Shown here: in pieces, positions 1 to 59,342 of the stretch
Numbering within the stretch: position 1 is the stretch's first letter
Layout: each line of letters starts with the position of its first letter
Assembly (NCBI GenBank): GCA_009691785.1
Contig: SIAM01000009.1
Coordinates: 1-59,342, forward strand
Direction: 5' to 3'
Length of the DNA: 59,342 nt
Source: Phycisphaerales bacterium
GTDB taxonomy: Bacteria; Planctomycetota; Phycisphaerae; Phycisphaerales; SM1A02
Notes under the pieces: model-generated
The model's database searches: none
Told to the model about the DNA's origin: nothing
Seen by the model: only the letters and a program-made list of their open reading frames with translations
Program-made: the position numbers and the translations under genes

Positions 1-130
1 CGGCCAGCAAATAATTCTTGGCATACAAACCTTGCAAGCCCGCTACAGAGGCTTTGGCAACCCCAGCCACGTTCAATGCAGTTGCAGCCGCCAAAGTAGC
101 TCCAGCAAAACCAAAATACGAATTCTTCAT
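1..130 (-). CDS. Secreted protein, N-terminal fragment (runs off window edge)
   Basis: Only the first 43 codons are inside the window. They encode a short charged start (MKNS), a hydrophobic alanine-rich stretch and a small-residue site around AKASVAG, which together look like a Sec signal peptide. A purine-rich Shine-Dalgarno (GGAAGGAAAAG) sits just before the ATG, and a TATAAT box lies about 36 bp upstream, so the start is well supported. The mature part is outside the window and no family can be named. It is likely an exported protein. Confidence 0.6.
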   Translation of the reverse strand, partial: MKNSYFGFAGATLAAATALNVAGVAKASVAGLQGLYAKNYLLA

Positions 131-165
131 TTCTTTTCCTTCCCTCTTCTTCAATTGAGGCACAA

Positions 166-194
166 ATTATAAGCAGAGGTCCTTTTCCTTTTGA
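166..194 (-). promoter_or_regulatory. Candidate sigma-70 promoter for the leftward secreted protein
   Basis: Reading leftward, a perfect TATAAT (166-171) is preceded at 17 bp by TCAAAA (189-194), a weak -35. The predicted transcript start would be near 159, about 30 nt before the ATG at 130. The perfect -10 and good spacing support it; the poor -35 lowers confidence. Confidence 0.4.
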
Positions 195-464
195 TTCTGA
201 AACAACACGTTTCTGAACCAGATCCCTGCCGAGTGATCTTCCGTAGAATTCAATTCAACGGTTCCAATGCAAGCGAATATCTTTGAATTTTTTAAAGGTT
301 TTTCACATGAACGCGCTTGGATTTCTTTCCCACGGGTCAATTTGTGTAAAAAATAGCATTTGAAGGCTGAAATATGGGGTTTTGCACATCAGGCACCGAA
401 TGGATCTGCCCCCAATGTTTGCGGACATTGCCGACAAAGTTTGCCAAAAATTCGCAAGCCAAAA
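195..464. other. Intergenic region without recognisable gene
   Basis: It lies between the divergent promoter of the edge gene and the stop of miaB. The stretch is AT-richer than its surroundings. It holds a small inverted repeat, GAAAC-AACAC-GTTTC, near 200-215, and no open frame with a ribosome site. I see no RNA gene and no convincing terminator for miaB. Confidence 0.5.
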
Positions 465-2087
465 CTACAAATGAGCGGCGGAAATTGAGCGCTTAGGGGT
501 CACAATTGCCCCCGCAGTCAGCCCTGCGTGCAGCAGCAGCGCGGAACTGTGTTGCAACACAACTGGCACAATATGCCCCACAAAATCGCCAGGGTTGGCG
601 CCGTGCGGCGTGTCCATGCTGACAATAAGGTCACCCGCGGTGCGGCCGCGCAATGTGGTTGGCGCGGGTTGCCCCATCGTGGCGGTGTTGATCTTGGCGG
701 CATTTGTTTCCCAGCGCAATTCAACGCCGCCCACGGCAGGTTGCGCGTCGCGCTGCGTGCAGACTTCCTCAACCAACACACCCACTGTGCGGCCAATCCA
801 CGCGGCGTGCACGCGCGCGCTGGTTTGAGTTTGCAAATTCAGCAGCACATTGTTGCGAAACTTTTTCACTTCGTTGGAAATGTCGTCCTTGAAGCGTTCA
901 ATGGCCACGGTGCCAGGGCGCGGCGAATACTTGAAGATGAAATTATTTTTAAATGGAAGCTTGCGCACCATGTCGCATGAGGCTTCAAAGTCCTCGTCAG
1001 TTTCCGTGGGAAAGCCAACAATAAAATCGCCGGCAAGCGTGGCGTCGGGAAGAATGTCAAGCGCTTGCGCCGCAAAGTCTTCGTACTCGCCGCGGGTGTA
1101 GCCGCGGTTCATGAGTTTCAGAATTCGATCGGAGCCGCTTTGCGCCGGCGCGTGTAAATAGCGGCAAATACGCGGGCAATCGCGCATGGTTTCTAGAATG
1201 TCGCGTCCAAAATCGCGCGGGTAACTGGTCACAAATCGCAGGCGCGCAATGGCGGGGACCTCGTCGTGAATGCGCCGCAGAAGGTGCGCAAATGTGGTCA
1301 CGCGCTTGCCAACAGGAATGGCGGCGCGAAATGCGCCAAGACCTGGACCAATTTGCGGCGCCTCGCGGCCATCAATGGTGACGGCGGCGCCGTGTTGGTA
1401 GCGATAGTGGTTGACGGTTTGGCCAAGCAGCGTAATTTCAATGGCGCCAGCGTCGGCAAGTTTGCGGCACTCATCAATGATGTGGTCGGGCGGTCGATGA
1501 ACCTCCGCGCCGCGCGTGTTTGGAACCACGCAATAGGTGCAGAACTTATTGCAGCCGCGAGTGATGCGAACTTGCGCCGCGAAAGAGTTGCGGCCGGCGA
1601 CAACGGGGTCAAAGGCGCGCGAAAGATCCAGGTTTTCAAGGTCGTCCTGCACGGCGCTAAGGGCGGCGCTACGGCGCGTGCGATTGCCAGCCAGCGCGGT
1701 GCGCTCGGCGGTCGTGGCGGCTTCGGAGCGCCGAGCGGCATCAATTAAAGCGGGCAATTTGTCCAGTTCACCTGGACCACACATAATGTCGAGTTGCGGA
1801 AATCGCTGCAGCAGGGCCAGACCATCGCGCTCGGCCATGCACCCCAACACGCCCAACAGAATATTTTCGCCCGCCAACTTGCGCCCGCTGACAATGCCAA
1901 GACGCGAATACACCTTGCTTTCCGCATGTTCGCGCACGGAACAGGTATTGAACAACACAATTTGAGCGGCGTCTGGGTTGTCGGAAAATGTGTAGCCCAA
2001 GGTGCTCAGTTGCCCACGAACCAACTCGGAGTCGAGCTCATTCATTTGGCAACCAAAAGTTTCTAAATAAACCGTTGTGCTGGACAT
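465..2087 (-). CDS. miaB: tRNA-2-methylthio-N6-dimethylallyladenosine synthase MiaB
   Basis: Radical-SAM methylthiotransferase that converts i6A37 to ms2i6A37 in tRNAs reading UNN codons, using two 4Fe-4S clusters and SAM. The N-terminal UPF0004 domain has its three cluster cysteines in TFGCQMN, NTCSVRE and GCMAE. The radical-SAM cluster is CNKFCTYC (CxxxCxxC), followed by PNTRGAE. A GQTVNHYR segment corresponds to the family's GQNVNSY, and a TRAM-like segment (GRTVGVLVEE) lies near the C-terminus. At 540 aa it is longer than the usual 440-475 aa. The extra length is a linker before the radical-SAM domain, an insert after GQTVNHYR and a C-terminal tail. It is divergent from ftsW, with 43 bp between starts. 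Family assignment is secure. The choice of MiaB over MtaB/RimO rests on the NTCSVRE motif. Confidence 0.93.
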   Translation of the reverse strand: MSSTTVYLETFGCQMNELDSELVRGQLSTLGYTFSDNPDAAQIVLFNTCSVREHAESKVYSRLGIVSGRKLAGENILLGVLGCMAERDGLALLQRFPQLDIMCGPGELDKLPALIDAARRSEAATTAERTALAGNRTRRSAALSAVQDDLENLDLSRAFDPVVAGRNSFAAQVRITRGCNKFCTYCVVPNTRGAEVHRPPDHIIDECRKLADAGAIEITLLGQTVNHYRYQHGAAVTIDGREAPQIGPGLGAFRAAIPVGKRVTTFAHLLRRIHDEVPAIARLRFVTSYPRDFGRDILETMRDCPRICRYLHAPAQSGSDRILKLMNRGYTRGEYEDFAAQALDILPDATLAGDFIVGFPTETDEDFEASCDMVRKLPFKNNFIFKYSPRPGTVAIERFKDDISNEVKKFRNNVLLNLQTQTSARVHAAWIGRTVGVLVEEVCTQRDAQPAVGGVELRWETNAAKINTATMGQPAPTTLRGRTAGDLIVSMDTPHGANPGDFVGHIVPVVLQHSSALLLHAGLTAGAIVTPKRSISAAHL

Positions 2088-2130
2088 GCAAGCAGTCTAG
2101 TGCGGCGCCACGGTTTGCCGATGAAGGAAC

Positions 2131-3423
2131 ATGCGCGCTGGACAAGGTCTTCTATTTTTAGTGATGGCTTTATTGGTCATCGGAACCGTCATGGTGAACT
2201 CCGCATCGCTGACATCCACCAATGAGGCGGGCGTGACATTGAACGATTTATTGTTGGGGCGCAACACATGGTTCGCGTTGGCCGCCGCCGCGGCGTTGTG
2301 GGTGGGAACGCGCGTGTCGGTTGAGCGGGTGTTCTCATTGCGCGGACTGGCAAGCCCCATTCCTTGGATTGTGTTGGTCATGTTTCTGGGATTGGTGTTG
2401 GTGCATGTGTCAGGCATTGGCCGCGAAGTGAACGGCGCGCGCAGGTGGATTACGATTGGTCCAATTGGATTGCAGCCAAGCGAGCTTGTGAAGTGGGGCA
2501 TGCCCGTGGTGATCGCATGGCATTGTTGCCGGCGCGCGGGCGGACTTGGTTTTTTCTGGAAGGGATTTATTCCGCCGCTTCTTTTTGTGAGCGCGTTCGC
2601 CGGATTGGTGGCGCTGCAAGATTTGGGAACCGCGGTGTTGATTGCAGTGGTGGCCATTGCCATGTTGATTGCGGCGGGTGCTAGATTTTGGCACGCGTTG
2701 TTGCTGCTGCCCGCGGCGTGCGCGGCCCTTGGCGCGCTGATTATTACAAGTCCATATAGAGTGAATCGAATTCTTGCGTACATGGATCCATTCGCGGATG
2801 CGCAGGGCAAGGGCTATCACATTATTCAAAGCATGGCGGCGATTACTGGTGGCGGCTTGCCAGGACGCGGTCTTGGAAATGGCGTGCAGAAATTTGGATA
2901 CTTGCCGGAAGCGACGACGGATTTTATTTACGCCATTGTGTGCGAGGAGTTGGGAATTGGCGGAGCGATTGGCGTGCTTGCCATCTTTGTCATGCTGGGT
3001 ATTTCGGGCCTGGCCATTGCCACGGCCACCGCAAAAGTGAAGGAAAATGACGGCAAAACAAAGGTGATTTCGTTGGTGACCAATTTTGAATCGCTGATCG
3101 CCATGGGCTTCACGCTGACGGTGACCATGCAAGCGTTGATTAACGCGGCCGTGGTGACGGGTTTGGCGCCAACCAAGGGAATTGCGCTGCCGTTGATTTC
3201 GCGCGGCGGCACGGGATGGATTTTGACGGCGTTGAGTTTGGGAATGGTGGCCAGTATTGCGCGCGCTTCTGATAGACGCAGAAAAATGTTGGCCAGCGCG
3301 GGCACGCTTGTTGAACATCTTGGACCAACCGCGGCTAGCGCGGGCGAGGTGGTTGTTGGCCAAAATAATTCTGGCGACCAGTCCGGCGCGTTGGCGGGCA
3401 CGATTGCTGTGACCACGAATTAA
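2131..3423 (+). CDS. ftsW: FtsW/RodA-family peptidoglycan glycosyltransferase, probably FtsW
   Basis: SEDS-family polytopic membrane protein that polymerises lipid II at the division site. The 430-aa sequence has about ten hydrophobic segments, beginning with one right after the start. Family motifs visible are the REVNGARRWI-type loop with GLQPSE, the large loop with ATTDFIYAIVCEELG, and a C-terminal ISRGGTGWI in place of the common SYGGSS. The ATG is preceded by GAAGGA with short spacing. murG follows on the same strand about 95 bp later, which is the dcw-cluster order and favours FtsW over RodA. The rest of a dcw cluster (mur ligases, ftsQ, ftsA, ftsZ) is not adjacent, so this is a cluster fragment. 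Confidence 0.88.
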   Translation: MRAGQGLLFLVMALLVIGTVMVNSASLTSTNEAGVTLNDLLLGRNTWFALAAAAALWVGTRVSVERVFSLRGLASPIPWIVLVMFLGLVLVHVSGIGREVNGARRWITIGPIGLQPSELVKWGMPVVIAWHCCRRAGGLGFFWKGFIPPLLFVSAFAGLVALQDLGTAVLIAVVAIAMLIAAGARFWHALLLLPAACAALGALIITSPYRVNRILAYMDPFADAQGKGYHIIQSMAAITGGGLPGRGLGNGVQKFGYLPEATTDFIYAIVCEELGIGGAIGVLAIFVMLGISGLAIATATAKVKENDGKTKVISLVTNFESLIAMGFTLTVTMQALINAAVVTGLAPTKGIALPLISRGGTGWILTALSLGMVASIARASDRRRKMLASAGTLVEHLGPTAASAGEVVVGQNNSGDQSGALAGTIAVTTN

Positions 3424-3517
3424 GTCAGCGTATTAAATGCGTTGTTGGATTTGAATCACCCGATGCACACAAAAATAAATACACAAGGTGATGCGCCATG
3501 TGACGAGGGAGTTGTTC

Positions 3518-4666
3518 ATGGCGCATGATGAGGCGCATGATGAGGCGCAGGGTGGCGCGCAAGATGGCGCGGTTGGTTTCGCGGGCGGCGGTTCGGGCGG
3601 ACACATTAGTCCTGGCATTGCCATTGCGCAGAGACTTGCCACGCGCGCGCCGAATATGAAGAGCGTGTTCTTGTGCAGCACACGCGCCATTGACGCCGAC
3701 ATGTTGCGCCAGGCCGGCGCGATTGCGGAGCCAATGCCGGCGTCGCCGCCATCATTGAAACATGCGTTGAAATTTGCGCGCAACTTTTTTGCCGCCAAGC
3801 GCCAGGCCACGCAGGTCATGCGCCAGAGGGACATTCGCCACATTGTCAGCCTGGGCGGATTTGTAACCGCGCCCGTGGTGGTGGCTGCTAGAAAGCTTGG
3901 AATACCTATAACGCTGCTGAATTTGGACGCGACTCCGGGCCGCGCCAACCGCTTTGTGCAGTCGCGCGCCACTCATGTCTTAAGTGCCGTGGCGGCCACG
4001 GGCTTGGCGCGCTGGAACGGAATTGCGCTGGGATTTCCGGTGCGCCGCTGCGCGATTGCACCCGCCGACGCGCCAAGTTGCCGCGCGAAACTTGGCTTGG
4101 AGCCCGCTCGATTCACGTTGCTGGTCACGGGCGCTTCGCAAGGCGCGACAACTTTGAATGAATTTGTGCCGCACTTTGCGGCGCGCCACAAGGATTTGTT
4201 TTTGAATTGGCAAATTGTGCATTTAACTGGTGGCGGTGAAAGCGACGCGGCCCGCATGCGCGGCGAGTATGCGCGCCTTGGCGTGAAGGCGCTTGTGATT
4301 GCATTTGTGCATGAAATGGGAGTGGTGTGGGGCGCGGCGGATTTGGCGCTGACACGCGCTGGCGCCAACAGCGTTGCCGAAGTGGAGATGAACAATGTGC
4401 CCGCAATCTTTGTGCCCTATCCATATCACAAAGATCTTCATCAGAAGGCCAACGCGCAGCCACTTGTGAACGCGGGCGCGGCGGCAATGGCGCTGGACAA
4501 ACTTGATCGTGATTTCAACATGCAGTCCATTGGAATTGTGTTGGAAAAACTTATGGCTGATGGTGGCGCGCGTAACGCCATGCATGCGGCGCTTGTGGCC
4601 ATGCCCAAGATCGACGCGGCTGATAGCGTGGCGCAGTTGGTGCTGGCCAATTTGAAACCGCGGTGA
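3518..4666 (+). CDS. murG: UDP-N-acetylglucosamine:lipid I GlcNAc transferase MurG
   Basis: GT28 enzyme that adds GlcNAc to lipid I on the inner membrane face to make lipid II. The N-terminal glycine-rich motif GGGSGGHISPG is the lipid-I-side signature. The C-terminal domain has GASQGATTLNEF and the donor-binding ALTRAGANSVAEVE, then PYPYHKDLHQ (family PYPxAxDxHQ). I chose ATG 3518 because AGGGAG lies 6 nt upstream. An in-frame GTG at 3488 would add ten residues without a comparable ribosome site. The His/Glu/Asp/Gln-rich start (MAHDEAHDEAQGG) is not part of the fold. It is likely cotranscribed with ftsW. Confidence 0.92.
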   Translation: MAHDEAHDEAQGGAQDGAVGFAGGGSGGHISPGIAIAQRLATRAPNMKSVFLCSTRAIDADMLRQAGAIAEPMPASPPSLKHALKFARNFFAAKRQATQVMRQRDIRHIVSLGGFVTAPVVVAARKLGIPITLLNLDATPGRANRFVQSRATHVLSAVAATGLARWNGIALGFPVRRCAIAPADAPSCRAKLGLEPARFTLLVTGASQGATTLNEFVPHFAARHKDLFLNWQIVHLTGGGESDAARMRGEYARLGVKALVIAFVHEMGVVWGAADLALTRAGANSVAEVEMNNVPAIFVPYPYHKDLHQKANAQPLVNAGAAAMALDKLDRDFNMQSIGIVLEKLMADGGARNAMHAALVAMPKIDAADSVAQLVLANLKPR

Positions 4667-4797
4667 TGGAATGGTTCACGTATGAATGCGCCCACATATG
4701 CGAGCGATAGCGCCATGGTTTGAGCGCGTGAGGGGGCGTTTTGCGCTTGGGTGAACGCAAAGTGAAAGCGCAAGAAAGCCCTAGTATTACAAGCGCA

Positions 4798-6030
4798 ATG
4801 AGACGATCCGCTCTGCATGATGAATTGGAATCTTTCGCCCAGGCGGAGTCGAATCGGCGAGTGGAGCTGGTGCGCGCGGCGGACCGCGACGCGGCGCATG
4901 AAACGCAACCCGCCAAAAGTGAAGTGATGTGGATTCCGTATGGACCCGCCGAGGAGGCGCAGTGCGTGCAGATTGCCGCGGACATTGGCGCGGCGGCGGC
5001 GGAGTACGCGGCCATTCGCCGCGGGGTGGGCGTGATGGATTCCAGCCAGCGCGGAGTGATCGAAGTTCGTGGCGCGAATCGCATTGCGTTTCTGCAGCGC
5101 ATGGTGACGCAGGATATTTCCAAATTGCAAGCGGGCGAGGCTTGTGAAAGTTTTTGGCTGAATCGCAAGGGCCGCATAGAGGCGGACATGTGCCTGTGTG
5201 AATTCAGCGATTGCATGCGCATTGACCTTGATCGGTTTGTCGCCAAAGATGTGGCGCAACAATTGCAAGCATTTGTGTTTGATGAGGACGTGGCTATTCG
5301 CGACGCCTCGGATGAATACGGCAGGCTTTCGTTGCACGGACCCGCCGCGCTGCGATTGTTGGGCGAAGTTGGAATGAACATTCAAGCGCTGGCAACTCAG
5401 TTGCATGTGACCAGTGGCGCGATCGCGGGTCATGACGTGTGGTGCGCTCGTCGCGATCAAACTGGCGAGGTAGGCGTTGAAATTTTTTGCGCGCTGGCGA
5501 ATGTGTCCGCGCTATGGAGGCACCTGCTTGAGCACGCTTCGCGGGGCGACATTGTGGTACGGCCGGTGGGTTGGAGCGCTTTCAACGCGGCGCGAATTGA
5601 AGGGGGAACGCCGCTGTTTTTAGTGGATTTTGGCAAGAGCAATTTGCCCCACGAAAGCGGCGTGCTGGCGCGGCGCGTGAGCTTTAAGAAGGGTTGCTAC
5701 TTGGGTCAAGAATTGGTGGCGCGCATGGAAAGTTTGGGCAAGCCCAAGCAAATGTTGCGCGCGTTGCGTGTGCAAGGCCAGGCTATTCCAGTTTCAGGCG
5801 CGCAAATTTTTGCGCCCAGCGCCGATGGCGCCGGAAGTTTTGGCGACTGTGTTGGCGCAGTCACCAGCAGCACTCCTGCGCCCATGCTTGGCGCGGCGGG
5901 CGTTGCGTTTGGAATGATCAAGACCGCCGCCGCCGCCGCGGGCGCAGAAGTTGTGATTGCGGCGGAGGGTGAATTAACGCGCGCCACGATTCAAGAGACG
6001 CTTTCGTTTTTGCCGGAGTCCAAAACATGA
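4798..6030 (+). CDS. ygfZ: Folate-binding YgfZ/GcvT-like protein
   Basis: The YgfZ family binds tetrahydrofolate and supports Fe-S enzymes such as MiaB; it resembles the aminomethyltransferase GcvT. The hallmark KKGCYLGQELVAR (family K-G-C-[FY]-x-G-Q-E) is present in the C-terminal third, and the N-terminal half has the GcvT-like GVMDSSQRGVIEVRG and FLQRMVTQD. At about 410 aa it is longer than E. coli YgfZ (326 aa), mostly through an N-terminal extension. ATG 4798 is preferred over a TTG at 4741 and another ATG further in (MWIPYGP), but none has a strong ribosome site. The stop overlaps the next start (ATGA). Confidence 0.82.
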   Translation: MRRSALHDELESFAQAESNRRVELVRAADRDAAHETQPAKSEVMWIPYGPAEEAQCVQIAADIGAAAAEYAAIRRGVGVMDSSQRGVIEVRGANRIAFLQRMVTQDISKLQAGEACESFWLNRKGRIEADMCLCEFSDCMRIDLDRFVAKDVAQQLQAFVFDEDVAIRDASDEYGRLSLHGPAALRLLGEVGMNIQALATQLHVTSGAIAGHDVWCARRDQTGEVGVEIFCALANVSALWRHLLEHASRGDIVVRPVGWSAFNAARIEGGTPLFLVDFGKSNLPHESGVLARRVSFKKGCYLGQELVARMESLGKPKQMLRALRVQGQAIPVSGAQIFAPSADGAGSFGDCVGAVTSSTPAPMLGAAGVAFGMIKTAAAAAGAEVVIAAEGELTRATIQETLSFLPESKT

Positions 6031-6161
6031 GCGTCGAACCAGAATTTATTTTGTTCGCTGCCGCTGCCGTGCTCACCATCATCGTTGCGGTGGCGGCCTT
6101 CTTTGGCTTGCGAAAAATTTTGCGTGAAGAGCGTGAGCATCCGCCAGGAGATGGCGCGTGA
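6027..6161 (+). CDS. 44-aa single-span membrane peptide
   Basis: Its ATG overlaps the ygfZ stop as ATGA, and its TGA overlaps the GTG start of the HMG-CoA lyase-like gene as GTGA. The product starts MSVEPEF, continues with one hydrophobic alanine/valine/isoleucine segment of about 22 residues, and ends in a charged tail (LRKILREEREH). Two-sided overlap with real genes and a clean membrane segment argue that it is translated. I recognise no family. It may be a small membrane anchor or only a coupling peptide. Confidence 0.6.
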   Translation: MSVEPEFILFAAAAVLTIIVAVAAFFGLRKILREEREHPPGDGA

Positions 6162-7033
6162 GTGCGCAGCGCGCCATTCGAATTACCGAAGTTGGTCCGC
6201 GTGACGGACTGCAGAATGAACTAGTGGCCATTTCCACCGCCGCCAAGATTGCGTTTATAAACGCGCTTTCCAACGCAAATTTCGCTGAAATTGAAGTGAC
6301 CAGCTTTGTGCGCGCCGATCGCATTGCGCAATTGGCAGATGCCGCGGCCGTCATGGCTGGCATAACGCGCGCCGCAGGAACCGTGTATTCAGCGTTGGTT
6401 CCAAATGAGCGCGGTCTGGATGGCGCGCTGGCCGCAGGCGCCGAAAAGATTTCCGTGTTTGTCAGCGCCAGTGAAAGTTTCAGCCAGCGCAATGTCAACG
6501 CGACCATTCACGAGTGCTTGGAAAAGTTGAGCCTTGTTGTGCGCCGCGCGCGCGCCGCAAAGTTGCCGGTGCGCGGCTATGTGAGTTGCGTTGTGAAGTG
6601 TCCATATGACGGAGCCATCAGCGCCGAGCAAGTGCGTGAAGTGTGCGCGCAACTTTTGGAAATGGGAGTGACGGAATTGGATTTGGGCGACACCATTGGC
6701 GCCGCGGTTCCAGACGACATGGATCGATTGTTGGCGGGTCTGCAAACGCTGGCCGCGCCCAAAGACATCACGCTGCATTTGCACAACACATCTGGCCGCG
6801 CCATTGCGGTGGCCGAGCGCGCCATTGCTCTTGGCGTTGTCAGTTTTGATTGCAGCGCCGGCGGTCTTGGTGGTTGTCCATATGCGCCGGGGTCGCCCGG
6901 CAATGTGGCAACCGAAGACATGCTTGAAATGGCTGCGCGATTGGGGATTGCCACGGGCGTCAACGCCGAGCACGTGCGCGCGGCCACGGACCAATTGCGC
7001 CAAGATATGGTCAGCGCCCGCGCGCAACGCTGA
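6158..7033 (+). CDS. Hydroxymethylglutaryl-CoA lyase (DRE-TIM family)
   Basis: It would cleave HMG-CoA (or a related 3-hydroxy-3-methylacyl-CoA) to acetoacetate and acetyl-CoA in leucine or ketone metabolism. The DRE-TIM start EVGPRDGLQNE is complete. The metal histidines are in HLHN (207-210), and the C-terminal lyase signature GLGGCPYAPGSPGNVATED carries the catalytic Cys240. The residue after the second metal histidine is Asn rather than the Asp usual in HMG-CoA lyases (HxHDT); HxHN is common in the related isopropylmalate synthases. The start is GTG 6158, with AGGAG 7 nt upstream. At 291 aa it fits the bacterial enzyme (about 300). No acyl-CoA genes are nearby to define the pathway. Confidence 0.85.
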   Translation: MSAQRAIRITEVGPRDGLQNELVAISTAAKIAFINALSNANFAEIEVTSFVRADRIAQLADAAAVMAGITRAAGTVYSALVPNERGLDGALAAGAEKISVFVSASESFSQRNVNATIHECLEKLSLVVRRARAAKLPVRGYVSCVVKCPYDGAISAEQVREVCAQLLEMGVTELDLGDTIGAAVPDDMDRLLAGLQTLAAPKDITLHLHNTSGRAIAVAERAIALGVVSFDCSAGGLGGCPYAPGSPGNVATEDMLEMAARLGIATGVNAEHVRAATDQLRQDMVSARAQR

Positions 7034-7221
7034 AAGCGTGGCACGCCGCGGTGCCCCGTAGACCGCTGGCCACTGGCAAACTGAATTACTTCACAAGCGA
7101 ATTTGAAAATGTCCTTCAATTGCCCATCAAACAAGGGCAAATGCGCCTGCGAAAACTTTGGCACTTCATGCGCCAACCGCTACCAAAGACACGGGAATTT
7201 GATTACACTATTCGGCTCGTC

Positions 7222-7240
7222 GCTCCCGATCGTCGGGGGC
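7222..7240 (+). promoter_or_regulatory. Leader hairpin upstream of rpsR
   Basis: GCTCCCGA (7222-7229), loop TCG and TCGGGGGC (7233-7240) form an 8-bp stem with one G-U pair, 32 nt before the rpsR start. The roughly 240-bp stretch before rpsR has no other gene. A shorter stem (GGCAC/GTGCC, 7040-7055) follows the HMG-CoA lyase stop. The position suits a ribosomal-protein leader, but I could not match it to the known S6:S18 motif. Confidence 0.3.
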
Positions 7241-7272
7241 TCTCGCAATTTGAGATCCAGGACGCAATAACA

Positions 7273-7512
7273 ATGAGTCAGTATTCAAGTGGACAGTTTG
7301 GTGGAATGGGACAGGAACCTCGTCGAGCTTCGATCAAGGGCCCCATTGATTACAAGAATGCCGAAGAACTTCGCCGGCTAATGACCAACAACGGCAAGAT
7401 TCAAAGTCGCAAACGACTTGGTCTTTCCGCCAAGGAACAAAAGCAGGTCACGCAAGCCATCAAGCGCGCGCGACACATGGCCATTCTTCCGTTCACCAAC
7501 GCCACGGCCTAA
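7273..7512 (+). CDS. rpsR: Small ribosomal subunit protein bS18
   Basis: A 30S platform protein that pairs with bS6. The family core is plain: IDYKNAEELRRLM, a GKIQSRKRLGLSAKEQKQ segment and AIKRARHMAILPF. The frame is open another 220 bp upstream, but that part does not look like bS18. ATG 7273 gives a normal 79-aa protein. The N-terminal glycine/glutamine-rich residues (SQYSSGQFGGMGQ) are a lineage extension. rpsF, rplI and ssb, its usual neighbours, are absent. It stands alone and is convergent with the TPR gene. Confidence 0.92.
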   Translation: MSQYSSGQFGGMGQEPRRASIKGPIDYKNAEELRRLMTNNGKIQSRKRLGLSAKEQKQVTQAIKRARHMAILPFTNATA

Positions 7513-7665
7513 TTTAAATGTGCGTTTGGTCAGAGCCGCGTAAAATGCGGCGCTGGTTATTCATTGGCGCGCGCAACTGGCGGCCTCATCATGCGCGCTG
7601 TAAGAAGCGCAGGGGCGCACACATTTGTCGTGCAAAGAATGTCAGGCAGTTCAAGTGGATTCTGC

Positions 7666-9036
7666 TTACGCGGAAGTTGGCGTTGAGTGAATCAAGCGAG
7701 CCAGCAATGGGTAGCGCAAGATGCGCGCGCGCCATCGAAGGCGGCGAAACGCGGCGTCGTTTGGTTTGGCAGACAAACCCAAACGAATCCAAGACATGGC
7801 TTTGGAAATGTCGCCTTGCCACAGGCACGCCAGCGCCAAGTTGTGCAGCGCGCACACATTTCCCGTGTCTCTATCCAAAAGTTTTTCACTGGCCTCATTG
7901 CCGCGCTCCAAATCATTGTTTCGATAGTGCGCCAACGCCAACTTTTGCCAAGGCAGCGCGGCATTTTGAACGCGGTCAAAACGCATGGCGGCCGTGAGCG
8001 CGCGTGCCGCAAGAGCGGGGCGCTGCGCCGCAAGCATGAGCGCGGACAAGTTGACCGCAAATTCAACATTGTCCAAACGCGGATTGGTTTCTGGCGGGCA
8101 TTGCTGCACATGAACTTCCAGCAAGCGCGCGGCCTCGGCAATTTCACCATTTTCCAGCCGCGCCCGCGCCAATTCCACACGCGGCAAGGGATTGGTCGGA
8201 TCAAGACGCATGGCCATTTCAAGTTCGGTGCAGGCCTCATCAAAGCGGCGGGTGTTGACGGCCAATACGCCAAGACGAAAGCGCGCGGCGGCGTTGGCGG
8301 GATCAATTTCAATGGCGCGGCGGAATTTTTCCGCGGCCTCTGGATTGCGCCGTTGACGCAGAAGCACATCGCCAAAGGCCAACAGCGTGCTGACATCGCC
8401 TGGACGCAAACGCAATTCTTCCGTGAGCAATTCAATGGCGCGGTGAGCATGGCCGCCATCGCCAAGCAATTGCGCAAGCCTGGTGCGCGCGCGCGGCAAA
8501 TTTGGTTCAAGACGAATGGCCTCGCGCAAACACCACATGGCGCGGTCGACTTTGGTTTCCTCAACCAGCACTTCCGCCACGGCCTGCAATGTCGCGGGCA
8601 TGGTTTCCAAAGTTTGCTGCGCCAAATAAAATGCCAACATGGCGTCGTCACGGCGACCAAGTCTGCGCAAACTTTCAACGCGGCAGCCCCAGCCAGCGTC
8701 AAGCGATGGATCAAACAGCGTGGCTTGCTCGGACCATTTCAACGCCACCGGCCAACGCCCAAGCGCGGCCGCCGCCATGGCCGCGGCCAAGCGTGGCTCC
8801 GCATGTTTGGGCGCGCATTGACAAGCCATTTCAAAACATTGCAAAGCTTCTTCGCCGCGACCGGCCGCTTGCAACGTCACGCCAAGATTCAGTCGCCACG
8901 CGCTGCGCTCTGGATCCAACTCAATGGCTTTGCGCAGACAGGCCTCGGCCTCGCCAAGGCGGCCCTTGCGAAAAAAATCGCGGGCTTTCTCAACCAACTG
9001 TTCGGCGCTGAATTCAAAGTCAGGCGTGTCGTCCAT
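7666..9036 (-). CDS. Tetratricopeptide repeat protein
   Basis: About 456 aa consisting almost wholly of TPR helices. Repeats of the form LGxxxExxxCxxKAIELDPxxxxxRxNLG run from residue 15 to the end, for example RLGEAEACLRKAIELDP, RNPEAAEKFRRAIEIDP and RRFDEACTELEMAMRLDP. There is no signal peptide or catalytic domain, so it is probably a cytoplasmic scaffold. I start at ATG 9036 (MDDTPDFEF). Fifty upstream in-frame codons are low-complexity and lack TPR character. No partner can be deduced from the neighbours. Confidence 0.82.
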   Translation of the reverse strand: MDDTPDFEFSAEQLVEKARDFFRKGRLGEAEACLRKAIELDPERSAWRLNLGVTLQAAGRGEEALQCFEMACQCAPKHAEPRLAAAMAAAALGRWPVALKWSEQATLFDPSLDAGWGCRVESLRRLGRRDDAMLAFYLAQQTLETMPATLQAVAEVLVEETKVDRAMWCLREAIRLEPNLPRARTRLAQLLGDGGHAHRAIELLTEELRLRPGDVSTLLAFGDVLLRQRRNPEAAEKFRRAIEIDPANAAARFRLGVLAVNTRRFDEACTELEMAMRLDPTNPLPRVELARARLENGEIAEAARLLEVHVQQCPPETNPRLDNVEFAVNLSALMLAAQRPALAARALTAAMRFDRVQNAALPWQKLALAHYRNNDLERGNEASEKLLDRDTGNVCALHNLALACLWQGDISKAMSWIRLGLSAKPNDAAFRRLRWRARILRYPLLARLIHSTPTSA

Positions 9037-9207
9037 GGTTGAAGTGTAGTAATGCTTTGGGGCGGATCGTTCGAGGGACTTCGAATTTTTTGGAAGATTG
9101 TTAATTTCTAAACCTAAATAATCAACGCTCTTGGGAATTGTGCTTGATGAAGGCGATTTATAACTCGGATGTTGAATCCGATTCACGCACCCAAAGCGGG
9201 GGCGCGA

Positions 9208-10221
9208 TTAATACACTTCAATCATGCAGCGATGCGTGTGGCGAACGCGCCGCTTGATTTGCTCATCGCTCCATTGATCCACGGGAATGTCGCGAATGGT
9301 CTCATGAATGGTGAGATAATTCGCTGCTAAACCTTTGGCGGCCAGTAGGCGGAACAAACCAATTTGCATGCCCGCAAGTCCGCACACATAAATCAAAGTG
9401 CGCGGGTTCTGCAACATGTCCTTGAAGGCGTCAAGTTGGCGCTCTAGATATTGATGCACGTACTCGCCCTTGCCGCCGTCAGCGCGGCGCTCGCGGCTGA
9501 TGACCGTGTGATACTTGAAATTGTTGTGCGCCTTGACTAAATTCTGAATTTCCTGGTCGTATAAAAGATCGGTGTTGTACGGCACGCCCATGATCAATTC
9601 AATGCGACTGCCGCAGCGCGACCAGGATTTCTGCCATGGACTTCCCGCTGGCGGACCCGCGAGCAATTCATGCAGCATGCCGCGGAACGGCGCGATGCCC
9701 GTGCCCGTGGCCAGGAAAAGATAATCGTGTTTGGAAGGATCGGTGGGCAAAAGAAATCGCTTGCCAGATGGACCCGTCACGTGCACCGCGTCGCCAGGTT
9801 TCAGATCGCATAGATAATTGCTGCATACGCCAAGAATGAGTTGCGGATGCCCTTGAGTTTCACCAAGCGTGGTGATCATTTCCTCTCTGATGAGTCGCTT
9901 GGGAGTGGTGGCAAAAACTCGGCCGTGGCCGTCCTCGCCCCAAGTGGGACTGGCAATGGAATACAGGCGAACTTTGTTGGGACGGCCTTGATGGTCGTTG
10001 CCTGGCGGCACCACGCCGAAACTTTGCCCGGCGTGAAATTGCCCGACCATGGGCGTGCCCGTAAGGTCAATGCAGACATGGCGAACATAGCTGCTAGAGC
10101 GGCCTTTAATGCATAATTCATTGGCCGTCACGCGCGCGGTGGCGGGCGCGTTGGGCGCCACCAAATGCATCTTCACTTCGGGCAGGGCGGGTTCACCTAC
10201 GATTTCAAGAGTTGTGCTCAC
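9208..10221 (-). CDS. Plant-type ferredoxin-NADP(+) reductase
   Basis: FAD enzyme that moves electrons between ferredoxin or flavodoxin and NADP(H). Visible are the FAD motif RLYSIAS, the isoalloxazine/phosphate loop GVCSNYLCDL, the NADP-binding GTGIAPFRGM, CGLAGMQ near the C-terminus and a terminal tyrosine (MIEVY) that stacks on the flavin in plastid-type enzymes. The upstream ATG (10308) would leave only 21 bp to the divergent murA start, so I prefer GTG 10221; ATG 10170 is also possible. No ferredoxin gene is next to it. Family assignment is firm, but the direction of electron flow in the cell is not shown. Confidence 0.88.
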   Translation of the reverse strand: MSTTLEIVGEPALPEVKMHLVAPNAPATARVTANELCIKGRSSSYVRHVCIDLTGTPMVGQFHAGQSFGVVPPGNDHQGRPNKVRLYSIASPTWGEDGHGRVFATTPKRLIREEMITTLGETQGHPQLILGVCSNYLCDLKPGDAVHVTGPSGKRFLLPTDPSKHDYLFLATGTGIAPFRGMLHELLAGPPAGSPWQKSWSRCGSRIELIMGVPYNTDLLYDQEIQNLVKAHNNFKYHTVISRERRADGGKGEYVHQYLERQLDAFKDMLQNPRTLIYVCGLAGMQIGLFRLLAAKGLAANYLTIHETIRDIPVDQWSDEQIKRRVRHTHRCMIEVY

Positions 10222-10329
10222 TGCGGTATCGTAGGCATGTCGGGCGGAAATTGTTGCTCCGGCGCTTGCTTGGTCGATTGAGAAAGGCTCACTTTTTTCC
10301 CCACACATTTTTTTAGAAGGATCTCAACT

Positions 10330-11655
10330 ATGGATTATTTTCGCATTCAAGGTGGTCGGCGGCTTGCGGGTCGCGTGACTGTTGAGGGATCAAAAAACGC
10401 GGCGCTTCCGCTGATGGCGGCGTCATTGCTGACTGACGGCGAGTTGAAATTGAAAAACGTGAAGCCGTTGGCGGACATTGAAAATATGAACTCGCTGCTG
10501 AAAGAGTTGGGCGTGCAAACCAAGCGCACTGGCGACGCCTTGTCGCTGACGAGCATGGACCAAAATTGCGTGCACGCGCGCTACGACATTGTGCGCACCA
10601 TGCGCGCCAGCATTTGCGTGTTGGGTCCAATGGTTGCGCGCCGTCGCAAAGCCGTGGTCAGCATGCCAGGCGGTTGCAGCTTTGGACATCGACCAGTTGA
10701 TTTGCATTTGAAAGGCTTGGAAGCGCTTGGCGTCAAAATTGAACTTCGCAATGGCGACATCATTGCCACCGCGGATCGATTGAAGGGCAACACGGTGTTC
10801 TTGGGTGGACCAAACGGCAGCACCGTGCTTGGAACTTCCAACATTATGAGCGCGGCAACGCTGGCCAAGGGCCGCACCATTATTGAGTGCGCCGCGTGCG
10901 AACCGGAAGTGGTGGAGGTTGCCGACATGCTCAACAAAATGGGCGCCAAGATTCAGGGCGCCGGCAGTCCGCGCTTGATCATTGATGGCGTGGAGGAATT
11001 AAGCGGAACCGAATACACCGTGATGCCCGATCGCATTGTGGCGGGCACATACGCCGTGGCCGCGGCCATGACCAACGGCGACATTATTCTGGATGATTTT
11101 CCCTACGATTCGCTGCTGGCAACGCTGGATGTGTTCCGTGAAATTGGCGTGCATGTGGAGCGCCTTGACGACAAGGATTCCAGGCGTTGCTCGGTGCGCG
11201 TGACCAGCGAGCGCAACTTGAAACCAGCCACAATCACCACGCAGCCGCATCCGGGATTTCCAACGGATTTGCAGGCGCAATTGATGGCGCTTTTATGTTT
11301 GGCGCAGGGCAACAGCGTGATCACCGAGAAGATTTATTTGGAGCGGTTCCTACATGTGGCGGAGTTGTCGCGCATGGGCGCGCACTTGAATCGCCAAGGA
11401 CCAACCGTGATCATCACAGGCGGATCGAAATTAATTGGCGCGCCAGTGATGGCCAGCGATTTGCGCGCCAGCGCAAGCTTGGTGTTGGCGGGTTTGGCCG
11501 CCGAGGGCGAAACGCTGGTCACGCGCGTGTACCACTTGGACCGCGGCTATTACCAGATGGAGAAAACATTGAACTCGCTGGGCGCGCGCATTGAGCGCCT
11601 GCGCGAGGAGAAGAACTCGCCTGCGAATGTGGAAGCCACCGCCAACGCAAGTTGA
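10330..11655 (+). CDS. murA: UDP-N-acetylglucosamine 1-carboxyvinyltransferase MurA
   Basis: First committed step of peptidoglycan synthesis: transfer of enolpyruvate from PEP to UDP-GlcNAc in the cytoplasm. The N-terminal GSKNAALP, the catalytic loop PGGCSFGHRP with Cys116 (the fosfomycin target residue is present) and the C-terminal DLRASASLVLAGL are canonical. The 441-aa length is typical. AAGGA lies about 10 nt before the ATG. It stands alone between the divergent FNR and a convergent MCE gene. Together with ftsW, murG and alr in the window it shows a peptidoglycan-making cell. Confidence 0.95.
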   Translation: MDYFRIQGGRRLAGRVTVEGSKNAALPLMAASLLTDGELKLKNVKPLADIENMNSLLKELGVQTKRTGDALSLTSMDQNCVHARYDIVRTMRASICVLGPMVARRRKAVVSMPGGCSFGHRPVDLHLKGLEALGVKIELRNGDIIATADRLKGNTVFLGGPNGSTVLGTSNIMSAATLAKGRTIIECAACEPEVVEVADMLNKMGAKIQGAGSPRLIIDGVEELSGTEYTVMPDRIVAGTYAVAAAMTNGDIILDDFPYDSLLATLDVFREIGVHVERLDDKDSRRCSVRVTSERNLKPATITTQPHPGFPTDLQAQLMALLCLAQGNSVITEKIYLERFLHVAELSRMGAHLNRQGPTVIITGGSKLIGAPVMASDLRASASLVLAGLAAEGETLVTRVYHLDRGYYQMEKTLNSLGARIERLREEKNSPANVEATANAS

Positions 11656-11768
11656 GGTGTTCTTGATTGTTGGGAAATGTCGCTGGTGAACGCCAACGTG
11701 CGCCACTGGAGCCGCGCCTTCACGCGGAGCAATTCCTGCGCTGAGATTCTTGTGGCTTGCAGCCAAAA

Positions 11769-13091
11769 TTATTTTAGATTGTGAGTTTGCAACGTGGCGT
11801 GGAACGCGTCCAGCGACTTCTTTAATTGCGCCAATGTTGCGGCGGTGCGCTGGCGAATTGTATCTGCCATGTCGGGCGAACTTGACTGCATTTGATTGGC
11901 CAACTTTTCCAAATCTTCAACGGCCTCTTGCACTTTTTGCGCTTGCACCGCCAGTTCGCGCGCAAACATAAGTTGGTCTTGCTTGGCGAATTCGGCGTCA
12001 TTTGGTTTGTCCACTATGGCCCGCACGATTCCGCTTAGAAGTTCTTGAAACGCGCGGTAAATTTGCCCGCCACTGAGCGACAATGCCGCAACACTGTCGG
12101 CGTACGCGCCATTGGCTTCCTTGCCCGCGGCGGTCAGCGTTTGCATGTCCGCCTGCAGGCGCGCGAATTGCTTTTGAAAGTCCTCGTACGCCTTGGTCAT
12201 CTTCTCGCTGACTATATTTTTAATCTCGCTGACCACGGTCGCGTAATCACTTTGCGCGCTTGTGGCATCGGCGCGAATTTGCGGCAATTTTCGATTGATG
12301 ATTTTGGAATAGCTATTTGGATCTTGCTCGCCCAAGTTGGAGATTCCCAACCGACGATTCATTTCAGTGGTGTTTGTTTTCAGCGCGGTGACGCGCGGCG
12401 TCCAGTCGTTGAAATCACTGTTGATGTTGGCGCGCAGTGAATTCATGGACACTTTGATGGATTGAAAGCGGTCCACAATTTCTTTCCTTGCGACTTGGGT
12501 GTACCAGTCTTTGAAAAGATTAAAGTTTGCAGTCATCTGGTTAAGTTCTATGGATATCGGGCCGCCAAAGATGGTTACAAATCCTGAGGGCGGATTGCTG
12601 GAGCGTAGGGTGGATTTGGCAACCAATGGCAAGCGCACTCTCGACAATTGTGGATCAGTTTGATTTTCAAATCCGGTGTCGTAAATTTGAATGGACACAT
12701 TGCCGCCAAGCATGGAGGCGTTGCGGCCGATTTGAGCCGAAGCCCACAGGGGGATTGTGGAATCAAGTTCAAATATCACGAATGTGCCCAGCATTTGTGT
12801 GGTGGTGGATTGCTCCTCGGGGGTGAAAAGCAGGTTGCCAGCTTCATCGAGCATTGGTCCGCTTTCAACGCTCAACACTTTGCCGTAATACAGGCCGCCC
12901 ACATTTACCGGAGTTCCAGATTGAATACCCGAAGCATCTTGAAGCAGTGAAAAAACTAAACGATATTCCGTGTATTTGTGCCAATCCAATTGCGTCACCA
13001 ACACAATGGTGAGCGTGGAAAACAGAATGACAGCAAGCGTGATGAAGCCGGCAAGCCGCTCCTTGGCGGGATTGGGATCAAGCGAGCCCAT
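11769..13091 (-). CDS. MlaD-type MCE domain protein, second of pair
   Basis: MCE proteins form periplasmic rings or tubes that carry lipids between membranes. Residues 14-35 are one membrane anchor (LAGFITLAVILFSTLTIVL). The MCE domain follows, with FSLLQDASGIQSGTPVNVGGLYYGKV (quoted as two motifs: QDASGIQSGTPV and NVGGLYYGKV). After residue 200 a long mostly helical, coiled-coil-like tail runs to the end (440 aa). It starts 3 nt after the preceding MCE gene ends, so the two are surely cotranscribed. The permease and ATPase partners (MlaE, MlaF) are not in the window. Confidence 0.82.
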   Translation of the reverse strand: MGSLDPNPAKERLAGFITLAVILFSTLTIVLVTQLDWHKYTEYRLVFSLLQDASGIQSGTPVNVGGLYYGKVLSVESGPMLDEAGNLLFTPEEQSTTTQMLGTFVIFELDSTIPLWASAQIGRNASMLGGNVSIQIYDTGFENQTDPQLSRVRLPLVAKSTLRSSNPPSGFVTIFGGPISIELNQMTANFNLFKDWYTQVARKEIVDRFQSIKVSMNSLRANINSDFNDWTPRVTALKTNTTEMNRRLGISNLGEQDPNSYSKIINRKLPQIRADATSAQSDYATVVSEIKNIVSEKMTKAYEDFQKQFARLQADMQTLTAAGKEANGAYADSVAALSLSGGQIYRAFQELLSGIVRAIVDKPNDAEFAKQDQLMFARELAVQAQKVQEAVEDLEKLANQMQSSSPDMADTIRQRTAATLAQLKKSLDAFHATLQTHNLK

Positions 13092-13094
13092 GTG

Positions 13095-14354
13095 TTACTT
13101 GCCTTCGCCGCCCTGTGATTGCGGAGCAGCGAGCACATCAAAGAGTTGGCGTTGCGCGGCGTCGTATTTTTCCAGCGAGTCAAGAACTTCTTGGCGCACT
13201 TCCTTGCGGAAATTTTCATCGCTGTTGAACTTGTTGGCGTCCTGGGCCAGCACGGCTTGCAGCGACGCGCTGGCGGTTTTTAAATCCGCCGTGGCCAGCG
13301 CGAAGGCGCGCGTGGCGTTGTACAAATTCTCGTGCGCCACTTCGCCAGGCTTTGGTTGATAGAGCAACTTCCAGGGGCTGCGGCGAATTTCTATGGCGGT
13401 CAACTTGAACTGCCCGGCGATTTCGCGAGCGTCAAGCATGAAGTCGCGCAGGTCCGTGAGGCGATGCGGCATTTGTTGCTCGATTTGGTTCAGACTAGCG
13501 GCCAATGTTTGCGCGGCGTCGGCGCCTTGGTCCAACAATTTTTGCAGCGCGGGCATGCTCTTGGTTTTAAATTCACTGGCGATCACTTTGGCGTCAGACA
13601 TGGTGGCGCTGGTGCTGTCCAGTAGTTGCGTGAATTTGGCTTTATTGTCTTTCAAAAGTTGATCAGCGTTGCCGGTGAAACTTTGCGCGTTCAGCAACGT
13701 GTCGCCAATGGGCTTGCGCCAGGCTTCGTAGTCCTGGTTGAAGTTGGCCGTGGTTGTGGAAAGATTTTGCAGCGTGGGCACAACGCGGGTTCGATATTCC
13801 TCTGGGATGGTCTTCAGCCACGCGGCGGTGATGGCAAGTCCCTTGATAATTTCGTTGGTGCGCACCGCGTTGGCTGGACCCATAAGCGTGGTCAACATTC
13901 CGCTGCCGCGCGTGGCCAAAAGCGTCTCTCCACTCTTAAGAATTGGCGCAGGCGCTTGACCGAGCGTGTTGAAATTAATGATGGAGGTGCTTCCCACCAA
14001 ACTGCCAACGCGAATCACCTCGGCATTGGCGCCTTCTGGCGCGGTGGCGCTATAGCGAACCGGAATGGCGGCCATGATTTCAATTGACACATTGATTCCG
14101 GCAAGATTTCCATCCTTGTCAATTTCTGGGGAAATCAAGGTCACGCGGCCCACGGTGAGTCCGCCCACTTTCACTTCGCTGCCGCGGCTGAGACCGCTTA
14201 CGCCTTCGGTGGTGTCAAATTGAAGGACAAGCGTTTGATATTTGCTCAAGAAATCAACTTTCATCAGCACAAATCCCACCACCAACGCCAGCACAAGAAT
14301 GGTGGTGACAAAAATGCCCGCGCGCAGATTATTTGAGAAATTGGAGTCGCTCAT
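13095..14354 (-). CDS. MlaD-type MCE domain protein, first of pair
   Basis: The start is ATG 14354 (MSDSNFSNNLRAG); the frame extends upstream into rho without family similarity. One N-terminal membrane span (residues 10-30) is followed by an MCE domain with FDTTEGVSGLSRGSEVKVGG split by the usual glycine pattern, then VGRVTLI, and a long helical tail (about 419 aa in all). It lies 22 nt after rho on the same strand and 3 nt before a second MCE gene. The two paralogues differ in sequence and may form a hetero-oligomeric lipid conduit. Function beyond family is inference. Confidence 0.82.
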   Translation of the reverse strand: MSDSNFSNNLRAGIFVTTILVLALVVGFVLMKVDFLSKYQTLVLQFDTTEGVSGLSRGSEVKVGGLTVGRVTLISPEIDKDGNLAGINVSIEIMAAIPVRYSATAPEGANAEVIRVGSLVGSTSIINFNTLGQAPAPILKSGETLLATRGSGMLTTLMGPANAVRTNEIIKGLAITAAWLKTIPEEYRTRVVPTLQNLSTTTANFNQDYEAWRKPIGDTLLNAQSFTGNADQLLKDNKAKFTQLLDSTSATMSDAKVIASEFKTKSMPALQKLLDQGADAAQTLAASLNQIEQQMPHRLTDLRDFMLDAREIAGQFKLTAIEIRRSPWKLLYQPKPGEVAHENLYNATRAFALATADLKTASASLQAVLAQDANKFNSDENFRKEVRQEVLDSLEKYDAAQRQLFDVLAAPQSQGGEGK

Positions 14355-14376
14355 ATGTGGGAGAATAGTAACGAAA

Positions 14377-15510
14377 TCAACTGCCCACGGTTTGCGGACC
14401 GCCCACCATTTGCTCATTGGTGCTGTAGCGTTGCAGCGCCGCAAGCAATTGCTCCACTTGCACATGCGGCGGCAAACTGAGAAGGCGTCTACGCAGCGCG
14501 GTGACGGTCTTGAGTTCGCGATCCGTCAACATGAGATGTTCTTTGCGAGTGCCGCTGGCCGCCAGATTAATGGCTGGAAAGACGCGCTTTTCTGAAATGG
14601 TGCAGTCCAAAATAAGTTCCATGTTGCCCGTGCCTTTGAATTCCTCAAAGATCACTTGGTCGGCGCGGCTGCCAGTGTCCACCAGGCATGTTGCAATAAT
14701 GGTGAGCGAGCCGCCCTCCTCGCATTTGCGCGCGGCGCCGAAAAGTTGCTTTGGCACTTCAAGAGCGCGATTGTCAAGACCGCCGCTCATGGTGCGGCCG
14801 CCGGAGGCGTAGCGGCGATTGTTGTTGAAGGCGCGGCCCACGCGCGTGAGCGAATCAAGTAGAACCACAACATCGCGACCGGCTTCAACCATGCGCTTGG
14901 CGCGTTCAATGGCAAGAATGCCAAGCGCGGTGTGGCGCTCCACGGATTCGTCGTTGCTGCTGGCCAGCACTTGCGCGCGCACATTGCGTTTGAAATCGGT
15001 CACTTCTTCGGGGCGCTCATCAATCAAGAGCGCGATTAATTCAACTTCTGGATTGTTGTGCTTGATGCCCGAGGCGATATTTTGCAGCAGAATTGTTTTG
15101 CCGGCTTTGGGCGGCGCAACAATGAGGCCGCGCGTGCCAAAACCAATCGGGCAAAATAAATCGATGAGTCTGCAGGCGGGCGCGCAGCCGCGATGCTCCA
15201 GCGTGAGGCGCGGCGATGGATCAAGCGCGGTTAATTCAGAGAACGCTTTGCGCGCGGCGTAGGTTTGCGGATCCATGCCTTCAATGTCAATCACATTCAG
15301 CGCGACGCGCTTGATGCCTTCGGGGCGGTTGGGCGCGTGGCGCTCCTCTATTTCAACGGTGATGAATTGGGCGGGACGCAGCGAAAATTGCGCCACCAGT
15401 TCGGCGGGCACATAGGGATCACCGGGATTGTCGGCAAGACCAAGTTCAAATTGTCTGATGCGCGCTTCGCCGCCCGCGGGCAACTCAAGAACGCCACTTT
15501 TCGTGTTCAT
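14377..15510 (-). CDS. rho: Transcription termination factor Rho
   Basis: Hexameric RNA-dependent ATPase that ends untranslated transcripts. The cold-shock-like primary RNA site lies at residues 1-80, the Walker A APPKAGKT at 132-139, and the LIDERPEEVTDF, VVVLLDSLTRVGRAFN and RTMSGGLDNRAL motifs are all Rho-specific. The start ATG 15510 has GGGAAG about 10 nt upstream. At 377 aa it is shorter than E. coli Rho (419 aa), because the N-terminal helical Rho_N subdomain is missing. It heads a likely operon with two MCE genes and has two hairpins in its leader. Confidence 0.93.
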   Translation of the reverse strand: MNTKSGVLELPAGGEARIRQFELGLADNPGDPYVPAELVAQFSLRPAQFITVEIEERHAPNRPEGIKRVALNVIDIEGMDPQTYAARKAFSELTALDPSPRLTLEHRGCAPACRLIDLFCPIGFGTRGLIVAPPKAGKTILLQNIASGIKHNNPEVELIALLIDERPEEVTDFKRNVRAQVLASSNDESVERHTALGILAIERAKRMVEAGRDVVVLLDSLTRVGRAFNNNRRYASGGRTMSGGLDNRALEVPKQLFGAARKCEEGGSLTIIATCLVDTGSRADQVIFEEFKGTGNMELILDCTISEKRVFPAINLAASGTRKEHLMLTDRELKTVTALRRRLLSLPPHVQVEQLLAALQRYSTNEQMVGGPQTVGS

Positions 15511-15567
15511 AAATATCAATCTTCCCGTCACAAATTGGATGGTTCCAAACAAGAACCGATTACCGAC

Positions 15568-15625
15568 GGACCACCGGAGGTCCCATCACCAATTTGCGTT
15601 TGACGAGTTGTCGAGGGCTCTCGAC
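15568..15625 (-). promoter_or_regulatory. Two hairpins in the rho leader
   Basis: On either strand, GGACC (15568-15572) pairs with GGTCC (15579-15583), and GTCGAG (15610-15615) pairs with CTCGAC (15620-15625) over a 4-nt loop. Both sit 58-115 nt upstream of the rho start and past the psuG stop. They could end psuG transcription, although there is no T-run, or take part in rho autoregulation, which is known in other bacteria. The assignment is inference. Confidence 0.3.
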
Positions 15626-15668
15626 ATACATAGTTGAGCACCAAACAAGGCACAAGTCAAGTGCAATG

Positions 15669-16640
15669 TTACATTTTAGTTGATATTTCGGCGGCGGTGC
15701 GCGCGTTATGCAGCAGTAGGGCGACGTTGGCGCGCAATGTTTTCCCGCCAGAAAGCTGCGCCAAATGCGAAAGCAAGAACGGCGTCACGGCTGGGCCTTT
15801 GACGCCTTGGTTGCGCGCGGCGATTTCGGTTTGCTCGTACCACATTTCAAATTGATCGCGGGCAATGGCGTGTTCGGCGGGGCACGCTTGCACGGCCAGC
15901 ACGCCACTGTGGTGGCCAAGCGCCCAATGCGTGCGCGCGATGGCGGCGATGTCGCAGGCGTTGGGCACGGAACTTGCCAGCGCCAACAACGCGTCGGGCG
16001 GCGATGAGAAGCATGGAAAATGTTTGGTTTGAATTCCAATCACGGCAACGCCAAGCGAATCAAGCGCCTCCAGCGTGGCGGGCAGATCCAAAATACTTTT
16101 TGCGCCGGCGCACACGGTGATCACGCGCGCGCGCGCCAGCGCCGCAAGATCCGCGCTGATGTCAAGCGTGTGATTCCATCCGCGGTGCACGCCGCCAATG
16201 CCGCCAGTGGCAAACACGCGAATTGCTGCGGCGACGCAAGCGGAAAGTGTGGCCGCCACGGTGAGTCCGCCAGTGGCCGCGCTGTTCATTGCGCCCGCCA
16301 AATCGCGCGCGCTGAGTTTCATTGGGCTTTCGTGCGCCGCAAGTGAATCCAGTTCTTGCGCGCTCAGGCCAATCACAAGTTCGCCGTCAATCACCGCGCA
16401 TGTGGCGGGCGTGGCGCCGCCATCGCGCACGGTTTGTTCCATGGCCATGGCCAACGCCAAGTGCGCGGGTTTTGTTTCATTCCACAGATTGGAAATGTCG
16501 CGCAGCGTTGGCACGGCGTGGCGCGGCAAGCCATGCGTAAGCACCGCGGTCTCAAGCGCCACAACCGGCGCGCCTTTGGCAAGCGCCGCGGCGACCTCGG
16601 TGTGAACGCGAATGTGCTTGTGCTTGTTGGCGTGCGGCAT
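15669..16640 (-). CDS. psuG: Pseudouridine-5'-phosphate glycosidase
   Basis: It breaks pseudouridine 5'-phosphate into uracil and ribose 5-phosphate (the reverse is favoured in vitro). Family motifs are ALETAVLTHGLP near the N-terminus, the Lys-bearing KLSARDL, ATGGIGGVHRG, VCAGAKSILDLPATLE and the GVKGPAVTPFLL C-terminus. Its 323 aa is typical (about 310). Its ATG overlaps the stop of the DEAD-box helicase (ATGA), so the two are translationally coupled. The kinase PsuK is not adjacent. RNA turnover fits the helicase partner, but that link is inference. Confidence 0.92.
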   Translation of the reverse strand: MPHANKHKHIRVHTEVAAALAKGAPVVALETAVLTHGLPRHAVPTLRDISNLWNETKPAHLALAMAMEQTVRDGGATPATCAVIDGELVIGLSAQELDSLAAHESPMKLSARDLAGAMNSAATGGLTVAATLSACVAAAIRVFATGGIGGVHRGWNHTLDISADLAALARARVITVCAGAKSILDLPATLEALDSLGVAVIGIQTKHFPCFSSPPDALLALASSVPNACDIAAIARTHWALGHHSGVLAVQACPAEHAIARDQFEMWYEQTEIAARNQGVKGPAVTPFLLSHLAQLSGGKTLRANVALLLHNARTAAEISTKM

Positions 16641-17986
16641 CAGTGTCGTCGTCGAGAATTCACTTTGCCACCCAAACGTTTCATGGGTTGACCTGTTGGC
16701 ACAATGCCGCCTGGGAATTTGGTTGGATCGGCAACCGTTGGCGTTGGCGCCGCGGTTTGAAAACGATTTTTGGTGGCGTCGTTGGTTTCGCGGCGCTTCA
16801 CTTCTTGTTCGCGGCGCGCCTGCACTTCAACTGGTGGCGGACCTGGATCAAAGTCTGGATATTCCTTGCGGACAATTTCCACATTGGTCAACATTTCAAT
16901 ATTTGTAAGCAATTCGCCCTGATCTGGGCAAACAAAGCTCCAGGCAATTCCACGGCGACCGGCGCGCGCGGTGCGCCCAATGCGATGCACATAAACCTCG
17001 GGGTCCTCGGGAATGTCGTAGTTGATCACGTGGCTGATGTCGTCCACGTCAAGTCCGCGCGCCGCAAGATCGCTGGCCACAAGCACGCTGAGATGCCCGC
17101 CGCGCAGGCGCTCCATGACTTTGTCGCGCGCCTTCTGATACATGTCGCCGTGAATGGCGAAGGCGTCGATGTTTTTCTTTTGCAGATATTCGGTGACATC
17201 GTCCACGGTGCGCTTGGTGCGGCAGAACACCAAGGTGAGTTCCGCGGTTTCATGCGTGAGCAAATGATGCAGCAAGCGTCGCTTGCACCAATAGTCAACC
17301 GGCAAGTAGCTCTGATCGACTTGGCTCACGGTTAAACTTTTTTCAGAGCTGACAATTTTTTCCGCGTCGCGCATGTAGCTGCGCGTCAACTTCTCAATCT
17401 CTGAACTAATGGTGGCCGACACGAAAACAGTTTGCGGATGTTGCTTCATACTGCCCAAAATGCGGCGAATATCGTCGCGGAAACCAATATCAAGCATGCG
17501 GTCCACTTCATCAAGCACCGCGACCTTCACTTGGTGGTACGGCAGAAGGCCGCGTTGATTCATGTCCATCACGCGGCCAGGCGTGCCCACAATAATGGCG
17601 GGGCCAGCCTTCAGTTGGGTGGTCTGCGTGTTGATGCTGCTGCCGCCGTACACCGCCACCACTTTGTGGCCGCTGTACTTGGCGAACTCCATGAATTCCT
17701 TGGCCACTTGAATGGCAAGCTCGCGGGTGGGCACAAGCACCAAGCCGCCAAAGGCATCGCCTTTGTCAAGGCGCGCCAACATTGGAAGCGCGAAGGCGGC
17801 GGTCTTGCCGGTTCCGGTCTTGGCTTGGCCTAGGCAATCTTTTCCGGACAGCGCCACTGGAAGAAGCGAGGCTTGAATGCGGGTTGGATACACAAAGCCT
17901 TTTTCGTTCACGGCTTTGAGAAGTGTTTCTGGAAGTCCAAGGTCTGCGAATTTTTTACTGGTGTCGAAAGTTTCTGTTGAGTTCAT
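16640..17986 (-). CDS. DEAD-box ATP-dependent RNA helicase (RhlE-like)
   Basis: It unwinds structured RNA in ribosome assembly or mRNA decay. The motifs are in order: Q motif (FADLGLPETLLKA with RIQAS), AKTGTGKTAAF (motif I), PTRELAIQ (Ia), GTPGRVMD (Ib), DEVD (II, replacing DEAD), SATI (III), RTKRTVDDV (IV), ASDLAARGLDVD (V) and HRIGRTARAG (VI). It has a charged C-terminal tail (448 aa in all). Motif II reads DEVD, a tolerated change since the two acidic residues remain. It is coupled to psuG downstream and divergent from alr. Confidence 0.92.
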   Translation of the reverse strand: MNSTETFDTSKKFADLGLPETLLKAVNEKGFVYPTRIQASLLPVALSGKDCLGQAKTGTGKTAAFALPMLARLDKGDAFGGLVLVPTRELAIQVAKEFMEFAKYSGHKVVAVYGGSSINTQTTQLKAGPAIIVGTPGRVMDMNQRGLLPYHQVKVAVLDEVDRMLDIGFRDDIRRILGSMKQHPQTVFVSATISSEIEKLTRSYMRDAEKIVSSEKSLTVSQVDQSYLPVDYWCKRRLLHHLLTHETAELTLVFCRTKRTVDDVTEYLQKKNIDAFAIHGDMYQKARDKVMERLRGGHLSVLVASDLAARGLDVDDISHVINYDIPEDPEVYVHRIGRTARAGRRGIAWSFVCPDQGELLTNIEMLTNVEIVRKEYPDFDPGPPPVEVQARREQEVKRRETNDATKNRFQTAAPTPTVADPTKFPGGIVPTGQPMKRLGGKVNSRRRH

Positions 17987-18044
17987 GAAATCCTTTGGGA
18001 ATCTAATGGTAGTTCCCTTTCAAAGTCGATACAACGGACACTCT

Positions 18045-19313
18045 ATGAGCCCCCGAAGCGAAGTAGTCGTTGACCTTGCCGCCGTTGATCATAATGTTTC
18101 TGTCATTCGGGCGGCGCTGGACCCATCGGTGCGCCTTGGTTTGGTCTTAAAATCAGATGCCTACGGCTTGGGCGCGGCGCGTTTGGCGCGGCGCGTGGCG
18201 GGGCGCGCGGATTTTCTGGTGGTCTACGGAATTGAGGAGGCCGAGGTGGTTGGCGTGGCCGATCCAAGCACGTCGGTGATCGCGCTTATGCCAGTGCGTG
18301 AGATTGATCGCGGTGGAATTGCGCACAGCATGTGGCTGAAGGGTCAGTTGCATTTGTCGGCGCATGATGGTGAGCAAGTGGAATCGCTTTCCGCGTGCGC
18401 CGCGGACTTTGGCGCGCTGTTGCCGCTGCATTTGGAAATTGACACGGGCCTTGGCCGCGGTGGTTGCTTGCCCACGGATGCCACAAAGATCGCGGCGCGC
18501 ATTCGCTCGGATAAAAATTTGCGCTTGGCTGGAGTGTTCACGCACTTCGCCAACGCCGGTGGCAGCGAGACCGCCACCGATCAACAACGCAAGATGTTCG
18601 AAGCCTGGTGCAAGAACTCGGCGCTTCCGGCGGATTGCGTCGTGCATTCGGCCAGCACCTTCGCCGCCATTCGTGATCCGCGATTTCATCACCACATGAT
18701 TCGCGTTGGATTGGCGTGGACTGGTTTGGCATTTGAAGGAACGCGTGATGGCCGCTTCATGGAGTTCACCAAAAAGTTGCGCCCCGTGTTCAGTTGGCGC
18801 AGTTCATTTGTGCAAGTGCGAACAGTTCCAGCGGGCACGGCGGTGGGCTATGGCAGCCGCTGGAAATGTGAAAAAACCAGCAGAATTGGCTTGGTTCCAG
18901 TGGGGTACGGCGACGGCTATCCGCTGCTGCCAATGAACCCCGTGACGCGGCGGCCGCTGGGCGTGGAGCGGCGCATGGTGCGGGTTGAAGTTGTTGAACA
19001 TGGTCAAGCAATTTGGATGAACGCGCCGGTGGTTGGCGCCATCAGCATGGATCAGATCGCGGTCGACTTGAGCGAGTTGCCAGACGCGCTTGCGACAAAT
19101 TGGAATCACGCGCCGGTGGAATTGATCAGCTCCGATTGCAGCGCGCCAAATCACGCGGCGCGCGTGGCCAGCATGACTGGTCATCACGCCTACGAGTTGT
19201 TGTGCAGAATTCCCGCGCGCGTGCCGCGCAAATTTGTGGAGCCTATGGTCAGCGAACTTCCAAGTCTAGACTCGTCGCAGGCGCCGACGAATGCAATTTC
19301 ACAAGCATCATAA
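18045..19313 (+). CDS. alr: Alanine racemase
   Basis: PLP enzyme that makes D-alanine for peptidoglycan. Lys36 in LKSDAYGLGA binds PLP. AVGYGSRW carries the catalytic tyrosine, and SMDQIAVD and VPVGYGDGYP are family signatures. The start is ATG 18045 (MSPRSEVVVD); further upstream the frame runs into the divergent helicase. At 422 aa it is longer than usual (360-380) because of a C-terminal tail. It is followed 24 nt later by the flavoprotein and polyketide synthase genes on the same strand. Confidence 0.92.
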   Translation: MSPRSEVVVDLAAVDHNVSVIRAALDPSVRLGLVLKSDAYGLGAARLARRVAGRADFLVVYGIEEAEVVGVADPSTSVIALMPVREIDRGGIAHSMWLKGQLHLSAHDGEQVESLSACAADFGALLPLHLEIDTGLGRGGCLPTDATKIAARIRSDKNLRLAGVFTHFANAGGSETATDQQRKMFEAWCKNSALPADCVVHSASTFAAIRDPRFHHHMIRVGLAWTGLAFEGTRDGRFMEFTKKLRPVFSWRSSFVQVRTVPAGTAVGYGSRWKCEKTSRIGLVPVGYGDGYPLLPMNPVTRRPLGVERRMVRVEVVEHGQAIWMNAPVVGAISMDQIAVDLSELPDALATNWNHAPVELISSDCSAPNHAARVASMTGHHAYELLCRIPARVPRKFVEPMVSELPSLDSSQAPTNAISQAS

Positions 19314-19337
19314 ATTTTTCAACGCGAGCGCGCGACA

Positions 19338-20558
19338 ATGGCGCGCAGTTTGGTGGAGCGCATGAGTCATCCCACACACGCCGTCGCACAAGACACGCCA
19401 AGCGTGGCGCGCGCTGTGGCGCAAGCAAATCTAAATTTATTTTCTACTTTGGGCGATGAGCAGTCCGTCGATGTGCTTGTGGTGGGCGGCGGACCCGCTG
19501 GAAGTTCGTGCGCCATTGCGTTGGCGCGCGCAGGCGCACGCGTGATGTTGGTGGACGCGCAAGCGCGAGGCCGCGACAAATGTTGCGGACATTGTTTGTC
19601 GGGCGGCGCGTGGAAAATTTTGAGCGAGTTGGGATTGCGGGAGGTGGTTGAGTCGGTGTCCACGGGCGCAACTGGCCAAGTGGCTTGGCGCAGTGGTGCG
19701 CAAGGATTTGAAATGAATTTGCCTGCTTTGGGCGCGATCACGCCACGAGTGGAGCTGGACAAAAAATTGTTGGAGGAATCCGAACGCGTTGGCGCGCGCG
19801 TTGTGCAATCCGCCACGGCGAAATGGGTGTCGCCAGGAAAAGTCGCCGTGCGAATGGCGGGCGAAGAATGTGTCGTCAACGCAAAGTTGGTCATTGCGGC
19901 GGACGGTCTTGGTAGCGGCATTGCGCGCGCGCGTGGTTGGAACCCCGCAAGTCCAGGGCGCAAGTATGGCTTCGCTGGTTCGTGGCGCGCGCCGATGGCG
20001 CTTAGGAATTGGCCGGCAGAGCGTATTGAAATGCGCGTGGTGCGTGGCGGATATTTGGGCGTGGTCGCCGAGTCGCATGAACAAATTCATGTGGCGGGTT
20101 TGATCGATCGCAATTCAAATGTCAGTCGCCCAGATGATTTGCTGAATGAAGTGGCGCGTGATTGGCCGTTGCTTGCGGCGGCGTTGCAAGAAGGCAGGCC
20201 AAGCCGATGGCATGCGGCGGGACCGTTGCCGTGGGTGCCCACTTGCATCGCCGATGAATCAACGGCGTTGGTGGGGGACGCGGCGGGATATGCCGAGCCA
20301 TTTTCCGGCGAGGGAATGCGCTGGGCCTTTGAGAGCGCGCAAGGATTGTGCGCGACATGGAAACAGCATGGCGCCTGGAGCGCGGCGGCGGCGCGCACAT
20401 ATTTGAATTGGCACCGCGATCACATTGCGCGTAGGCAGCAAAAAACACTGCGAACGGCGTGGTTTTTGGGGCAACCCGCGCGCGCCTCAATCATGTGCCA
20501 AGCGGCGCGAACATTTCCTAGAGCCGCGTCGTGGCTCGCTTGTAGCATGACCCAATGA
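19338..20558 (+). CDS. FAD-dependent oxidoreductase of the geranylgeranyl reductase/aromatic hydroxylase type
   Basis: The N-terminal Rossmann motif VLVVGGGPAGSSCA with a following acidic strand end (VMLVDAQ) binds FAD. GHCLSGGAW, VIAADGLGSGIAR (DG motif) and LVGDAAGYAEPFSGEGM (GD motif) place it in the flavoprotein hydroxylase/geranylgeranyl reductase superfamily (about 400 aa). Its stop overlaps the start of a type III polyketide synthase (ATGA), so it is almost certainly a tailoring enzyme for that product, like the SrsC flavoprotein hydroxylase beside SrsA in Streptomyces. The start is either ATG 19338 or ATG 19362; neither has a perfect ribosome site. Confidence 0.82.
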   Translation: MARSLVERMSHPTHAVAQDTPSVARAVAQANLNLFSTLGDEQSVDVLVVGGGPAGSSCAIALARAGARVMLVDAQARGRDKCCGHCLSGGAWKILSELGLREVVESVSTGATGQVAWRSGAQGFEMNLPALGAITPRVELDKKLLEESERVGARVVQSATAKWVSPGKVAVRMAGEECVVNAKLVIAADGLGSGIARARGWNPASPGRKYGFAGSWRAPMALRNWPAERIEMRVVRGGYLGVVAESHEQIHVAGLIDRNSNVSRPDDLLNEVARDWPLLAAALQEGRPSRWHAAGPLPWVPTCIADESTALVGDAAGYAEPFSGEGMRWAFESAQGLCATWKQHGAWSAAAARTYLNWHRDHIARRQQKTLRTAWFLGQPARASIMCQAARTFPRAASWLACSMTQ

Positions 20559-21751
20559 GTGTGCGCATTGAATCAATGGGCTTTGCAACGCCGGCTCTGC
20601 AGCGCACGCAACACGATATTGGGCGCGAGCAAGCGCAATTGTGGAATTTAAAAGCGTCCTCACAAGAGCGGTGGGAGCGCATGGTTGAACATTGCGGCAT
20701 AGAGCGCCGCGCCGCGGTCATGCCACTGCAAGAAATTATTTCGCTGACAACGGCGCAGCGCATGAAATGTTTTTCGCAACACGCGCCGGCGCTGGCCGCG
20801 CGCGCCATTGCGCAAGCGTTGACGCGTGGAAATCGCACGGCGCAAGAAATTACCGACTTTATTGTTGTCACGTGCACCGGGTTTGAATCGCCAGGGCCGC
20901 TGCACGACATTTGCGTGCAGGCGGGACTTTCGCCCAGGGTGCGAACTTCGCAAATTGGATTCATGGGTTGCTTTGGTGGAATTTGCGGACTTGACGCCGC
21001 CGCCGGCGCCGCTCTGCGACATGAGGGCGCGGTGGTGTTGCTGGTGTGCGTGGAATTGTGCTCGCTGCATTTACGCAATGACCGCGACGCGCAAAATATG
21101 GTGGCCAGTTTATTGTTCGCCGATGGAGCCGCCGCGTTGATCGTTTCAAACACGCCGATTCACCGCGGAATGCCGCTTGAAAATTCATTTGGATTCAACG
21201 CCAATCTTGCGCTCAATGGCAATCATGCGTGTGATCGAGCAATGGAACTGGACGACAGTCTTGCGCTGCGCCATGGTCTTTCAATCACTGTTGGTCCACG
21301 GCAGGCGCGGCGCATTCCAAATACTTCGCATGCCATGAGTTGGCAAATCACCGACGCGGGTTTCGCAATGACGCTTGATCGAAGTGTTCCCGCGCATATT
21401 GAGTTGGCGGCGCCGGCCGCGCTTGGCCACTTGCGCCAGTGCGTCATTCATCCAGGCGGCGCAGCGATATTGGATGCAATGGAGCGCGGCGCCAACGCGC
21501 GACATTGCGGCGGCCTTGCGCCGGAAAGTTTGATTGCCGCGCGTGGTGTTCTTCGCGATCACGGCAACATGAGCAGCGGCAGTGTGTTCTTTGTGCTTGA
21601 TCGCTTGCTGCAAAGCGGAGCAACCGGCGACATGTGCTTGGTCGCGTTTGGTCCGGGTTTGACTGTGGATCGAATTGATCTTGCGGCTTTACCCGCCACG
21701 CAAACAGCGAAACAAGCCCATCGCGTTCCTTCAGAGATAGCGTTTGGCTAG
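20555..21751 (+). CDS. Type III polyketide synthase
   Basis: Chalcone/stilbene-synthase-family homodimer that condenses malonyl-CoA onto an acyl-CoA starter. The catalytic triad is visible: Cys139 in GFMGCFGG, His299 in VIHPGG and Asn338 in HGNMSSGSV. The N-terminal half also shows the thiolase-like VVTCTGFESPG, and its 398 aa is standard. The ATG overlaps the stop of the flavoprotein gene, and the stop overlaps the next start by 8 bp. A product of alkylresorcinol or alkylpyrone type is plausible from the flavoprotein partner. No methyltransferase is present. Substrate is unknown. Confidence 0.9.
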   Translation: MSVRIESMGFATPALQRTQHDIGREQAQLWNLKASSQERWERMVEHCGIERRAAVMPLQEIISLTTAQRMKCFSQHAPALAARAIAQALTRGNRTAQEITDFIVVTCTGFESPGPLHDICVQAGLSPRVRTSQIGFMGCFGGICGLDAAAGAALRHEGAVVLLVCVELCSLHLRNDRDAQNMVASLLFADGAAALIVSNTPIHRGMPLENSFGFNANLALNGNHACDRAMELDDSLALRHGLSITVGPRQARRIPNTSHAMSWQITDAGFAMTLDRSVPAHIELAAPAALGHLRQCVIHPGGAAILDAMERGANARHCGGLAPESLIAARGVLRDHGNMSSGSVFFVLDRLLQSGATGDMCLVAFGPGLTVDRIDLAALPATQTAKQAHRVPSEIAFG

Positions 21752-23480
21752 GCGTCCGCGATTTCGCACCGGCGCGGCGGCCAATCTTTTATCGCAGGTT
21801 GAGTATGCCAAAGCCGATGTATTGCGGCGCATGGCCATGAACGCTCAGCAATTGGCGCGCTCCATAGACGCCGATCAACTTGTCAGTGAATCATGGCTCA
21901 TTGAAAAAGTGACGGGCGTGCGTTCGCGTGGCGCGGATATTACGGCGTCACTGGTTGGCTCCGCGGTGATTGATGACCTTGCGGCGCTGGCTATTCGGCT
22001 GACGGATCGCGCGCCTATTGACGCCGCAAGCGCAGAGGGCGGCGCGTTCACGCTGGAACAAACGGCAAAAAAACTTGGTGTGGGCGTGCGCAGCATTCAA
22101 CGCTGGCGCCGTCTGGGTTTCATCAGCATGCGCTTTCAATTTGGAAGAACTTGCCGAGTGGGTTGCGCGGGTGCCGCAATCAAGTGGTTTCAAACACGAC
22201 ATCCAGAGTTGTTGTCCAAAGTGAAACGCGTTATGCCAACGCAACACGAACGACAACAATTGTTGGCGTGCGCGCGCGCGGTTGCCAAGGGCGGCGGCAC
22301 ATTGAATGCGGCGGCAGTTCAATTGGCGCGCAAAGAAAAAATTTCGGTGACCATGGCGCGTACAGCCCTGGAGCAACTAGAGAAAAACGGCTCAATTTCC
22401 CAGTTGAAACGCCGCATTGTCTTGAACGATTCAAAGGCTGGTTTGGCTTGGCGTAGTTGGATGCGTGGCGTGGATTTGAACACCATCGCGCGGCGCGTTG
22501 GACAAACACGCCCCGCCGTGTTGCGCACCATTGCCAAGCAGCGGCTGCGGCGAATTCAGGAGTGCGTGACGCAAGTAGCGCCGCTTGCAACATTCCAGCG
22601 CACTGACGCCGCTGAAACATTGCTGGCTCCAATGGAAGTTCGCCAACATCTAGCTGATGGAGAATGGCCCACACAATCGCGAGATTTTCTGGCGGCATTC
22701 GCGCCCGTTTCGCAATCGCGTAAAAATATGGCGACCACGGATGTCATGCAACTGACCGCGCTGCGATTTCTGTTGTGGCAAGCGGAGCGCGGCGCTTTCA
22801 CAATGGTCCAGCCAGACAAACTGGCTTCGCACAAAAAAACAGCAAGCCCCAAGTCCGCCAGTAAAATCTTGGCAAGTAACAAGTCTGCCATTAGCAACTC
22901 TGATAAGCAGTGGGTTGATCTTGACCGCTGTGAAACCGCGTTGCGTTGGGCGGCGCGACTTCGTCTTTCGCTTCTGCAGCGTTCGGTTGGCGAAGCGCTT
23001 GGACGGCTTCAAGCCATCGTGGGCGCGCCACTTGTTTCACTTCATGTCGCACTCATGTGTCAAGCCATTGAAATTGCGCTGGAGAGCGCCTGCGCAGTGC
23101 TTGATCAATGCATGCTGGCTCCGCCAATTGGGCGGCCAATTCGTTTGGGTTCGTTGGCAGCCGCGCATGCTGAAAAAACAGTTGCGAAACATTGGAAATT
23201 TCGCGCGCGCGCCGCTTTGAACGAGCGCGCTGAATTGTCGCCTGGGTTGCAATTGCAATGCGTGCCATGGTTGCGCGTGGCGCCACTGCGCGATGATTTG
23301 TCGCAAGTGGTCGCTACGCCAAGCGTTGGTGGCGATGTGCTTGCTCTGCGTTATGGCTGGAAAGGTATGACCCCGCACACTTTGAATGACGCGGCGAAAA
23401 TTCTTGGCATTCATCCTCGGCGCGCCGCCATTATTGCCGCGAACGCATTGCGAACACTTGTTCGAACAAGCGCAAGGTGA
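21744..23480 (+). CDS. Sigma-70-like protein with additional helix-turn-helix segments
   Basis: A large (578 aa) Arg/Ala-rich protein I cannot assign to a named family. The C-terminal 40 residues read like sigma-70 region 4: LALRYGWKG, then TLNDAAKILGIHPRRAA and ANALRTLV, where family members have LRYGL..TLEEIG..LGVTRERV..ALRKL. A MerR-like helix-turn-helix is seen at about 105-135 (TLEQTAKKLGVGVRSIQRW), and another at about 250-275 (NTIARRVGQTRPAVLRTI). The middle (about 380-450) is helical and could be a divergent region 2. It starts at TTG 21744, overlapping the polyketide synthase by 8 bp; ATG 21831 is an alternative. It is probably a regulator of its own operon, by inference. Confidence 0.6.
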   Translation: MARRPRFRTGAAANLLSQVEYAKADVLRRMAMNAQQLARSIDADQLVSESWLIEKVTGVRSRGADITASLVGSAVIDDLAALAIRLTDRAPIDAASAEGGAFTLEQTAKKLGVGVRSIQRWRRLGFISMRFQFGRTCRVGCAGAAIKWFQTRHPELLSKVKRVMPTQHERQQLLACARAVAKGGGTLNAAAVQLARKEKISVTMARTALEQLEKNGSISQLKRRIVLNDSKAGLAWRSWMRGVDLNTIARRVGQTRPAVLRTIAKQRLRRIQECVTQVAPLATFQRTDAAETLLAPMEVRQHLADGEWPTQSRDFLAAFAPVSQSRKNMATTDVMQLTALRFLLWQAERGAFTMVQPDKLASHKKTASPKSASKILASNKSAISNSDKQWVDLDRCETALRWAARLRLSLLQRSVGEALGRLQAIVGAPLVSLHVALMCQAIEIALESACAVLDQCMLAPPIGRPIRLGSLAAAHAEKTVAKHWKFRARAALNERAELSPGLQLQCVPWLRVAPLRDDLSQVVATPSVGGDVLALRYGWKGMTPHTLNDAAKILGIHPRRAAIIAANALRTLVRTSAR

Positions 23481-23490
23481 CAAGTGGCAT

Positions 23491-23580
23491 CACGCAAAAA
23501 AGCTAGCGCATGAAATCTCTTCGCGCCAACAAGTGCGTAAACGCAAACGCCACGCAAAAACAAGCGCATGAAATCGCTTT
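23491..23580. repeat. Imperfect 60-bp-spaced direct repeat
   Basis: CACGCAAAAA followed by GCGCATGAAATC and CTTT-like ends occurs at 23491-23521 and again at 23551-23580. It lies between the convergent sigma-like gene and rpsI. Read leftward, each unit gives GATTTCATGCGC followed by a T-run, which could act as a weak double terminator for rpsI. No strong stem is present. Confidence 0.4.
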
Positions 23581-23603
23581 ACACAAACGCGTAGCCAAAG
23601 AAA

Positions 23604-24128
23604 TCAACGCTTGCTGAATTGGAAACGTCGACGCGCGCCGGATTGACCGTACTTCTTGCGCTCCACCTTGCGGGCGTCGCGGGTCAAGAAATTATTGTCA
23701 CGCAGCACGGTTTCCAAAGTCGGGTCGTAAGCCATCACGGCTCGAGCAAGCGCAAGCAACACCGCGCCCGTCTGACCAGTGACGCCGCCACCATTGCATG
23801 TGGCGCGAATATCAATTTGACCCTTGATGCCGGTCTTTTCAATCACGGCAAGAATGTTCTTTCGATCGCGCTCCTCAACAAAGAACTGATCAAATTCACG
23901 CTCATTTATCTTGAATTCACCCTTGCCTGGCTTGATGCGAAGGCGGGCGATGGAGGTCTTGCGGCGGCCAGTGGCCCACCACCAACCAAACTTGTCGGCT
24001 GGCTCTTGCGCGCGAAGCGGGCGGGGAGCAGGTGGCGCTTTCACAACGGCGACTGGGGTGAAATCCATCTCTTCGCCATCTTGATTGCGGTCGCGGTTTC
24101 GATCTGAATATTTGTCTTGAGTTCTCAT
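23604..24128 (-). CDS. rpsI: Small ribosomal subunit protein uS9
   Basis: 30S head protein whose C-terminal tail reaches the P-site tRNA. The core is clear: ATGRRKTSIARL, FDQFFVEERDR, a GGGVTGQTGAVLLALARAV stretch and the basic end ARRRFQFSKR with the terminal SKR. At 174 aa it carries an N-terminal extension of about 45 residues (charged, then proline-rich) compared with the usual 130. It starts 8 nt after rplM, the classic rplM-rpsI pair. Confidence 0.95.
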   Translation of the reverse strand: MRTQDKYSDRNRDRNQDGEEMDFTPVAVVKAPPAPRPLRAQEPADKFGWWWATGRRKTSIARLRIKPGKGEFKINEREFDQFFVEERDRKNILAVIEKTGIKGQIDIRATCNGGGVTGQTGAVLLALARAVMAYDPTLETVLRDNNFLTRDARKVERKKYGQSGARRRFQFSKR

Positions 24129-24136
24129 GGGAAATA

Positions 24137-24598
24137 TCAGCGAGTGGCTGGAGCCTTTCGTGACTTGATGACAAGCTTGGTTGGTTGCTGAGCGGCGAAA
24201 GTATGCTCGGCGCCAGCGAAAATACGAAGACGGGTTCGCATTTTGCGACCCAGGCGTCCGCGCGGCAACATACGAATGATTGCCTCTTGAACCAGAGTTG
24301 TCGGATCATCGGCTAGAACCGTGCGGTAATTGCGCACGCGCAATCCACCTGGATAGCCGCTCCATCGACGAATGGTCTTGAGATCAAGTTTGCGGCCGGT
24401 GATGGCCACGTTTGAAGCGTTGGTCACAATCACGCCCTCGCCGCAATCGACATTGGGTGTGTAGTTGGGCAAGTGCTTGCCCATTAATACGGTTGCGACT
24501 TCAGTGGCGAGTCGACCCAAAACCATTTTGGTTGCATCGACATGCCTCCAAGAAAGTTTGGTCGTGCCTGGCTTGATAAATGTGGTCTGGCGTGGCAT
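24137..24598 (-). CDS. rplM: Large ribosomal subunit protein uL13
   Basis: An early-assembling 50S protein. Motifs are DATKMVLGRLATEVA, LMGKHLPNYTPNVDCG, VTNASNVAITGRKL and RMLPRGRLGRKM. It is 153 aa, slightly over the usual 142. It heads the rplM-rpsI operon and is divergent from the CPBP protease gene. The leader between them (24599-24772) is free of other genes. Confidence 0.95.
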   Translation of the reverse strand: MPRQTTFIKPGTTKLSWRHVDATKMVLGRLATEVATVLMGKHLPNYTPNVDCGEGVIVTNASNVAITGRKLDLKTIRRWSGYPGGLRVRNYRTVLADDPTTLVQEAIIRMLPRGRLGRKMRTRLRIFAGAEHTFAAQQPTKLVIKSRKAPATR

Positions 24599-24772
24599 TT
24601 GATTTGTTTCCAGCGAATATGCCGGGTTGAGGAGGATAGAAACTTTGCCGTTTCTGTCAAGCGGCGGTGCAGTTTTTTGGCGTTGGATTCTGCGCTTTGT
24701 GTCATAGGCGCATTAGCGATTTGCGGCATGGCAGAGGGTTCGCGGCGCGCCAAAACCCGCTATTGTGCGGGA

Positions 24773-26326
24773 ATGCAGCGATTTCTTCACGCCGTAGCCA
24801 TTTGGGTTCTGATTCTTGGCATTGCTGGCGTGTCGATGTATGTGCCGCATAGGCCAGATCCAAAAAACAGTGAGGGCGACCTGGCGCAAGCAGATACGCA
24901 GAGCGAGTTGGCTAGCGCCGATGACGCGCATGCCATGAAGCCAGATACAGAAGAAGCCAAAGGGGAGAGCGAGGCGATTCACCAGGAGAATGTTTCGTCC
25001 GCCACGGAGTTGCGCGGGCGATTGTTGGTGGTTTTGCCAAGCATGACAGGTGCAGGGACTGGGCCATTGGCCAAGGATGTAATTTTGGGCGATGAGCCGC
25101 TTGATCGCTTAGCCAGTGCGATTGTGTTGGCCAGCTTTGGAATGAAAGCCGAGGCCGCCCAACAAATTGATTTGGCGGCGAAAAGTTTTGCAGTTGATGT
25201 TGGCGATTTGGGCGGCGCTGCAAGCGACAATAAAAATGTTTTGGCAAGCGACAAGGCGAGTGACAAGGCCTTGGTGAACGCCACGCGCGCCGCCGTGATT
25301 GCATGGCCTGAGATGATTGAGGCGGCGGACGGAACAGGCACCTTTAAGCAAAAACCGCAACCAACCAAAGAGCAATTTGAATTGTTGCAGCAGCGGCTTG
25401 GATGGTTTGGAACATTCGCGCATGCAAAAATTTCTGCCGACGAACACGCACTGAGCGAGTTGCAAGAAAGCGACTTGGTGTTCATGTTGGTGTTGGGCGT
25501 GGCCGCAACGTGGTTCATGGGCTTTGGCGCATGCGGTATCGTCGCGTTGATTACGCTGATCGTGATGGGGCTCACACGCAAAATTGGTTCTGCAATCACA
25601 TCGCACGCCAACACATCGCTCATACTTGGTGAAACATTCGTGGCGTGGTTTGTCTTGTTTCTGGGATTGCAATTCGCCGCCATGTTGGTGCCGATGGATC
25701 CAGAATCGCCATTGCGTTTGGTGATGTCAGGCGCACTCATGTTCGCGGCGCTTGGCGCGCTTACATGGGCGCGCTGGCGCGGACTTTCAATGGGCGCGCT
25801 CATGGATCTGACGGGTTTACGCTGGAATCAAGGGTTTTTTCAGTTACTGTGGAAGACCGCCATTTCCTACGTAGCCGCGCTGCCGCTGATGGGATTGGGT
25901 CTTCTGATTGGCCTAGGCATGGGTTGGTTCTTTGACGTGCCCAACCTAGGAAATCCCACGCACCCTATTCAGGAACTGATTGACAAAGCCAATCATCTGG
26001 AATTATTTCTGCTCTTCGCGTTGGCGTGCGTGGCCGCGCCTATCACGGAGGAAATCATATTTCGCGGAGTGCTCTATGGACATCTTCGCCAAGGCACAAG
26101 CAAGTGGGGCGTGCTTGCATCCATGATTTTCTCAATGGTGATCAGTGGAACAATCTTCGCGGGCATTCATCCACAAGGCGCGTTCGTGGCGCCGGCGTTG
26201 GCGGGATTGGCATGCGGCTTCTGCATCACGCGCGAGTGGAGCGGCAGCGTGTTTCCTGGAATGATCGCGCACGGAATTCAGAACGCAACGGTGCTTGCGT
26301 TGAATGTGGTGCTATTTCAGATGTGA
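24773..26326 (+). CDS. CPBP-family intramembrane glutamic protease
   Basis: Membrane protease of the CAAX-processing/bacteriocin-processing (Rce1, ABI) family. The C-terminal half has about eight membrane segments with the catalytic EEIIFRGVLYGHLR (EExxxR) and a later GIHPQGAFVAPALAG segment (family FxxxH). The first 30 residues form a signal anchor (LHAVAIWVLILGIAG). A soluble region of about 230 residues rich in Ala/Asp follows and has no family I recognise. I prefer ATG 24773 because it puts the hydrophobic anchor at the N-terminus; ATG 24728 is an alternative. It is divergent from rplM. Confidence 0.82.
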   Translation: MQRFLHAVAIWVLILGIAGVSMYVPHRPDPKNSEGDLAQADTQSELASADDAHAMKPDTEEAKGESEAIHQENVSSATELRGRLLVVLPSMTGAGTGPLAKDVILGDEPLDRLASAIVLASFGMKAEAAQQIDLAAKSFAVDVGDLGGAASDNKNVLASDKASDKALVNATRAAVIAWPEMIEAADGTGTFKQKPQPTKEQFELLQQRLGWFGTFAHAKISADEHALSELQESDLVFMLVLGVAATWFMGFGACGIVALITLIVMGLTRKIGSAITSHANTSLILGETFVAWFVLFLGLQFAAMLVPMDPESPLRLVMSGALMFAALGALTWARWRGLSMGALMDLTGLRWNQGFFQLLWKTAISYVAALPLMGLGLLIGLGMGWFFDVPNLGNPTHPIQELIDKANHLELFLLFALACVAAPITEEIIFRGVLYGHLRQGTSKWGVLASMIFSMVISGTIFAGIHPQGAFVAPALAGLACGFCITREWSGSVFPGMIAHGIQNATVLALNVVLFQM

Positions 26327-26423
26327 TTTCAAGCGCGGTATTGTGCAGGTGACAATCACAAGCTAAAGGTGACGCACTATTGGTGCTTTCCCCATGCGTT
26401 TTTATGAAGCGCAAGAAAAATCC

Positions 26424-27053
26424 CTAGGTCAATTCAATCGACCAATAAGCGTCGTCCAAGAACGCTTTCCAACTTTGATACTTGGGGGTGCCCAAACGCA
26501 GCGCGATGGCGGGATTTCGTTTTGGGCGAAATGGAGCGCGAATAAGCTTCATTCCAGATTGCATGGGAGTTCGGCCGCCTTTGCGAGCGTTGCATTTCAC
26601 GCAGGCGCACACCAAATTTTCCCAGGAATTCTCGCCGCCTTGCACCCGCGGTTTCACATGGTCAAGCGTGAGTTCCTTGGTGGAAAAATGTCTGCCGCAA
26701 TATTGGCAGCGGCTTTCATCACGCGCGTAAATGTTGCGGCGATTTAATTTCACTTGCTGTCTTGGAAAGCGGTCGTAGCGGAACAAGCGGATAATTTTTG
26801 GCACCGCAATCACCAAGCGCGCGGTGTGTACCCAGTCGTGCTGCTCGGACTCGTACTCGCGCTGCAACACGGAGACCTCGCTCCACGTGTTGAATGTGTA
26901 ATTCATATACGAGCCATCCTCAACAGAGATGACCTCGGCAAGTTCACGAAATAGCAGAGAGAAAGCGCGAGCGGCATCGATGATGCGTATAGCACCATAG
27001 AGCCGATTCAGCACCAAGACGCGGGCATCAAGAGTTGATGCGTGCGATGTCAT
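26424..27053 (-). CDS. HNH endonuclease-domain protein
   Basis: 209 aa. The second half carries an HNH zinc finger: CQYCGRHF, LTLDHVKPRVQGG, SWENLVCAC and KCNARKGGRTP, i.e. the two CxxC pairs and the DH...N..H-like core. The first half (LVLNRLYGAIRIIDAARAF, TFNTWSEV) is the N-terminal region common to stand-alone bacterial HNH proteins of this size. There is no phage or restriction partner nearby, so the role in DNA cutting or repair cannot be told. It is convergent with the CPBP gene. Confidence 0.85.
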   Translation of the reverse strand: MTSHASTLDARVLVLNRLYGAIRIIDAARAFSLLFRELAEVISVEDGSYMNYTFNTWSEVSVLQREYESEQHDWVHTARLVIAVPKIIRLFRYDRFPRQQVKLNRRNIYARDESRCQYCGRHFSTKELTLDHVKPRVQGGENSWENLVCACVKCNARKGGRTPMQSGMKLIRAPFRPKRNPAIALRLGTPKYQSWKAFLDDAYWSIELT

Positions 27054-27256
27054 CCTGACGAACCTCCAAACACCCGTATCTTTGTGGGCATTGCATTTAT
27101 ATTGTAACTCTCAAATGGGGGGAGTCCAATGAAATGTCCATTGAATTTATGTGACGTGCGCCAATTTTTGGTTTGGATTGCTCAAGTGCTGGGTTGTGCA
27201 AGTGGAACCCTTGAATCAGCCGGTGGTTGGTTGCCCCATAAAGCCATCATCGGGTC

Positions 27257-28117
27257 TTACTTGGAAATGGTTTGGGCGTGCTCAAATCTCAGCCATTTCA
27301 ATTGCTGATCCAGTTTGTGCGGCGGCAACACCACGGGCGTGGTCGCGGGCACGTACTCACGGATCAATGACAGGACAAGTTCTTGCGGCAATATTCCATC
27401 GCCTAGCGCCACGCTGCGCGCTTGGCCGGCGGCGTTGAGGCGTATGTCGTTTAGAAAAACCATGGCGGCGCGCGGCGCCAGTGATTCAAACATTCGCCGC
27501 AGGTGATCGTCAATGGTTCCAACCATGTCTGGCGCGATCATGTCGGCGGGACTGAGCGCAATTTCAAATGGCTGATGTTCGTGATCAAGAAGAAATCGCA
27601 GGGTGCCTTGCGGATCGCTTAGCACATGGCGCGCGTGCGGACGAAAACAAATTGCGCGTTTGGTGGTTTGCAGCGTGGGAAGAACCCGTGCGGCGAACGC
27701 GTCAAGGGCGGCGCGGCCAGGCTTGAGCCATGTACGCGGATCCTCGCCAAACAAAGTGTTTGAAAGCGTTCCGCTGTACATCAGAAGCCGCGGTGAAACT
27801 TGATCCACATCCGCGATAAAGTTGTCGCTTAAAGGGTTGCCATCAATCCATGCCGCAGCAATGTCGTTGGCTTGACCCAGGCGCGTGACAATTCCGTCGC
27901 AGGGCAATTGCGTTTGCCCAGTCAAATTGGCAAGCACGCGGCAATCATGAAGGACATGTATGTTCACGCCGACATGGTAAGCACTGTGCGCGGGCGCGCG
28001 AGAATTAATTTCTTCGCGTTGCAATGGGCTAACAAGCGGCGCAAATATAAATTGCTCATTTGAAATTTCAGCACGGACGGAGCAGTCACAAACGCCGTTG
28101 GGCAAGTTAGATTGCAC
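27257..28117 (-). CDS. Putative TIM-barrel sugar isomerase/epimerase-like protein
   Basis: About 286 aa. The pattern CFRPHARHVLSDPQGTL, followed by EIALSPADMIAPDMVGTID and AAMVFLNDIRL, has the alternating strand and helix ends of xylose-isomerase-like TIM barrels, but I see no complete metal site and the call is tentative. The start is unclear: an ATG at 28177 would overlap the divergent DUF1080 gene, and a GTG at 28117 would abut it. It is paired head-to-head with a DUF1080 gene, a common planctomycete carbohydrate arrangement. Confidence 0.55.
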   Translation of the reverse strand: MQSNLPNGVCDCSVRAEISNEQFIFAPLVSPLQREEINSRAPAHSAYHVGVNIHVLHDCRVLANLTGQTQLPCDGIVTRLGQANDIAAAWIDGNPLSDNFIADVDQVSPRLLMYSGTLSNTLFGEDPRTWLKPGRAALDAFAARVLPTLQTTKRAICFRPHARHVLSDPQGTLRFLLDHEHQPFEIALSPADMIAPDMVGTIDDHLRRMFESLAPRAAMVFLNDIRLNAAGQARSVALGDGILPQELVLSLIREYVPATTPVVLPPHKLDQQLKWLRFEHAQTISK

Positions 28118-28119
28118 GC

Positions 28120-29574
28120 ATGCAAACACACCATTTTGCCTCGTTTGGACTTGCCGCTTCAATGGTCGCGCTTTCAATTATTGCGTCTTCGCAAGCGCAA
28201 ACTTCCACAATTTCTTCGCATGCGGCAACAGTGGTCGCTGCCGCAACGCTCGCTGTTCAAACTGACCAAGCCAAGTCCGTCATGGTGATGACCGCGGATA
28301 GGTTCACGCCGCTCTTCAATGGAAAAAATTTGTCGGGTTGGGTGAATGTCAACACAAGTCCAACCACATGGAGCGTCAAGAACGGCGAAATTTTTTGCAC
28401 AGGCGTTCCCACTGGCGTGTTGCGCACCGAGAAGTCCTACCGCAATTTTGTTTTGGAGCTTGAATGGATGCATGAAAGTCCAACGGGCAACGCGGGCTTA
28501 TTTATTTGGAGCGATCCCATTACGGCCAAGGGCCAGCCATTCACACGCAGCGTTGAAGTGCAAATTATGTTGGGTGAGGAAATGCGCGAAGGCGACAAAT
28601 TAATGTACACAAGCCAAGGCGATATTTTTTCTATTCACGGTGCAACTATGAAGCCAGACCGACCGCACCCCGCGGGTTGGGCGCGTTGCTTGCCAAGTGA
28701 GAATCGCACCAAGGGCGCGGGCGAATGGAATCACTACCGCGTGACGGCGATCGACGGCACGATTAAGTTGGCCATCAATGGAAAGGAAGTCAGCGGCGCC
28801 TTTGATGTGAATCCGCGCGAGGGATTTATTTGCCTTGAGAGCGAGGGCACGCCCGTTCACTTTCGCAACATTCGTATTCAAGAATTGCCCGCTGGCGAGC
28901 CGCTTGCGCCAGAGGCAAAATGCATGGAAGACCAAGGATTTCGCAGCATTTTCACAGGCTCGTTGCAAGGCTGGATCGAGCAGACGGATTTGTCTGGCCA
29001 CTGGAAAGTGGATGATTGGAAGTTGACCTATGACGGCGGCGGCGAAACATTGTGGAGCGTGAACAAGTACGCCGACTTCGAATTGATGATCGATTGGCGT
29101 TGGAGCGGAACCTCGCACAAGTCCAAGGTGCCCGTGGTGCGCAAGGATGGAACCACGCCAATCGGCGAGGACGGCAAGCCAGAGACAGTGGAGATTGACG
29201 AGTTTGGCGACAGCGGAATTTATCTTCGCGGCAATGACAAGAGCCAGGTGAATATTTGGTCGTGGCCGGTTGGAAGCGGCGAGGTGTTTGGATATCGAAC
29301 CGATCCTTCGCAAACCGCAGAAGTGCGCGCGGGCGTGACGCCATCTGAAAATGCCGACGCGCCGCCTGGCAAATGGAATCGCATGAAAATGACAATGCAG
29401 GGCGATCGCTTAACCGTGGTGTTGAACGGAAAAACGGTGGTGAACAACGCGCGGCTTCCAGGCGTGCCCGCGGACGGTCCGATTGCGCTGCAACATCACG
29501 GCGTGCCAATTGAGTTTGCAAATATATATTTGCGCGAGTTGCCAGCGCGGCCGTCGACCCCGTCAGCGCCGTGA
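28120..29574 (+). CDS. Secreted tandem DUF1080 (3-keto-disaccharide hydrolase-like) protein
   Basis: 484 aa. A signal peptide occupies residues 1-27 (ending SSQAQ). Two DUF1080 concanavalin-like domains follow. The first starts FTPLFNGKNLSGWVN and ends with EGTPVHFRNIRIQELP. The second starts FRSIFTGSLQGWIE and contains GDSGIYLRG and QHHGVPIEFANIYLRELP. Characterised members hydrolyse 3-keto-glycosides, and planctomycetes carry many. It acts outside the cytoplasm. A hairpin with a TATTTTTATT tail follows the stop. Exact substrate is unknown. Confidence 0.85.
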   Translation: MQTHHFASFGLAASMVALSIIASSQAQTSTISSHAATVVAAATLAVQTDQAKSVMVMTADRFTPLFNGKNLSGWVNVNTSPTTWSVKNGEIFCTGVPTGVLRTEKSYRNFVLELEWMHESPTGNAGLFIWSDPITAKGQPFTRSVEVQIMLGEEMREGDKLMYTSQGDIFSIHGATMKPDRPHPAGWARCLPSENRTKGAGEWNHYRVTAIDGTIKLAINGKEVSGAFDVNPREGFICLESEGTPVHFRNIRIQELPAGEPLAPEAKCMEDQGFRSIFTGSLQGWIEQTDLSGHWKVDDWKLTYDGGGETLWSVNKYADFELMIDWRWSGTSHKSKVPVVRKDGTTPIGEDGKPETVEIDEFGDSGIYLRGNDKSQVNIWSWPVGSGEVFGYRTDPSQTAEVRAGVTPSENADAPPGKWNRMKMTMQGDRLTVVLNGKTVVNNARLPGVPADGPIALQHHGVPIEFANIYLRELPARPSTPSAP

Positions 29575-29649
29575 GTACACGCATCATCGCTGGTGGGAGT
29601 GGGGACTTACAGCAGGGCGTTTGTCATTTCAATTGACACGTGTTGAAAT

Positions 29650-29685
29650 CGCGCCCGCCAAGCGAACGGCGCGGTATTTTTATTC
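29650..29685 (+). terminator. Candidate intrinsic terminator after the DUF1080 gene
   Basis: CGCGCC (29650-29655) pairs with GGCGCG (29668-29673) over a 12-nt loop and is followed by GTATTTTTATTC. The stem is only 6 bp, but the T-rich tail and position 75 bp after the stop fit. Confidence 0.45.
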
Positions 29686-29744
29686 ACGCGCATGAACGTC
29701 GCGCAAGCGCGCCCGCCAAGGCTGCGCGCCACGGAGCGCACATG

Positions 29745-29783
29745 TAAAAATAAAAATCGCCCCAAGGGTCACTTGGGGCGATT
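29745..29783 (-). terminator. Intrinsic terminator of the rpsP-trmD-rplS operon
   Basis: A perfect 12-bp stem (29755-29766 with 29772-29783) with a 5-nt loop, read leftward, ends in TTTTTATTTTTACATG. It lies 22 bp past the rplS stop. This is one of the clearest terminators in the window. Confidence 0.9.
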
Positions 29784-29805
29784 GTTGAAAACCAATGAAA
29801 AAGGC

Positions 29806-30228
29806 TTATTCCGCAGCTGGTGGCGGTGTCGTGTCCGTGGCTTGCAAAGCGGCCTCAAGGCCCTTTAAGCCGCGGCGTTGATCACGCAAACGACGGCTTT
29901 TGCCGGTGCGCTCACGCAAGAAGTACAGCTTGGCGCGTCGGGCATCGCCACGACGAATCACATCAATCTTTGCGATGCGCGGCGAATGCAGCGGGAAAAT
30001 TCTTTCCACGCCTTCGTTGGCAACAATGCGGCGCACGGTGATGGTGTGGTTCACGCCACGACCCTTCTCGGCGATCAGCACGCCTTGGAAAACCTGCACG
30101 CGCTCCTTGTCGCCTTCGACAATCTTATAATGCACGTCAATGGTGTCACCGACGCTGCATGTTGGCAAATCTTTGCCGACTTTAAGTTGCGGGGAGAGAA
30201 GTTGTTCGATTAACAGTTGACGATTCAT
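29806..30228 (-). CDS. rplS: Large ribosomal subunit protein bL19
   Basis: A 50S protein at the subunit interface. Family motifs are FSVGDTIDVH-like CSVGDTIDVHYKIVEGDKER (two parts: SVGDTIDVHYKI and EGDKERVQVFQG), NHTITVRRI, VERIFPLHSPRI and RRGDARRAKLYFLRERTGK. I start at ATG 30228 (MNRQLL) rather than four codons upstream, as in other bL19. At 140 aa it has a short extra C-terminal tail with a TPPPAAE end. It is the last gene of the rpsP-trmD-rplS operon and is followed by a strong terminator. Confidence 0.94.
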   Translation of the reverse strand: MNRQLLIEQLLSPQLKVGKDLPTCSVGDTIDVHYKIVEGDKERVQVFQGVLIAEKGRGVNHTITVRRIVANEGVERIFPLHSPRIAKIDVIRRGDARRAKLYFLRERTGKSRRLRDQRRGLKGLEAALQATDTTPPPAAE

Positions 30229-30320
30229 GACCAGTCTCAATCTGGATCCAGGACGGATCCGTTTGGTTGTTCAGCTTTTGCTTTCGCAAATCCGCCGTTC
30301 AACACTTTCCACTTGAGTTC

Positions 30321-31034
30321 TTACGACTCAGGGGTGGCGCTTCCAAATAAATCCGGCCGACGCACACGCGTGCGACTGACCGATTGTTCCAACCGCCACG
30401 CCGCGATTGCCGCGTGGTCGCCCGAGAGCAAGATCTCGGGAACATCCCTGCCGCGCCACGAGCGCGGTCGGGTGAAGTGAGGGCAATCCAAAAGCGGATT
30501 GCCTTGTTCGTCGCGAAGACTGAAGGAGTCTTGCGCGGCCGAACATTCATGCCCCAGAACTCCTGGAAGAAGTCTGGACACCGCGTCGACCACCAACAGC
30601 GCGGGCAGCTCGCCGCCAGACACTGTGAAGTCGCCGACACTCAGTTCAAGCGGGCGAAGCTCTTGGATCGCCCGCTCATCAATTCCCTCGTAGTGGCCCG
30701 CAATCAGCAGCAAACGCGGCTGTTTGGCAAGCCATTCCACGCGAGATTGCCGAAGGGGTTCACCCTGCGGCGTAAGCAACACGCGGCACGCTGCTCGTGA
30801 GTCTAATTTTTCAACCGCCTCGACCGCGTCGACGAGGGGGTCACACATGAACACCATTCCGGGCCCGCCCCCAAAGGGTCGGTCATCCACCTTGCGGTGG
30901 GGTGAGTTGCTCCACGCGCGAATGTCGTGCACATGACATTCCAGCGCGCCGCAACTCGCCGCTCGGCCGGGAATGCTGGTCGCCAACGGCGTTGCCATCA
31001 TCTCCGGGAAAATTGTGAGGAGGTCAATGCGCAC
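30321..31034 (-). CDS. trmD: tRNA (guanine-37-N1)-methyltransferase TrmD
   Basis: SPOUT-class methylase that makes m1G37 and prevents +1 frameshifting. It shows the MRIDLLTIFPEM start, the DDRPFGGGPGMV active-site loop, the knot segment HYEGIDERAIQ, and ELSVGDFTVSGGELPALLVVDAV. The length is 237 aa. It lies 21 nt after rpsP and 92 nt before rplS; the usual intervening rimM is absent from this operon. Confidence 0.95.
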   Translation of the reverse strand: MRIDLLTIFPEMMATPLATSIPGRAASCGALECHVHDIRAWSNSPHRKVDDRPFGGGPGMVFMCDPLVDAVEAVEKLDSRAACRVLLTPQGEPLRQSRVEWLAKQPRLLLIAGHYEGIDERAIQELRPLELSVGDFTVSGGELPALLVVDAVSRLLPGVLGHECSAAQDSFSLRDEQGNPLLDCPHFTRPRSWRGRDVPEILLSGDHAAIAAWRLEQSVSRTRVRRPDLFGSATPES

Positions 31035-31055
31035 CTCCGTATTCCTCGAAAGGCG

Positions 31056-31412
31056 TTACTCGCCCTTCGGGGTCTCCTCTGCTGCAGCCGCTGGTGTTGC
31101 CACCACGACTGGCTTTGGATGTTTCGAAACTTTGCTGCGCACCAAGAGCGCCTTGATCGCGGCCGCCGGAATTGTTCCGCCAGCTTTCTTGATCATGTTG
31201 GCCGCGGTTTGAGATGGCTGCGCGCCCATCTTGAACCAATGCGCCACGCGCTCCATGTTGAATTCAAATTGTTTGCCTTCAGGACCGGCTGGATCGAACC
31301 AACCCAGTTCCTCAATCACCGTTCCGTTGCGAGGGCAGCGCTTGTCAGCGGCGCACAATCGATATGTTGGACGATGAATTCTTCCGAAACGCTTGAAACG
31401 TAATACGACCAC
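31056..31412 (-). CDS. rpsP: Small ribosomal subunit protein bS16
   Basis: 30S body protein: MVVLRFKRFGRIHRPTYRL, ADKRCPRNGTVIEELGWFDP (two motifs), then ERVAHWFKMGAQPS. It is 118 aa, with a C-terminal Ala/Pro/Lys tail beyond the usual 80-90. The start is GTG 31412 with GGAG 7 nt upstream. A second, stronger ribosome site (GAGGAGG) 20 nt further up points to an overlapping out-of-frame ATG at 31425. It is first in rpsP-trmD-rplS. Confidence 0.94.
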   Translation of the reverse strand: MVVLRFKRFGRIHRPTYRLCAADKRCPRNGTVIEELGWFDPAGPEGKQFEFNMERVAHWFKMGAQPSQTAANMIKKAGGTIPAAAIKALLVRSKVSKHPKPVVVATPAAAAEETPKGE

Positions 31413-31425
31413 GTGAGTTCTCCAT
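31345..31425 (-). CDS. Possible 26-codon leader ORF overlapping the rpsP start
   Basis: ATG 31425 has a near-perfect GAGGAGG 6 nt upstream and opens a frame (starts MENSRGRITFQ, ends NISIVRR) that overlaps the first codons of rpsP in another register. The product has no family. Either ribosomes load here and reinitiate at the rpsP GTG, or the strong site serves rpsP at a distance. Translation is unproven. Confidence 0.3.
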   Translation of the reverse strand: MENSRGRITFQAFRKNSSSNISIVRR

Positions 31426-31438
31426 CAGCCGCCTCCTC

Positions 31439-31473
31439 GGAACCAGTTGATCAGCGATCAACTTGTCAGTTCC
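31439..31473 (-). promoter_or_regulatory. Hairpin in the rpsP leader
   Basis: Read leftward: GGAAC, a 5-nt bulge, AGTTGATC, loop GCT, GATCAACT, one bulged G, GTTCC, ending directly before the GAGGAGG ribosome site. The 8-bp inner stem is perfect (31445-31452 with 31456-31463). The placement suggests translational control of the bS16 operon; no known leader motif is recognised. Confidence 0.45.
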
Positions 31474-31622
31474 GTATGTCGGTGGGGCGGGCTTTTCAGC
31501 TCGCCGTGCCGTCATAACGGTGGGCAGGTGCGAATCGACAAGTGTAACCAAAGTTTCATTTCACGCCAACCGCTTGATGAAATTTCTTTGCGGAGGCGCG
31601 CCAAAAGCAGCAAAATCAGCGG

Positions 31623-32288
31623 TTATGCGCCAAAAATCATGGCGACGCGCTGGGCGTACTCAATAGAAATCAAGCGGCAGAAGCGCTCGATGGGCGCGAA
31701 GAAGCCCAACATGCTGAGCGCGAAGATGGCCATCCAGCCAAACTGCATTACGGGTGGGCTTTCAATGATTTCGCGGGCTGGGCGTGAAAGACCGGCGAGA
31801 ATGCGCGAGCCGTCAAGCGGTGGCACGGGCAATAAATTAAACGCGGCCAGGAAAAAATTCAGCCAGCCGCCGGCGTATAAAAAGATTTGCAGATTGTCGT
31901 AGATCTGCGTGTCCACGGGTCCACGAGCCAGCCAAATTCCAAGCGCGGTCAACGAGATCAACGCAAGCACAATGTTCATCAGCGGTCCAGCGAACGCAAC
32001 GGCCGCCTCGCCGCCGCGGCCCCATCGAAAGCGTGTTGGATCAACGGGCATCATGCCCCATGCAAAACCGATGAGCGCGAAAAAGATCAACGAGGTTGGA
32101 CCCATATGCGTCAGTGGATTCAGATTCATGCGGTCCAAGTCGCGCGGCGTGTTGTCGCCTTGCCAAATGGCGGCCCAACCGTGCGCAAGTTCATGCAGCA
32201 TAATGCTGAGCAAAACCCAGAACACCCAGCTGGCCAGAAGTACCGGGCTGCTTTCGTAAAGATCATGTACCCACCAACCGCTTTGCAT
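31623..32288 (-). CDS. Site-2 protease family (M50) membrane metalloprotease
   Basis: Polytopic zinc protease of about 221 aa with HELAHG (HExxH) in the second membrane segment and NLLPVPPLDGSRIL (third zinc ligand, NxxPxxxLDG) near the C-terminus. It lacks a PDZ domain, which places it with the short SREBP-like M50 group rather than RseP. Between the motifs there is a loop with GDNTPRDLDRMNLNP. I start at ATG 32288 (MQSGWW). Substrate is unknown. It lies upstream of the rpsP operon on the same strand, separated by a 210-bp leader region. Confidence 0.85.
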   Translation of the reverse strand: MQSGWWVHDLYESSPVLLASWVFWVLLSIMLHELAHGWAAIWQGDNTPRDLDRMNLNPLTHMGPTSLIFFALIGFAWGMMPVDPTRFRWGRGGEAAVAFAGPLMNIVLALISLTALGIWLARGPVDTQIYDNLQIFLYAGGWLNFFLAAFNLLPVPPLDGSRILAGLSRPAREIIESPPVMQFGWMAIFALSMLGFFAPIERFCRLISIEYAQRVAMIFGA

Positions 32289-32418
32289 TATGCAAGAGTA
32301 GAAGATGTTTGCCAAGCGTGTTGTGCAGTTGAGATAAATGTGTCGCGCTGTGTCGCCCGCAATTATTCACCGACACAACATGGAGCGTGTTCGGCGGGTC
32401 GCAATGCGGCTTGATTTT

Positions 32419-34173
32419 TTAGCGCGCGGCAGTTGTGGCCAGCCCAGCCACGCATGTGAAGCGAATGTTTGGCTTGTGCTTGGACCAATCCATAGTGAGT
32501 GGATCGCGCTCAAGCGACACAAGATCGCCGGCATGGCCAACTTTCAGTGTGCCGCATGTGTCGCTGGCACGCAGGCACTTGGCGGCGTTGCAGGTGAATG
32601 CTTTCAGAGCAATTTCGGCGCAAATATTGGATTCGGCGCGGGTGGTTGCGCCGCCAGCCGTGGCGCCAGTGATGGCGGTTTGCATGGCTTGCAAACAGTC
32701 AGGCTCCACAATGGGCCAGTCGCTGCCAAAGGCAAGTCGCGCGCCGACTTCGTGGAATTGTTTGAAAGAAAAGAAGCGATCCATGCGCGCGGCGCCCAGT
32801 CGCGTAAGGGCGGGGCCAGCGTCGAAATATTTGTGCAGGGGTTGCATGCTCAACCATCGGTCCTTGCAGCGGGCAATGTCGCTGGCATGCGCGGTCTGAC
32901 CGTGTTCAATGCGTAGCGACTCGCGCAAGCGGTTGATGTGGGCGGCATTGGCGGCGGATATTTTTCCCGCGCTGTGCGATGGAGCGTCGACATACATTTC
33001 CACCGCGCGGGCATCTGTGTCGCTAAAAGATTCCGCGGCGTCGGCGGCGTCAAGCGCGGCGCGCAAAGCCGCGTCACCAATGGCGTGCATGGACATGCTC
33101 CAGCCGCGCGAAAGTCCCTCGCGCAACCACAGGGAAAGTTTTCCCGACTCCGCCAGTTCAACAAACATGCCGCGGCTGTCGGGCGCGTCGCAATAGGGTT
33201 CAAGCATGCGCGCGGTGCGCGAACCAAGCGTGCCATCGATGAAACTTTTAAAACCAATAATGCGCAACGCGTCGTCAGCGGTGACGCATTGACCCAGACT
33301 CCAATCAACGGGCCACTCGCGGTCAAGAATGGTGGCGCGAATACGCAATTTCAATTCATGGCGCAGTGGCGAGAGCGTTGAAATAATGTCGCGCGAATAT
33401 TCCATGCTGCCAACGGTGGCAATGCCATGCGCGTGCAAGTGACGCGCCGCGGCGTGGGCGGCTTGGCACAAAACGGCTGAATTTGGCTCTGGAACGCAAG
33501 GAATGGCCAGTTTCCAGGCGGCTTGTTCCAGCAGCAATCCAGTGGGTTTGCCCGCCGCGTCGCGCGCGATTGTTCCGCCAACGGGATCGCGCGAAAGATC
33601 GTGGTGTTGCGCGATAATGTTCAGCGCCGCGCGATTGACCACGCACACATGTTGATCCATGCGCCACGCAATGGCGGGGCGGTTGCCGCAACTTGCAAGC
33701 CAAGTTTGATCGGGCATGTCGTGCTGAGAATTTTTGTGCCAGTGAATTTGCGTTTGCGTCTGGGTTTGCGTCTGGCTTTGTGTTTGTGTTTGGCTTTGTG
33801 TTTGGGTTTGGGCATTCATCCGCGCATTGGGCGGCGATTGGCGTTGCCAATTCCCTTGGTCCCAACCGCTGGCCTCAAGCCAGACATTATTAGGCAGCGC
33901 TTCATGCTTGGCGCGAATCACACGCTCAAATTCTTCACGCGATGAAACTCCGGCCAGATGCGCGTGTGAAAGCGCGCGACCGCCAAGCAGTAAATGCACA
34001 TGCGAGTCAATGAACGCGGGACAGACAAATTCGCCGCCATCTATTTCGTGGTCGACCGCGCTCGCGTCATCAATGCCCACAATCTTCCCGCCATCCATGG
34101 TGATTGACTTTGCAAATGGGCGCGTTGCGTCGCCTGTCCATATTTTTTTGGCGGTGATCCGTGTGCGTGGCAT
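32419..34173 (-). CDS. Amidohydrolase family 3 (YtcJ-like) metal-dependent hydrolase
   Basis: 584 aa. The metal site begins FIDSHVHLLLGG (HxH). Further ligands are in SMHAIGDAALRAALDA and the C-terminal GSDWPIVEPDC, and the small beta domain ends VGHAGDLVSLERDPL. These are typical of YtcJ/NfdA-like cytoplasmic amidohydrolases that cleave N-acyl or formyl groups; the true substrate is unknown. Residues about 121-143 are an inserted Gln-Thr/Gln-Ser tract (33747-33812) not found in the family core. The start is ATG 34173, only 18 bp from the divergent lipoprotein start. Confidence 0.85.
   Translation of the reverse strand: MPRTRITAKKIWTGDATRPFAKSITMDGGKIVGIDDASAVDHEIDGGEFVCPAFIDSHVHLLLGGRALSHAHLAGVSSREEFERVIRAKHEALPNNVWLEASGWDQGNWQRQSPPNARMNAQTQTQSQTQTQSQTQTQTQTQIHWHKNSQHDMPDQTWLASCGNRPAIAWRMDQHVCVVNRAALNIIAQHHDLSRDPVGGTIARDAAGKPTGLLLEQAAWKLAIPCVPEPNSAVLCQAAHAAARHLHAHGIATVGSMEYSRDIISTLSPLRHELKLRIRATILDREWPVDWSLGQCVTADDALRIIGFKSFIDGTLGSRTARMLEPYCDAPDSRGMFVELAESGKLSLWLREGLSRGWSMSMHAIGDAALRAALDAADAAESFSDTDARAVEMYVDAPSHSAGKISAANAAHINRLRESLRIEHGQTAHASDIARCKDRWLSMQPLHKYFDAGPALTRLGAARMDRFFSFKQFHEVGARLAFGSDWPIVEPDCLQAMQTAITGATAGGATTRAESNICAEIALKAFTCNAAKCLRASDTCGTLKVGHAGDLVSLERDPLTMDWSKHKPNIRFTCVAGLATTAAR
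33747..33812. repeat. Hexamer repeat tract coding (Gln-Thr/Ser)n inside the amidohydrolase
   Basis: About eleven imperfect GTTTGC/GTCTGG/CTTTGT-type hexamers in a row. Read leftward in frame they give alternating Gln and Thr or Ser. The tract looks like slippage expansion in a surface loop between the second strand and the next helix. Confidence 0.7.
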
Positions 34174-34191
34174 CGCTTGTATCGTAGAGCG

Positions 34192-35031
34192 ATGCGCAAT
34201 CAACTTTCAATCGTGTGCCGCGTACTTGTGATGGGATTCTTCTGTGGCGCGCTCGTGTCGTGCGCCGACGACGCGCCCAAACCCAAGCTTCCATCGGCGT
34301 TTCCAGTGAAAGCCGCCACCAACGCCGAAACGGTTTCTGCGCCAACTGCCGCGGCGACGACTGCGATTTCATCAGCGAACTCAAATGCCATTGCTGCCAC
34401 CAAGCCCGCGGCCATTCCCTCCGTGGATCCGTTGACCAGTAGCGCCACTTCAAATCCGTCATTGATTGAATTGCCGTCAATCACGCTGCCCAAGCCCGCG
34501 GCCATTCCCTCCGTGGATCCGTTGACCAGTAGCGCCACTTCAAATCCGTCATTGATTGAATTGCCGTCAATCACGCTGCCCAAGCCCGCGGCGTGGATGT
34601 GGGTGAAGCCGTCAATGCAGTTTCGCACTTTGCAATATCAAGTGTGCGCCCAGGCGTCAGGCAAAGGTGCGCCGTGCGCGGACTTAATTGTGAGCGTGTT
34701 CAAATTGGGCGATGGCGGCAGCGTGGACGCCAACATTGAGCGCTGGAAAAACCAATTTCAAAATACTGACGGCAGTCCGGCGCAACCAACGCGATCGCAG
34801 CGCGTGGTGGCTGGTGTTTCCGTTACGCGCGTGGATGTGAAGGGCGCGTGGAAGGGCATGGGCATGAGCCAGGCGCAAAATAATTCTGAGCAACTCGCCG
34901 CGGTCATCGAGTTACCGAAAGAAACTATTTACATTCGCGTGGTCGGTCCAGAGAGCATCGTGGAAGGCGCGCGAAAAGATTTTGAAGCCATGGTGGATGG
35001 ACTTGCGCCGCGCACGCCGCTTGCAAAGTGA
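34192..35031 (+). CDS. Putative lipoprotein of unknown function
   Basis: 279 aa. The signal peptide ends in a lipobox, LVSC, with Cys24 as the lipidated residue, so it is membrane-anchored outside the cytoplasm. An Ala/Thr/Ser-rich linker follows, containing a 30-residue unit (starts AAIPSVDPLTSS, ends SITLPKP) repeated twice in exact copy. The C-terminal domain (about 140-275) contains FRTLQYQV, NIERWKNQFQN and EAMVDGL; it looks like a small periplasmic alpha/beta domain seen in planctomycetes, but I cannot name it. It is divergent from the amidohydrolase and convergent with sodA. Confidence 0.7.
   Translation: MRNQLSIVCRVLVMGFFCGALVSCADDAPKPKLPSAFPVKAATNAETVSAPTAAATTAISSANSNAIAATKPAAIPSVDPLTSSATSNPSLIELPSITLPKPAAIPSVDPLTSSATSNPSLIELPSITLPKPAAWMWVKPSMQFRTLQYQVCAQASGKGAPCADLIVSVFKLGDGGSVDANIERWKNQFQNTDGSPAQPTRSQRVVAGVSVTRVDVKGAWKGMGMSQAQNNSEQLAAVIELPKETIYIRVVGPESIVEGARKDFEAMVDGLAPRTPLAK
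34401..34592 (+). repeat. Exact 90-bp tandem duplication within the lipoprotein gene
   Basis: Positions 34401-34490 and 34491-34580 are identical in all 90 bases, and a partial third copy (12 bases) follows. The unit is a multiple of three, so the frame is kept. Identity at synonymous sites implies recent duplication. Confidence 0.95.
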
Positions 35032-35149
35032 TTCAAAAGCGACGTGCGCCGATGATCCGAGTGTTGTGAACTTCGCTTGCCATGGGCAAAGTGATTTGTT
35101 TTATTCAACGTTTGACGCCACGGGGAAGCGTTGCGCGCAGCCGCGGGGC

Positions 35150-35195
35150 GCAAAAATAAAAACGCGCGGAGTGAAAACAATTTCAATCCGCGCGT
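35150..35195 (-). terminator. Terminator between the lipoprotein gene and sodA
   Basis: ACGCGCGGA (35162-35170) pairs with TCCGCGCGT (35187-35195); inside, TGAAA pairs with TTTCA over ACAA. Read leftward (sodA) it ends in TTTTTATTTTTG. Read rightward it is followed by AATTTTTC, so it may work in both directions. Confidence 0.85.
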
Positions 35196-35214
35196 GTCGA
35201 ATTTTTCAATCAGC

Positions 35215-36003
35215 TCACTTTGCCGCGGCGAAACGCTTGTTCACTTCGTTCCAGTTCACCACATCCCACCAACTCTTCAAGTAATCGGCGCGTCGATTTT
35301 GGTACTTCAAGTAGTACGCGTGCTCCCACACATCCACGCCAAGAATGGGCGTGCCAAGGGTGTCAATGGTGCCTTTCATCAGCGGATTGTCCTGATTGGC
35401 GGTGCTGACCACTTCAAGCGCGCCGCCAGGCTTCACCATAAGCCAAGACCAACCGCTGCCGAAACGCTTCATGCCGCCATCGGCAAGTTTGGCTTTGAAA
35501 TCTTCCATGGTGCCAAAAGTTTTTGTAATGGCCGCGCTCAACTCCGCGCTTGGCGCGCCGCCACTTCCCGCCGGCGCCATGATTTGCCAGAACATGCTGT
35601 GGTTGAAATGTCCGCCGCCGTTGTTGCGCACCGCGCCGCGCATGGCTTCCGGCAAAGAAGGCAGCGACGCGCACAATTCCTCGATGGTTTTATTTTGTAG
35701 ATCGGGGTGGCCTTCAAGGGCCTTGTTTAAATTGTCCACATACGCCTGGTGGTGCTTGGTGCGGTGAATGATCATGGTCTGTGAATCGATTGATGGCTCG
35801 AGCGCGGCCTCTGGATACGGAAGACTTGGAAGTGTGAATGGCATGTGTTGCTCCTTCTGAGTTGGTGGGTGAGTGGTTGACGAGGCGTTGCTGTTGGCCG
35901 CGAGAAGAGTTTGCGTGAGCCCATGCGAAGCGAGCGCCGTGAACGCGCCAAGCCCAACAAGGGAGTGGCGCAAAAAACTGCGGCGGTTTGCTGCGTCGGA
36001 CAT
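35215..36003 (-). CDS. sodA: Superoxide dismutase [Mn/Fe] with Tat-like leader and internal start
   Basis: It converts superoxide to peroxide and oxygen. The metal ligands are visible: His in the [12 protein letters not shown] segment, His in [11 protein letters not shown], and Asp and His in [11 protein letters not shown]. From ATG 36003 the first 45 residues are a twin-arginine-like signal ([16 protein letters not shown], then a hydrophobic stretch), predicting export. An internal ATG at 35844 ([11 protein letters not shown]) starts the normal SOD fold and has a perfect AAGGAG 6 nt upstream, while the outer ATG has no clear ribosome site. Both forms may be made. Mn or Fe preference cannot be read from sequence alone. 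Confidence 0.9.
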
Positions 36004-36149
36004 GTCGCCAACGATAGGGTGCGGCGGCGCATTGCGCCACATGTGAAATTGACTTTGTTCATGTATTCGCGCTACAAAGTCAGCAGCGCGCGCGTGGCAG
36101 GCATGAACTTTGCCATGAAATTGCTTGGCGGATTGCGTACTCTTGCTCC

Positions 36150-37205
36150 ATGCGAAGCGAACACAGAATCATTGACGCCGCGGGCAATCGCGCGCGCGAA
36201 GGCTTGCGAACGCTGGAGGATGTGTTGCGATTCTCGCTTGATCAGGCGGATTTATTGCGCCGCGCCAAGGCGTTGCGCCATCAGTTGCGCGCGGCGTTTG
36301 AAGTTTTTCCCGCGGGATTGTTGCAGGCGCACCGCGACGCGGCGGGCGACGCCGGTCAACATGCGCGCACGCCGCAAGAATTGCAGCGCGGTGATGTGCG
36401 TGGCGTGGCCGTGGCCGCGGGCAAGCGCGTGATTGAGGCGCTGCGAACGCTTGAGGAAGTTGGAAAGATTCTGGACGGCGCGTTCGCTGGGCAAATGGCC
36501 GCCATGCGTTATGAAATGTACGACTTGGAACGCGACGCCACTCTTGCGTTTGGTTGCGCCGCGCGCTTTCAACCGCGCGTGTGCGTGTTGCTGAGCGAAT
36601 CGCTGTGCAAACTTCCTTGGATGGATGTGTTGCGCGGCGCGCTTGATGGCGGCGCCGACATGATTCAAGTGCGCGAGAAAAACATGTCCGATCGCGACTT
36701 GATCGCGCGCGTGGAAAAAATCCTGGAAGTGGCCCGGCCCGCCAAGGCGCGCGTGATGGTGAATGACCGCGTGGACATTGCCTTGGCAAGTGGCGCCGAC
36801 GGCGTTCACTTGGGCACGGGCGATGTATCCATTCGCGCCGCGCGCAAACTTGCGGGCACGCATTTGCTCATTGGAGCCAGTACCCACAACGCCGCCGAAG
36901 CGTTGGCCGCCGTGACAGAAGGCGCCGATGTGTGCGGAGTGGGCGCCATCTTTGCAACGCAACTCAAGCCCGATCGTTCGCCGTGCGGCGTTGCGTTGGT
37001 CGCGGATTTCATTCGTCACTATCCACAGACGCCGCATCTTGCGATTGGTGGAATTACCGCGCAAAACATTGGACAATTGATCGCCGTGGGTTGCCGCGGC
37101 GTGGCTGTTAGCGCCGCGGTGTGTGGCGCGGATCATCCCGCGGCCGTGGTTGCGCAATTGCATCAAGCACTTTCGCCACACCCGTCGCAGCAAGCCGCCA
37201 CATGA
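36150..37205 (+). CDS. thiE: Thiamine-phosphate synthase with N-terminal ThiD2 domain
   Basis: It joins HMP pyrophosphate and thiazole phosphate to give thiamine phosphate. Residues 1-130 form a ThiD2-type domain ([20 protein letters not shown]). Residues about 140-345 are the ThiE TIM barrel, with [32 protein letters not shown] (two motifs), LIGASTHN and [11 protein letters not shown]. The 351-aa fusion is known from other bacteria. The ATG follows the sodA region divergently. The C-terminal tail ends at the edge of a 39-bp tandem repeat. Confidence 0.9.
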
Positions 37206-37289
37206 AGTTGCATTGCCCATACATTTCACGCAACCGCAACACGAAGTTGCATTGCCCATACATTTCACGCAACCGCAACACGAAGTTGC
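37204..37289. repeat. 39-bp tandem duplication between thiE and the PhnP-like gene
   Basis: GAAGTTGCATTGCCC-type units start at 37204 and 37243 and are identical over 39 bp; nine bases of a third copy follow (8 of 9 match before divergence). The first copy overlaps the thiE stop codon. The unit could be translated in the downstream frame only if that gene started early. Confidence 0.85.
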
Positions 37290-37353
37290 CCACAAACTTT
37301 GGGGCGCCGCACATGAATGGGCCTTCAACACACGCCGTGGAGCGCGCGACAAA

Positions 37354-38175
37354 GTGAGCAAACTCAAGGCCGCGTTGACATTGCTTGGAACAGGCACAAG
37401 TTCGGGCGTGCCCGTGATTGGCTGCGATTGCGCAACGTGCCAAAGCACCGACCCGCGTGACAAGCGCTTGCGCACTGGCGCCATGTTGCAATTCACCGAC
37501 GCAACTGGCCAGCCGCGCGTGGTCTTGATCGATGTTCCGCCCGACCACCGCGAGCAAAGTTTGCGCGCGGGCATTGATCGCTGCGACGCCATTCTGATCA
37601 CGCATGGCCATGTCGACCATGTCTTTGGTCTTGATGAAGTGCGTCGATACAACGCCATGATGCGCCAGCCAATTCCTGTGTACGCGGACAATGAAACCTG
37701 GGAGCAATTGGAGCGCGTCTATCGACATATTTTTAATCGCCAAGGAAATAAAAACGACTCCTTCGTGGCCTCGCTCACGCAGCAACGCGTGGCGCACGGC
37801 ACGCAACTGAACTTGCACGGAATTTCCGCCACGGCTTTCACCATGATGCATGGACGCCTTCCCATTCTTGGTTGGCGCTTTGATTCACCAATCGCCGATC
37901 CTCTGTTTCCAATTGCCTATTGCACCGATGTGAACCACATTCCGCGCGAGAGTTGGCCATTTCTTGAGGGGGTGAACACGCTCATTCTTGACATGTTGCG
38001 CCCGCGCGCCCATCCGACGCATTTCACATGCGATCAGGCCATTGCCGCGGCGCAAAAAATTGCGGCAAAACAAACGATTTTTGTGCATATGACCCACGAT
38101 CTTCGCCACGGCGAATTTGACCCCACGCTGCCCGCGGGCATGCGCCTTGGCTTTGACGGAATGAAGATTTGCTAG
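37354..38175 (+). CDS. MBL-fold metallohydrolase, PhnP-like
   Basis: Metallo-beta-lactamase-fold phosphodiesterase. The PhnP-type start LLGTGTSSGVPVIGCDCATCQS (two parts: LLGTGTSSGVPV and GCDCATC) carries the zinc-binding cysteines. The metal site THGHVDHVFGLDE is complete, with later histidines in YCTDVNH and VHMTHDLRH. The family acts on cyclic phosphate esters such as phosphoribosyl 1,2-cyclic phosphate. The start is probably GTG 37354, giving 273 aa; the frame is open to an ATG at 37123, but that would include the tandem repeat and overlap thiE. No phn genes are nearby. Confidence 0.85.
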   Translation: MSKLKAALTLLGTGTSSGVPVIGCDCATCQSTDPRDKRLRTGAMLQFTDATGQPRVVLIDVPPDHREQSLRAGIDRCDAILITHGHVDHVFGLDEVRRYNAMMRQPIPVYADNETWEQLERVYRHIFNRQGNKNDSFVASLTQQRVAHGTQLNLHGISATAFTMMHGRLPILGWRFDSPIADPLFPIAYCTDVNHIPRESWPFLEGVNTLILDMLRPRAHPTHFTCDQAIAAAQKIAAKQTIFVHMTHDLRHGEFDPTLPAGMRLGFDGMKIC

Positions 38176-38226
38176 CCCCAAACTTGCGCTCGTCCGCCGA
38201 CAAAAATTCGCTAAACTTCTTGCCCC

Positions 38227-39102
38227 ATGGCGCAGATCCGCGAAATTAAAAAACGAATGGTCGCTGTCCGAACGATTCAACGCATCACCAAGACGATGCA
38301 GATGATCGCCACGGCGAAGTTCACCGCAAGTCTTAGTCGCGCCAAAGCAAGTCGTCCATATATGGAGCGCATTCGCGAACTGGTGGCCGAAGTCGCGGCG
38401 CGCGCTGGTGATGAAAGTCATCCGCTGTGCCTGGCGCCCGCCAAGCCAGCCGGCAAAGAACTTATTCTTGTCATTGCCAGCGACCGCGGATTGTGCGGCG
38501 CCTACAACGGCCATGTCCTGCGCACTTCGCTGATCGCCTTGAAGGGCGTCAAAAGTCGCAACGCCCAAAGCGTTGTTGAAACCATCGGCAAAAAAGCCAC
38601 GGCGTTCTTCAAGTTTCAAAAAGTTCCAGTCGCGCAGAAGCACCAATTTGGTGATCGACCAACTTTTGAAATGGTGGAGCCGCTGGCGGAGCGTTTGATG
38701 AGCGAGTATCTAGCGGGTGAATACGACGCCTGCCGAATTGTCTACATGAAGTTTGTCAGCAACAGCAAGCAAGTTCCTGAGACCATGCAACTGCTGCCCA
38801 TGCGCGTGCCCGCCGCCGCCAAGAGCGGCATAAGGACCAGCGAAGCTCTTTATGAATTCAGTCCAAATGCCAGTGAATTGCTCAACGATTTGCTGCCGCG
38901 TGCAGTGAAAATCAGTTTGTTTCAAGCCATACTTGACGCCATTGTCAGCGAGAATGTCATGCGCATGATCGCCATGAAGGCCGCCACCGACAACGCTTCT
39001 GGAATTGCGAAATCATTGCATCGCAGTTACAACCGCGCGCGTCAGGGCCGCATCACCACCGAGCTCACGGAAATTATTTCGGGCGCAGCGGCGTTGGAAT
39101 AA
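38227..39102 (+). CDS. atpG: F-type ATP synthase gamma subunit
   Basis: Central rotor shaft of F1. Both terminal helices are conserved: the start REIKKRMVAVRTIQRITKTM (first motif IKKRM, second ITKTMQMIATAKF) and the end ENVMRMIAMKAATDNA with LHRSYNRARQGRITTELTEI. SDRGLCGAYN is the family's middle signature. The length is 291 aa, as expected. No other atp gene lies within the window on either side, so it is separated from the usual atpBEFHAGDC order. Confidence 0.94.
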   Translation: MAQIREIKKRMVAVRTIQRITKTMQMIATAKFTASLSRAKASRPYMERIRELVAEVAARAGDESHPLCLAPAKPAGKELILVIASDRGLCGAYNGHVLRTSLIALKGVKSRNAQSVVETIGKKATAFFKFQKVPVAQKHQFGDRPTFEMVEPLAERLMSEYLAGEYDACRIVYMKFVSNSKQVPETMQLLPMRVPAAAKSGIRTSEALYEFSPNASELLNDLLPRAVKISLFQAILDAIVSENVMRMIAMKAATDNASGIAKSLHRSYNRARQGRITTELTEIISGAAALE

Positions 39103-39250
39103 AAAAAGTTTCGCTACGCATGTCGAGTGTCGCGCACCGCGCGCATGTAGCGCATGGCACGCGGCCATTTTGTGTTGCGAAAAAAATATCCGCGCGCCCA
39201 TAAACGCCATCAAGCAATGCGCTTTCATTCAACTCAACAGGTCGCAATAA

Positions 39251-39715
39251 TTATTGCGGAGCCGGGGCTTTCTCTGGCGCGCTTGGAGGCGCGGGAAATC
39301 CAGTCTCAAGCGTGTTGCCATCGCGCGTCCAAGCCTTCAAGCCGCCCTCAAGCGTGTAGACATCGCTGAAGTCAAGCTCCATAAGCCGCTTGCTTGCCGC
39401 TTTGGCAATGGTGTCGTCGTACGATGTGCCATACACCACAAACTGGTCGTACTTGCCAAGCACAAGTCCAGCCTCCGCCGTCATGCGCGGAAACGGCAAA
39501 TTAATCGCGCCAGGAATATGTCCCTCGGCGTATTTTTCCGGACTGCGCGGATCAACCCACACGCTGACGGGCGCGCGCTTGAGCATGCTGCCGGGATCGT
39601 TCATAAGTTCAACCGCCTTGAACGGCGTCACATAGGTGATATTTTTATCGCTGGTGCTTTTGGTGCACGCCGCGGCTGTGAACAGCGCAAGACAAACAGT
39701 CGCAAGGGTTCTCAT
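39251..39715 (-). CDS. Rhodanese-fold lipoprotein lacking the catalytic cysteine
   Basis: 154 aa. A signal peptide with TAAAC (Cys17) predicts a lipoprotein. The fold follows with VWVDPRSPEKYAEGHIPGAINLPF, shown by DPRSPEKYAEGHIPGA and the CH2B-like EGGLKAW near the end. The active-site loop reads VVYGTSYDDT where active rhodaneses have VVYC..G, so sulfur transfer is unlikely. It may be a binding or signalling module. It is divergent from the DsbD-N gene, with 113 bp between starts. The start was moved from an upstream ATG to the lipoprotein signal. Confidence 0.8.
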   Translation of the reverse strand: MRTLATVCLALFTAAACTKSTSDKNITYVTPFKAVELMNDPGSMLKRAPVSVWVDPRSPEKYAEGHIPGAINLPFPRMTAEAGLVLGKYDQFVVYGTSYDDTIAKAASKRLMELDFSDVYTLEGGLKAWTRDGNTLETGFPAPPSAPEKAPAPQ

Positions 39716-39828
39716 GTGTTGATTGTCACCGCATTTGGCTTGCGGGGCAACTGATAGAAAACATTTTTTGCGTTGTGCGCCTTGAACTATGCGTGACATT
39801 TTCCGCGGCATGTCTATGCTTTCATTCA

Positions 39829-40704
39829 ATGATCATGCGCTTTCGATTTCTAGTGGTGACCGCGTGCATGCTTGGCGCCGCCGCGCAAGTATTTTTCAAT
39901 TTCAAACCCGCGGGCGCGATGAACTCCCCAAGCGCGGTCGTGGCCAAGGGAAAGACGCCAGTGAAGGCTATTGCCGCGGGTTGGGTGAAACTGGACAGCG
40001 GTCAAACCGCGGCGGTGGTGCGCTTTGAAATAGAAAACGGCTGGCACATGTACTGGGAAAATCCTGGTGAAAGCGGGGCGCCGCCATTGGCGCAACTTCA
40101 GACCAAGGATGGATGGACATTGATGCAGCCAATTTTTCCGCGGCCTTCCATTTTAAAAACCGCCGACGATACGGAATTTATTTACAACACTTCGTGGGAA
40201 TGGCTCTTGCCCGTCACCGGTCCCGCGGGCGCCACCGCGCCGGCGTGTTCGATTGATCTTTCATGGATGGTGTGCAAAGATCACTGTGAAATTGGCCGGG
40301 CGCATTTGGAATTTGCGGCGGCAACTGGCGAAATTCCTGCGGCGGGGGACGCGCGGCTTGGTCGCTCGCTTCCAACTGTGGGCGCAACGGCAACGTTTAA
40401 TTCCAAAGATCAAGTCATCACAATTTCTGGCGGCATTGCCAGTGCCGCCATGAAAAACACCGCCGCGCCAACTGTGCAATTCATTCCCGGGATCATGCCC
40501 GGCGAATCTCTGAAGTCCGCGGGACCATTTCAAGCGACTCTGGTGGATGTAAAATTCACGCTGAACATTCCCGTGGAAATTCAGCCGCAGAATGCTTTTG
40601 GAAAGCCGATTGTCTTCAATGGATTGCTTCTGTACGGCCAATCAGAAAGTGATCGTTGCGACATGATTCGCCTTCCATTGAACATCAAAGTTTCACAGCC
40701 CTAA
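39829..40704 (+). CDS. Exported DsbD N-terminal-domain protein
   Basis: 291 aa. A signal peptide covers about residues 1-24. The rest matches the DsbD N-terminal (DsbC-interacting) domain: GWHMYWENPGESGAPP, TSWEWLLPV and the redox-type WMVCKDHCEIG with two cysteines four residues apart. There is no DsbD membrane or thioredoxin domain. In full DsbD, this domain passes electrons to periplasmic partners; here it stands alone between a rhodanese-like lipoprotein and a redoxin. The start is ATG 39829 or 39835. Confidence 0.78.
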   Translation: MIMRFRFLVVTACMLGAAAQVFFNFKPAGAMNSPSAVVAKGKTPVKAIAAGWVKLDSGQTAAVVRFEIENGWHMYWENPGESGAPPLAQLQTKDGWTLMQPIFPRPSILKTADDTEFIYNTSWEWLLPVTGPAGATAPACSIDLSWMVCKDHCEIGRAHLEFAAATGEIPAAGDARLGRSLPTVGATATFNSKDQVITISGGIASAAMKNTAAPTVQFIPGIMPGESLKSAGPFQATLVDVKFTLNIPVEIQPQNAFGKPIVFNGLLLYGQSESDRCDMIRLPLNIKVSQP

Positions 40705-40815
40705 TTGCCGTGGCATTGCCAAACGCAGGCGGCCCCATCAAGCAAGCTATACTGCAAAGTCAATATTTTGTGTTTAGTTACTTTTTTTTCACCACCCCCC
40801 GAAAGGATTCACTTC

Positions 40816-41505
40816 ATGAAGCACTCACGTCTTACTGCGTTGCTTGCTGGTTCCGCTCTTTTGTTTGGCGCCGCCACATTCGCCATGCCCGACGACACCA
40901 AGAAAGACAAGAAACATGACAAGGCCGCGGACACCGCCACCGACACCAAGGAAAAGCGCGTGAAGGTTGGCGAGCAAGTTCCAAATTTCAGCATGACCGA
41001 TGTCAACGGAAAGACAATGCAATTCAGCGATTTTTCTGGCAAGACGGTTGTCATGGAATGGGTCAACCCAGGTTGCCCAGTGTGCGCTGCAATTACCAAG
41101 GCGGGTCGTGTCACCAAAATGATCGCCGACGCCAAAGTGATTGATCCCAATGTTGTGTTTGTCATGGTCAACAGCACGGCCGCAACGGCCAATGATCCCA
41201 AGGCAACCGCCACTTACTTGGCCGAGAACAAAGTGGTCGCCAACGCCGCCGTGATTGACGGCAGCGGAGTCATTGGAAAGATGTTCGACGCCAAGACCAC
41301 GCCCGCCATGTTTGTGATTGATTCCAAGGGCATGCTGGTGTACGGCGGCGCCTTTGATGACAGTTCCGATCGCGGCGCCACCGCGGGCAAGACCAACTAT
41401 GTCATCAACGCGCTCACGCAACTCAAGGCTGGCGAAAAAGTTTCGCCCGACAAGACCAAGTCGTATGGCTGCGGAGTGAAATACGCCAAGAGTCAAAATG
41501 GCTAA
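40816..41505 (+). CDS. Exported thioredoxin-fold redoxin (AhpC/TSA-TlpA type)
   Basis: 229 aa. Signal peptide residues 1-23 (cut near TFAMP), a Lys/Asp-rich linker, then the redoxin domain: VGEQVPNFSMTDVNGK, the active site WVNPGCPVC (Cys86-Cys90 region, GCPVC rather than CxxC), TTPAMFVIDSKG and a C-terminal CGVKY. It probably reduces peroxide or disulfides outside the cytoplasm. AAAGGA lies 8 nt before ATG 40816, and a TATACT box is seen about 65 bp upstream. A strong bidirectional terminator follows. Confidence 0.85.
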   Translation: MKHSRLTALLAGSALLFGAATFAMPDDTKKDKKHDKAADTATDTKEKRVKVGEQVPNFSMTDVNGKTMQFSDFSGKTVVMEWVNPGCPVCAAITKAGRVTKMIADAKVIDPNVVFVMVNSTAATANDPKATATYLAENKVVANAAVIDGSGVIGKMFDAKTTPAMFVIDSKGMLVYGGAFDDSSDRGATAGKTNYVINALTQLKAGEKVSPDKTKSYGCGVKYAKSQNG

Positions 41506-41530
41506 TTTGCCGCTGATTTCATTGTAAAAA

Positions 41531-41571
41531 AGAAGAAGCCCGGCCTTGCGGTCGGGCTTCTTTTATTTTTG
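41531..41571. terminator. Bidirectional terminator between the redoxin gene and dnaN
   Basis: AGAAGCCCG pairs with CGGGCTTCT, extended by GCC/GGT over the loop TTGC (12 bp in all, one G-U). Rightward it runs into TTTATTTTTG; leftward into TTCTTTTTTAC. It serves both convergent genes. Confidence 0.9.
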
Positions 41572-41584
41572 CTTCAAACAGAAA

Positions 41585-42706
41585 TCAAACATTCAGCGGC
41601 ATGATGACATAGGTGAACTCTTGGCCAATGCGAAGCACTCCAGGCTTGTTGGTGGCTTTGAGTTCAATGGTGACTTCTGGCGCGTCGATAATTTTAAGCG
41701 CGTCAACAATGTAGCCAGGATTGAAACCCACTTCGATTGGCTCGCCTTGGAAACCCTCAAGCGGCATTGTGATTTCGGAATCGCCAACATCGGGCGAACT
41801 GCTTGACAGCGTCAACTGCGTGGCGGTGAAATTCATCTTCACGCCTTTGCTTTGCTCGCTGGTCAACAAACTTGATCGACGCACGGCCGCGGTCAGCGCC
41901 GCCACATTGCATGTCACGCGGCGATCGTGCTCCTTTGGAATCACATCGTCAAATGGCGGGAAGGTTCCCTCAATCAAACTGGTCACCATCTTGGCGGCGT
42001 CGGCGCCGCTGCCAATGGTGAACACCAGGCGGCCATCGGCCTTGGCAATTTCAATTGGGTCCTCTGGATCAACCGCCAGGCGATTGAGCAAATTCAGCGC
42101 CTTTGTAGGCACAATCACGCTTGAATCGGTTTCGGTTGAGGAGATGCAATCGCCCTTGGCAACCGCCAAGCGGCGGCCGTCGGTTCCCACCAAGCGCAGG
42201 CGCTTGCCCACGCGTTCAATCAACACGCCGCCAATGGCGTAGCGATTATTTTCTACCGCGGTGGCGAAAATAGTTCGTCCCACCAGCTTGCGAAATGTCG
42301 CGGCGCTGACGGTGCATTCCGGTTTTGAATTCAACTGCGGCGGCGCCGGAAATTCCTTCGGGTCGTAGCCGTTGATATTAAAGCGCATGCCATCGGCCTT
42401 GATGGACAAAATAGATTTGTTGCATTCAAAGGCCAAAGTTGTGCCCGCGCATTCACGCGCAATTTGCGAAAGGCGCTCGGCCGGCACCAGCGCCTCGCCA
42501 GGTGATTTCACATCAACGCTGGCCACTGGAATTTCAAGGGCAATGTCCTTGTCAGCAGCTTGCAGGTATAAACGATTGTCTTTTGCCGTCAACTTGATGC
42601 AAAGCAGGGCGGGCACATTTCCGCGCGTCGCGACAACGGCGGCGGCAATCTGCACGGCATCAACAAAGGCGGCACGGTCGCAAATCAATTTCATTTGGTC
42701 AGCCAT
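41585..42706 (-). CDS. dnaN: DNA polymerase III sliding clamp (beta subunit)
   Basis: Ring-shaped processivity factor. The three clamp domains are evident: AAAVVATRGNVPALLCIKL, VAAERLSQI-type PAERLSQIAREC, GTDGRRLAVAKG, PTKALNLLNRL, FNPGYIVDALKII and the conserved end YVIMPLNV. It is 373 aa, standard. It is not beside dnaA, gyrB or recF; it lies alone between the redoxin and a small zinc-ribbon gene, with a candidate promoter just upstream. Confidence 0.95.
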   Translation of the reverse strand: MADQMKLICDRAAFVDAVQIAAAVVATRGNVPALLCIKLTAKDNRLYLQAADKDIALEIPVASVDVKSPGEALVPAERLSQIARECAGTTLAFECNKSILSIKADGMRFNINGYDPKEFPAPPQLNSKPECTVSAATFRKLVGRTIFATAVENNRYAIGGVLIERVGKRLRLVGTDGRRLAVAKGDCISSTETDSSVIVPTKALNLLNRLAVDPEDPIEIAKADGRLVFTIGSGADAAKMVTSLIEGTFPPFDDVIPKEHDRRVTCNVAALTAAVRRSSLLTSEQSKGVKMNFTATQLTLSSSSPDVGDSEITMPLEGFQGEPIEVGFNPGYIVDALKIIDAPEVTIELKATNKPGVLRIGQEFTYVIMPLNV

Positions 42707-42725
42707 AAGAAGTGGTCCACGGGCT

Positions 42726-42753
42726 AGAATAGCCCAACTTGCAGTGTAACCAA
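42726..42753 (-). promoter_or_regulatory. Candidate dnaN promoter
   Basis: Read leftward: TTGGTT (42748-42753), a 16-bp spacer and TATTCT (42726-42731), about 20 bp before the dnaN start. The hexamers are moderate matches to sigma-70 and the leader would be very short. Confidence 0.3.
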
Positions 42754-42830
42754 CAGAAAAAATTAAGTTTGGGGGTTCAATGGCGCTATTTATACTCGAC
42801 TGGCGCGCCCGACTCCTCTACGATTTAGCA

Positions 42831-43217
42831 ATGATTCTGCGAATTCTGCGACTAGTGAATCGCGTCTTTCCCTATGTGGTCTTGTTTGGCTACATGGGCG
42901 CTTTCTTGTTGGCATTCATCTGCATTTTTTCCTTTCCATTTGGCGCGTTGGTGCTGGTGATTGGAAGCGTGCTGAGTTTGGCGTTCGTGGTTTTCTTTGG
43001 CGAAACACTGCGCGGAATGGAAGGCATGTTGACGCGCCGCGCGCTAAAAAAGAATTATTGCCCCGCCTGCAGCATGGGTCCAATTCAGAAAAATATCGCC
43101 ACCTTTCAATGCCTTGGTTGCGGCGTGCACTTTCAATTTGATGGCACGCAACTTTCGCAAGACGCGCAAGAAATTGAATCGTCCGAGATGAGCGAGAAAT
43201 TGATTGTGTTGGATTGA
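42831..43217 (+). CDS. Small membrane protein with C-terminal zinc ribbon
   Basis: 128 aa from ATG 42831. Two hydrophobic segments (about 10-32 and 37-58) are followed by a cytosolic zinc ribbon with CPAC and CLGC spaced about 18 residues apart. The tail is acidic. I recognise no family. It is divergent from dnaN and convergent with the next gene. The upstream ATG 42780 would add 17 residues without a ribosome site. Confidence 0.65.
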   Translation: MILRILRLVNRVFPYVVLFGYMGAFLLAFICIFSFPFGALVLVIGSVLSLAFVVFFGETLRGMEGMLTRRALKKNYCPACSMGPIQKNIATFQCLGCGVHFQFDGTQLSQDAQEIESSEMSEKLIVLD

Positions 43218-43269
43218 CGCGTTGCACCGCGCGCGCAAACCCGCGCGTAGTTCCAACAATTGATCAGCC

Positions 43270-43289
43270 CGCGGGGCTTGCTCCCCGCG
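43270..43289. terminator. GC-rich hairpin between convergent genes
   Basis: CGCGGGG (43270-43276) pairs with CCCCGCG (43283-43289) over a 6-nt loop. Rightward it is followed by CAAATAAAATT, which is not a T-run, so if it terminates it may need Rho. Confidence 0.35.
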
Positions 43290-43326
43290 CAAATAAAATT
43301 GAACATTGACCAAGCAGCCCCGTGTC

Positions 43327-43911
43327 TTAGTCCGCCTTGGCGTGCGTCAGCAATTCTTCACACTGTTTGGCCAAGTCAGGGCGGCCCGCAAATATGATCA
43401 TTTCGCCGGCGGGCATGATCTCTATCACAATCGGCGCGCCATCGCTGCACAACGTGATTCCATGCTCAATTCCGCGGCCATCGCGCAAAATCACTTTGAT
43501 CAAGTCGCGCAAGGTGTGCGCGTCTGCCAAATTAAATTGCAACGGATCGCGCGTGTTCAACTCCACGCTGGCCGACGTGTCAACGCCACGCCACGCGGCG
43601 CTGCTGACCATGCCGTGGCTTACGGCTTCAAAAATCTGGCGCCACTTTCCAATCGGAATTACATACGTGCGTTGCAGATGCATCTTGTGCACCAACGCCT
43701 CCACAAAATTTGCAATGGCGTTGCGCGCCACGCGGCGCATTTCCACGGGCAGCGACTTGATATCCGCATGATCGTTGGCGGCCACATCAATCACCACAAC
43801 GCTGGGCGAGTCCGCCAATTCAAATCGCATTTCTTTCGGTGCGTCCGTCACCTTGGTTACGCCAAGGCGCCGAAGCAGGCTCCACGCTTCTTCAAATGTT
43901 ACGAATTCCAC
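43327..43911 (-). CDS. Conserved-looking protein of unknown function
   Basis: 194 aa, soluble, no signal peptide. It starts MEFVTFEEAWSLLRRLGV and includes VVVIDVAANDHADI, RRVARNAIANFVEAL and ADAHTLRDLIKVILRDG. The strand-helix pattern and codon use are like the neighbours, so it is likely real, but I recognise no family. It is divergent from the tyrosine phosphatase gene, with 97 bp between starts. Confidence 0.6.
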   Translation of the reverse strand: MEFVTFEEAWSLLRRLGVTKVTDAPKEMRFELADSPSVVVIDVAANDHADIKSLPVEMRRVARNAIANFVEALVHKMHLQRTYVIPIGKWRQIFEAVSHGMVSSAAWRGVDTSASVELNTRDPLQFNLADAHTLRDLIKVILRDGRGIEHGITLCSDGAPIVIEIMPAGEMIIFAGRPDLAKQCEELLTHAKAD

Positions 43912-44008
43912 GGTGGGTCTCAGATGAAGGCCCTACGAGGGCATATTGAAATGCTACAGCACATTTGCATGGCGAGTGCAAGCCAACTTGCTGTACCATT
44001 CGTGCCCC

Positions 44009-44461
44009 ATGAAAACGGCTCTCTTTATTTGCACAGGCAACACATGCCGTTCACCAATGGCCGAGGCGATTGCCAGGTATGTGATTGAGCAAGGTTCCAT
44101 GGCGGGCTTGTCCAAGGACATTTTCGTGGCCAGTGGGGGCTTGTCCGCGGGCGATGGTTTGCCGATGAGCCGTGAAACTAGGTCGTCTCTTGAAAAACTT
44201 TCTCTGAAACATGACGGCCACAGCAAGCGCGTCACCGCCGCCATGATTCGCAAAGCCGACGTGACCTTTGTCATGACCGAAAGCCACTTGCTTGCCGCGA
44301 AGCGTTTGGTTGATCACGACGAAAGTCAGGCTCGCATTGTGCTGCTTGACCCCAAGGGCGATATTGAGGATCCTATTGGCAAAGGGCAGGCCGCCTACGA
44401 TTCGCTCTCGGTGCGATTTATGAAAGTGATTCCAAAACGTCTTGTGGAATTTTTAAAATGA
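44009..44461 (+). CDS. Low-molecular-weight protein-tyrosine phosphatase
   Basis: 150 aa. The P-loop CTGNTCRS (CX5RS) is at the N-terminus, preceded by TALFI, and the general acid is in LDPKGDIEDPIG (DP). This is the family of Wzb/Etp and YwlE; bacterial members act on tyrosine kinases or phospho-arginine. It is 10 nt upstream of a 21-codon ORF that overlaps rpiB. A YwlE/RpiB pairing is known in Firmicutes and cyanobacteria, which supports shared transcription. The start is ATG 44009. Confidence 0.88.
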   Translation: MKTALFICTGNTCRSPMAEAIARYVIEQGSMAGLSKDIFVASGGLSAGDGLPMSRETRSSLEKLSLKHDGHSKRVTAAMIRKADVTFVMTESHLLAAKRLVDHDESQARIVLLDPKGDIEDPIGKGQAAYDSLSVRFMKVIPKRLVEFLK

Positions 44462-44471
44462 TGGAGCGTCA

Positions 44472-44537
44472 ATGAAAGTCATTGTGGGAACAACATTCGC
44501 GGCGGGCGAAACATTCGCCGCAAAGGTCTCGCAATGA
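44472..44537 (+). CDS. 21-codon leader ORF coupled to rpiB
   Basis: ATG 44472 has GGAG 5 nt upstream (44463-44466) and the frame ends in a TGA that overlaps the rpiB start as ATGA. The peptide begins MKVIVGT, resembling the rpiB start MKVVLGS, and contains the repeat TFAA twice. It may couple rpiB translation to the upstream gene or be the remnant of a duplicated rpiB start. Translation is plausible but unproven. Confidence 0.45.
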   Translation: MKVIVGTTFAAGETFAAKVSQ

Positions 44538-45001
44538 AAGTTGTTCTGGGATCAGACCACCGCGGCAATCAAGTTGCGCAGACATTGATGACGCAACTTC
44601 GCAGCGACGGCCACGAGGTGAATGTGTTGGGCGATTATGGTGGCCAGATGTGCGACTACCCGGACTCCGCGTGGCATGTGGCAAGCGCAGTGGCCAACGG
44701 CAGCGCCGACCGCGGAATTTTAATTTGCGGAACTGGAATTGGCATGTGCATTGCCGCCAACAAAATCAAGGGAATTCGCGCCGCTTTGGCGCAGGATGAG
44801 TTGAGCGCGCAACTTAGCCGCACGCACAACGACGCCAATGTGTTGTGCCTTAGCGCGGACTTGTTAGGGCAAACGCTGATGAAGCGCATTGTGGATATTT
44901 GGTTTCGCACCGCGTTTGATGGCGGTCGCCACGAGCGCCGTCTGGCCAAGATTGCCATGATTGAAAACGGACACGATCCGTCGGTGACAAAATCTGCGTG
45001 A
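44534..45001 (+). CDS. rpiB: Ribose-5-phosphate isomerase B
   Basis: It interconverts ribose 5-phosphate and ribulose 5-phosphate. LacA/RpiB signatures: VVLGSDHRGNQV, the DYPDSA loop, CGTGIGMCIAANK with the catalytic cysteine region, and SRTHNDANVLCLSA. It is 155 aa, typical. AAAGG lies 8 nt before the ATG. It follows the tyrosine phosphatase and the mini-ORF and is convergent with pepA. Confidence 0.94.
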   Translation: MKVVLGSDHRGNQVAQTLMTQLRSDGHEVNVLGDYGGQMCDYPDSAWHVASAVANGSADRGILICGTGIGMCIAANKIKGIRAALAQDELSAQLSRTHNDANVLCLSADLLGQTLMKRIVDIWFRTAFDGGRHERRLAKIAMIENGHDPSVTKSA

Positions 45002-45009
45002 CAACGTGC

Positions 45010-45034
45010 GGCGCGCGAAACTACTGCGCGCGCC
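45010..45034. terminator. GC hairpin between rpiB and pepA
   Basis: GGCGCGCG (45010-45017) and CGCGCGCC (45027-45034) form a perfect 8-bp stem with a 9-nt loop, one base before the pepA stop. There is no T-run. It could be a shared barrier between convergent genes. Confidence 0.4.
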
Positions 45035-45035
45035 A

Positions 45036-46508
45036 CTACCGCGCGCTTGACCAACGCGTGAGCAACTCCACCAATGTTCGCACGCCCCAACCGGTTGGTC
45101 CCGCCGCGCACACATCTTGATTGCTTTCGGTGTTGGCCACGCCCGCGATATCCAAGTGGCACCACGGCACGGATTCATCCACAAAGAAACTTAAGAACGC
45201 CGCGCCCTGAATAGGGTGCGCCGAGCGCTGCGGATTGCTGTTGATTAAATCCGCGTGTTGGCCGCGCATGAAATCGCGGTGCTCTTTCCACAGCGGCAAT
45301 CTCCACACGGATTCACCCGTTGCGGCGGCGGCGTCTTTCACGCGCCGACGCAGCGCGTCGTTCTCACAAAATAATCCCGCGCAAAAATGTCCCAACGCAA
45401 CCACCACGCCGCCAGTCAGCGTGGCCAGATCAATGATGGCGGTGGGTTTCAAATCGCTGCACGCAAAACTCAGGGCGTCGGCCAGCACCAAGCGACCCTC
45501 GGCGTCGGTGTTGGTCACTTCAACCGTGACGCCGTTGTGCATGGTAATGATGTCGTCGGGTCGATAGCTGTCGCCGCCAACCATATTTTCCGCCGTGGGC
45601 AAAATGCCGGTCACGCGAATGGGCAACTTCAGCGCCGCGATGGCTTGCATGGCGCCAATCACCGCCATGCCGCCGCACTTGTCGTACTTCATTCCCTTCA
45701 TGCCGTTGTTCACCTTCAGCGAATAGCCGCCGGTGTCATAGGTGATTGTTTTTCCAACAAGAACAATGTGCTCTGTCTTGACGCGCGCGGAAATTGCGCG
45801 CGGTCGATGTTCCAACACAATCATGCACGGCTTGGACGCGCTGGCCTTGCCCACATTCACAATGCCGCCCATGCCAAGTTTTTGCGCCTCTTTGAAGCCA
45901 ATCACGCGTGTGCGCAAACCGCTGGCGCGCCCAAGTTTCTTGGCTTGTTGCGCCACCCAATCTGGATTGCAAATGTTGGGCGGAGTTGCCGCCATTGCGC
46001 GCGCTTGATTCACGGCTGCGCCAATGGTGACGCCGCGGGTCAGGCCCGCCAAGAAAGTCTTGTCGCCGCTGTGCACATCAAGTTGCGAAAGTTTGGCGGA
46101 TTTCTTGCTGGCCTTGCCGTCGAAATTGTCAAAGCGCCACGCGGCAAGCGCAATGCCCTCCGCCAGACTTTGACCAAGCGCGTCAAGCGCGGTGGCGCGC
46201 TTGTCCACTTGCGCGGAAAGTTCAACATCAATCGCGCTCACTTTCATGCGCGCCAACACTTTCACCAAGTGCGCGCCAGCAACACGCATGCTGTCCAGCG
46301 AGAATTTTTTCTTGTCGCCCAGTCCAAGCGCCAACATATTTTTTCCAGCCGCAACCACCTCGCCGTTGTCGGCGTGAAAGCCTGGATGCGCCAAGGCAAT
46401 TTCCAATGCGCCAGCGCGCTTGGAGCCGCGCACGGCTTTGTCGCCGGCGAATATGCAGATCACGATCACGGGCTTTGTGGCACGACGAACTTTGATGGTT
46501 TGGTACAT
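45036..46508 (-). CDS. pepA: Leucyl aminopeptidase (M17)
   Basis: Hexameric two-metal aminopeptidase of the cytosol. The metal site is spread over VGKTITYDTGGYSLK (usual VGKGITFDSGG), KYDKCGGMAVIGAM and the hallmark NTDAEGRLVLADAL. The C-terminal ATLTGGVVVALG and GAAFLSFFV are also typical. It is 490 aa from ATG 46508; the frame extends 21 codons further without similarity. The substitutions in the first metal motif keep the Lys and Asp ligands. Confidence 0.92.
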   Translation of the reverse strand: MYQTIKVRRATKPVIVICIFAGDKAVRGSKRAGALEIALAHPGFHADNGEVVAAGKNMLALGLGDKKKFSLDSMRVAGAHLVKVLARMKVSAIDVELSAQVDKRATALDALGQSLAEGIALAAWRFDNFDGKASKKSAKLSQLDVHSGDKTFLAGLTRGVTIGAAVNQARAMAATPPNICNPDWVAQQAKKLGRASGLRTRVIGFKEAQKLGMGGIVNVGKASASKPCMIVLEHRPRAISARVKTEHIVLVGKTITYDTGGYSLKVNNGMKGMKYDKCGGMAVIGAMQAIAALKLPIRVTGILPTAENMVGGDSYRPDDIITMHNGVTVEVTNTDAEGRLVLADALSFACSDLKPTAIIDLATLTGGVVVALGHFCAGLFCENDALRRRVKDAAAATGESVWRLPLWKEHRDFMRGQHADLINSNPQRSAHPIQGAAFLSFFVDESVPWCHLDIAGVANTESNQDVCAAGPTGWGVRTLVELLTRWSSAR

Positions 46509-46665
46509 GGGCGCAAGTGTAAGCATGTCAGCCACGCCAAGGTGATGCGGCGCCATGTGCGAGCTGCTCATCTACAAAAACATTACTTGTGTTCTGTTGC
46601 CGTGCTTGCCGATTGAGTTGCCAACAACATTTCTGTCGCGCGCAAATGTTCGCTAGGCTTGTGAG

Positions 46666-48621
46666 ATGGAATCCTTTGATGTCATAGTGATTGGTGGCGG
46701 ACACGCTGGCGTAGAAGCCGCGTGCGCCGCGGCGCGGGTGTTGGGCGCGGCCACTTTCAATGGCAATCAAACACCCGCGCGCGTGCTCTTGCTCACCATG
46801 GACCCAACCCGCATTGGCGCCATGAGTTGCAATCCGGCGATTGGCGGTCTTGCCAAAGGACAAATGGTGCGGGAAATTGACGCGCTTGGCGGAGTGATGG
46901 CGCAGGCAACGGACCACGCGGGAATTCAATTTCGTGTGCTCAACGCGTCCAAGGGTCCGGCCGTGTGGGGTCCGCGCGCGCAGTGCGACAAGCACGCGTA
47001 TCCCGCCGAAGTGCAGCGCATTGTTGCGCACGCCGGCGTGCATGTGTGGGCGGGAACCGTGGACAAAATTCAAACGCAAGGTGGCGTGTGCGTTGGCGTC
47101 ACGCTTGCGGCGGGGGCGCGCAAATTTATTTTGGACCACGCCACACTTGCCGCCAATGAAACGCACAAGCAACAAGCGCGGCCAATTTTTGTGGTGGATG
47201 AAAATTCTTCCGCGTCGCATGGCTCCATTGATATTGCCGCCAAGTGCGTGGTGTTGACCACTGGCACATTCATGCGCGCGCTGATGCACACCGGCGAAAC
47301 CAAAACCGCCGGTGGCCGCGTTGGCGAAGGCAGCGCGGTTGGAATTTCCGCGGCGCTGACTTCAATGGGCTTTGAACTTGGCCGTTTGAAAACCGGTACG
47401 CCGCCTCGGTTGGCCAAAGAAACTCTTGACTGGGACAACTTAAAGCCGCAGTGGGGCGATGAAGTTCCGCAGATGTTCAGCGACATGACCAGCGAAGTCA
47501 CTTTTCCAAAGTTGCCACAAGTGGAGTGTCGCCAAACCGAAACCAACGCCACTATTCACGATTTGGTGCGCGCCAATTTGCACCGCGCGCCTATGTATGC
47601 AGGCGAAATGGAGGCCGAATGCGGTCCGCGCTACTGCCCAAGTCTGGAGGACAAAGTGGTGCGCTTTGCCCAGCGCGATCATCACGGCGTGTTCCTAGAG
47701 CCTGAATGTTTGTTCACAAACGAAATTTATTGCAACGGCATTTCAACAAGTTTGCCCGCCGAAGTGCAAGATGGAATTGTCAAAGGAATGCGCGGCTGCG
47801 AGCACGCAAAAATTTTACGCTATGGCTACGCCGTGGAGTATGACATGGTGTGGCCGCATCAACTGGACGCCACTGCTGAAACAAAATTGGTGCCAGGACT
47901 TTTTCTTGCGGGACAAATCAACGGCACAAGTGGCTATGAAGAGGCCGCCGCGCAAGGTTTGGTTGCGGGCCTGAACGCCGCGCGCCGCGCGCTTGGTCTT
48001 GAAGCGATTCGTCTTGGCCGCGACCAGGCGTATCTTGGCGTGCTACTTGACGACTTGGTTGTGCGAATGCCGCGCGAGCCTTATCGAATGTTCACCAGCC
48101 GCGCCGAGCACCGGCTTTCTTTGCGCGCCGACAACGCCGACACGCGCCTCACGCCACTGGGCCGCGAATATGGTTTGGTTGGCGACGCGCAGTGGAGCGC
48201 GTATCAAATTCGCCAGCGCGCCATAGATGACATTCGCTTGGCGCTTGCCAACGGAAAAATAAACGGCGTTCGCGCCAACGAATGGGCGCGCCGCCCCGAG
48301 GCCACCCTGCAAGAGTTGGCCAGCGCGTGCGCGCCTGGCGTGGACATGAAATTGCTGGCGCGGGTCTCCACGGATTTGCGCTACTTGGGCTATTTGGCGC
48401 ATCAACGCACCGACATTCGCCGTCAAAAAGAGAGCGAAAATGTGCCTATTCCCCGTGAATTTGATGTTATGCAAGTGCGCGGTCTGCGCGGCGAGGCCGC
48501 CGAAGTCATCCAGCGCCACAAGCCCACAACCCTAGGGCAAGCGGGCCGCCTTGCGGGCGTGAATCCCGCCGATGTCACCCTTGTCGCGCTCGCTTTGCGC
48601 CGCCAAGGTACTCTTGCCTGA
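46666..48621 (+). CDS. mnmG: tRNA uridine-34 5-carboxymethylaminomethyl modification enzyme MnmG (GidA)
   Basis: FAD enzyme that with MnmE makes (c)mnm5U34 in tRNA. The Rossmann motif VIGGGHAGVEAA is at the N-terminus. CNPAIGGLAKG and VLNASKGPAVWGPRAQ follow, the second motif block TGRVGEG-like GGRVGEGSAVGIS and FELGRLKTGTPPR, and the C-terminal FTSRAEHRLSLRADNAD. It is 651 aa. An insert (residues about 130-180) lengthens the FAD domain. mnmE is not in the window; tRNA-Thr follows 79 bp later. Confidence 0.95.
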   Translation: MESFDVIVIGGGHAGVEAACAAARVLGAATFNGNQTPARVLLLTMDPTRIGAMSCNPAIGGLAKGQMVREIDALGGVMAQATDHAGIQFRVLNASKGPAVWGPRAQCDKHAYPAEVQRIVAHAGVHVWAGTVDKIQTQGGVCVGVTLAAGARKFILDHATLAANETHKQQARPIFVVDENSSASHGSIDIAAKCVVLTTGTFMRALMHTGETKTAGGRVGEGSAVGISAALTSMGFELGRLKTGTPPRLAKETLDWDNLKPQWGDEVPQMFSDMTSEVTFPKLPQVECRQTETNATIHDLVRANLHRAPMYAGEMEAECGPRYCPSLEDKVVRFAQRDHHGVFLEPECLFTNEIYCNGISTSLPAEVQDGIVKGMRGCEHAKILRYGYAVEYDMVWPHQLDATAETKLVPGLFLAGQINGTSGYEEAAAQGLVAGLNAARRALGLEAIRLGRDQAYLGVLLDDLVVRMPREPYRMFTSRAEHRLSLRADNADTRLTPLGREYGLVGDAQWSAYQIRQRAIDDIRLALANGKINGVRANEWARRPEATLQELASACAPGVDMKLLARVSTDLRYLGYLAHQRTDIRRQKESENVPIPREFDVMQVRGLRGEAAEVIQRHKPTTLGQAGRLAGVNPADVTLVALALRRQGTLA

Positions 48622-48700
48622 CGAAATTACGGAAGCCAACGCACTGATTGAGTGACTTGGCAAATTGCATTCACGTCACTTTTTGACAGGGTCATTTTTC

Positions 48701-48773
48701 GCCACCGTAGCTCAATTGGTAGAGCACTTGATTTGTAATCATGAGGTTGTCGGTTCGATTCCGATCGGTGGCT
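48701..48773 (+). tRNA. tRNA-Thr (anticodon UGU)
   Basis: 73-nt cloverleaf: acceptor GCCACCG/CGGTGGC (7 bp), D-arm GCTC/GAGC, anticodon loop TTTGTAA with TGT reading ACA, T-arm with TTCGATT. CCA is not encoded. The discriminator base is T. The anticodon stem (CTTGA/TCATG) has one T-T mismatch at its second pair. Confidence 0.95.
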
Positions 48774-48813
48774 TTACTCCCCAGTTGTTCCCGCGCAAAG
48801 AGTTTTATGAAAT

Positions 48814-49899
48814 TTGCAAATAAATCTTTTCGTTTTCGAGTGGCCCGATGGCGCCGATTTTGTGCTGGCTTATGCCACTCAAACGGACGAACTTAAATTC
48901 GCGGGGAAATCATTCATTGGGTACATTGCAAGTCATACGGGAATGTTGGCGCAGGCGGTTGAGCAACCAATTTTCAGTGTTGAAAAATTAACGCCCGCGC
49001 ACGGGTCATTTATGGAAGCCGCTGGAATTGTCGGCGCGTCGTCGGCGGCCATTGCCATGAAGTCGGGCTCGGGTGAAATTCTGGGCGTTCTATTTGCGGC
49101 GCGAAAACCAACAGCCACTTACGCGGCGTTCACGGAGCAAGAACTGGGGGACTTGCGGCATGTCGCAAGCTTGATTTCCGTGTCGCTAGAACAGCGCGTC
49201 ATGAACGAAAATATTTTGTGGCGCTTGGTTCACTTGGTGGAAATGCGCGATCCAAGCGAGACCGGTGCGCATGTGAAGCGCGTGTCTGCAACGGCCGTGG
49301 AAATTTTTGACGGCTGGGTGCAGCGCCGCGGAATGCGCGCGGAGGATTGTCAATTCTTGCGCAACACGTTGAGAGTGGCGGCCCGTGCTCACGACGTGGG
49401 CAAAAATGGAATCAGCGATTTAATATTGAAAAAGCCCGCCAAATTGACGCAAGAAGAGTACGACACGATGAAGCACCACACCGTGCTGGGCGCGGCGCAT
49501 TTTCCAGGCAGCGCCAGCCATGATGAGGCCGCGCGCGAAGTGGCCATGCATCATCATGAGCGTTGGGACGGGTGCGGTTATCCCGGCGCGGCAAGTATTG
49601 AAAATATGTCCGGCGACACTCAAAGGTTGCTGAATATGAAGTTGCCAAGCACTGGAATAGCGGGCGACGACATTCCATTGTTCGCGCGCATGGTGGCCAT
49701 TGCCGATGTGTTTGACGCGCTTTCCAGCCACCGCGCGTACAAAGAAGCGTGGGTCCCAGAGCGCGTGGAGCAAGAGATGCGCAACGAAAGCGGCAAGGCC
49801 TTTGATCCGGAGTTGATTGATATTTTCTTTGAGCGACTTGATCGCATTCGCGCGGCGCGCGCGCGTTACCCAGAGCAAATCGCCACGCCACGATCTTGA
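48814..49899 (+). CDS. GAF-HD-GYP domain protein (cyclic di-GMP phosphodiesterase-like)
   Basis: Residues about 1-125 look like the later part of a GAF domain. The HD-GYP domain follows with HVKRVSATA, AHDVGKNGI (HD at 193-194), HHERWDGCGYP (247-257) and IADVFDALSSHRAYK. All metal ligands are present, though the GYP triplet is exact and the start is not: the frame opens at TTG 48814 only 6 nt after an in-frame stop. An ATG at 48807 with AGAG upstream lies one frame off. The gene is either TTG-started or N-terminally eroded. It is 361 aa and follows tRNA-Thr by 40 bp. Confidence 0.82.
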   Translation: MQINLFVFEWPDGADFVLAYATQTDELKFAGKSFIGYIASHTGMLAQAVEQPIFSVEKLTPAHGSFMEAAGIVGASSAAIAMKSGSGEILGVLFAARKPTATYAAFTEQELGDLRHVASLISVSLEQRVMNENILWRLVHLVEMRDPSETGAHVKRVSATAVEIFDGWVQRRGMRAEDCQFLRNTLRVAARAHDVGKNGISDLILKKPAKLTQEEYDTMKHHTVLGAAHFPGSASHDEAAREVAMHHHERWDGCGYPGAASIENMSGDTQRLLNMKLPSTGIAGDDIPLFARMVAIADVFDALSSHRAYKEAWVPERVEQEMRNESGKAFDPELIDIFFERLDRIRAARARYPEQIATPRS

Positions 49900-50030
49900 A
49901 CATGGACGCAATTTTCATTGCGAGAAATGTCTGGGCTTGAAACGCGGGTCAAATGTAAATTGAATTCCCACGATCACACCTATTCGGTTGCTCGTAGAAG
50001 AAATATGTAATCATTGGTAGGTTTGGCAGC

Positions 50031-50480
50031 ATGTCTGCCCCAAATCCATACGTATTTCGCTGGCTTGAGTCGGACCAAGACATTGCCAGCGCATTTGATC
50101 TTATGCACGAACTTCGCGCTGAATTAAAGCGTGAAACTTTTGTGTTGATGGTGCGCTCCATTGAATCCACCAATGGCTACCGACTTGTTGGCGGATTTGA
50201 CCATGCAAAATTAATTTCACTGGCTGGAGTGCACCACAACAACGGTTTGTCGCGTGGCTCGCATTTGCGCGTGGATGATTTGGTGGTGACCAAGGCGTGC
50301 CGCGGTGGGGGGGCGGGCCGCGCCATGTTGCAATTTTTAGCGGTCGAGGCCAAGCGTCTTGGCATTCCAGCATTGTTGCTTGACGCGCGCGATGAGGCAA
50401 AGCCATTTTATTCCAAGCTTGGGTTTGAATATCGCCACTCCACGCCGTGCGCGGTGTTGGTGGATCAACTGTTGGCGTAA
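50031..50480 (+). CDS. GNAT-family N-acetyltransferase
   Basis: 149 aa. The acetyl-CoA loop is CRGGGAGRAMLQFL (Q/RxxGxG/A), preceded by VDDLVVTKA and followed by LLLDARDEAKPFYSKLGFE, the classic strand and Tyr/Phe end. Substrate is unknown. It is convergent with arnT, 7 bp apart, and 131 bp after the HD-GYP gene. Confidence 0.85.
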   Translation: MSAPNPYVFRWLESDQDIASAFDLMHELRAELKRETFVLMVRSIESTNGYRLVGGFDHAKLISLAGVHHNNGLSRGSHLRVDDLVVTKACRGGGAGRAMLQFLAVEAKRLGIPALLLDARDEAKPFYSKLGFEYRHSTPCAVLVDQLLA

Positions 50481-50487
50481 CGGCGCG

Positions 50488-52164
50488 CTATTTCACTTGC
50501 GCAAAGAGCGCAACGGAAACATCGCCGTCAATGAATTCGCTTATAGGTTTAGGCGCGCCAAGCGCATGAAATAGTTTGTAATTATTGTGCGTCATAATCA
50601 AAACCACCGAGCCATGGGCTTGCTTCTGCGCCACATGCGCAAGCAAGTCGGGTTGGGAAATAAACCGCGCTTTTTCCTCTGGTATTTCCAATTCATTATT
50701 CAACTCACCACCGGGAGCAATGAAGTACATGTCAAATCTTTTGGTGGTGTAAGCCACAGACGTCGCCATGGAGCTGTCTGCAATAATTGTGCCCGCCTGC
50801 GCGATCATGTTTGCATGATTGGCCAGCGATTCAACGGCTGTGCGACTGCGTTCAATCAGCGCGGTTGGAAATAGAAGGCTGATCATCATGAGCATGGGCG
50901 TCGGCGAAAATGCCATGCGCCACAGGCGATATATTGGCGTTTGCGCTCGATGAGCCCAAGAATCAAGTCCAGCCCACGTAAACAACGCCAGTGACAACAG
51001 CGCGACACGCCACTGAGAGTTGCTGTGCCATAGCGGATCCGCGTAAACCCAACTTTGTCCTGTCACAATAAGTGACGCCATCATGAGCGCGATAAGAATA
51101 AGCAGTTGACGACCCAGTTGATCATGCCACGATGTGACTAAAGTAGATGAGCTAAAATAGCTCAGCAGAGTCACGGTAATAATGATTGAAATGGCTGGGA
51201 AAATAGGCAAAATATATGCCGGCAACTTTCCACTGCTTGCCGACAACAACAGCAGTGGCAGCGCAATCCAGATCGCGCAGAGTGACACTCCGCGATCACA
51301 AAACATCGTTTGGCGAAAGCCATTCCATATCTTGCCAATATTGATGCTCCACAGCAGCGCGCCAACTGGAATCATGGGTAGGAAATACCACCACGACTCT
51401 GGATGTTGATTGCTGTCCGGCGAAGTAAAGCGACGGATGTGCTCGACCCAAAAGAAATAATTCCAGAAACCAGAATTATGCTTGTCAATTTGAATAATTA
51501 GCGGCGCCGCGATCATGGCCGCCGACGCAATCGGAACAAGCGGCAACACGAACAAGTCGCGCCAGCGTTTTTGCCAGATCAGCCAACCGCCCGCGATGAT
51601 TGCGGGAAAGGCCAGGCCAAGAAATCCCTTGGTTAAGAACGCGCCCGCGGCCGCGACGCCGCTTATGGCGAGAAAGAACATGCGCCATCGCTTTACGCGG
51701 TCCGTGGCGGCATACACAAAAAACGCAACGCACACTGTGATAAACGCAGTGAAAATGCCATCTAAAATAGCAACGCTGCCAAACACCCACGGAAACAACA
51801 TGGAAAGTTGCACCACTGATGTCACGCCACCAACATTTGGAATTTTGCAAATGCGCGCCGCGATTTGTCCTGTGGCAATTGCCGTCACAAGCGCCGCAAG
51901 CGCCGCGGGCAATCTCAACGCCCAAGCGTTCTCACCAAATATCGCCATGGATATCGCTGTGCACCAATATCCAAGTGGCGGTTTTTCGTAGTAGCTCAAG
52001 CCCACAAGTTTCATCGACCACCAATCTTTAGTGTGCAACATTTCAAGAGCTATCGCGCCGTAGCGTGATTCATCTGGTGAAATAATCGGCCGCATGGAAA
52101 GGGGCAACAAATAGATCAACAGAAAGAGGAGGGCGGTATACCCCGCGATCGATCGTGCGCTCAT
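50488..52164 (-). CDS. arnT: Lipid A 4-amino-4-deoxy-L-arabinose transferase ArnT
   Basis: GT83 membrane enzyme that moves L-Ara4N from undecaprenyl phosphate to lipid A on the periplasmic face. The first luminal loop has the family SPDESRYGAIALEML (DE-RY) and LSYYEKPPLGYW, both very close to enterobacterial ArnT. About twelve membrane segments follow, then a soluble C-terminal part, 558 aa against about 550. Its ATG overlaps the arnD stop (ATGA). It is the last gene of arnBCADT, convergent with a GNAT gene. The lipid A acceptor is inferred from the operon. Confidence 0.9.
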   Translation of the reverse strand: MSARSIAGYTALLFLLIYLLPLSMRPIISPDESRYGAIALEMLHTKDWWSMKLVGLSYYEKPPLGYWCTAISMAIFGENAWALRLPAALAALVTAIATGQIAARICKIPNVGGVTSVVQLSMLFPWVFGSVAILDGIFTAFITVCVAFFVYAATDRVKRWRMFFLAISGVAAAGAFLTKGFLGLAFPAIIAGGWLIWQKRWRDLFVLPLVPIASAAMIAAPLIIQIDKHNSGFWNYFFWVEHIRRFTSPDSNQHPESWWYFLPMIPVGALLWSINIGKIWNGFRQTMFCDRGVSLCAIWIALPLLLLSASSGKLPAYILPIFPAISIIITVTLLSYFSSSTLVTSWHDQLGRQLLILIALMMASLIVTGQSWVYADPLWHSNSQWRVALLSLALFTWAGLDSWAHRAQTPIYRLWRMAFSPTPMLMMISLLFPTALIERSRTAVESLANHANMIAQAGTIIADSSMATSVAYTTKRFDMYFIAPGGELNNELEIPEEKARFISQPDLLAHVAQKQAHGSVVLIMTHNNYKLFHALGAPKPISEFIDGDVSVALFAQVK

Positions 52165-53138
52165 GCGCCCGTAAGCGTATCCATTCGTAGGCAAAGCCAT
52201 CCTTCGCGACCTGAAATTTGCCCAGGACCAATGGAGCCGATTTCAATTTCGGACATTGGGCGATTGGCCGCAAATGTTGAATTTGAGATGTTCGGCGCGT
52301 TGGTAAACGCTGGATTTGTGGGGTTTCCAAGCATGCAACTCAGCGGCGCAAATGTGTGGCCCGCGGCCAATGCTTGGTCTAGAAACGCTTCAAAACACTT
52401 GGCTTTTACGCCGCCTTCGCTTTCCGCGTGCACGGTCAGCACATGCGGCTTGTCATCCGAAATCAGTTGCAGCAAGTGGGCGTTCCAAACCTCATCGCGG
52501 TTTTCCTTGGGCAGCGCCGCCTCGTCATATGTAGGCAAGTCCACCGGAATTTGCGGCTGATCCAGCACGCTCTTACCCACGCGTGGCCGAAACGCGCGAG
52601 CAGGACCACGACAGTCGCTGCGAAATTGAAATTGCCGCGAGCGGGCAAAGTTCAACACGCGCTCACTGCAGCGCCAACCCGGACACGCCGCGCTTTGCGG
52701 CTTCTGCCCCATGACTTCCTCAAAGGCGTCGCATGCCAAAATCAATTGCGCTTCAAGCGCCTCATCAGAAAGTTTTTCAATACCAACTTGCCACAGATGA
52801 TGGTCCCACGCATGCACTCCAACTTCGTGGCCCGCCTTCATGGGCATGCGCAACTGTTCCTTGAAGTGGCGGCTGATCACGGTGCCTGGCCACAGCGTGC
52901 CGCGAAATAAAATGTCGTAGCCGTACAGCGACGCGGCTTGCGAGCGCAACATCTTCAGGAAGAAAGCGGGCCGCAGAAGTCGCCACGCATGTCGACCCAT
53001 GTTGTCGGGACCAAGTGTCACGTACCACGTGGCGCAAATTCCGCGGGCCTCTAAAATGCGCAATAAACGCGGCAAACCATCACGAGTTCCGCGCACCGTA
53101 TCCACATCCACACGCAGTGCAATGGGGGCAATGGCCAC
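52161..53138 (-). CDS. arnD: 4-deoxy-4-formamido-L-arabinose-phosphoundecaprenol deformylase ArnD
   Basis: Polysaccharide-deacetylase-fold enzyme that removes the formyl group from undecaprenyl-phosphate-L-Ara4FN, freeing the amine. RVDVDTVRGTRDGLPRLL, GPDNMGRHAWRLLRPAF, AASLYGYDILFRGTLWPG and HEVGVHAWDHHLWQ match ArnD motif by motif. ACPGWRCSE and SDCRGPARAFRP also match. It is 325 aa, slightly longer than E. coli (296). It starts at GTG 53138, 12 nt after arnA, and overlaps arnT. Confidence 0.93.
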   Translation of the reverse strand: MAIAPIALRVDVDTVRGTRDGLPRLLRILEARGICATWYVTLGPDNMGRHAWRLLRPAFFLKMLRSQAASLYGYDILFRGTLWPGTVISRHFKEQLRMPMKAGHEVGVHAWDHHLWQVGIEKLSDEALEAQLILACDAFEEVMGQKPQSAACPGWRCSERVLNFARSRQFQFRSDCRGPARAFRPRVGKSVLDQPQIPVDLPTYDEAALPKENRDEVWNAHLLQLISDDKPHVLTVHAESEGGVKAKCFEAFLDQALAAGHTFAPLSCMLGNPTNPAFTNAPNISNSTFAANRPMSEIEIGSIGPGQISGREGWLCLRMDTLTGA

Positions 53139-53150
53139 GGCGTGCTTGCT

Positions 53151-55196
53151 TTAGTGCGAAGAACTTCGGGACGCTGGAACTTTGTTACCCGCCGCGGCGC
53201 CAGTTGCTGGCGTGTTTGGCGCCGTCAAGTTGTGCGTCTTGGCGTGTTGGCGAATGAACCAATCCAAAGTTCGCTCCACGCTTTGACGCGTGGAAATCTT
53301 TGGTGTCCAACCCAACGCATTCTTGGCGTTGCGAATACTTGGCGTGCGATGTTGCACGTCCTCGTAGCCCTTGCCGTAGTAGCGGGCGCTTTCAATTTCC
53401 TCAAAGCCGGCGAACGGCGGAAAGCATGCGCGCAGTGGATGGCGATCAAAGGCCTCAACCAACATTTCAGCAAGCTCACGAATGCTGGCCTCATTGTCGG
53501 GATTGCCAATATTGAAAATGCCGCCAGTGGCTTTGCCATCCGTGTTCTCAATGATGCGGTACAGGCAATCCACGCCTTCATCCACATCGGTGAAGCAGCG
53601 CTTCTGTTCGCCGCCATCAACCAACAGAATTGGCGTGCCTTCAACCAGATTCAAAATCAATTGCGTGATGGCGCGCGAGGAACCAATGCGAGCAGAATCC
53701 AGCGTGTCCAAGCGTGGCCCAAGCCAGTTGAAGGGACGGAACAAACTAAATTGCAGGCCGCGCGTGGAACCGTAGGCCCAAATCACGCGGTCCAAAAGTT
53801 GCTTGGAAGCGCTGTAAATCCAGCGTTGTCGATGAATTGGTCCGGTGACCAAATTGGAAGTTTCCTCGTCAAAGTGCTCATCCTTGCACATGCCGTACAC
53901 CTCGCTGGTGCTGGGGAAAATAATGCGCTTGTTGTAGCGCACGCAGTCACGAACCACGCGCAGGTTCTCCTCAAAGTCCAACTCAAACACGCGTAGCGGA
54001 TTGCGCACGTACTCAATTGGCGTGGCAATGGCCACCAGCGGCAGAATCACATCGCACTTGCGCACGTGGTATTCAACCCACTCGCGGTTGATTGAAACGT
54101 CGCCTTCAATAAAGTGAAAGCGCGGATGATCCGCGACGTTGCCAATGTTGTCCGAGCGCAAATCCATTCCGTAGACTTCAAAGTTTTCATTCTTCAGCAA
54201 GCGTTCCGTGAGATGGCTTCCAATGAAACCGTTCACGCCCAGAATTAAAATGGAAGTTGTTTTCTTTTGCGATGACAGAACGCGCTTACCCAAGCGCATC
54301 TTGGCGACCAAGTTCATGTCCTTGGCAATCTGCGCGCCGGAACTCCACACGCCATCGGCGGGTTGTCCCTGCACAATTTCAAGCGCGCCATTTGCGCACG
54401 CCACAATCATTGGATCGGCGCTGAGAATTTCACCAGGCTGGCCGGTGCCTTGCGCAGTTTTTGTGGTCCACACCATGAACTTACGCTCGCCCGCAAAGGT
54501 GAACGCGCCTGGCCACGGAAAGGCAACGGCGCGGGTTAAATTGCGTATTTCCTCGGCGGATTTGCTCCAATCAATGTTGCCGTCCTCAGGCGTGCGGCGA
54601 CCAAATGAGCTGGCGTTCTTCTCATCTTGCGGAGTTCGCGGCGCCTTGTTGGCTTTGACTTGCGGCAGCAACTCATCAAGCAAATCGCTGGTGGCTTGGC
54701 TCATGCGCGCGGTCAGTGTGCGCGCGGTGTCGGCAATGTCAATCTTCACCTTGCGCTGTCCAATGATGTCGCCCGCATCGGCTTTGTCGCTCATGTAATG
54801 CAGCGTCACGCCAGTTTCAGTTTCGCCATTCACAAGCACCCAATTAATCGGGCAGCGGCCGCGGTACTTGGGCAACATGGCCGAGTGCAAATTAATGCAA
54901 CCCTTTGGAAATAACTCGCGCACTTTCGCGCCAACCATGTTTCGATAGTGGCATGACAAAAGTAAATCGGCTTTCATCTCTTTGATGCGCTCGATCCAAA
55001 TTGGGTGGTCCAGTTTTTCTGGAGCGAACACGGGAATGCCAGCGGATGCGGCTTCGCGCGCCACGGATGTGTACCAGCCGCCTTCGGATGGATCATCTCG
55101 GTGCGTGAACACCGCGACCACATCAAGGCCATTTCGAATTGCTGCTTTAAGTCCCGCGGCGCCAAGTTCGTGATAAGCCAATACGACGGTCTTCAT
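53151..55196 (-). CDS. arnA: Bifunctional UDP-L-Ara4N formyltransferase/UDP-glucuronate decarboxylase ArnA
   Basis: The C-terminal half oxidatively decarboxylates UDP-glucuronate to the 4-keto pentose, and the N-terminal half formylates UDP-L-Ara4N. Formyltransferase triad: Asn102 and His104 in [13 protein letters not shown], and Asp140 in the DAGDI segment, the same numbering as E. coli. Decarboxylase: [12 protein letters not shown] at about 318, PSTSEVYG (Thr430, Glu432), YSASK (Tyr461, Lys465) and HRTPSIRNA with Arg617, each two less than in E. coli. It is 681 aa with an extra 25-residue Ala/Ser/Pro tail. AAGGA lies 6 nt before the ATG. Confidence 0.95.
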
Positions 55197-55295
55197 GTGG
55201 TTTCCTTAAAAAAGTATGTGAAACAAAGTGCGATTTGATGGGCAATTCCGTTTGCCAATCTAGAAAGTAAACAATTTCAATCAAGCAAAAATCAA

Positions 55296-56294
55296 TTAGG
55301 CCATGCTTCGCGCGGGTGTTAAATTGCCAGCCGAGCCCTGTGATGGTACTTCAGACAGCGTCTCGCCCACAACATTGTCAAGAATGTAGCGGGGGCGTTC
55401 GCGCACGTCCGCATGGATGCGGCCCACATACTCGCCCATTAATCCAAGGGCCACAAATTGCGCGCCAACAAAGAAAAACAGAATGGAAAACAGCGTGAAT
55501 ACTCCGTTGCCCGCCCATTCAGAACCAAACACTACGCGCAGCAGGAACAGCATCAATGCAAAACCAATCGCCAGCACGGAAATGCCTCCGCCCACCCATG
55601 TCAATAAGCGCAGCGGTCCCGCGGTCATGCAGGTGAGCAAATCAAATTGCAAATTCACAAGTTTAATAACGGAGTAATTGCTGTCACCCGCGGTGCGCGC
55701 GGCGTGCGTTACTGAAATTTCCGTGACGCGCTTGGCGAACAAATTAGCCAGCACCGGAATGAATGTGCTGCGCTCTCGGCATTGCAACATGGCGTCCACC
55801 ACGCGTCGCTTGTAGGCGCGCAACATGCAGCCGTAATCGTGCATTTGCACGCCGGTGGAGCGGCGCACAATTGAATTGATGATGCCGGAGAAAAGTTTAC
55901 GCGCGAACACATCTTGGCGATCGGCGCGCACGCTGCCCACAACGTCGTATCCGTCATCAATGACGGCGAGCAACTTTGGAATTTCTTCTGGCGGATTCTG
56001 CAAGTCCGCGTCCAGCGTGACCATGACATCGCCTTGCGCGTTGGCAAAGCCGCATAAAATTGCGTTGTGTTGTCCGTAGTTGCGATTCAGAATCAGCGAC
56101 TTGATTTCGCCGGGATATGTTTTGGCGGCCTCGACCAACATTTCGCTGGAGCCATCGCGGCTGCCGTCGTCAATTAAAATAAGTTCCCACGGTCGATCAA
56201 GCGCGCGCCCAACTTTCACGCAGCGCTCAATCAGTTGCGGCAAATTCAAACGCTCGTTGTGAACTGGAATGACAATGGAAACACTTGACTTCAT
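55296..56294 (-). CDS. arnC: Undecaprenyl-phosphate 4-deoxy-4-formamido-L-arabinose transferase ArnC
   Basis: GT2 enzyme that loads L-Ara4FN onto undecaprenyl phosphate. SIVIPVHNERLNL, LILIDDGSRDGS and TLDADLQNPPEEIPKLL are the GT2 core. STGVQMHDYGCMLRAYKR and the two C-terminal membrane spans ending LGLMGEYVGRIHADVRERPRY are ArnC-like. It is 332 aa. Its ATG overlaps the arnB stop (ATGA). A 99-bp gap with no gene separates it from arnA. DPM1-type GT2 enzymes are related, but the operon decides. Confidence 0.93.
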   Translation of the reverse strand: MKSSVSIVIPVHNERLNLPQLIERCVKVGRALDRPWELILIDDGSRDGSSEMLVEAAKTYPGEIKSLILNRNYGQHNAILCGFANAQGDVMVTLDADLQNPPEEIPKLLAVIDDGYDVVGSVRADRQDVFARKLFSGIINSIVRRSTGVQMHDYGCMLRAYKRRVVDAMLQCRERSTFIPVLANLFAKRVTEISVTHAARTAGDSNYSVIKLVNLQFDLLTCMTAGPLRLLTWVGGGISVLAIGFALMLFLLRVVFGSEWAGNGVFTLFSILFFFVGAQFVALGLMGEYVGRIHADVRERPRYILDNVVGETLSEVPSQGSAGNLTPARSMA

Positions 56295-57478
56295 CTCGCC
56301 ACTCCCGTTACGGCCACTTTGGCCACGCTCTTTGGCAGCACTTCCTTGATGGCGCTGACCACATCAAGCACATCCTCATTGGTCATGTCTGGAAACATTG
56401 GAAGCGTGCATATTCTGGCTGAATTCCACTCGGTATTGGCAAGGCGACCCACAGGTTCAGGGCGATTTTCGCGGTACCAACGGTGCGTATGCGACGCCAA
56501 GAAATGAATGCCGGTGCCAATATTTTTCGCCTTCAGCGCTTCCATGAACGCGCTGCGCTCCATACCGCAGCGGCGCTCATCAACGCGCACCACCAACAAG
56601 TGCCGCGCATGTTTGTGCGACCATGTTGGGTCCGCAAGCATGTTCACGCCATCAATGTTGGCAAGCTGCTCGCGGTAAATCATGGCCAACTCTTGGCGAC
56701 GCGCAATGAATGCGTCAAGCCGTGGAAACTGGCTCAGCGCCAACACCGCGTTCATGTCGGGCATATTTTGTTTGTAGCCCGGTTGCTGCACTTCGGCTTG
56801 TGGCGAGCGACCTTGTTGCGCGCGATCATGCGCGTCAACCGCAAGTCCGTGAAAGCGCAGACCGCGAATCTTGGCGGCAAGCGCGCTGTCGTCGGTCACA
56901 AGCACGCCGCCTTCACCACTGGTAATTGTTTTAATTGGATGCAGCGAGAAAATGGCGGTGCCGCCATTTCCAATTTCGCGGCCCTTGTAATGCGTGCCAA
57001 TAGCGTGCGCGGCATCCTCTAACAGATGCACTCCTTTGCGCGCGCACATGGCGCGAATGGGATCAAGATCAACCGGAGCGCCGGCGTAATGAACTGGAAT
57101 CACAACTTTGGTGCGCGCCGTGATGGCGGCTTCAAGCGCCTCGGGTGACGCAAGCAGCGTGTCGCGATCGGCATCAACAAAAACATTGCGCCCACCAAGC
57201 AGCTCAACCATGTTGGGCGTTGAAACCCACGTCATGGACGGACCAACAACTTCGTCGCCAGGCTTCAGGCCAATCGCCTGCAAGTACAAATGCATAAGCG
57301 CGGTGGCGCTGGTTGCGGCCACGGCTTCCTTGGCGCCGCAGCGAGTTGCAATTGCGCGCTCTAGTCCCGCAACTTTGGGGCCGGTGGTGATCCAGCCGCT
57401 GCGCAACACCGCAACGACCGCTTGAATATCCGCCTCGGAAATGGGTGCCTTGCAAAACGGAAGGAAGGTTTCTCGCAT
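56291..57478 (-). CDS. arnB: UDP-4-amino-4-deoxy-L-arabinose aminotransferase ArnB
   Basis: DegT/DnrJ/EryC1 PLP aminotransferase that uses glutamate to aminate UDP-4-keto-pentose. The PLP lysine is Lys183 in IFSLHPIKTITSGEGG. The start FLPFCKAPISEADI and GWITTGPKV, plus HLLEDAAHAIG, are close to enterobacterial ArnB. It is 395 aa from ATG 57478; a short upstream extension of the frame lacks similarity. It is the first gene of arnBCADT, overlaps arnC by 4 bp, and the large inverted repeat lies 72 bp upstream. Confidence 0.94.
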   Translation of the reverse strand: MRETFLPFCKAPISEADIQAVVAVLRSGWITTGPKVAGLERAIATRCGAKEAVAATSATALMHLYLQAIGLKPGDEVVGPSMTWVSTPNMVELLGGRNVFVDADRDTLLASPEALEAAITARTKVVIPVHYAGAPVDLDPIRAMCARKGVHLLEDAAHAIGTHYKGREIGNGGTAIFSLHPIKTITSGEGGVLVTDDSALAAKIRGLRFHGLAVDAHDRAQQGRSPQAEVQQPGYKQNMPDMNAVLALSQFPRLDAFIARRQELAMIYREQLANIDGVNMLADPTWSHKHARHLLVVRVDERRCGMERSAFMEALKAKNIGTGIHFLASHTHRWYRENRPEPVGRLANTEWNSARICTLPMFPDMTNEDVLDVVSAIKEVLPKSVAKVAVTGVAR

Positions 57479-57549
57479 GAGCCAAGGATGATAGGGCAAA
57501 TCTTGGCTTTTCCCAATGGTTTGCGCAGAAATTTTTCGATGCGCAACTA

Positions 57550-57789
57550 CAAAGCCCTAGAGATTAGACAACTCGCGATGCTGCGTGATCACGGGTGCTA
57601 TCAGTCCAGCTTCGTAATTAGATGCGCCCCAAGCGCTCAGACAACGCACCCCTCGCTCGTTTGCTGACTCACGAGCGAGGTTGCTAAACTCGCGCCATTT
57701 GGGGCGCATCTAATTACTTCGCCCAGCACTCGCTTGTGGTAGCACCCATGATCACTACGCGCGAACCTACTCGCGCCTTAGGGGCTTGG
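57550..57789. repeat. 240-bp nested inverted repeat between the RCC1 gene and arnB
   Basis: Four nested levels are visible. Outermost, CAAAGCCCTAG (57550-57560) faces CTTAGGGGCTTG (about 57778-57788), imperfect. Next, a 19-bp arm at 57585-57603 faces 57737-57755 with 17 of 19 matches. Next, a perfect 19-bp arm at 57614-57632 faces 57699-57717. Innermost, CCTCGCTCGT (57651-57660) faces ACGAGCGAGG (57671-57680), perfect with a 10-nt loop. There is no ORF with a ribosome site and no clear flanking duplication. It could be a structured RNA, a foldback mobile element or a transcription barrier. Confidence 0.85.
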
Positions 57790-57911
57790 TATTTATTTCG
57801 CGGCACAATTTCTTTGCAGATGTGTTAAAAAGCAGGTTCACCTGATGCAAGTGTTCCTGTGGTATCTGATGCGCCTCGTTTTACTTTAATTGTTGCCATT
57901 TATCGTTACCT
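57790..57911. other. Spacer between the inverted repeat and the RCC1 gene
   Basis: AT-richer stretch after the RCC1 stop (reading leftward). I see no gene, no T-run hairpin and no promoter I would defend. With 57500-57549 it completes the 412-bp non-coding interval whose main content is the inverted repeat. Confidence 0.5.
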
Positions 57912-59342
57912 CTACCAAGTCACTTCGCCAAAGTACAGCAGCATTAGGGCCGCGTCGCCGCTGTCAATCATGCCGCTGCCGTCAAAGTCGCCAAAGGTTG
58001 GATTCTCTTCGCCGTAATACAACAGCAGAATGCTGAAGTCGCCGGAGTCAACAATGCCGCTTAGGTCCAGGTCGCCCTTGGCCCACTCGCAATCATCAAG
58101 GTGGCCGTCCAAGTCGTCGTCGCTTGCGCCCTCCGCAAAGTCGCAGGTGTCAATGCGCCCGTTGAAATTGCAATCCCACTCTGGGTGGTCAAGCAAATCA
58201 AAGTCGTCAATGATGATGTTGCGATTGCAATCAATGGATGGCGTGCGCGCAATTTCCAGGGCGTCAATGATGCCGTTAGCGTTGCGGTCTAATGCAGGAT
58301 CATCCGACATGTCGCAGGTGTCTGGGCGATTGTTGTTGTTGAAGTCACTAGCCGCTCTAAATGCAACGGTGTTGTATGCGCCCGCAGCAATCATACTGCA
58401 GGCACCCATGTTGTCAGGAACAATGGATTGCCCCCAATTAGTATTGGAATATGTGTTGATGGTTCCAGCGCCCCAAGCGCGCACATTACCGTTGGCAAGC
58501 AATGCAACGGAGTGATATTGACCAGCCGCAACTTGCACGCATGGACCAAGGTCTGAGGGAACGGTGCATTGACCGTAGTCGTTGTTGCCCCAAACCAGAA
58601 CTGCGCCACCTTTCAGAGCGATGGTGTGGGAGGCACCACCTGCGATAGCAGTAACGCCGCTATTGGCAGAGTCAGGAATGGTGCATTGACCGTTGCCGTT
58701 GGAACCCCAAGCCAGAACAGCGCCACCTTTAAGAGCAATGGTGTGTATGTAACCGTCCGCGATAGCAGAAACGCCGCTCAGGGCATCAGTAGGAATGGTG
58801 CATTGACCGTAGAAGTTGTAACCCCAAGCCAGAACTGCGCCATCTTTAAGAGCGATGGTGTGATAGCCACCACCCGCGATAGCAGAAACGCCGCTATTGG
58901 CAGAGGCAGGAATGGTGCATTGACCCTCGTAGTTGCGACCCCAAGCCAGAACGGCGCCATCTTTAAGAGCGATGGTGTGGTAGACACCGCCCGCGATAGC
59001 AGAAACGCCGCTAGAAGCAGAAGCAGGAATGGTGCATTGACCGTAGTCGTTGTAACTCCAAGCCAGAACGGCGCCATCTTTGAGAGCGATGGTGTGGTAG
59101 GCACCGCCCGCGATAGCAGAAACGCCGCTATTGGCAGAGGCAGGAATGGTGCATTGACCGTAGCCGTTGTAACCCCAAGCCAGAACCTTATCCGTCTGCC
59201 GCCCCGCAACATCGCAAGTATCAAGCACACCGTTGGCATTGCAATCAAGCGCGGGTTGGTCGAACAATTCATAGGTGTCAATGTGGCCGTTGCCATCGCA
59301 ATCAATGGACGGAGTGTTGAAGCAATCAAGCGCATCAAGCAC
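57912..59342 (-). CDS. Secreted RCC1-repeat protein with EF-hand-like repeats and dockerin-type tail (5' end outside window)
   Basis: 476 residues are inside the window; the start is beyond its edge. DCNGNGHIDTYE-type calcium-loop repeats come first. Then come seven RCC1-like blades of about 39 residues (VLAWGYNGYGQCTIP, GVSAIAGG, YHTIALKDGA), enough for a complete seven-bladed propeller. More DCN/NGxIDxCD repeats follow (about 340-430). The last 55 residues, with DLDLSGIVDSGDFSILL and DFDGSGMIDSGDAALMLLYFG, form two dockerin-like EF loops as in planctomycete extracellular proteins. It is likely exported and calcium-binding; its role is unknown. Confidence 0.85.
   Translation of the reverse strand: MLDALDCFNTPSIDCDGNGHIDTYELFDQPALDCNANGVLDTCDVAGRQTDKVLAWGYNGYGQCTIPASANSGVSAIAGGAYHTIALKDGAVLAWSYNDYGQCTIPASASSGVSAIAGGVYHTIALKDGAVLAWGRNYEGQCTIPASANSGVSAIAGGGYHTIALKDGAVLAWGYNFYGQCTIPTDALSGVSAIADGYIHTIALKGGAVLAWGSNGNGQCTIPDSANSGVTAIAGGASHTIALKGGAVLVWGNNDYGQCTVPSDLGPCVQVAAGQYHSVALLANGNVRAWGAGTINTYSNTNWGQSIVPDNMGACSMIAAGAYNTVAFRAASDFNNNNRPDTCDMSDDPALDRNANGIIDALEIARTPSIDCNRNIIIDDFDLLDHPEWDCNFNGRIDTCDFAEGASDDDLDGHLDDCEWAKGDLDLSGIVDSGDFSILLLYYGEENPTFGDFDGSGMIDSGDAALMLLYFGEVTW
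58602..59186 (-). repeat. Five near-identical 117-bp tandem repeats in the RCC1 region
   Basis: The 39-codon units at 59186, 59069, 58952, 58835 and 58718 (descending starts) differ by few bases, while the last two blades (58601 to about 58370) are diverged. Uneven similarity points to recent copy expansion inside the propeller. Confidence 0.85.

What the first reader, a model, noticed from the sequence alone, without database searches (positions are those of the whole stretch)
50488..57478. Complete arnBCADT aminoarabinose operon in a planctomycete-like genome
Five leftward genes in the exact enterobacterial order (arnB, C, A, D, T), with 4-bp overlaps at B/C and D/T. ArnA is the two-domain fusion with catalytic residues at E. 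coli-like positions (N102, H104, D140; then E432, Y461, K465, R617). Motifs in ArnD and ArnT are unusually close to proteobacterial ones. In Enterobacteria this pathway adds L-Ara4N to lipid A and gives polymyxin resistance. Its presence here suggests amine-decorated lipid A, or a different acceptor, in a planctomycete. Ugd and the ArnE/ArnF flippase are not in the window, so the flipping step is open. Composition matches the neighbours, so any transfer would not be very recent.
Basis: partly seen in the sequence, partly recalled or inferred. Interest (0 to 1): 0.75.

Follow-up and report, generated by a model that had tools for sequence, protein, structure and literature searches.

The report
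Aminoarabinose operon native to Phycisphaerae
A planctomycete carries the five core genes that make and attach a positively charged sugar (aminoarabinose), known from gut bacteria as a modification of the outer-membrane lipid; the genes look like long-standing residents of this bacterial group, but their usual membrane flipping partner was not found.

Summary

This is not a recent enterobacterial import. ArnA is in 14 of 15 same-genus genomes. Window ArnA and ArnT sit inside well-supported Phycisphaerae clades, apart from the Pseudomonadota rows. LpxC, LpxK and a contig-cut UDP-glucose dehydrogenase are elsewhere in the genome, so lipid A as acceptor is plausible but untested.

New: no ArnF-type flippase was detected in 13 of 13 genomes of the genus searched. 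In a second Phycisphaerae group, 15 of 15 operons with upstream DNA carry a PF03706 gene before arnB; its model has the MprF flippase fold, and 14 of 14 such genomes searched show no ArnF hit. The window's clade lacks this gene, so its flipping step stays open. Also new: arnT exists as three diverged allele classes joined to a near-uniform arnBCA.

The parts
56291..57478 (-). arnB: UDP-L-Ara4N aminotransferase (PLP; Lys190 of the 402-aa reading aligns with E. coli Lys188)
   Evidence: NF008658 555.9 bits, below cut-off 631; PF01041 379.5 bits; residue alignment
55296..56294 (-). arnC: Und-P-Ara4FN transferase, GT2 family
   Evidence: NF007986 456.8 bits, below cut-off 529; PF00535; 123 invariant positions with E. 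coli and 11 other sequences
53151..55196 (-). arnA: fused UDP-L-Ara4N formyltransferase / UDP-glucuronate oxidative decarboxylase
   Evidence: NF005998 1044.5 bits, passes cut-off 777; PDB 8gjh full-length match E 4e-277; catalytic residues
52161..53138 (-). arnD: Und-P-Ara4FN deformylase, polysaccharide-deacetylase (NodB) type; divergence step near 52420-52660
   Evidence: NF011923 314.8 bits, below cut-off 382; PF01522; D11, H109, H113 kept; step
50488..52164 (-). arnT: Ara4N transferase, GT-C fold; ATG 52164 gives the 4-bp overlap with arnD (52200 in the mechanical list)
57479..57911 (.). stretch between the RCC1-repeat gene and the arnB ATG; holds any operon promoter (position only; not analysed)
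   Evidence: ORF coordinates

Best explanation
An L-Ara4N (4-amino-4-deoxy-L-arabinose) pathway resident in Phycisphaerae. ArnA oxidises and decarboxylates UDP-glucuronate, ArnB aminates the product, ArnA formylates it, ArnC loads it on undecaprenyl phosphate, ArnD removes the formyl group, a flippase not yet identified turns the lipid over, and ArnT transfers the sugar, most likely to the phosphates of lipid A, making the outer surface more cationic. Shown by sequence and structure models: enzyme families, catalytic positions, conservation in the genus, place in Phycisphaerae clades, presence of lpxC and lpxK. Inferred: substrate flow (from the known pathway), lipid A as acceptor, any protection from cationic peptides. 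In a second Phycisphaerae group the flippase is probably an MprF-fold protein encoded just before arnB; in the window's own clade that gene and ArnF are both undetected.
Against: Four of five proteins score below NCBIfam equivalog cut-offs. waaA was not found in this genome, 92% complete. No ArnF-type hit in 13 of 13 genomes of the genus at E <= 0.01, and the MprF-type gene is undetected in the 17 nearest genomes. UGDH is seen only as a contig-cut fragment. Fused ArnA passes the cut-off in only 15 of 392 phylum genomes, one of them (G389) by reading through two stops, so it is not a general planctomycete trait. No chemistry was done.
Confidence: 0.8

Rival explanations
1. Same sugar pathway, different acceptor: ArnT decorates another phosphorylated surface glycan or lipid rather than lipid A.
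For: ArnT is the least conserved member, 25% identity to E. coli, and the most variable within the genus. In 4 of 17 second-group loci (L034, L035, L038, L040) no arnT follows arnD; for L034 the genome has one arnT, on another contig, 412.3 bits, beside an ORF that looks like a glycosyltransferase by eye.
Against: Full-length fold match to ArnT of Cupriavidus; lipid A genes present.
Confidence: 0.15
2. Recent horizontal import of a proteobacterial arn operon.
For: Same gene order as in E. coli; ArnA 57% identical.
Against: Trees keep Pseudomonadota apart at 100/100; ArnA in 14 of 15 same-genus genomes; GC close to neighbours except arnT; no ArnF-type gene found with it. An ancient transfer between phyla, and transfers within the phylum, are not excluded: the presence is patchy.
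Confidence: 0.04
3. Binning contamination or chimeric assembly.
For: The named relatives are metagenome assemblies, and the window is one whole 59,342-base contig of a 77-contig genome.
Against: Same operon and collinear downstream genes in four same-genus contigs and the operon inside an 821,817-base contig of G014.
Confidence: 0.01

Closest known systems
E. coli arnBCADTEF (pmrHFIJKLM) operon
   Same: Order B-C-A-D-T on one strand, fused ArnA, catalytic positions
   Different: No arnE/arnF after arnT and no ArnF hit in the genus; other junctions: 4-bp overlaps at B/C and D/T and a 99-bp C/A gap here, against a 3-bp B/C gap and 1-bp C/A and D/T overlaps in E. coli; apart in trees
Cupriavidus metallidurans ArnT (PDB 5ezm, 5f15)
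   Different: 20% identity in the structural alignment
MprF lysyl-phosphatidylglycerol flippase/synthetase (PDB 6lvf, 7duw, 9j8s)
   Different: 390 aa, membrane part only, with a beta-strand region at residues 45-93; no synthetase part; Foldseek alone is modest, E 9.1e-4, TM 0.50; not in the window's clade

Membership tests
arn (L-Ara4N lipid A modification) operon | arnB, arnC, arnA, arnD, arnT together in one direction | tested here: met
arn (L-Ara4N lipid A modification) operon | bifunctional ArnA with both active sites | tested here: met
   NF005998 over cut-off; residues
arn (L-Ara4N lipid A modification) operon | ArnB, ArnC, ArnD, ArnT reach NCBIfam equivalog cut-offs | tested here: not met
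   matching model is the best family but below its cut-off for all four; that the cut-offs are tuned to Pseudomonadota is my inference
arn (L-Ara4N lipid A modification) operon | ArnT has the ArnT fold and catalytic acidic residues | tested here: met
arn (L-Ara4N lipid A modification) operon | ArnE/ArnF flippase | tested here: not met
   not after arnT; ArnF model 0 of 13 genus genomes at E <= 0.01; ArnE model not searched genome-wide; short divergent proteins can be missed
arn (L-Ara4N lipid A modification) operon | UDP-glucose dehydrogenase in the genome | tested here: met
   G000:C70 1-899, cut by the contig end; best NCBIfam TuaD 346.1 bits over positions 3-269 of 439, below its whole-protein cut-off of 700
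arn (L-Ara4N lipid A modification) operon | lipid A pathway with 4'-kinase | tested here: met
   lpxC G000:C37 275.5 bits; lpxK G000:C72 120.3 bits, cut-off 91.95; waaA not found in own genome; other lpx genes not searched
arn (L-Ara4N lipid A modification) operon | product: Ara4N on lipid A, polymyxin tolerance | not testable with these tools
   needs chemistry
MprF-type flippase (PF03706) as arn partner | PF03706 gene next to arnB | tested here: not met
   window clade: 0 of 13 distinct loci with 1.8 kb or more upstream, 0 of 17 genomes by model A1; met in 15 of 15 second-group loci with upstream DNA

The most novel reading that the evidence does not exclude
Phycisphaerae run the Ara4N pathway with an MprF-type flippase in place of ArnEF (ancestral in the group, replaced or moved in the window's clade), and arnT, with the 3' part of arnD, is exchanged between close relatives as a cassette, so that the surface-modifying step varies from strain to strain.
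Probability: 0.35. Interest if true: 0.72.

Novelty: new variant of a known kind. Interest (0 to 1): 0.52.

Why it matters
Lipid A decoration with Ara4N is, to my knowledge, studied mainly in Pseudomonadota, as a clinical resistance trait. A stable version in environmental Phycisphaerae would make it an old envelope trait there, would predict phosphorylated lipid A in these planctomycetes, and offers a candidate second solution to flipping Und-P-Ara4N (an MprF fold). It also supplies distant ArnA and ArnT homologues for comparison of active sites.

Tried and rejected
Contamination and recent enterobacterial transfer: rejected. A flippase beside the window operon: the neighbours are a GNAT-like gene, an HD-domain gene, mnmG and an RCC1-repeat protein. 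The genome's only PF03706 hit is 25.9 bits, under the 33.4 cut-off, in a 607-aa protein whose Pfam scan at E <= 1e-6 shows only a GT2 domain; it is a weak lead. Of genes after arnT in other loci, two scanned are fasciclin/CIA30 proteins (L041, L043), one a peroxiredoxin (L037) and two had no Pfam match (L029, L031): none a flippase. For the group-2 membrane protein the structural list showed no other strong fold. An ArnA search of plasmids (120 records, 40 listed, nearly all Enterobacterales) was meant for outgroups and not used.

Literature: 'planctomycet' with 'aminoarabinose' gave 0 papers; with 'lipid A' and 'arnA' 19, off-topic by title; with '4-amino-4-deoxy-L-arabinose' 3, not on this by title and abstract start; one search gave 0; the rows listed (capped at 10 in 24, 39, 40) held nothing on it by title. 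PMC9927302 (environmental pmrE/pmrF) has no 'planctomyc' or 'Phycisphaer' in its main text (passages). The claim 'not in print' rests on these searches of one open-access library.

Not done: a species tree (so vertical descent against within-phylum transfer is open), an ArnE-model genome search, promoter analysis, a coverage check, a Verrucomicrobiota survey. One search prints L049 with arnC before arnB; I did not check it and take it for a low-score mis-assignment.

Full report

Whose genome. Nearest named contigs carry the titles 'uncultured bacterium' or 'Planctomycetia bacterium', and the wider set mostly 'Phycisphaerales' or 'Phycisphaerae bacterium'. This is by record title; no species tree was built.

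Distribution. ArnA at 71% identity or more is in 14 of 15 same-genus genomes (two cut by contig ends; G004, 73% complete, has none); all five genes in order were seen in 9 of them, the other loci held being short or incomplete. Of 21 genomes of other genera of the family one has it (G016, 68%), and of 24 in the rest of the order one has a full-length match (G058, 59%). Over 392 genomes of the phylum, fused ArnA passes the cut-off in 15, including two further genera of the same family and one genome (G389) only by reading through two stops. In the Pseudomonadota sample it passes in 17 of 299. So it is near-universal in the genus and patchy outside it.

Age and origin. In a 62-row ArnA tree, 16 Pseudomonadota rows are one side of a 100/100 branch and 33 Phycisphaerae rows form one clade (100/99) with the window deep inside. 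L052 and L114, which I had also labelled as Phycisphaerae or order members, fall outside that clade at an open fork with other Planctomycetota; Kiritimatiella/Verrucomicrobia rows and one Desulfonema row lie on the same side as the Planctomycetota. The 44-row ArnT tree shows the same pattern, 28 Phycisphaerae rows at 96/99 and 8 Pseudomonadota at 100/100, with some long branches flagged by the program. The root is a midpoint, so the direction of any ancient transfer is unknown. Twenty-four distinct Phycisphaerae loci print B-C-A-D-T in that order (my count, window included; one contig under two ids counted once; best hits over 90 bits, 60 for arnT).

Is there a lipid A to decorate? LpxC passes its cut-off in 61 of 61 genomes, own included. 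LpxK passes in 54 of 61, own included at 120.3 bits. The Kdo-transferase domain model passes in 18 of 21, but not in the window's own genome, which is 92% complete; 10 of 12 other same-genus genomes have it. A UDP-glucose dehydrogenase-like ORF is cut by the end of contig C70, and a second nucleotide-sugar dehydrogenase on C51 resembles other subfamilies more. A study of Kdo2-lipid A enzymes lists Planctomycetes among the phyla in its figure (PMC3087551, passages only).

Mosaic arnT. Between the window and four close same-genus contigs (L021-L024), arnA, arnB and arnC show dS 0.24-0.33, but arnT 1.03-1.08 and arnD 0.46-0.53. L021 and L023 share one arnT class, L022 and L024 another (dS 0.21 within, 0.79-0.95 between), the window a third. 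In 40-codon bins along the operon, third-position differences are 5-30% in arnB, arnC, arnA and the first part of arnD and 20-72% after a step inside arnD, near 52420 against L022 and 52660 against L023 (two of the four relatives were run). Protein identity is 98-99% in ArnA and 70-71% in ArnT. arnT dN/dS is 0.20-0.21 here, so it is constrained, not free. The HD-domain gene further down is also diverged from L021 and L023 (dS 0.73, 0.64; the other two not held), the GNAT-like gene between them less so (0.33-0.55), and mnmG beyond shows 0.34-0.38 against two. Homologous exchange of arnT between strains is the simplest reading; strain-chimeric assembly cannot be excluded for any single genome, but two pairs of assemblies share classes.

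Most likely mechanism. Synthesis of Und-P-Ara4N on the cytoplasmic face and transfer on the periplasmic face by ArnT, with lipid A phosphates the likeliest acceptor. The first part rests on enzyme identity, the second on ArnT fold and the presence of lpx genes, and any role against cationic peptides is inference. In Pseudomonas aeruginosa, loss of an undecaprenyl-phosphate flippase abolishes Ara4N on lipid A in a strain with constitutive arn expression (PMC12893004, passages only), which shows how strongly this route leans on lipid-carrier flipping.

Verdict. Real, resident and ordinary in its core chemistry; unusual in its host group, in the undetected ArnEF, in the MprF-fold neighbour of the sister group, and in the allele classes of arnT.

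Noticed in passing
window 50488-52660: arnT and the 3' part of arnD are strongly diverged from close relatives at silent sites while arnBCA are not: three arnT allele classes among five genomes.
   Followed up: partly
L034-L037, L039-L047, L049, L050, just before arnB: PF03706-type protein with MprF fold next to arn operons.
   Followed up: partly
L149-L152, L155: Several other Planctomycetota have the two ArnA domains as separate adjacent genes (G389, G415, G110, G260, G184), and L155 has an ArnE/F-like small membrane protein at 63.4 bits, below the cut-off of 99.
   Followed up: no
G000:C37:29809-30627 and relatives: LpxC lies in open frames of 430-520 aa in 51 of 61 genomes, longer than LpxC alone; a fusion partner is likely but was not identified.
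   Followed up: no
window 20555-21751: Type III polyketide synthase-like protein (chalcone/stilbene synthase domains) next to an FAD-binding protein at 19338-20558.
   Followed up: no
L215:3553-5376 (own contig C15): GT2 protein of 607 aa with a tail weakly like PF03706; frames of 601-614 aa with such a hit appear in 7 genomes of the genus.
   Followed up: no
window 57912-59342: RCC1-repeat protein upstream of the operon; its ending looks dockerin-like to the eye, which no tool tested.
   Followed up: no
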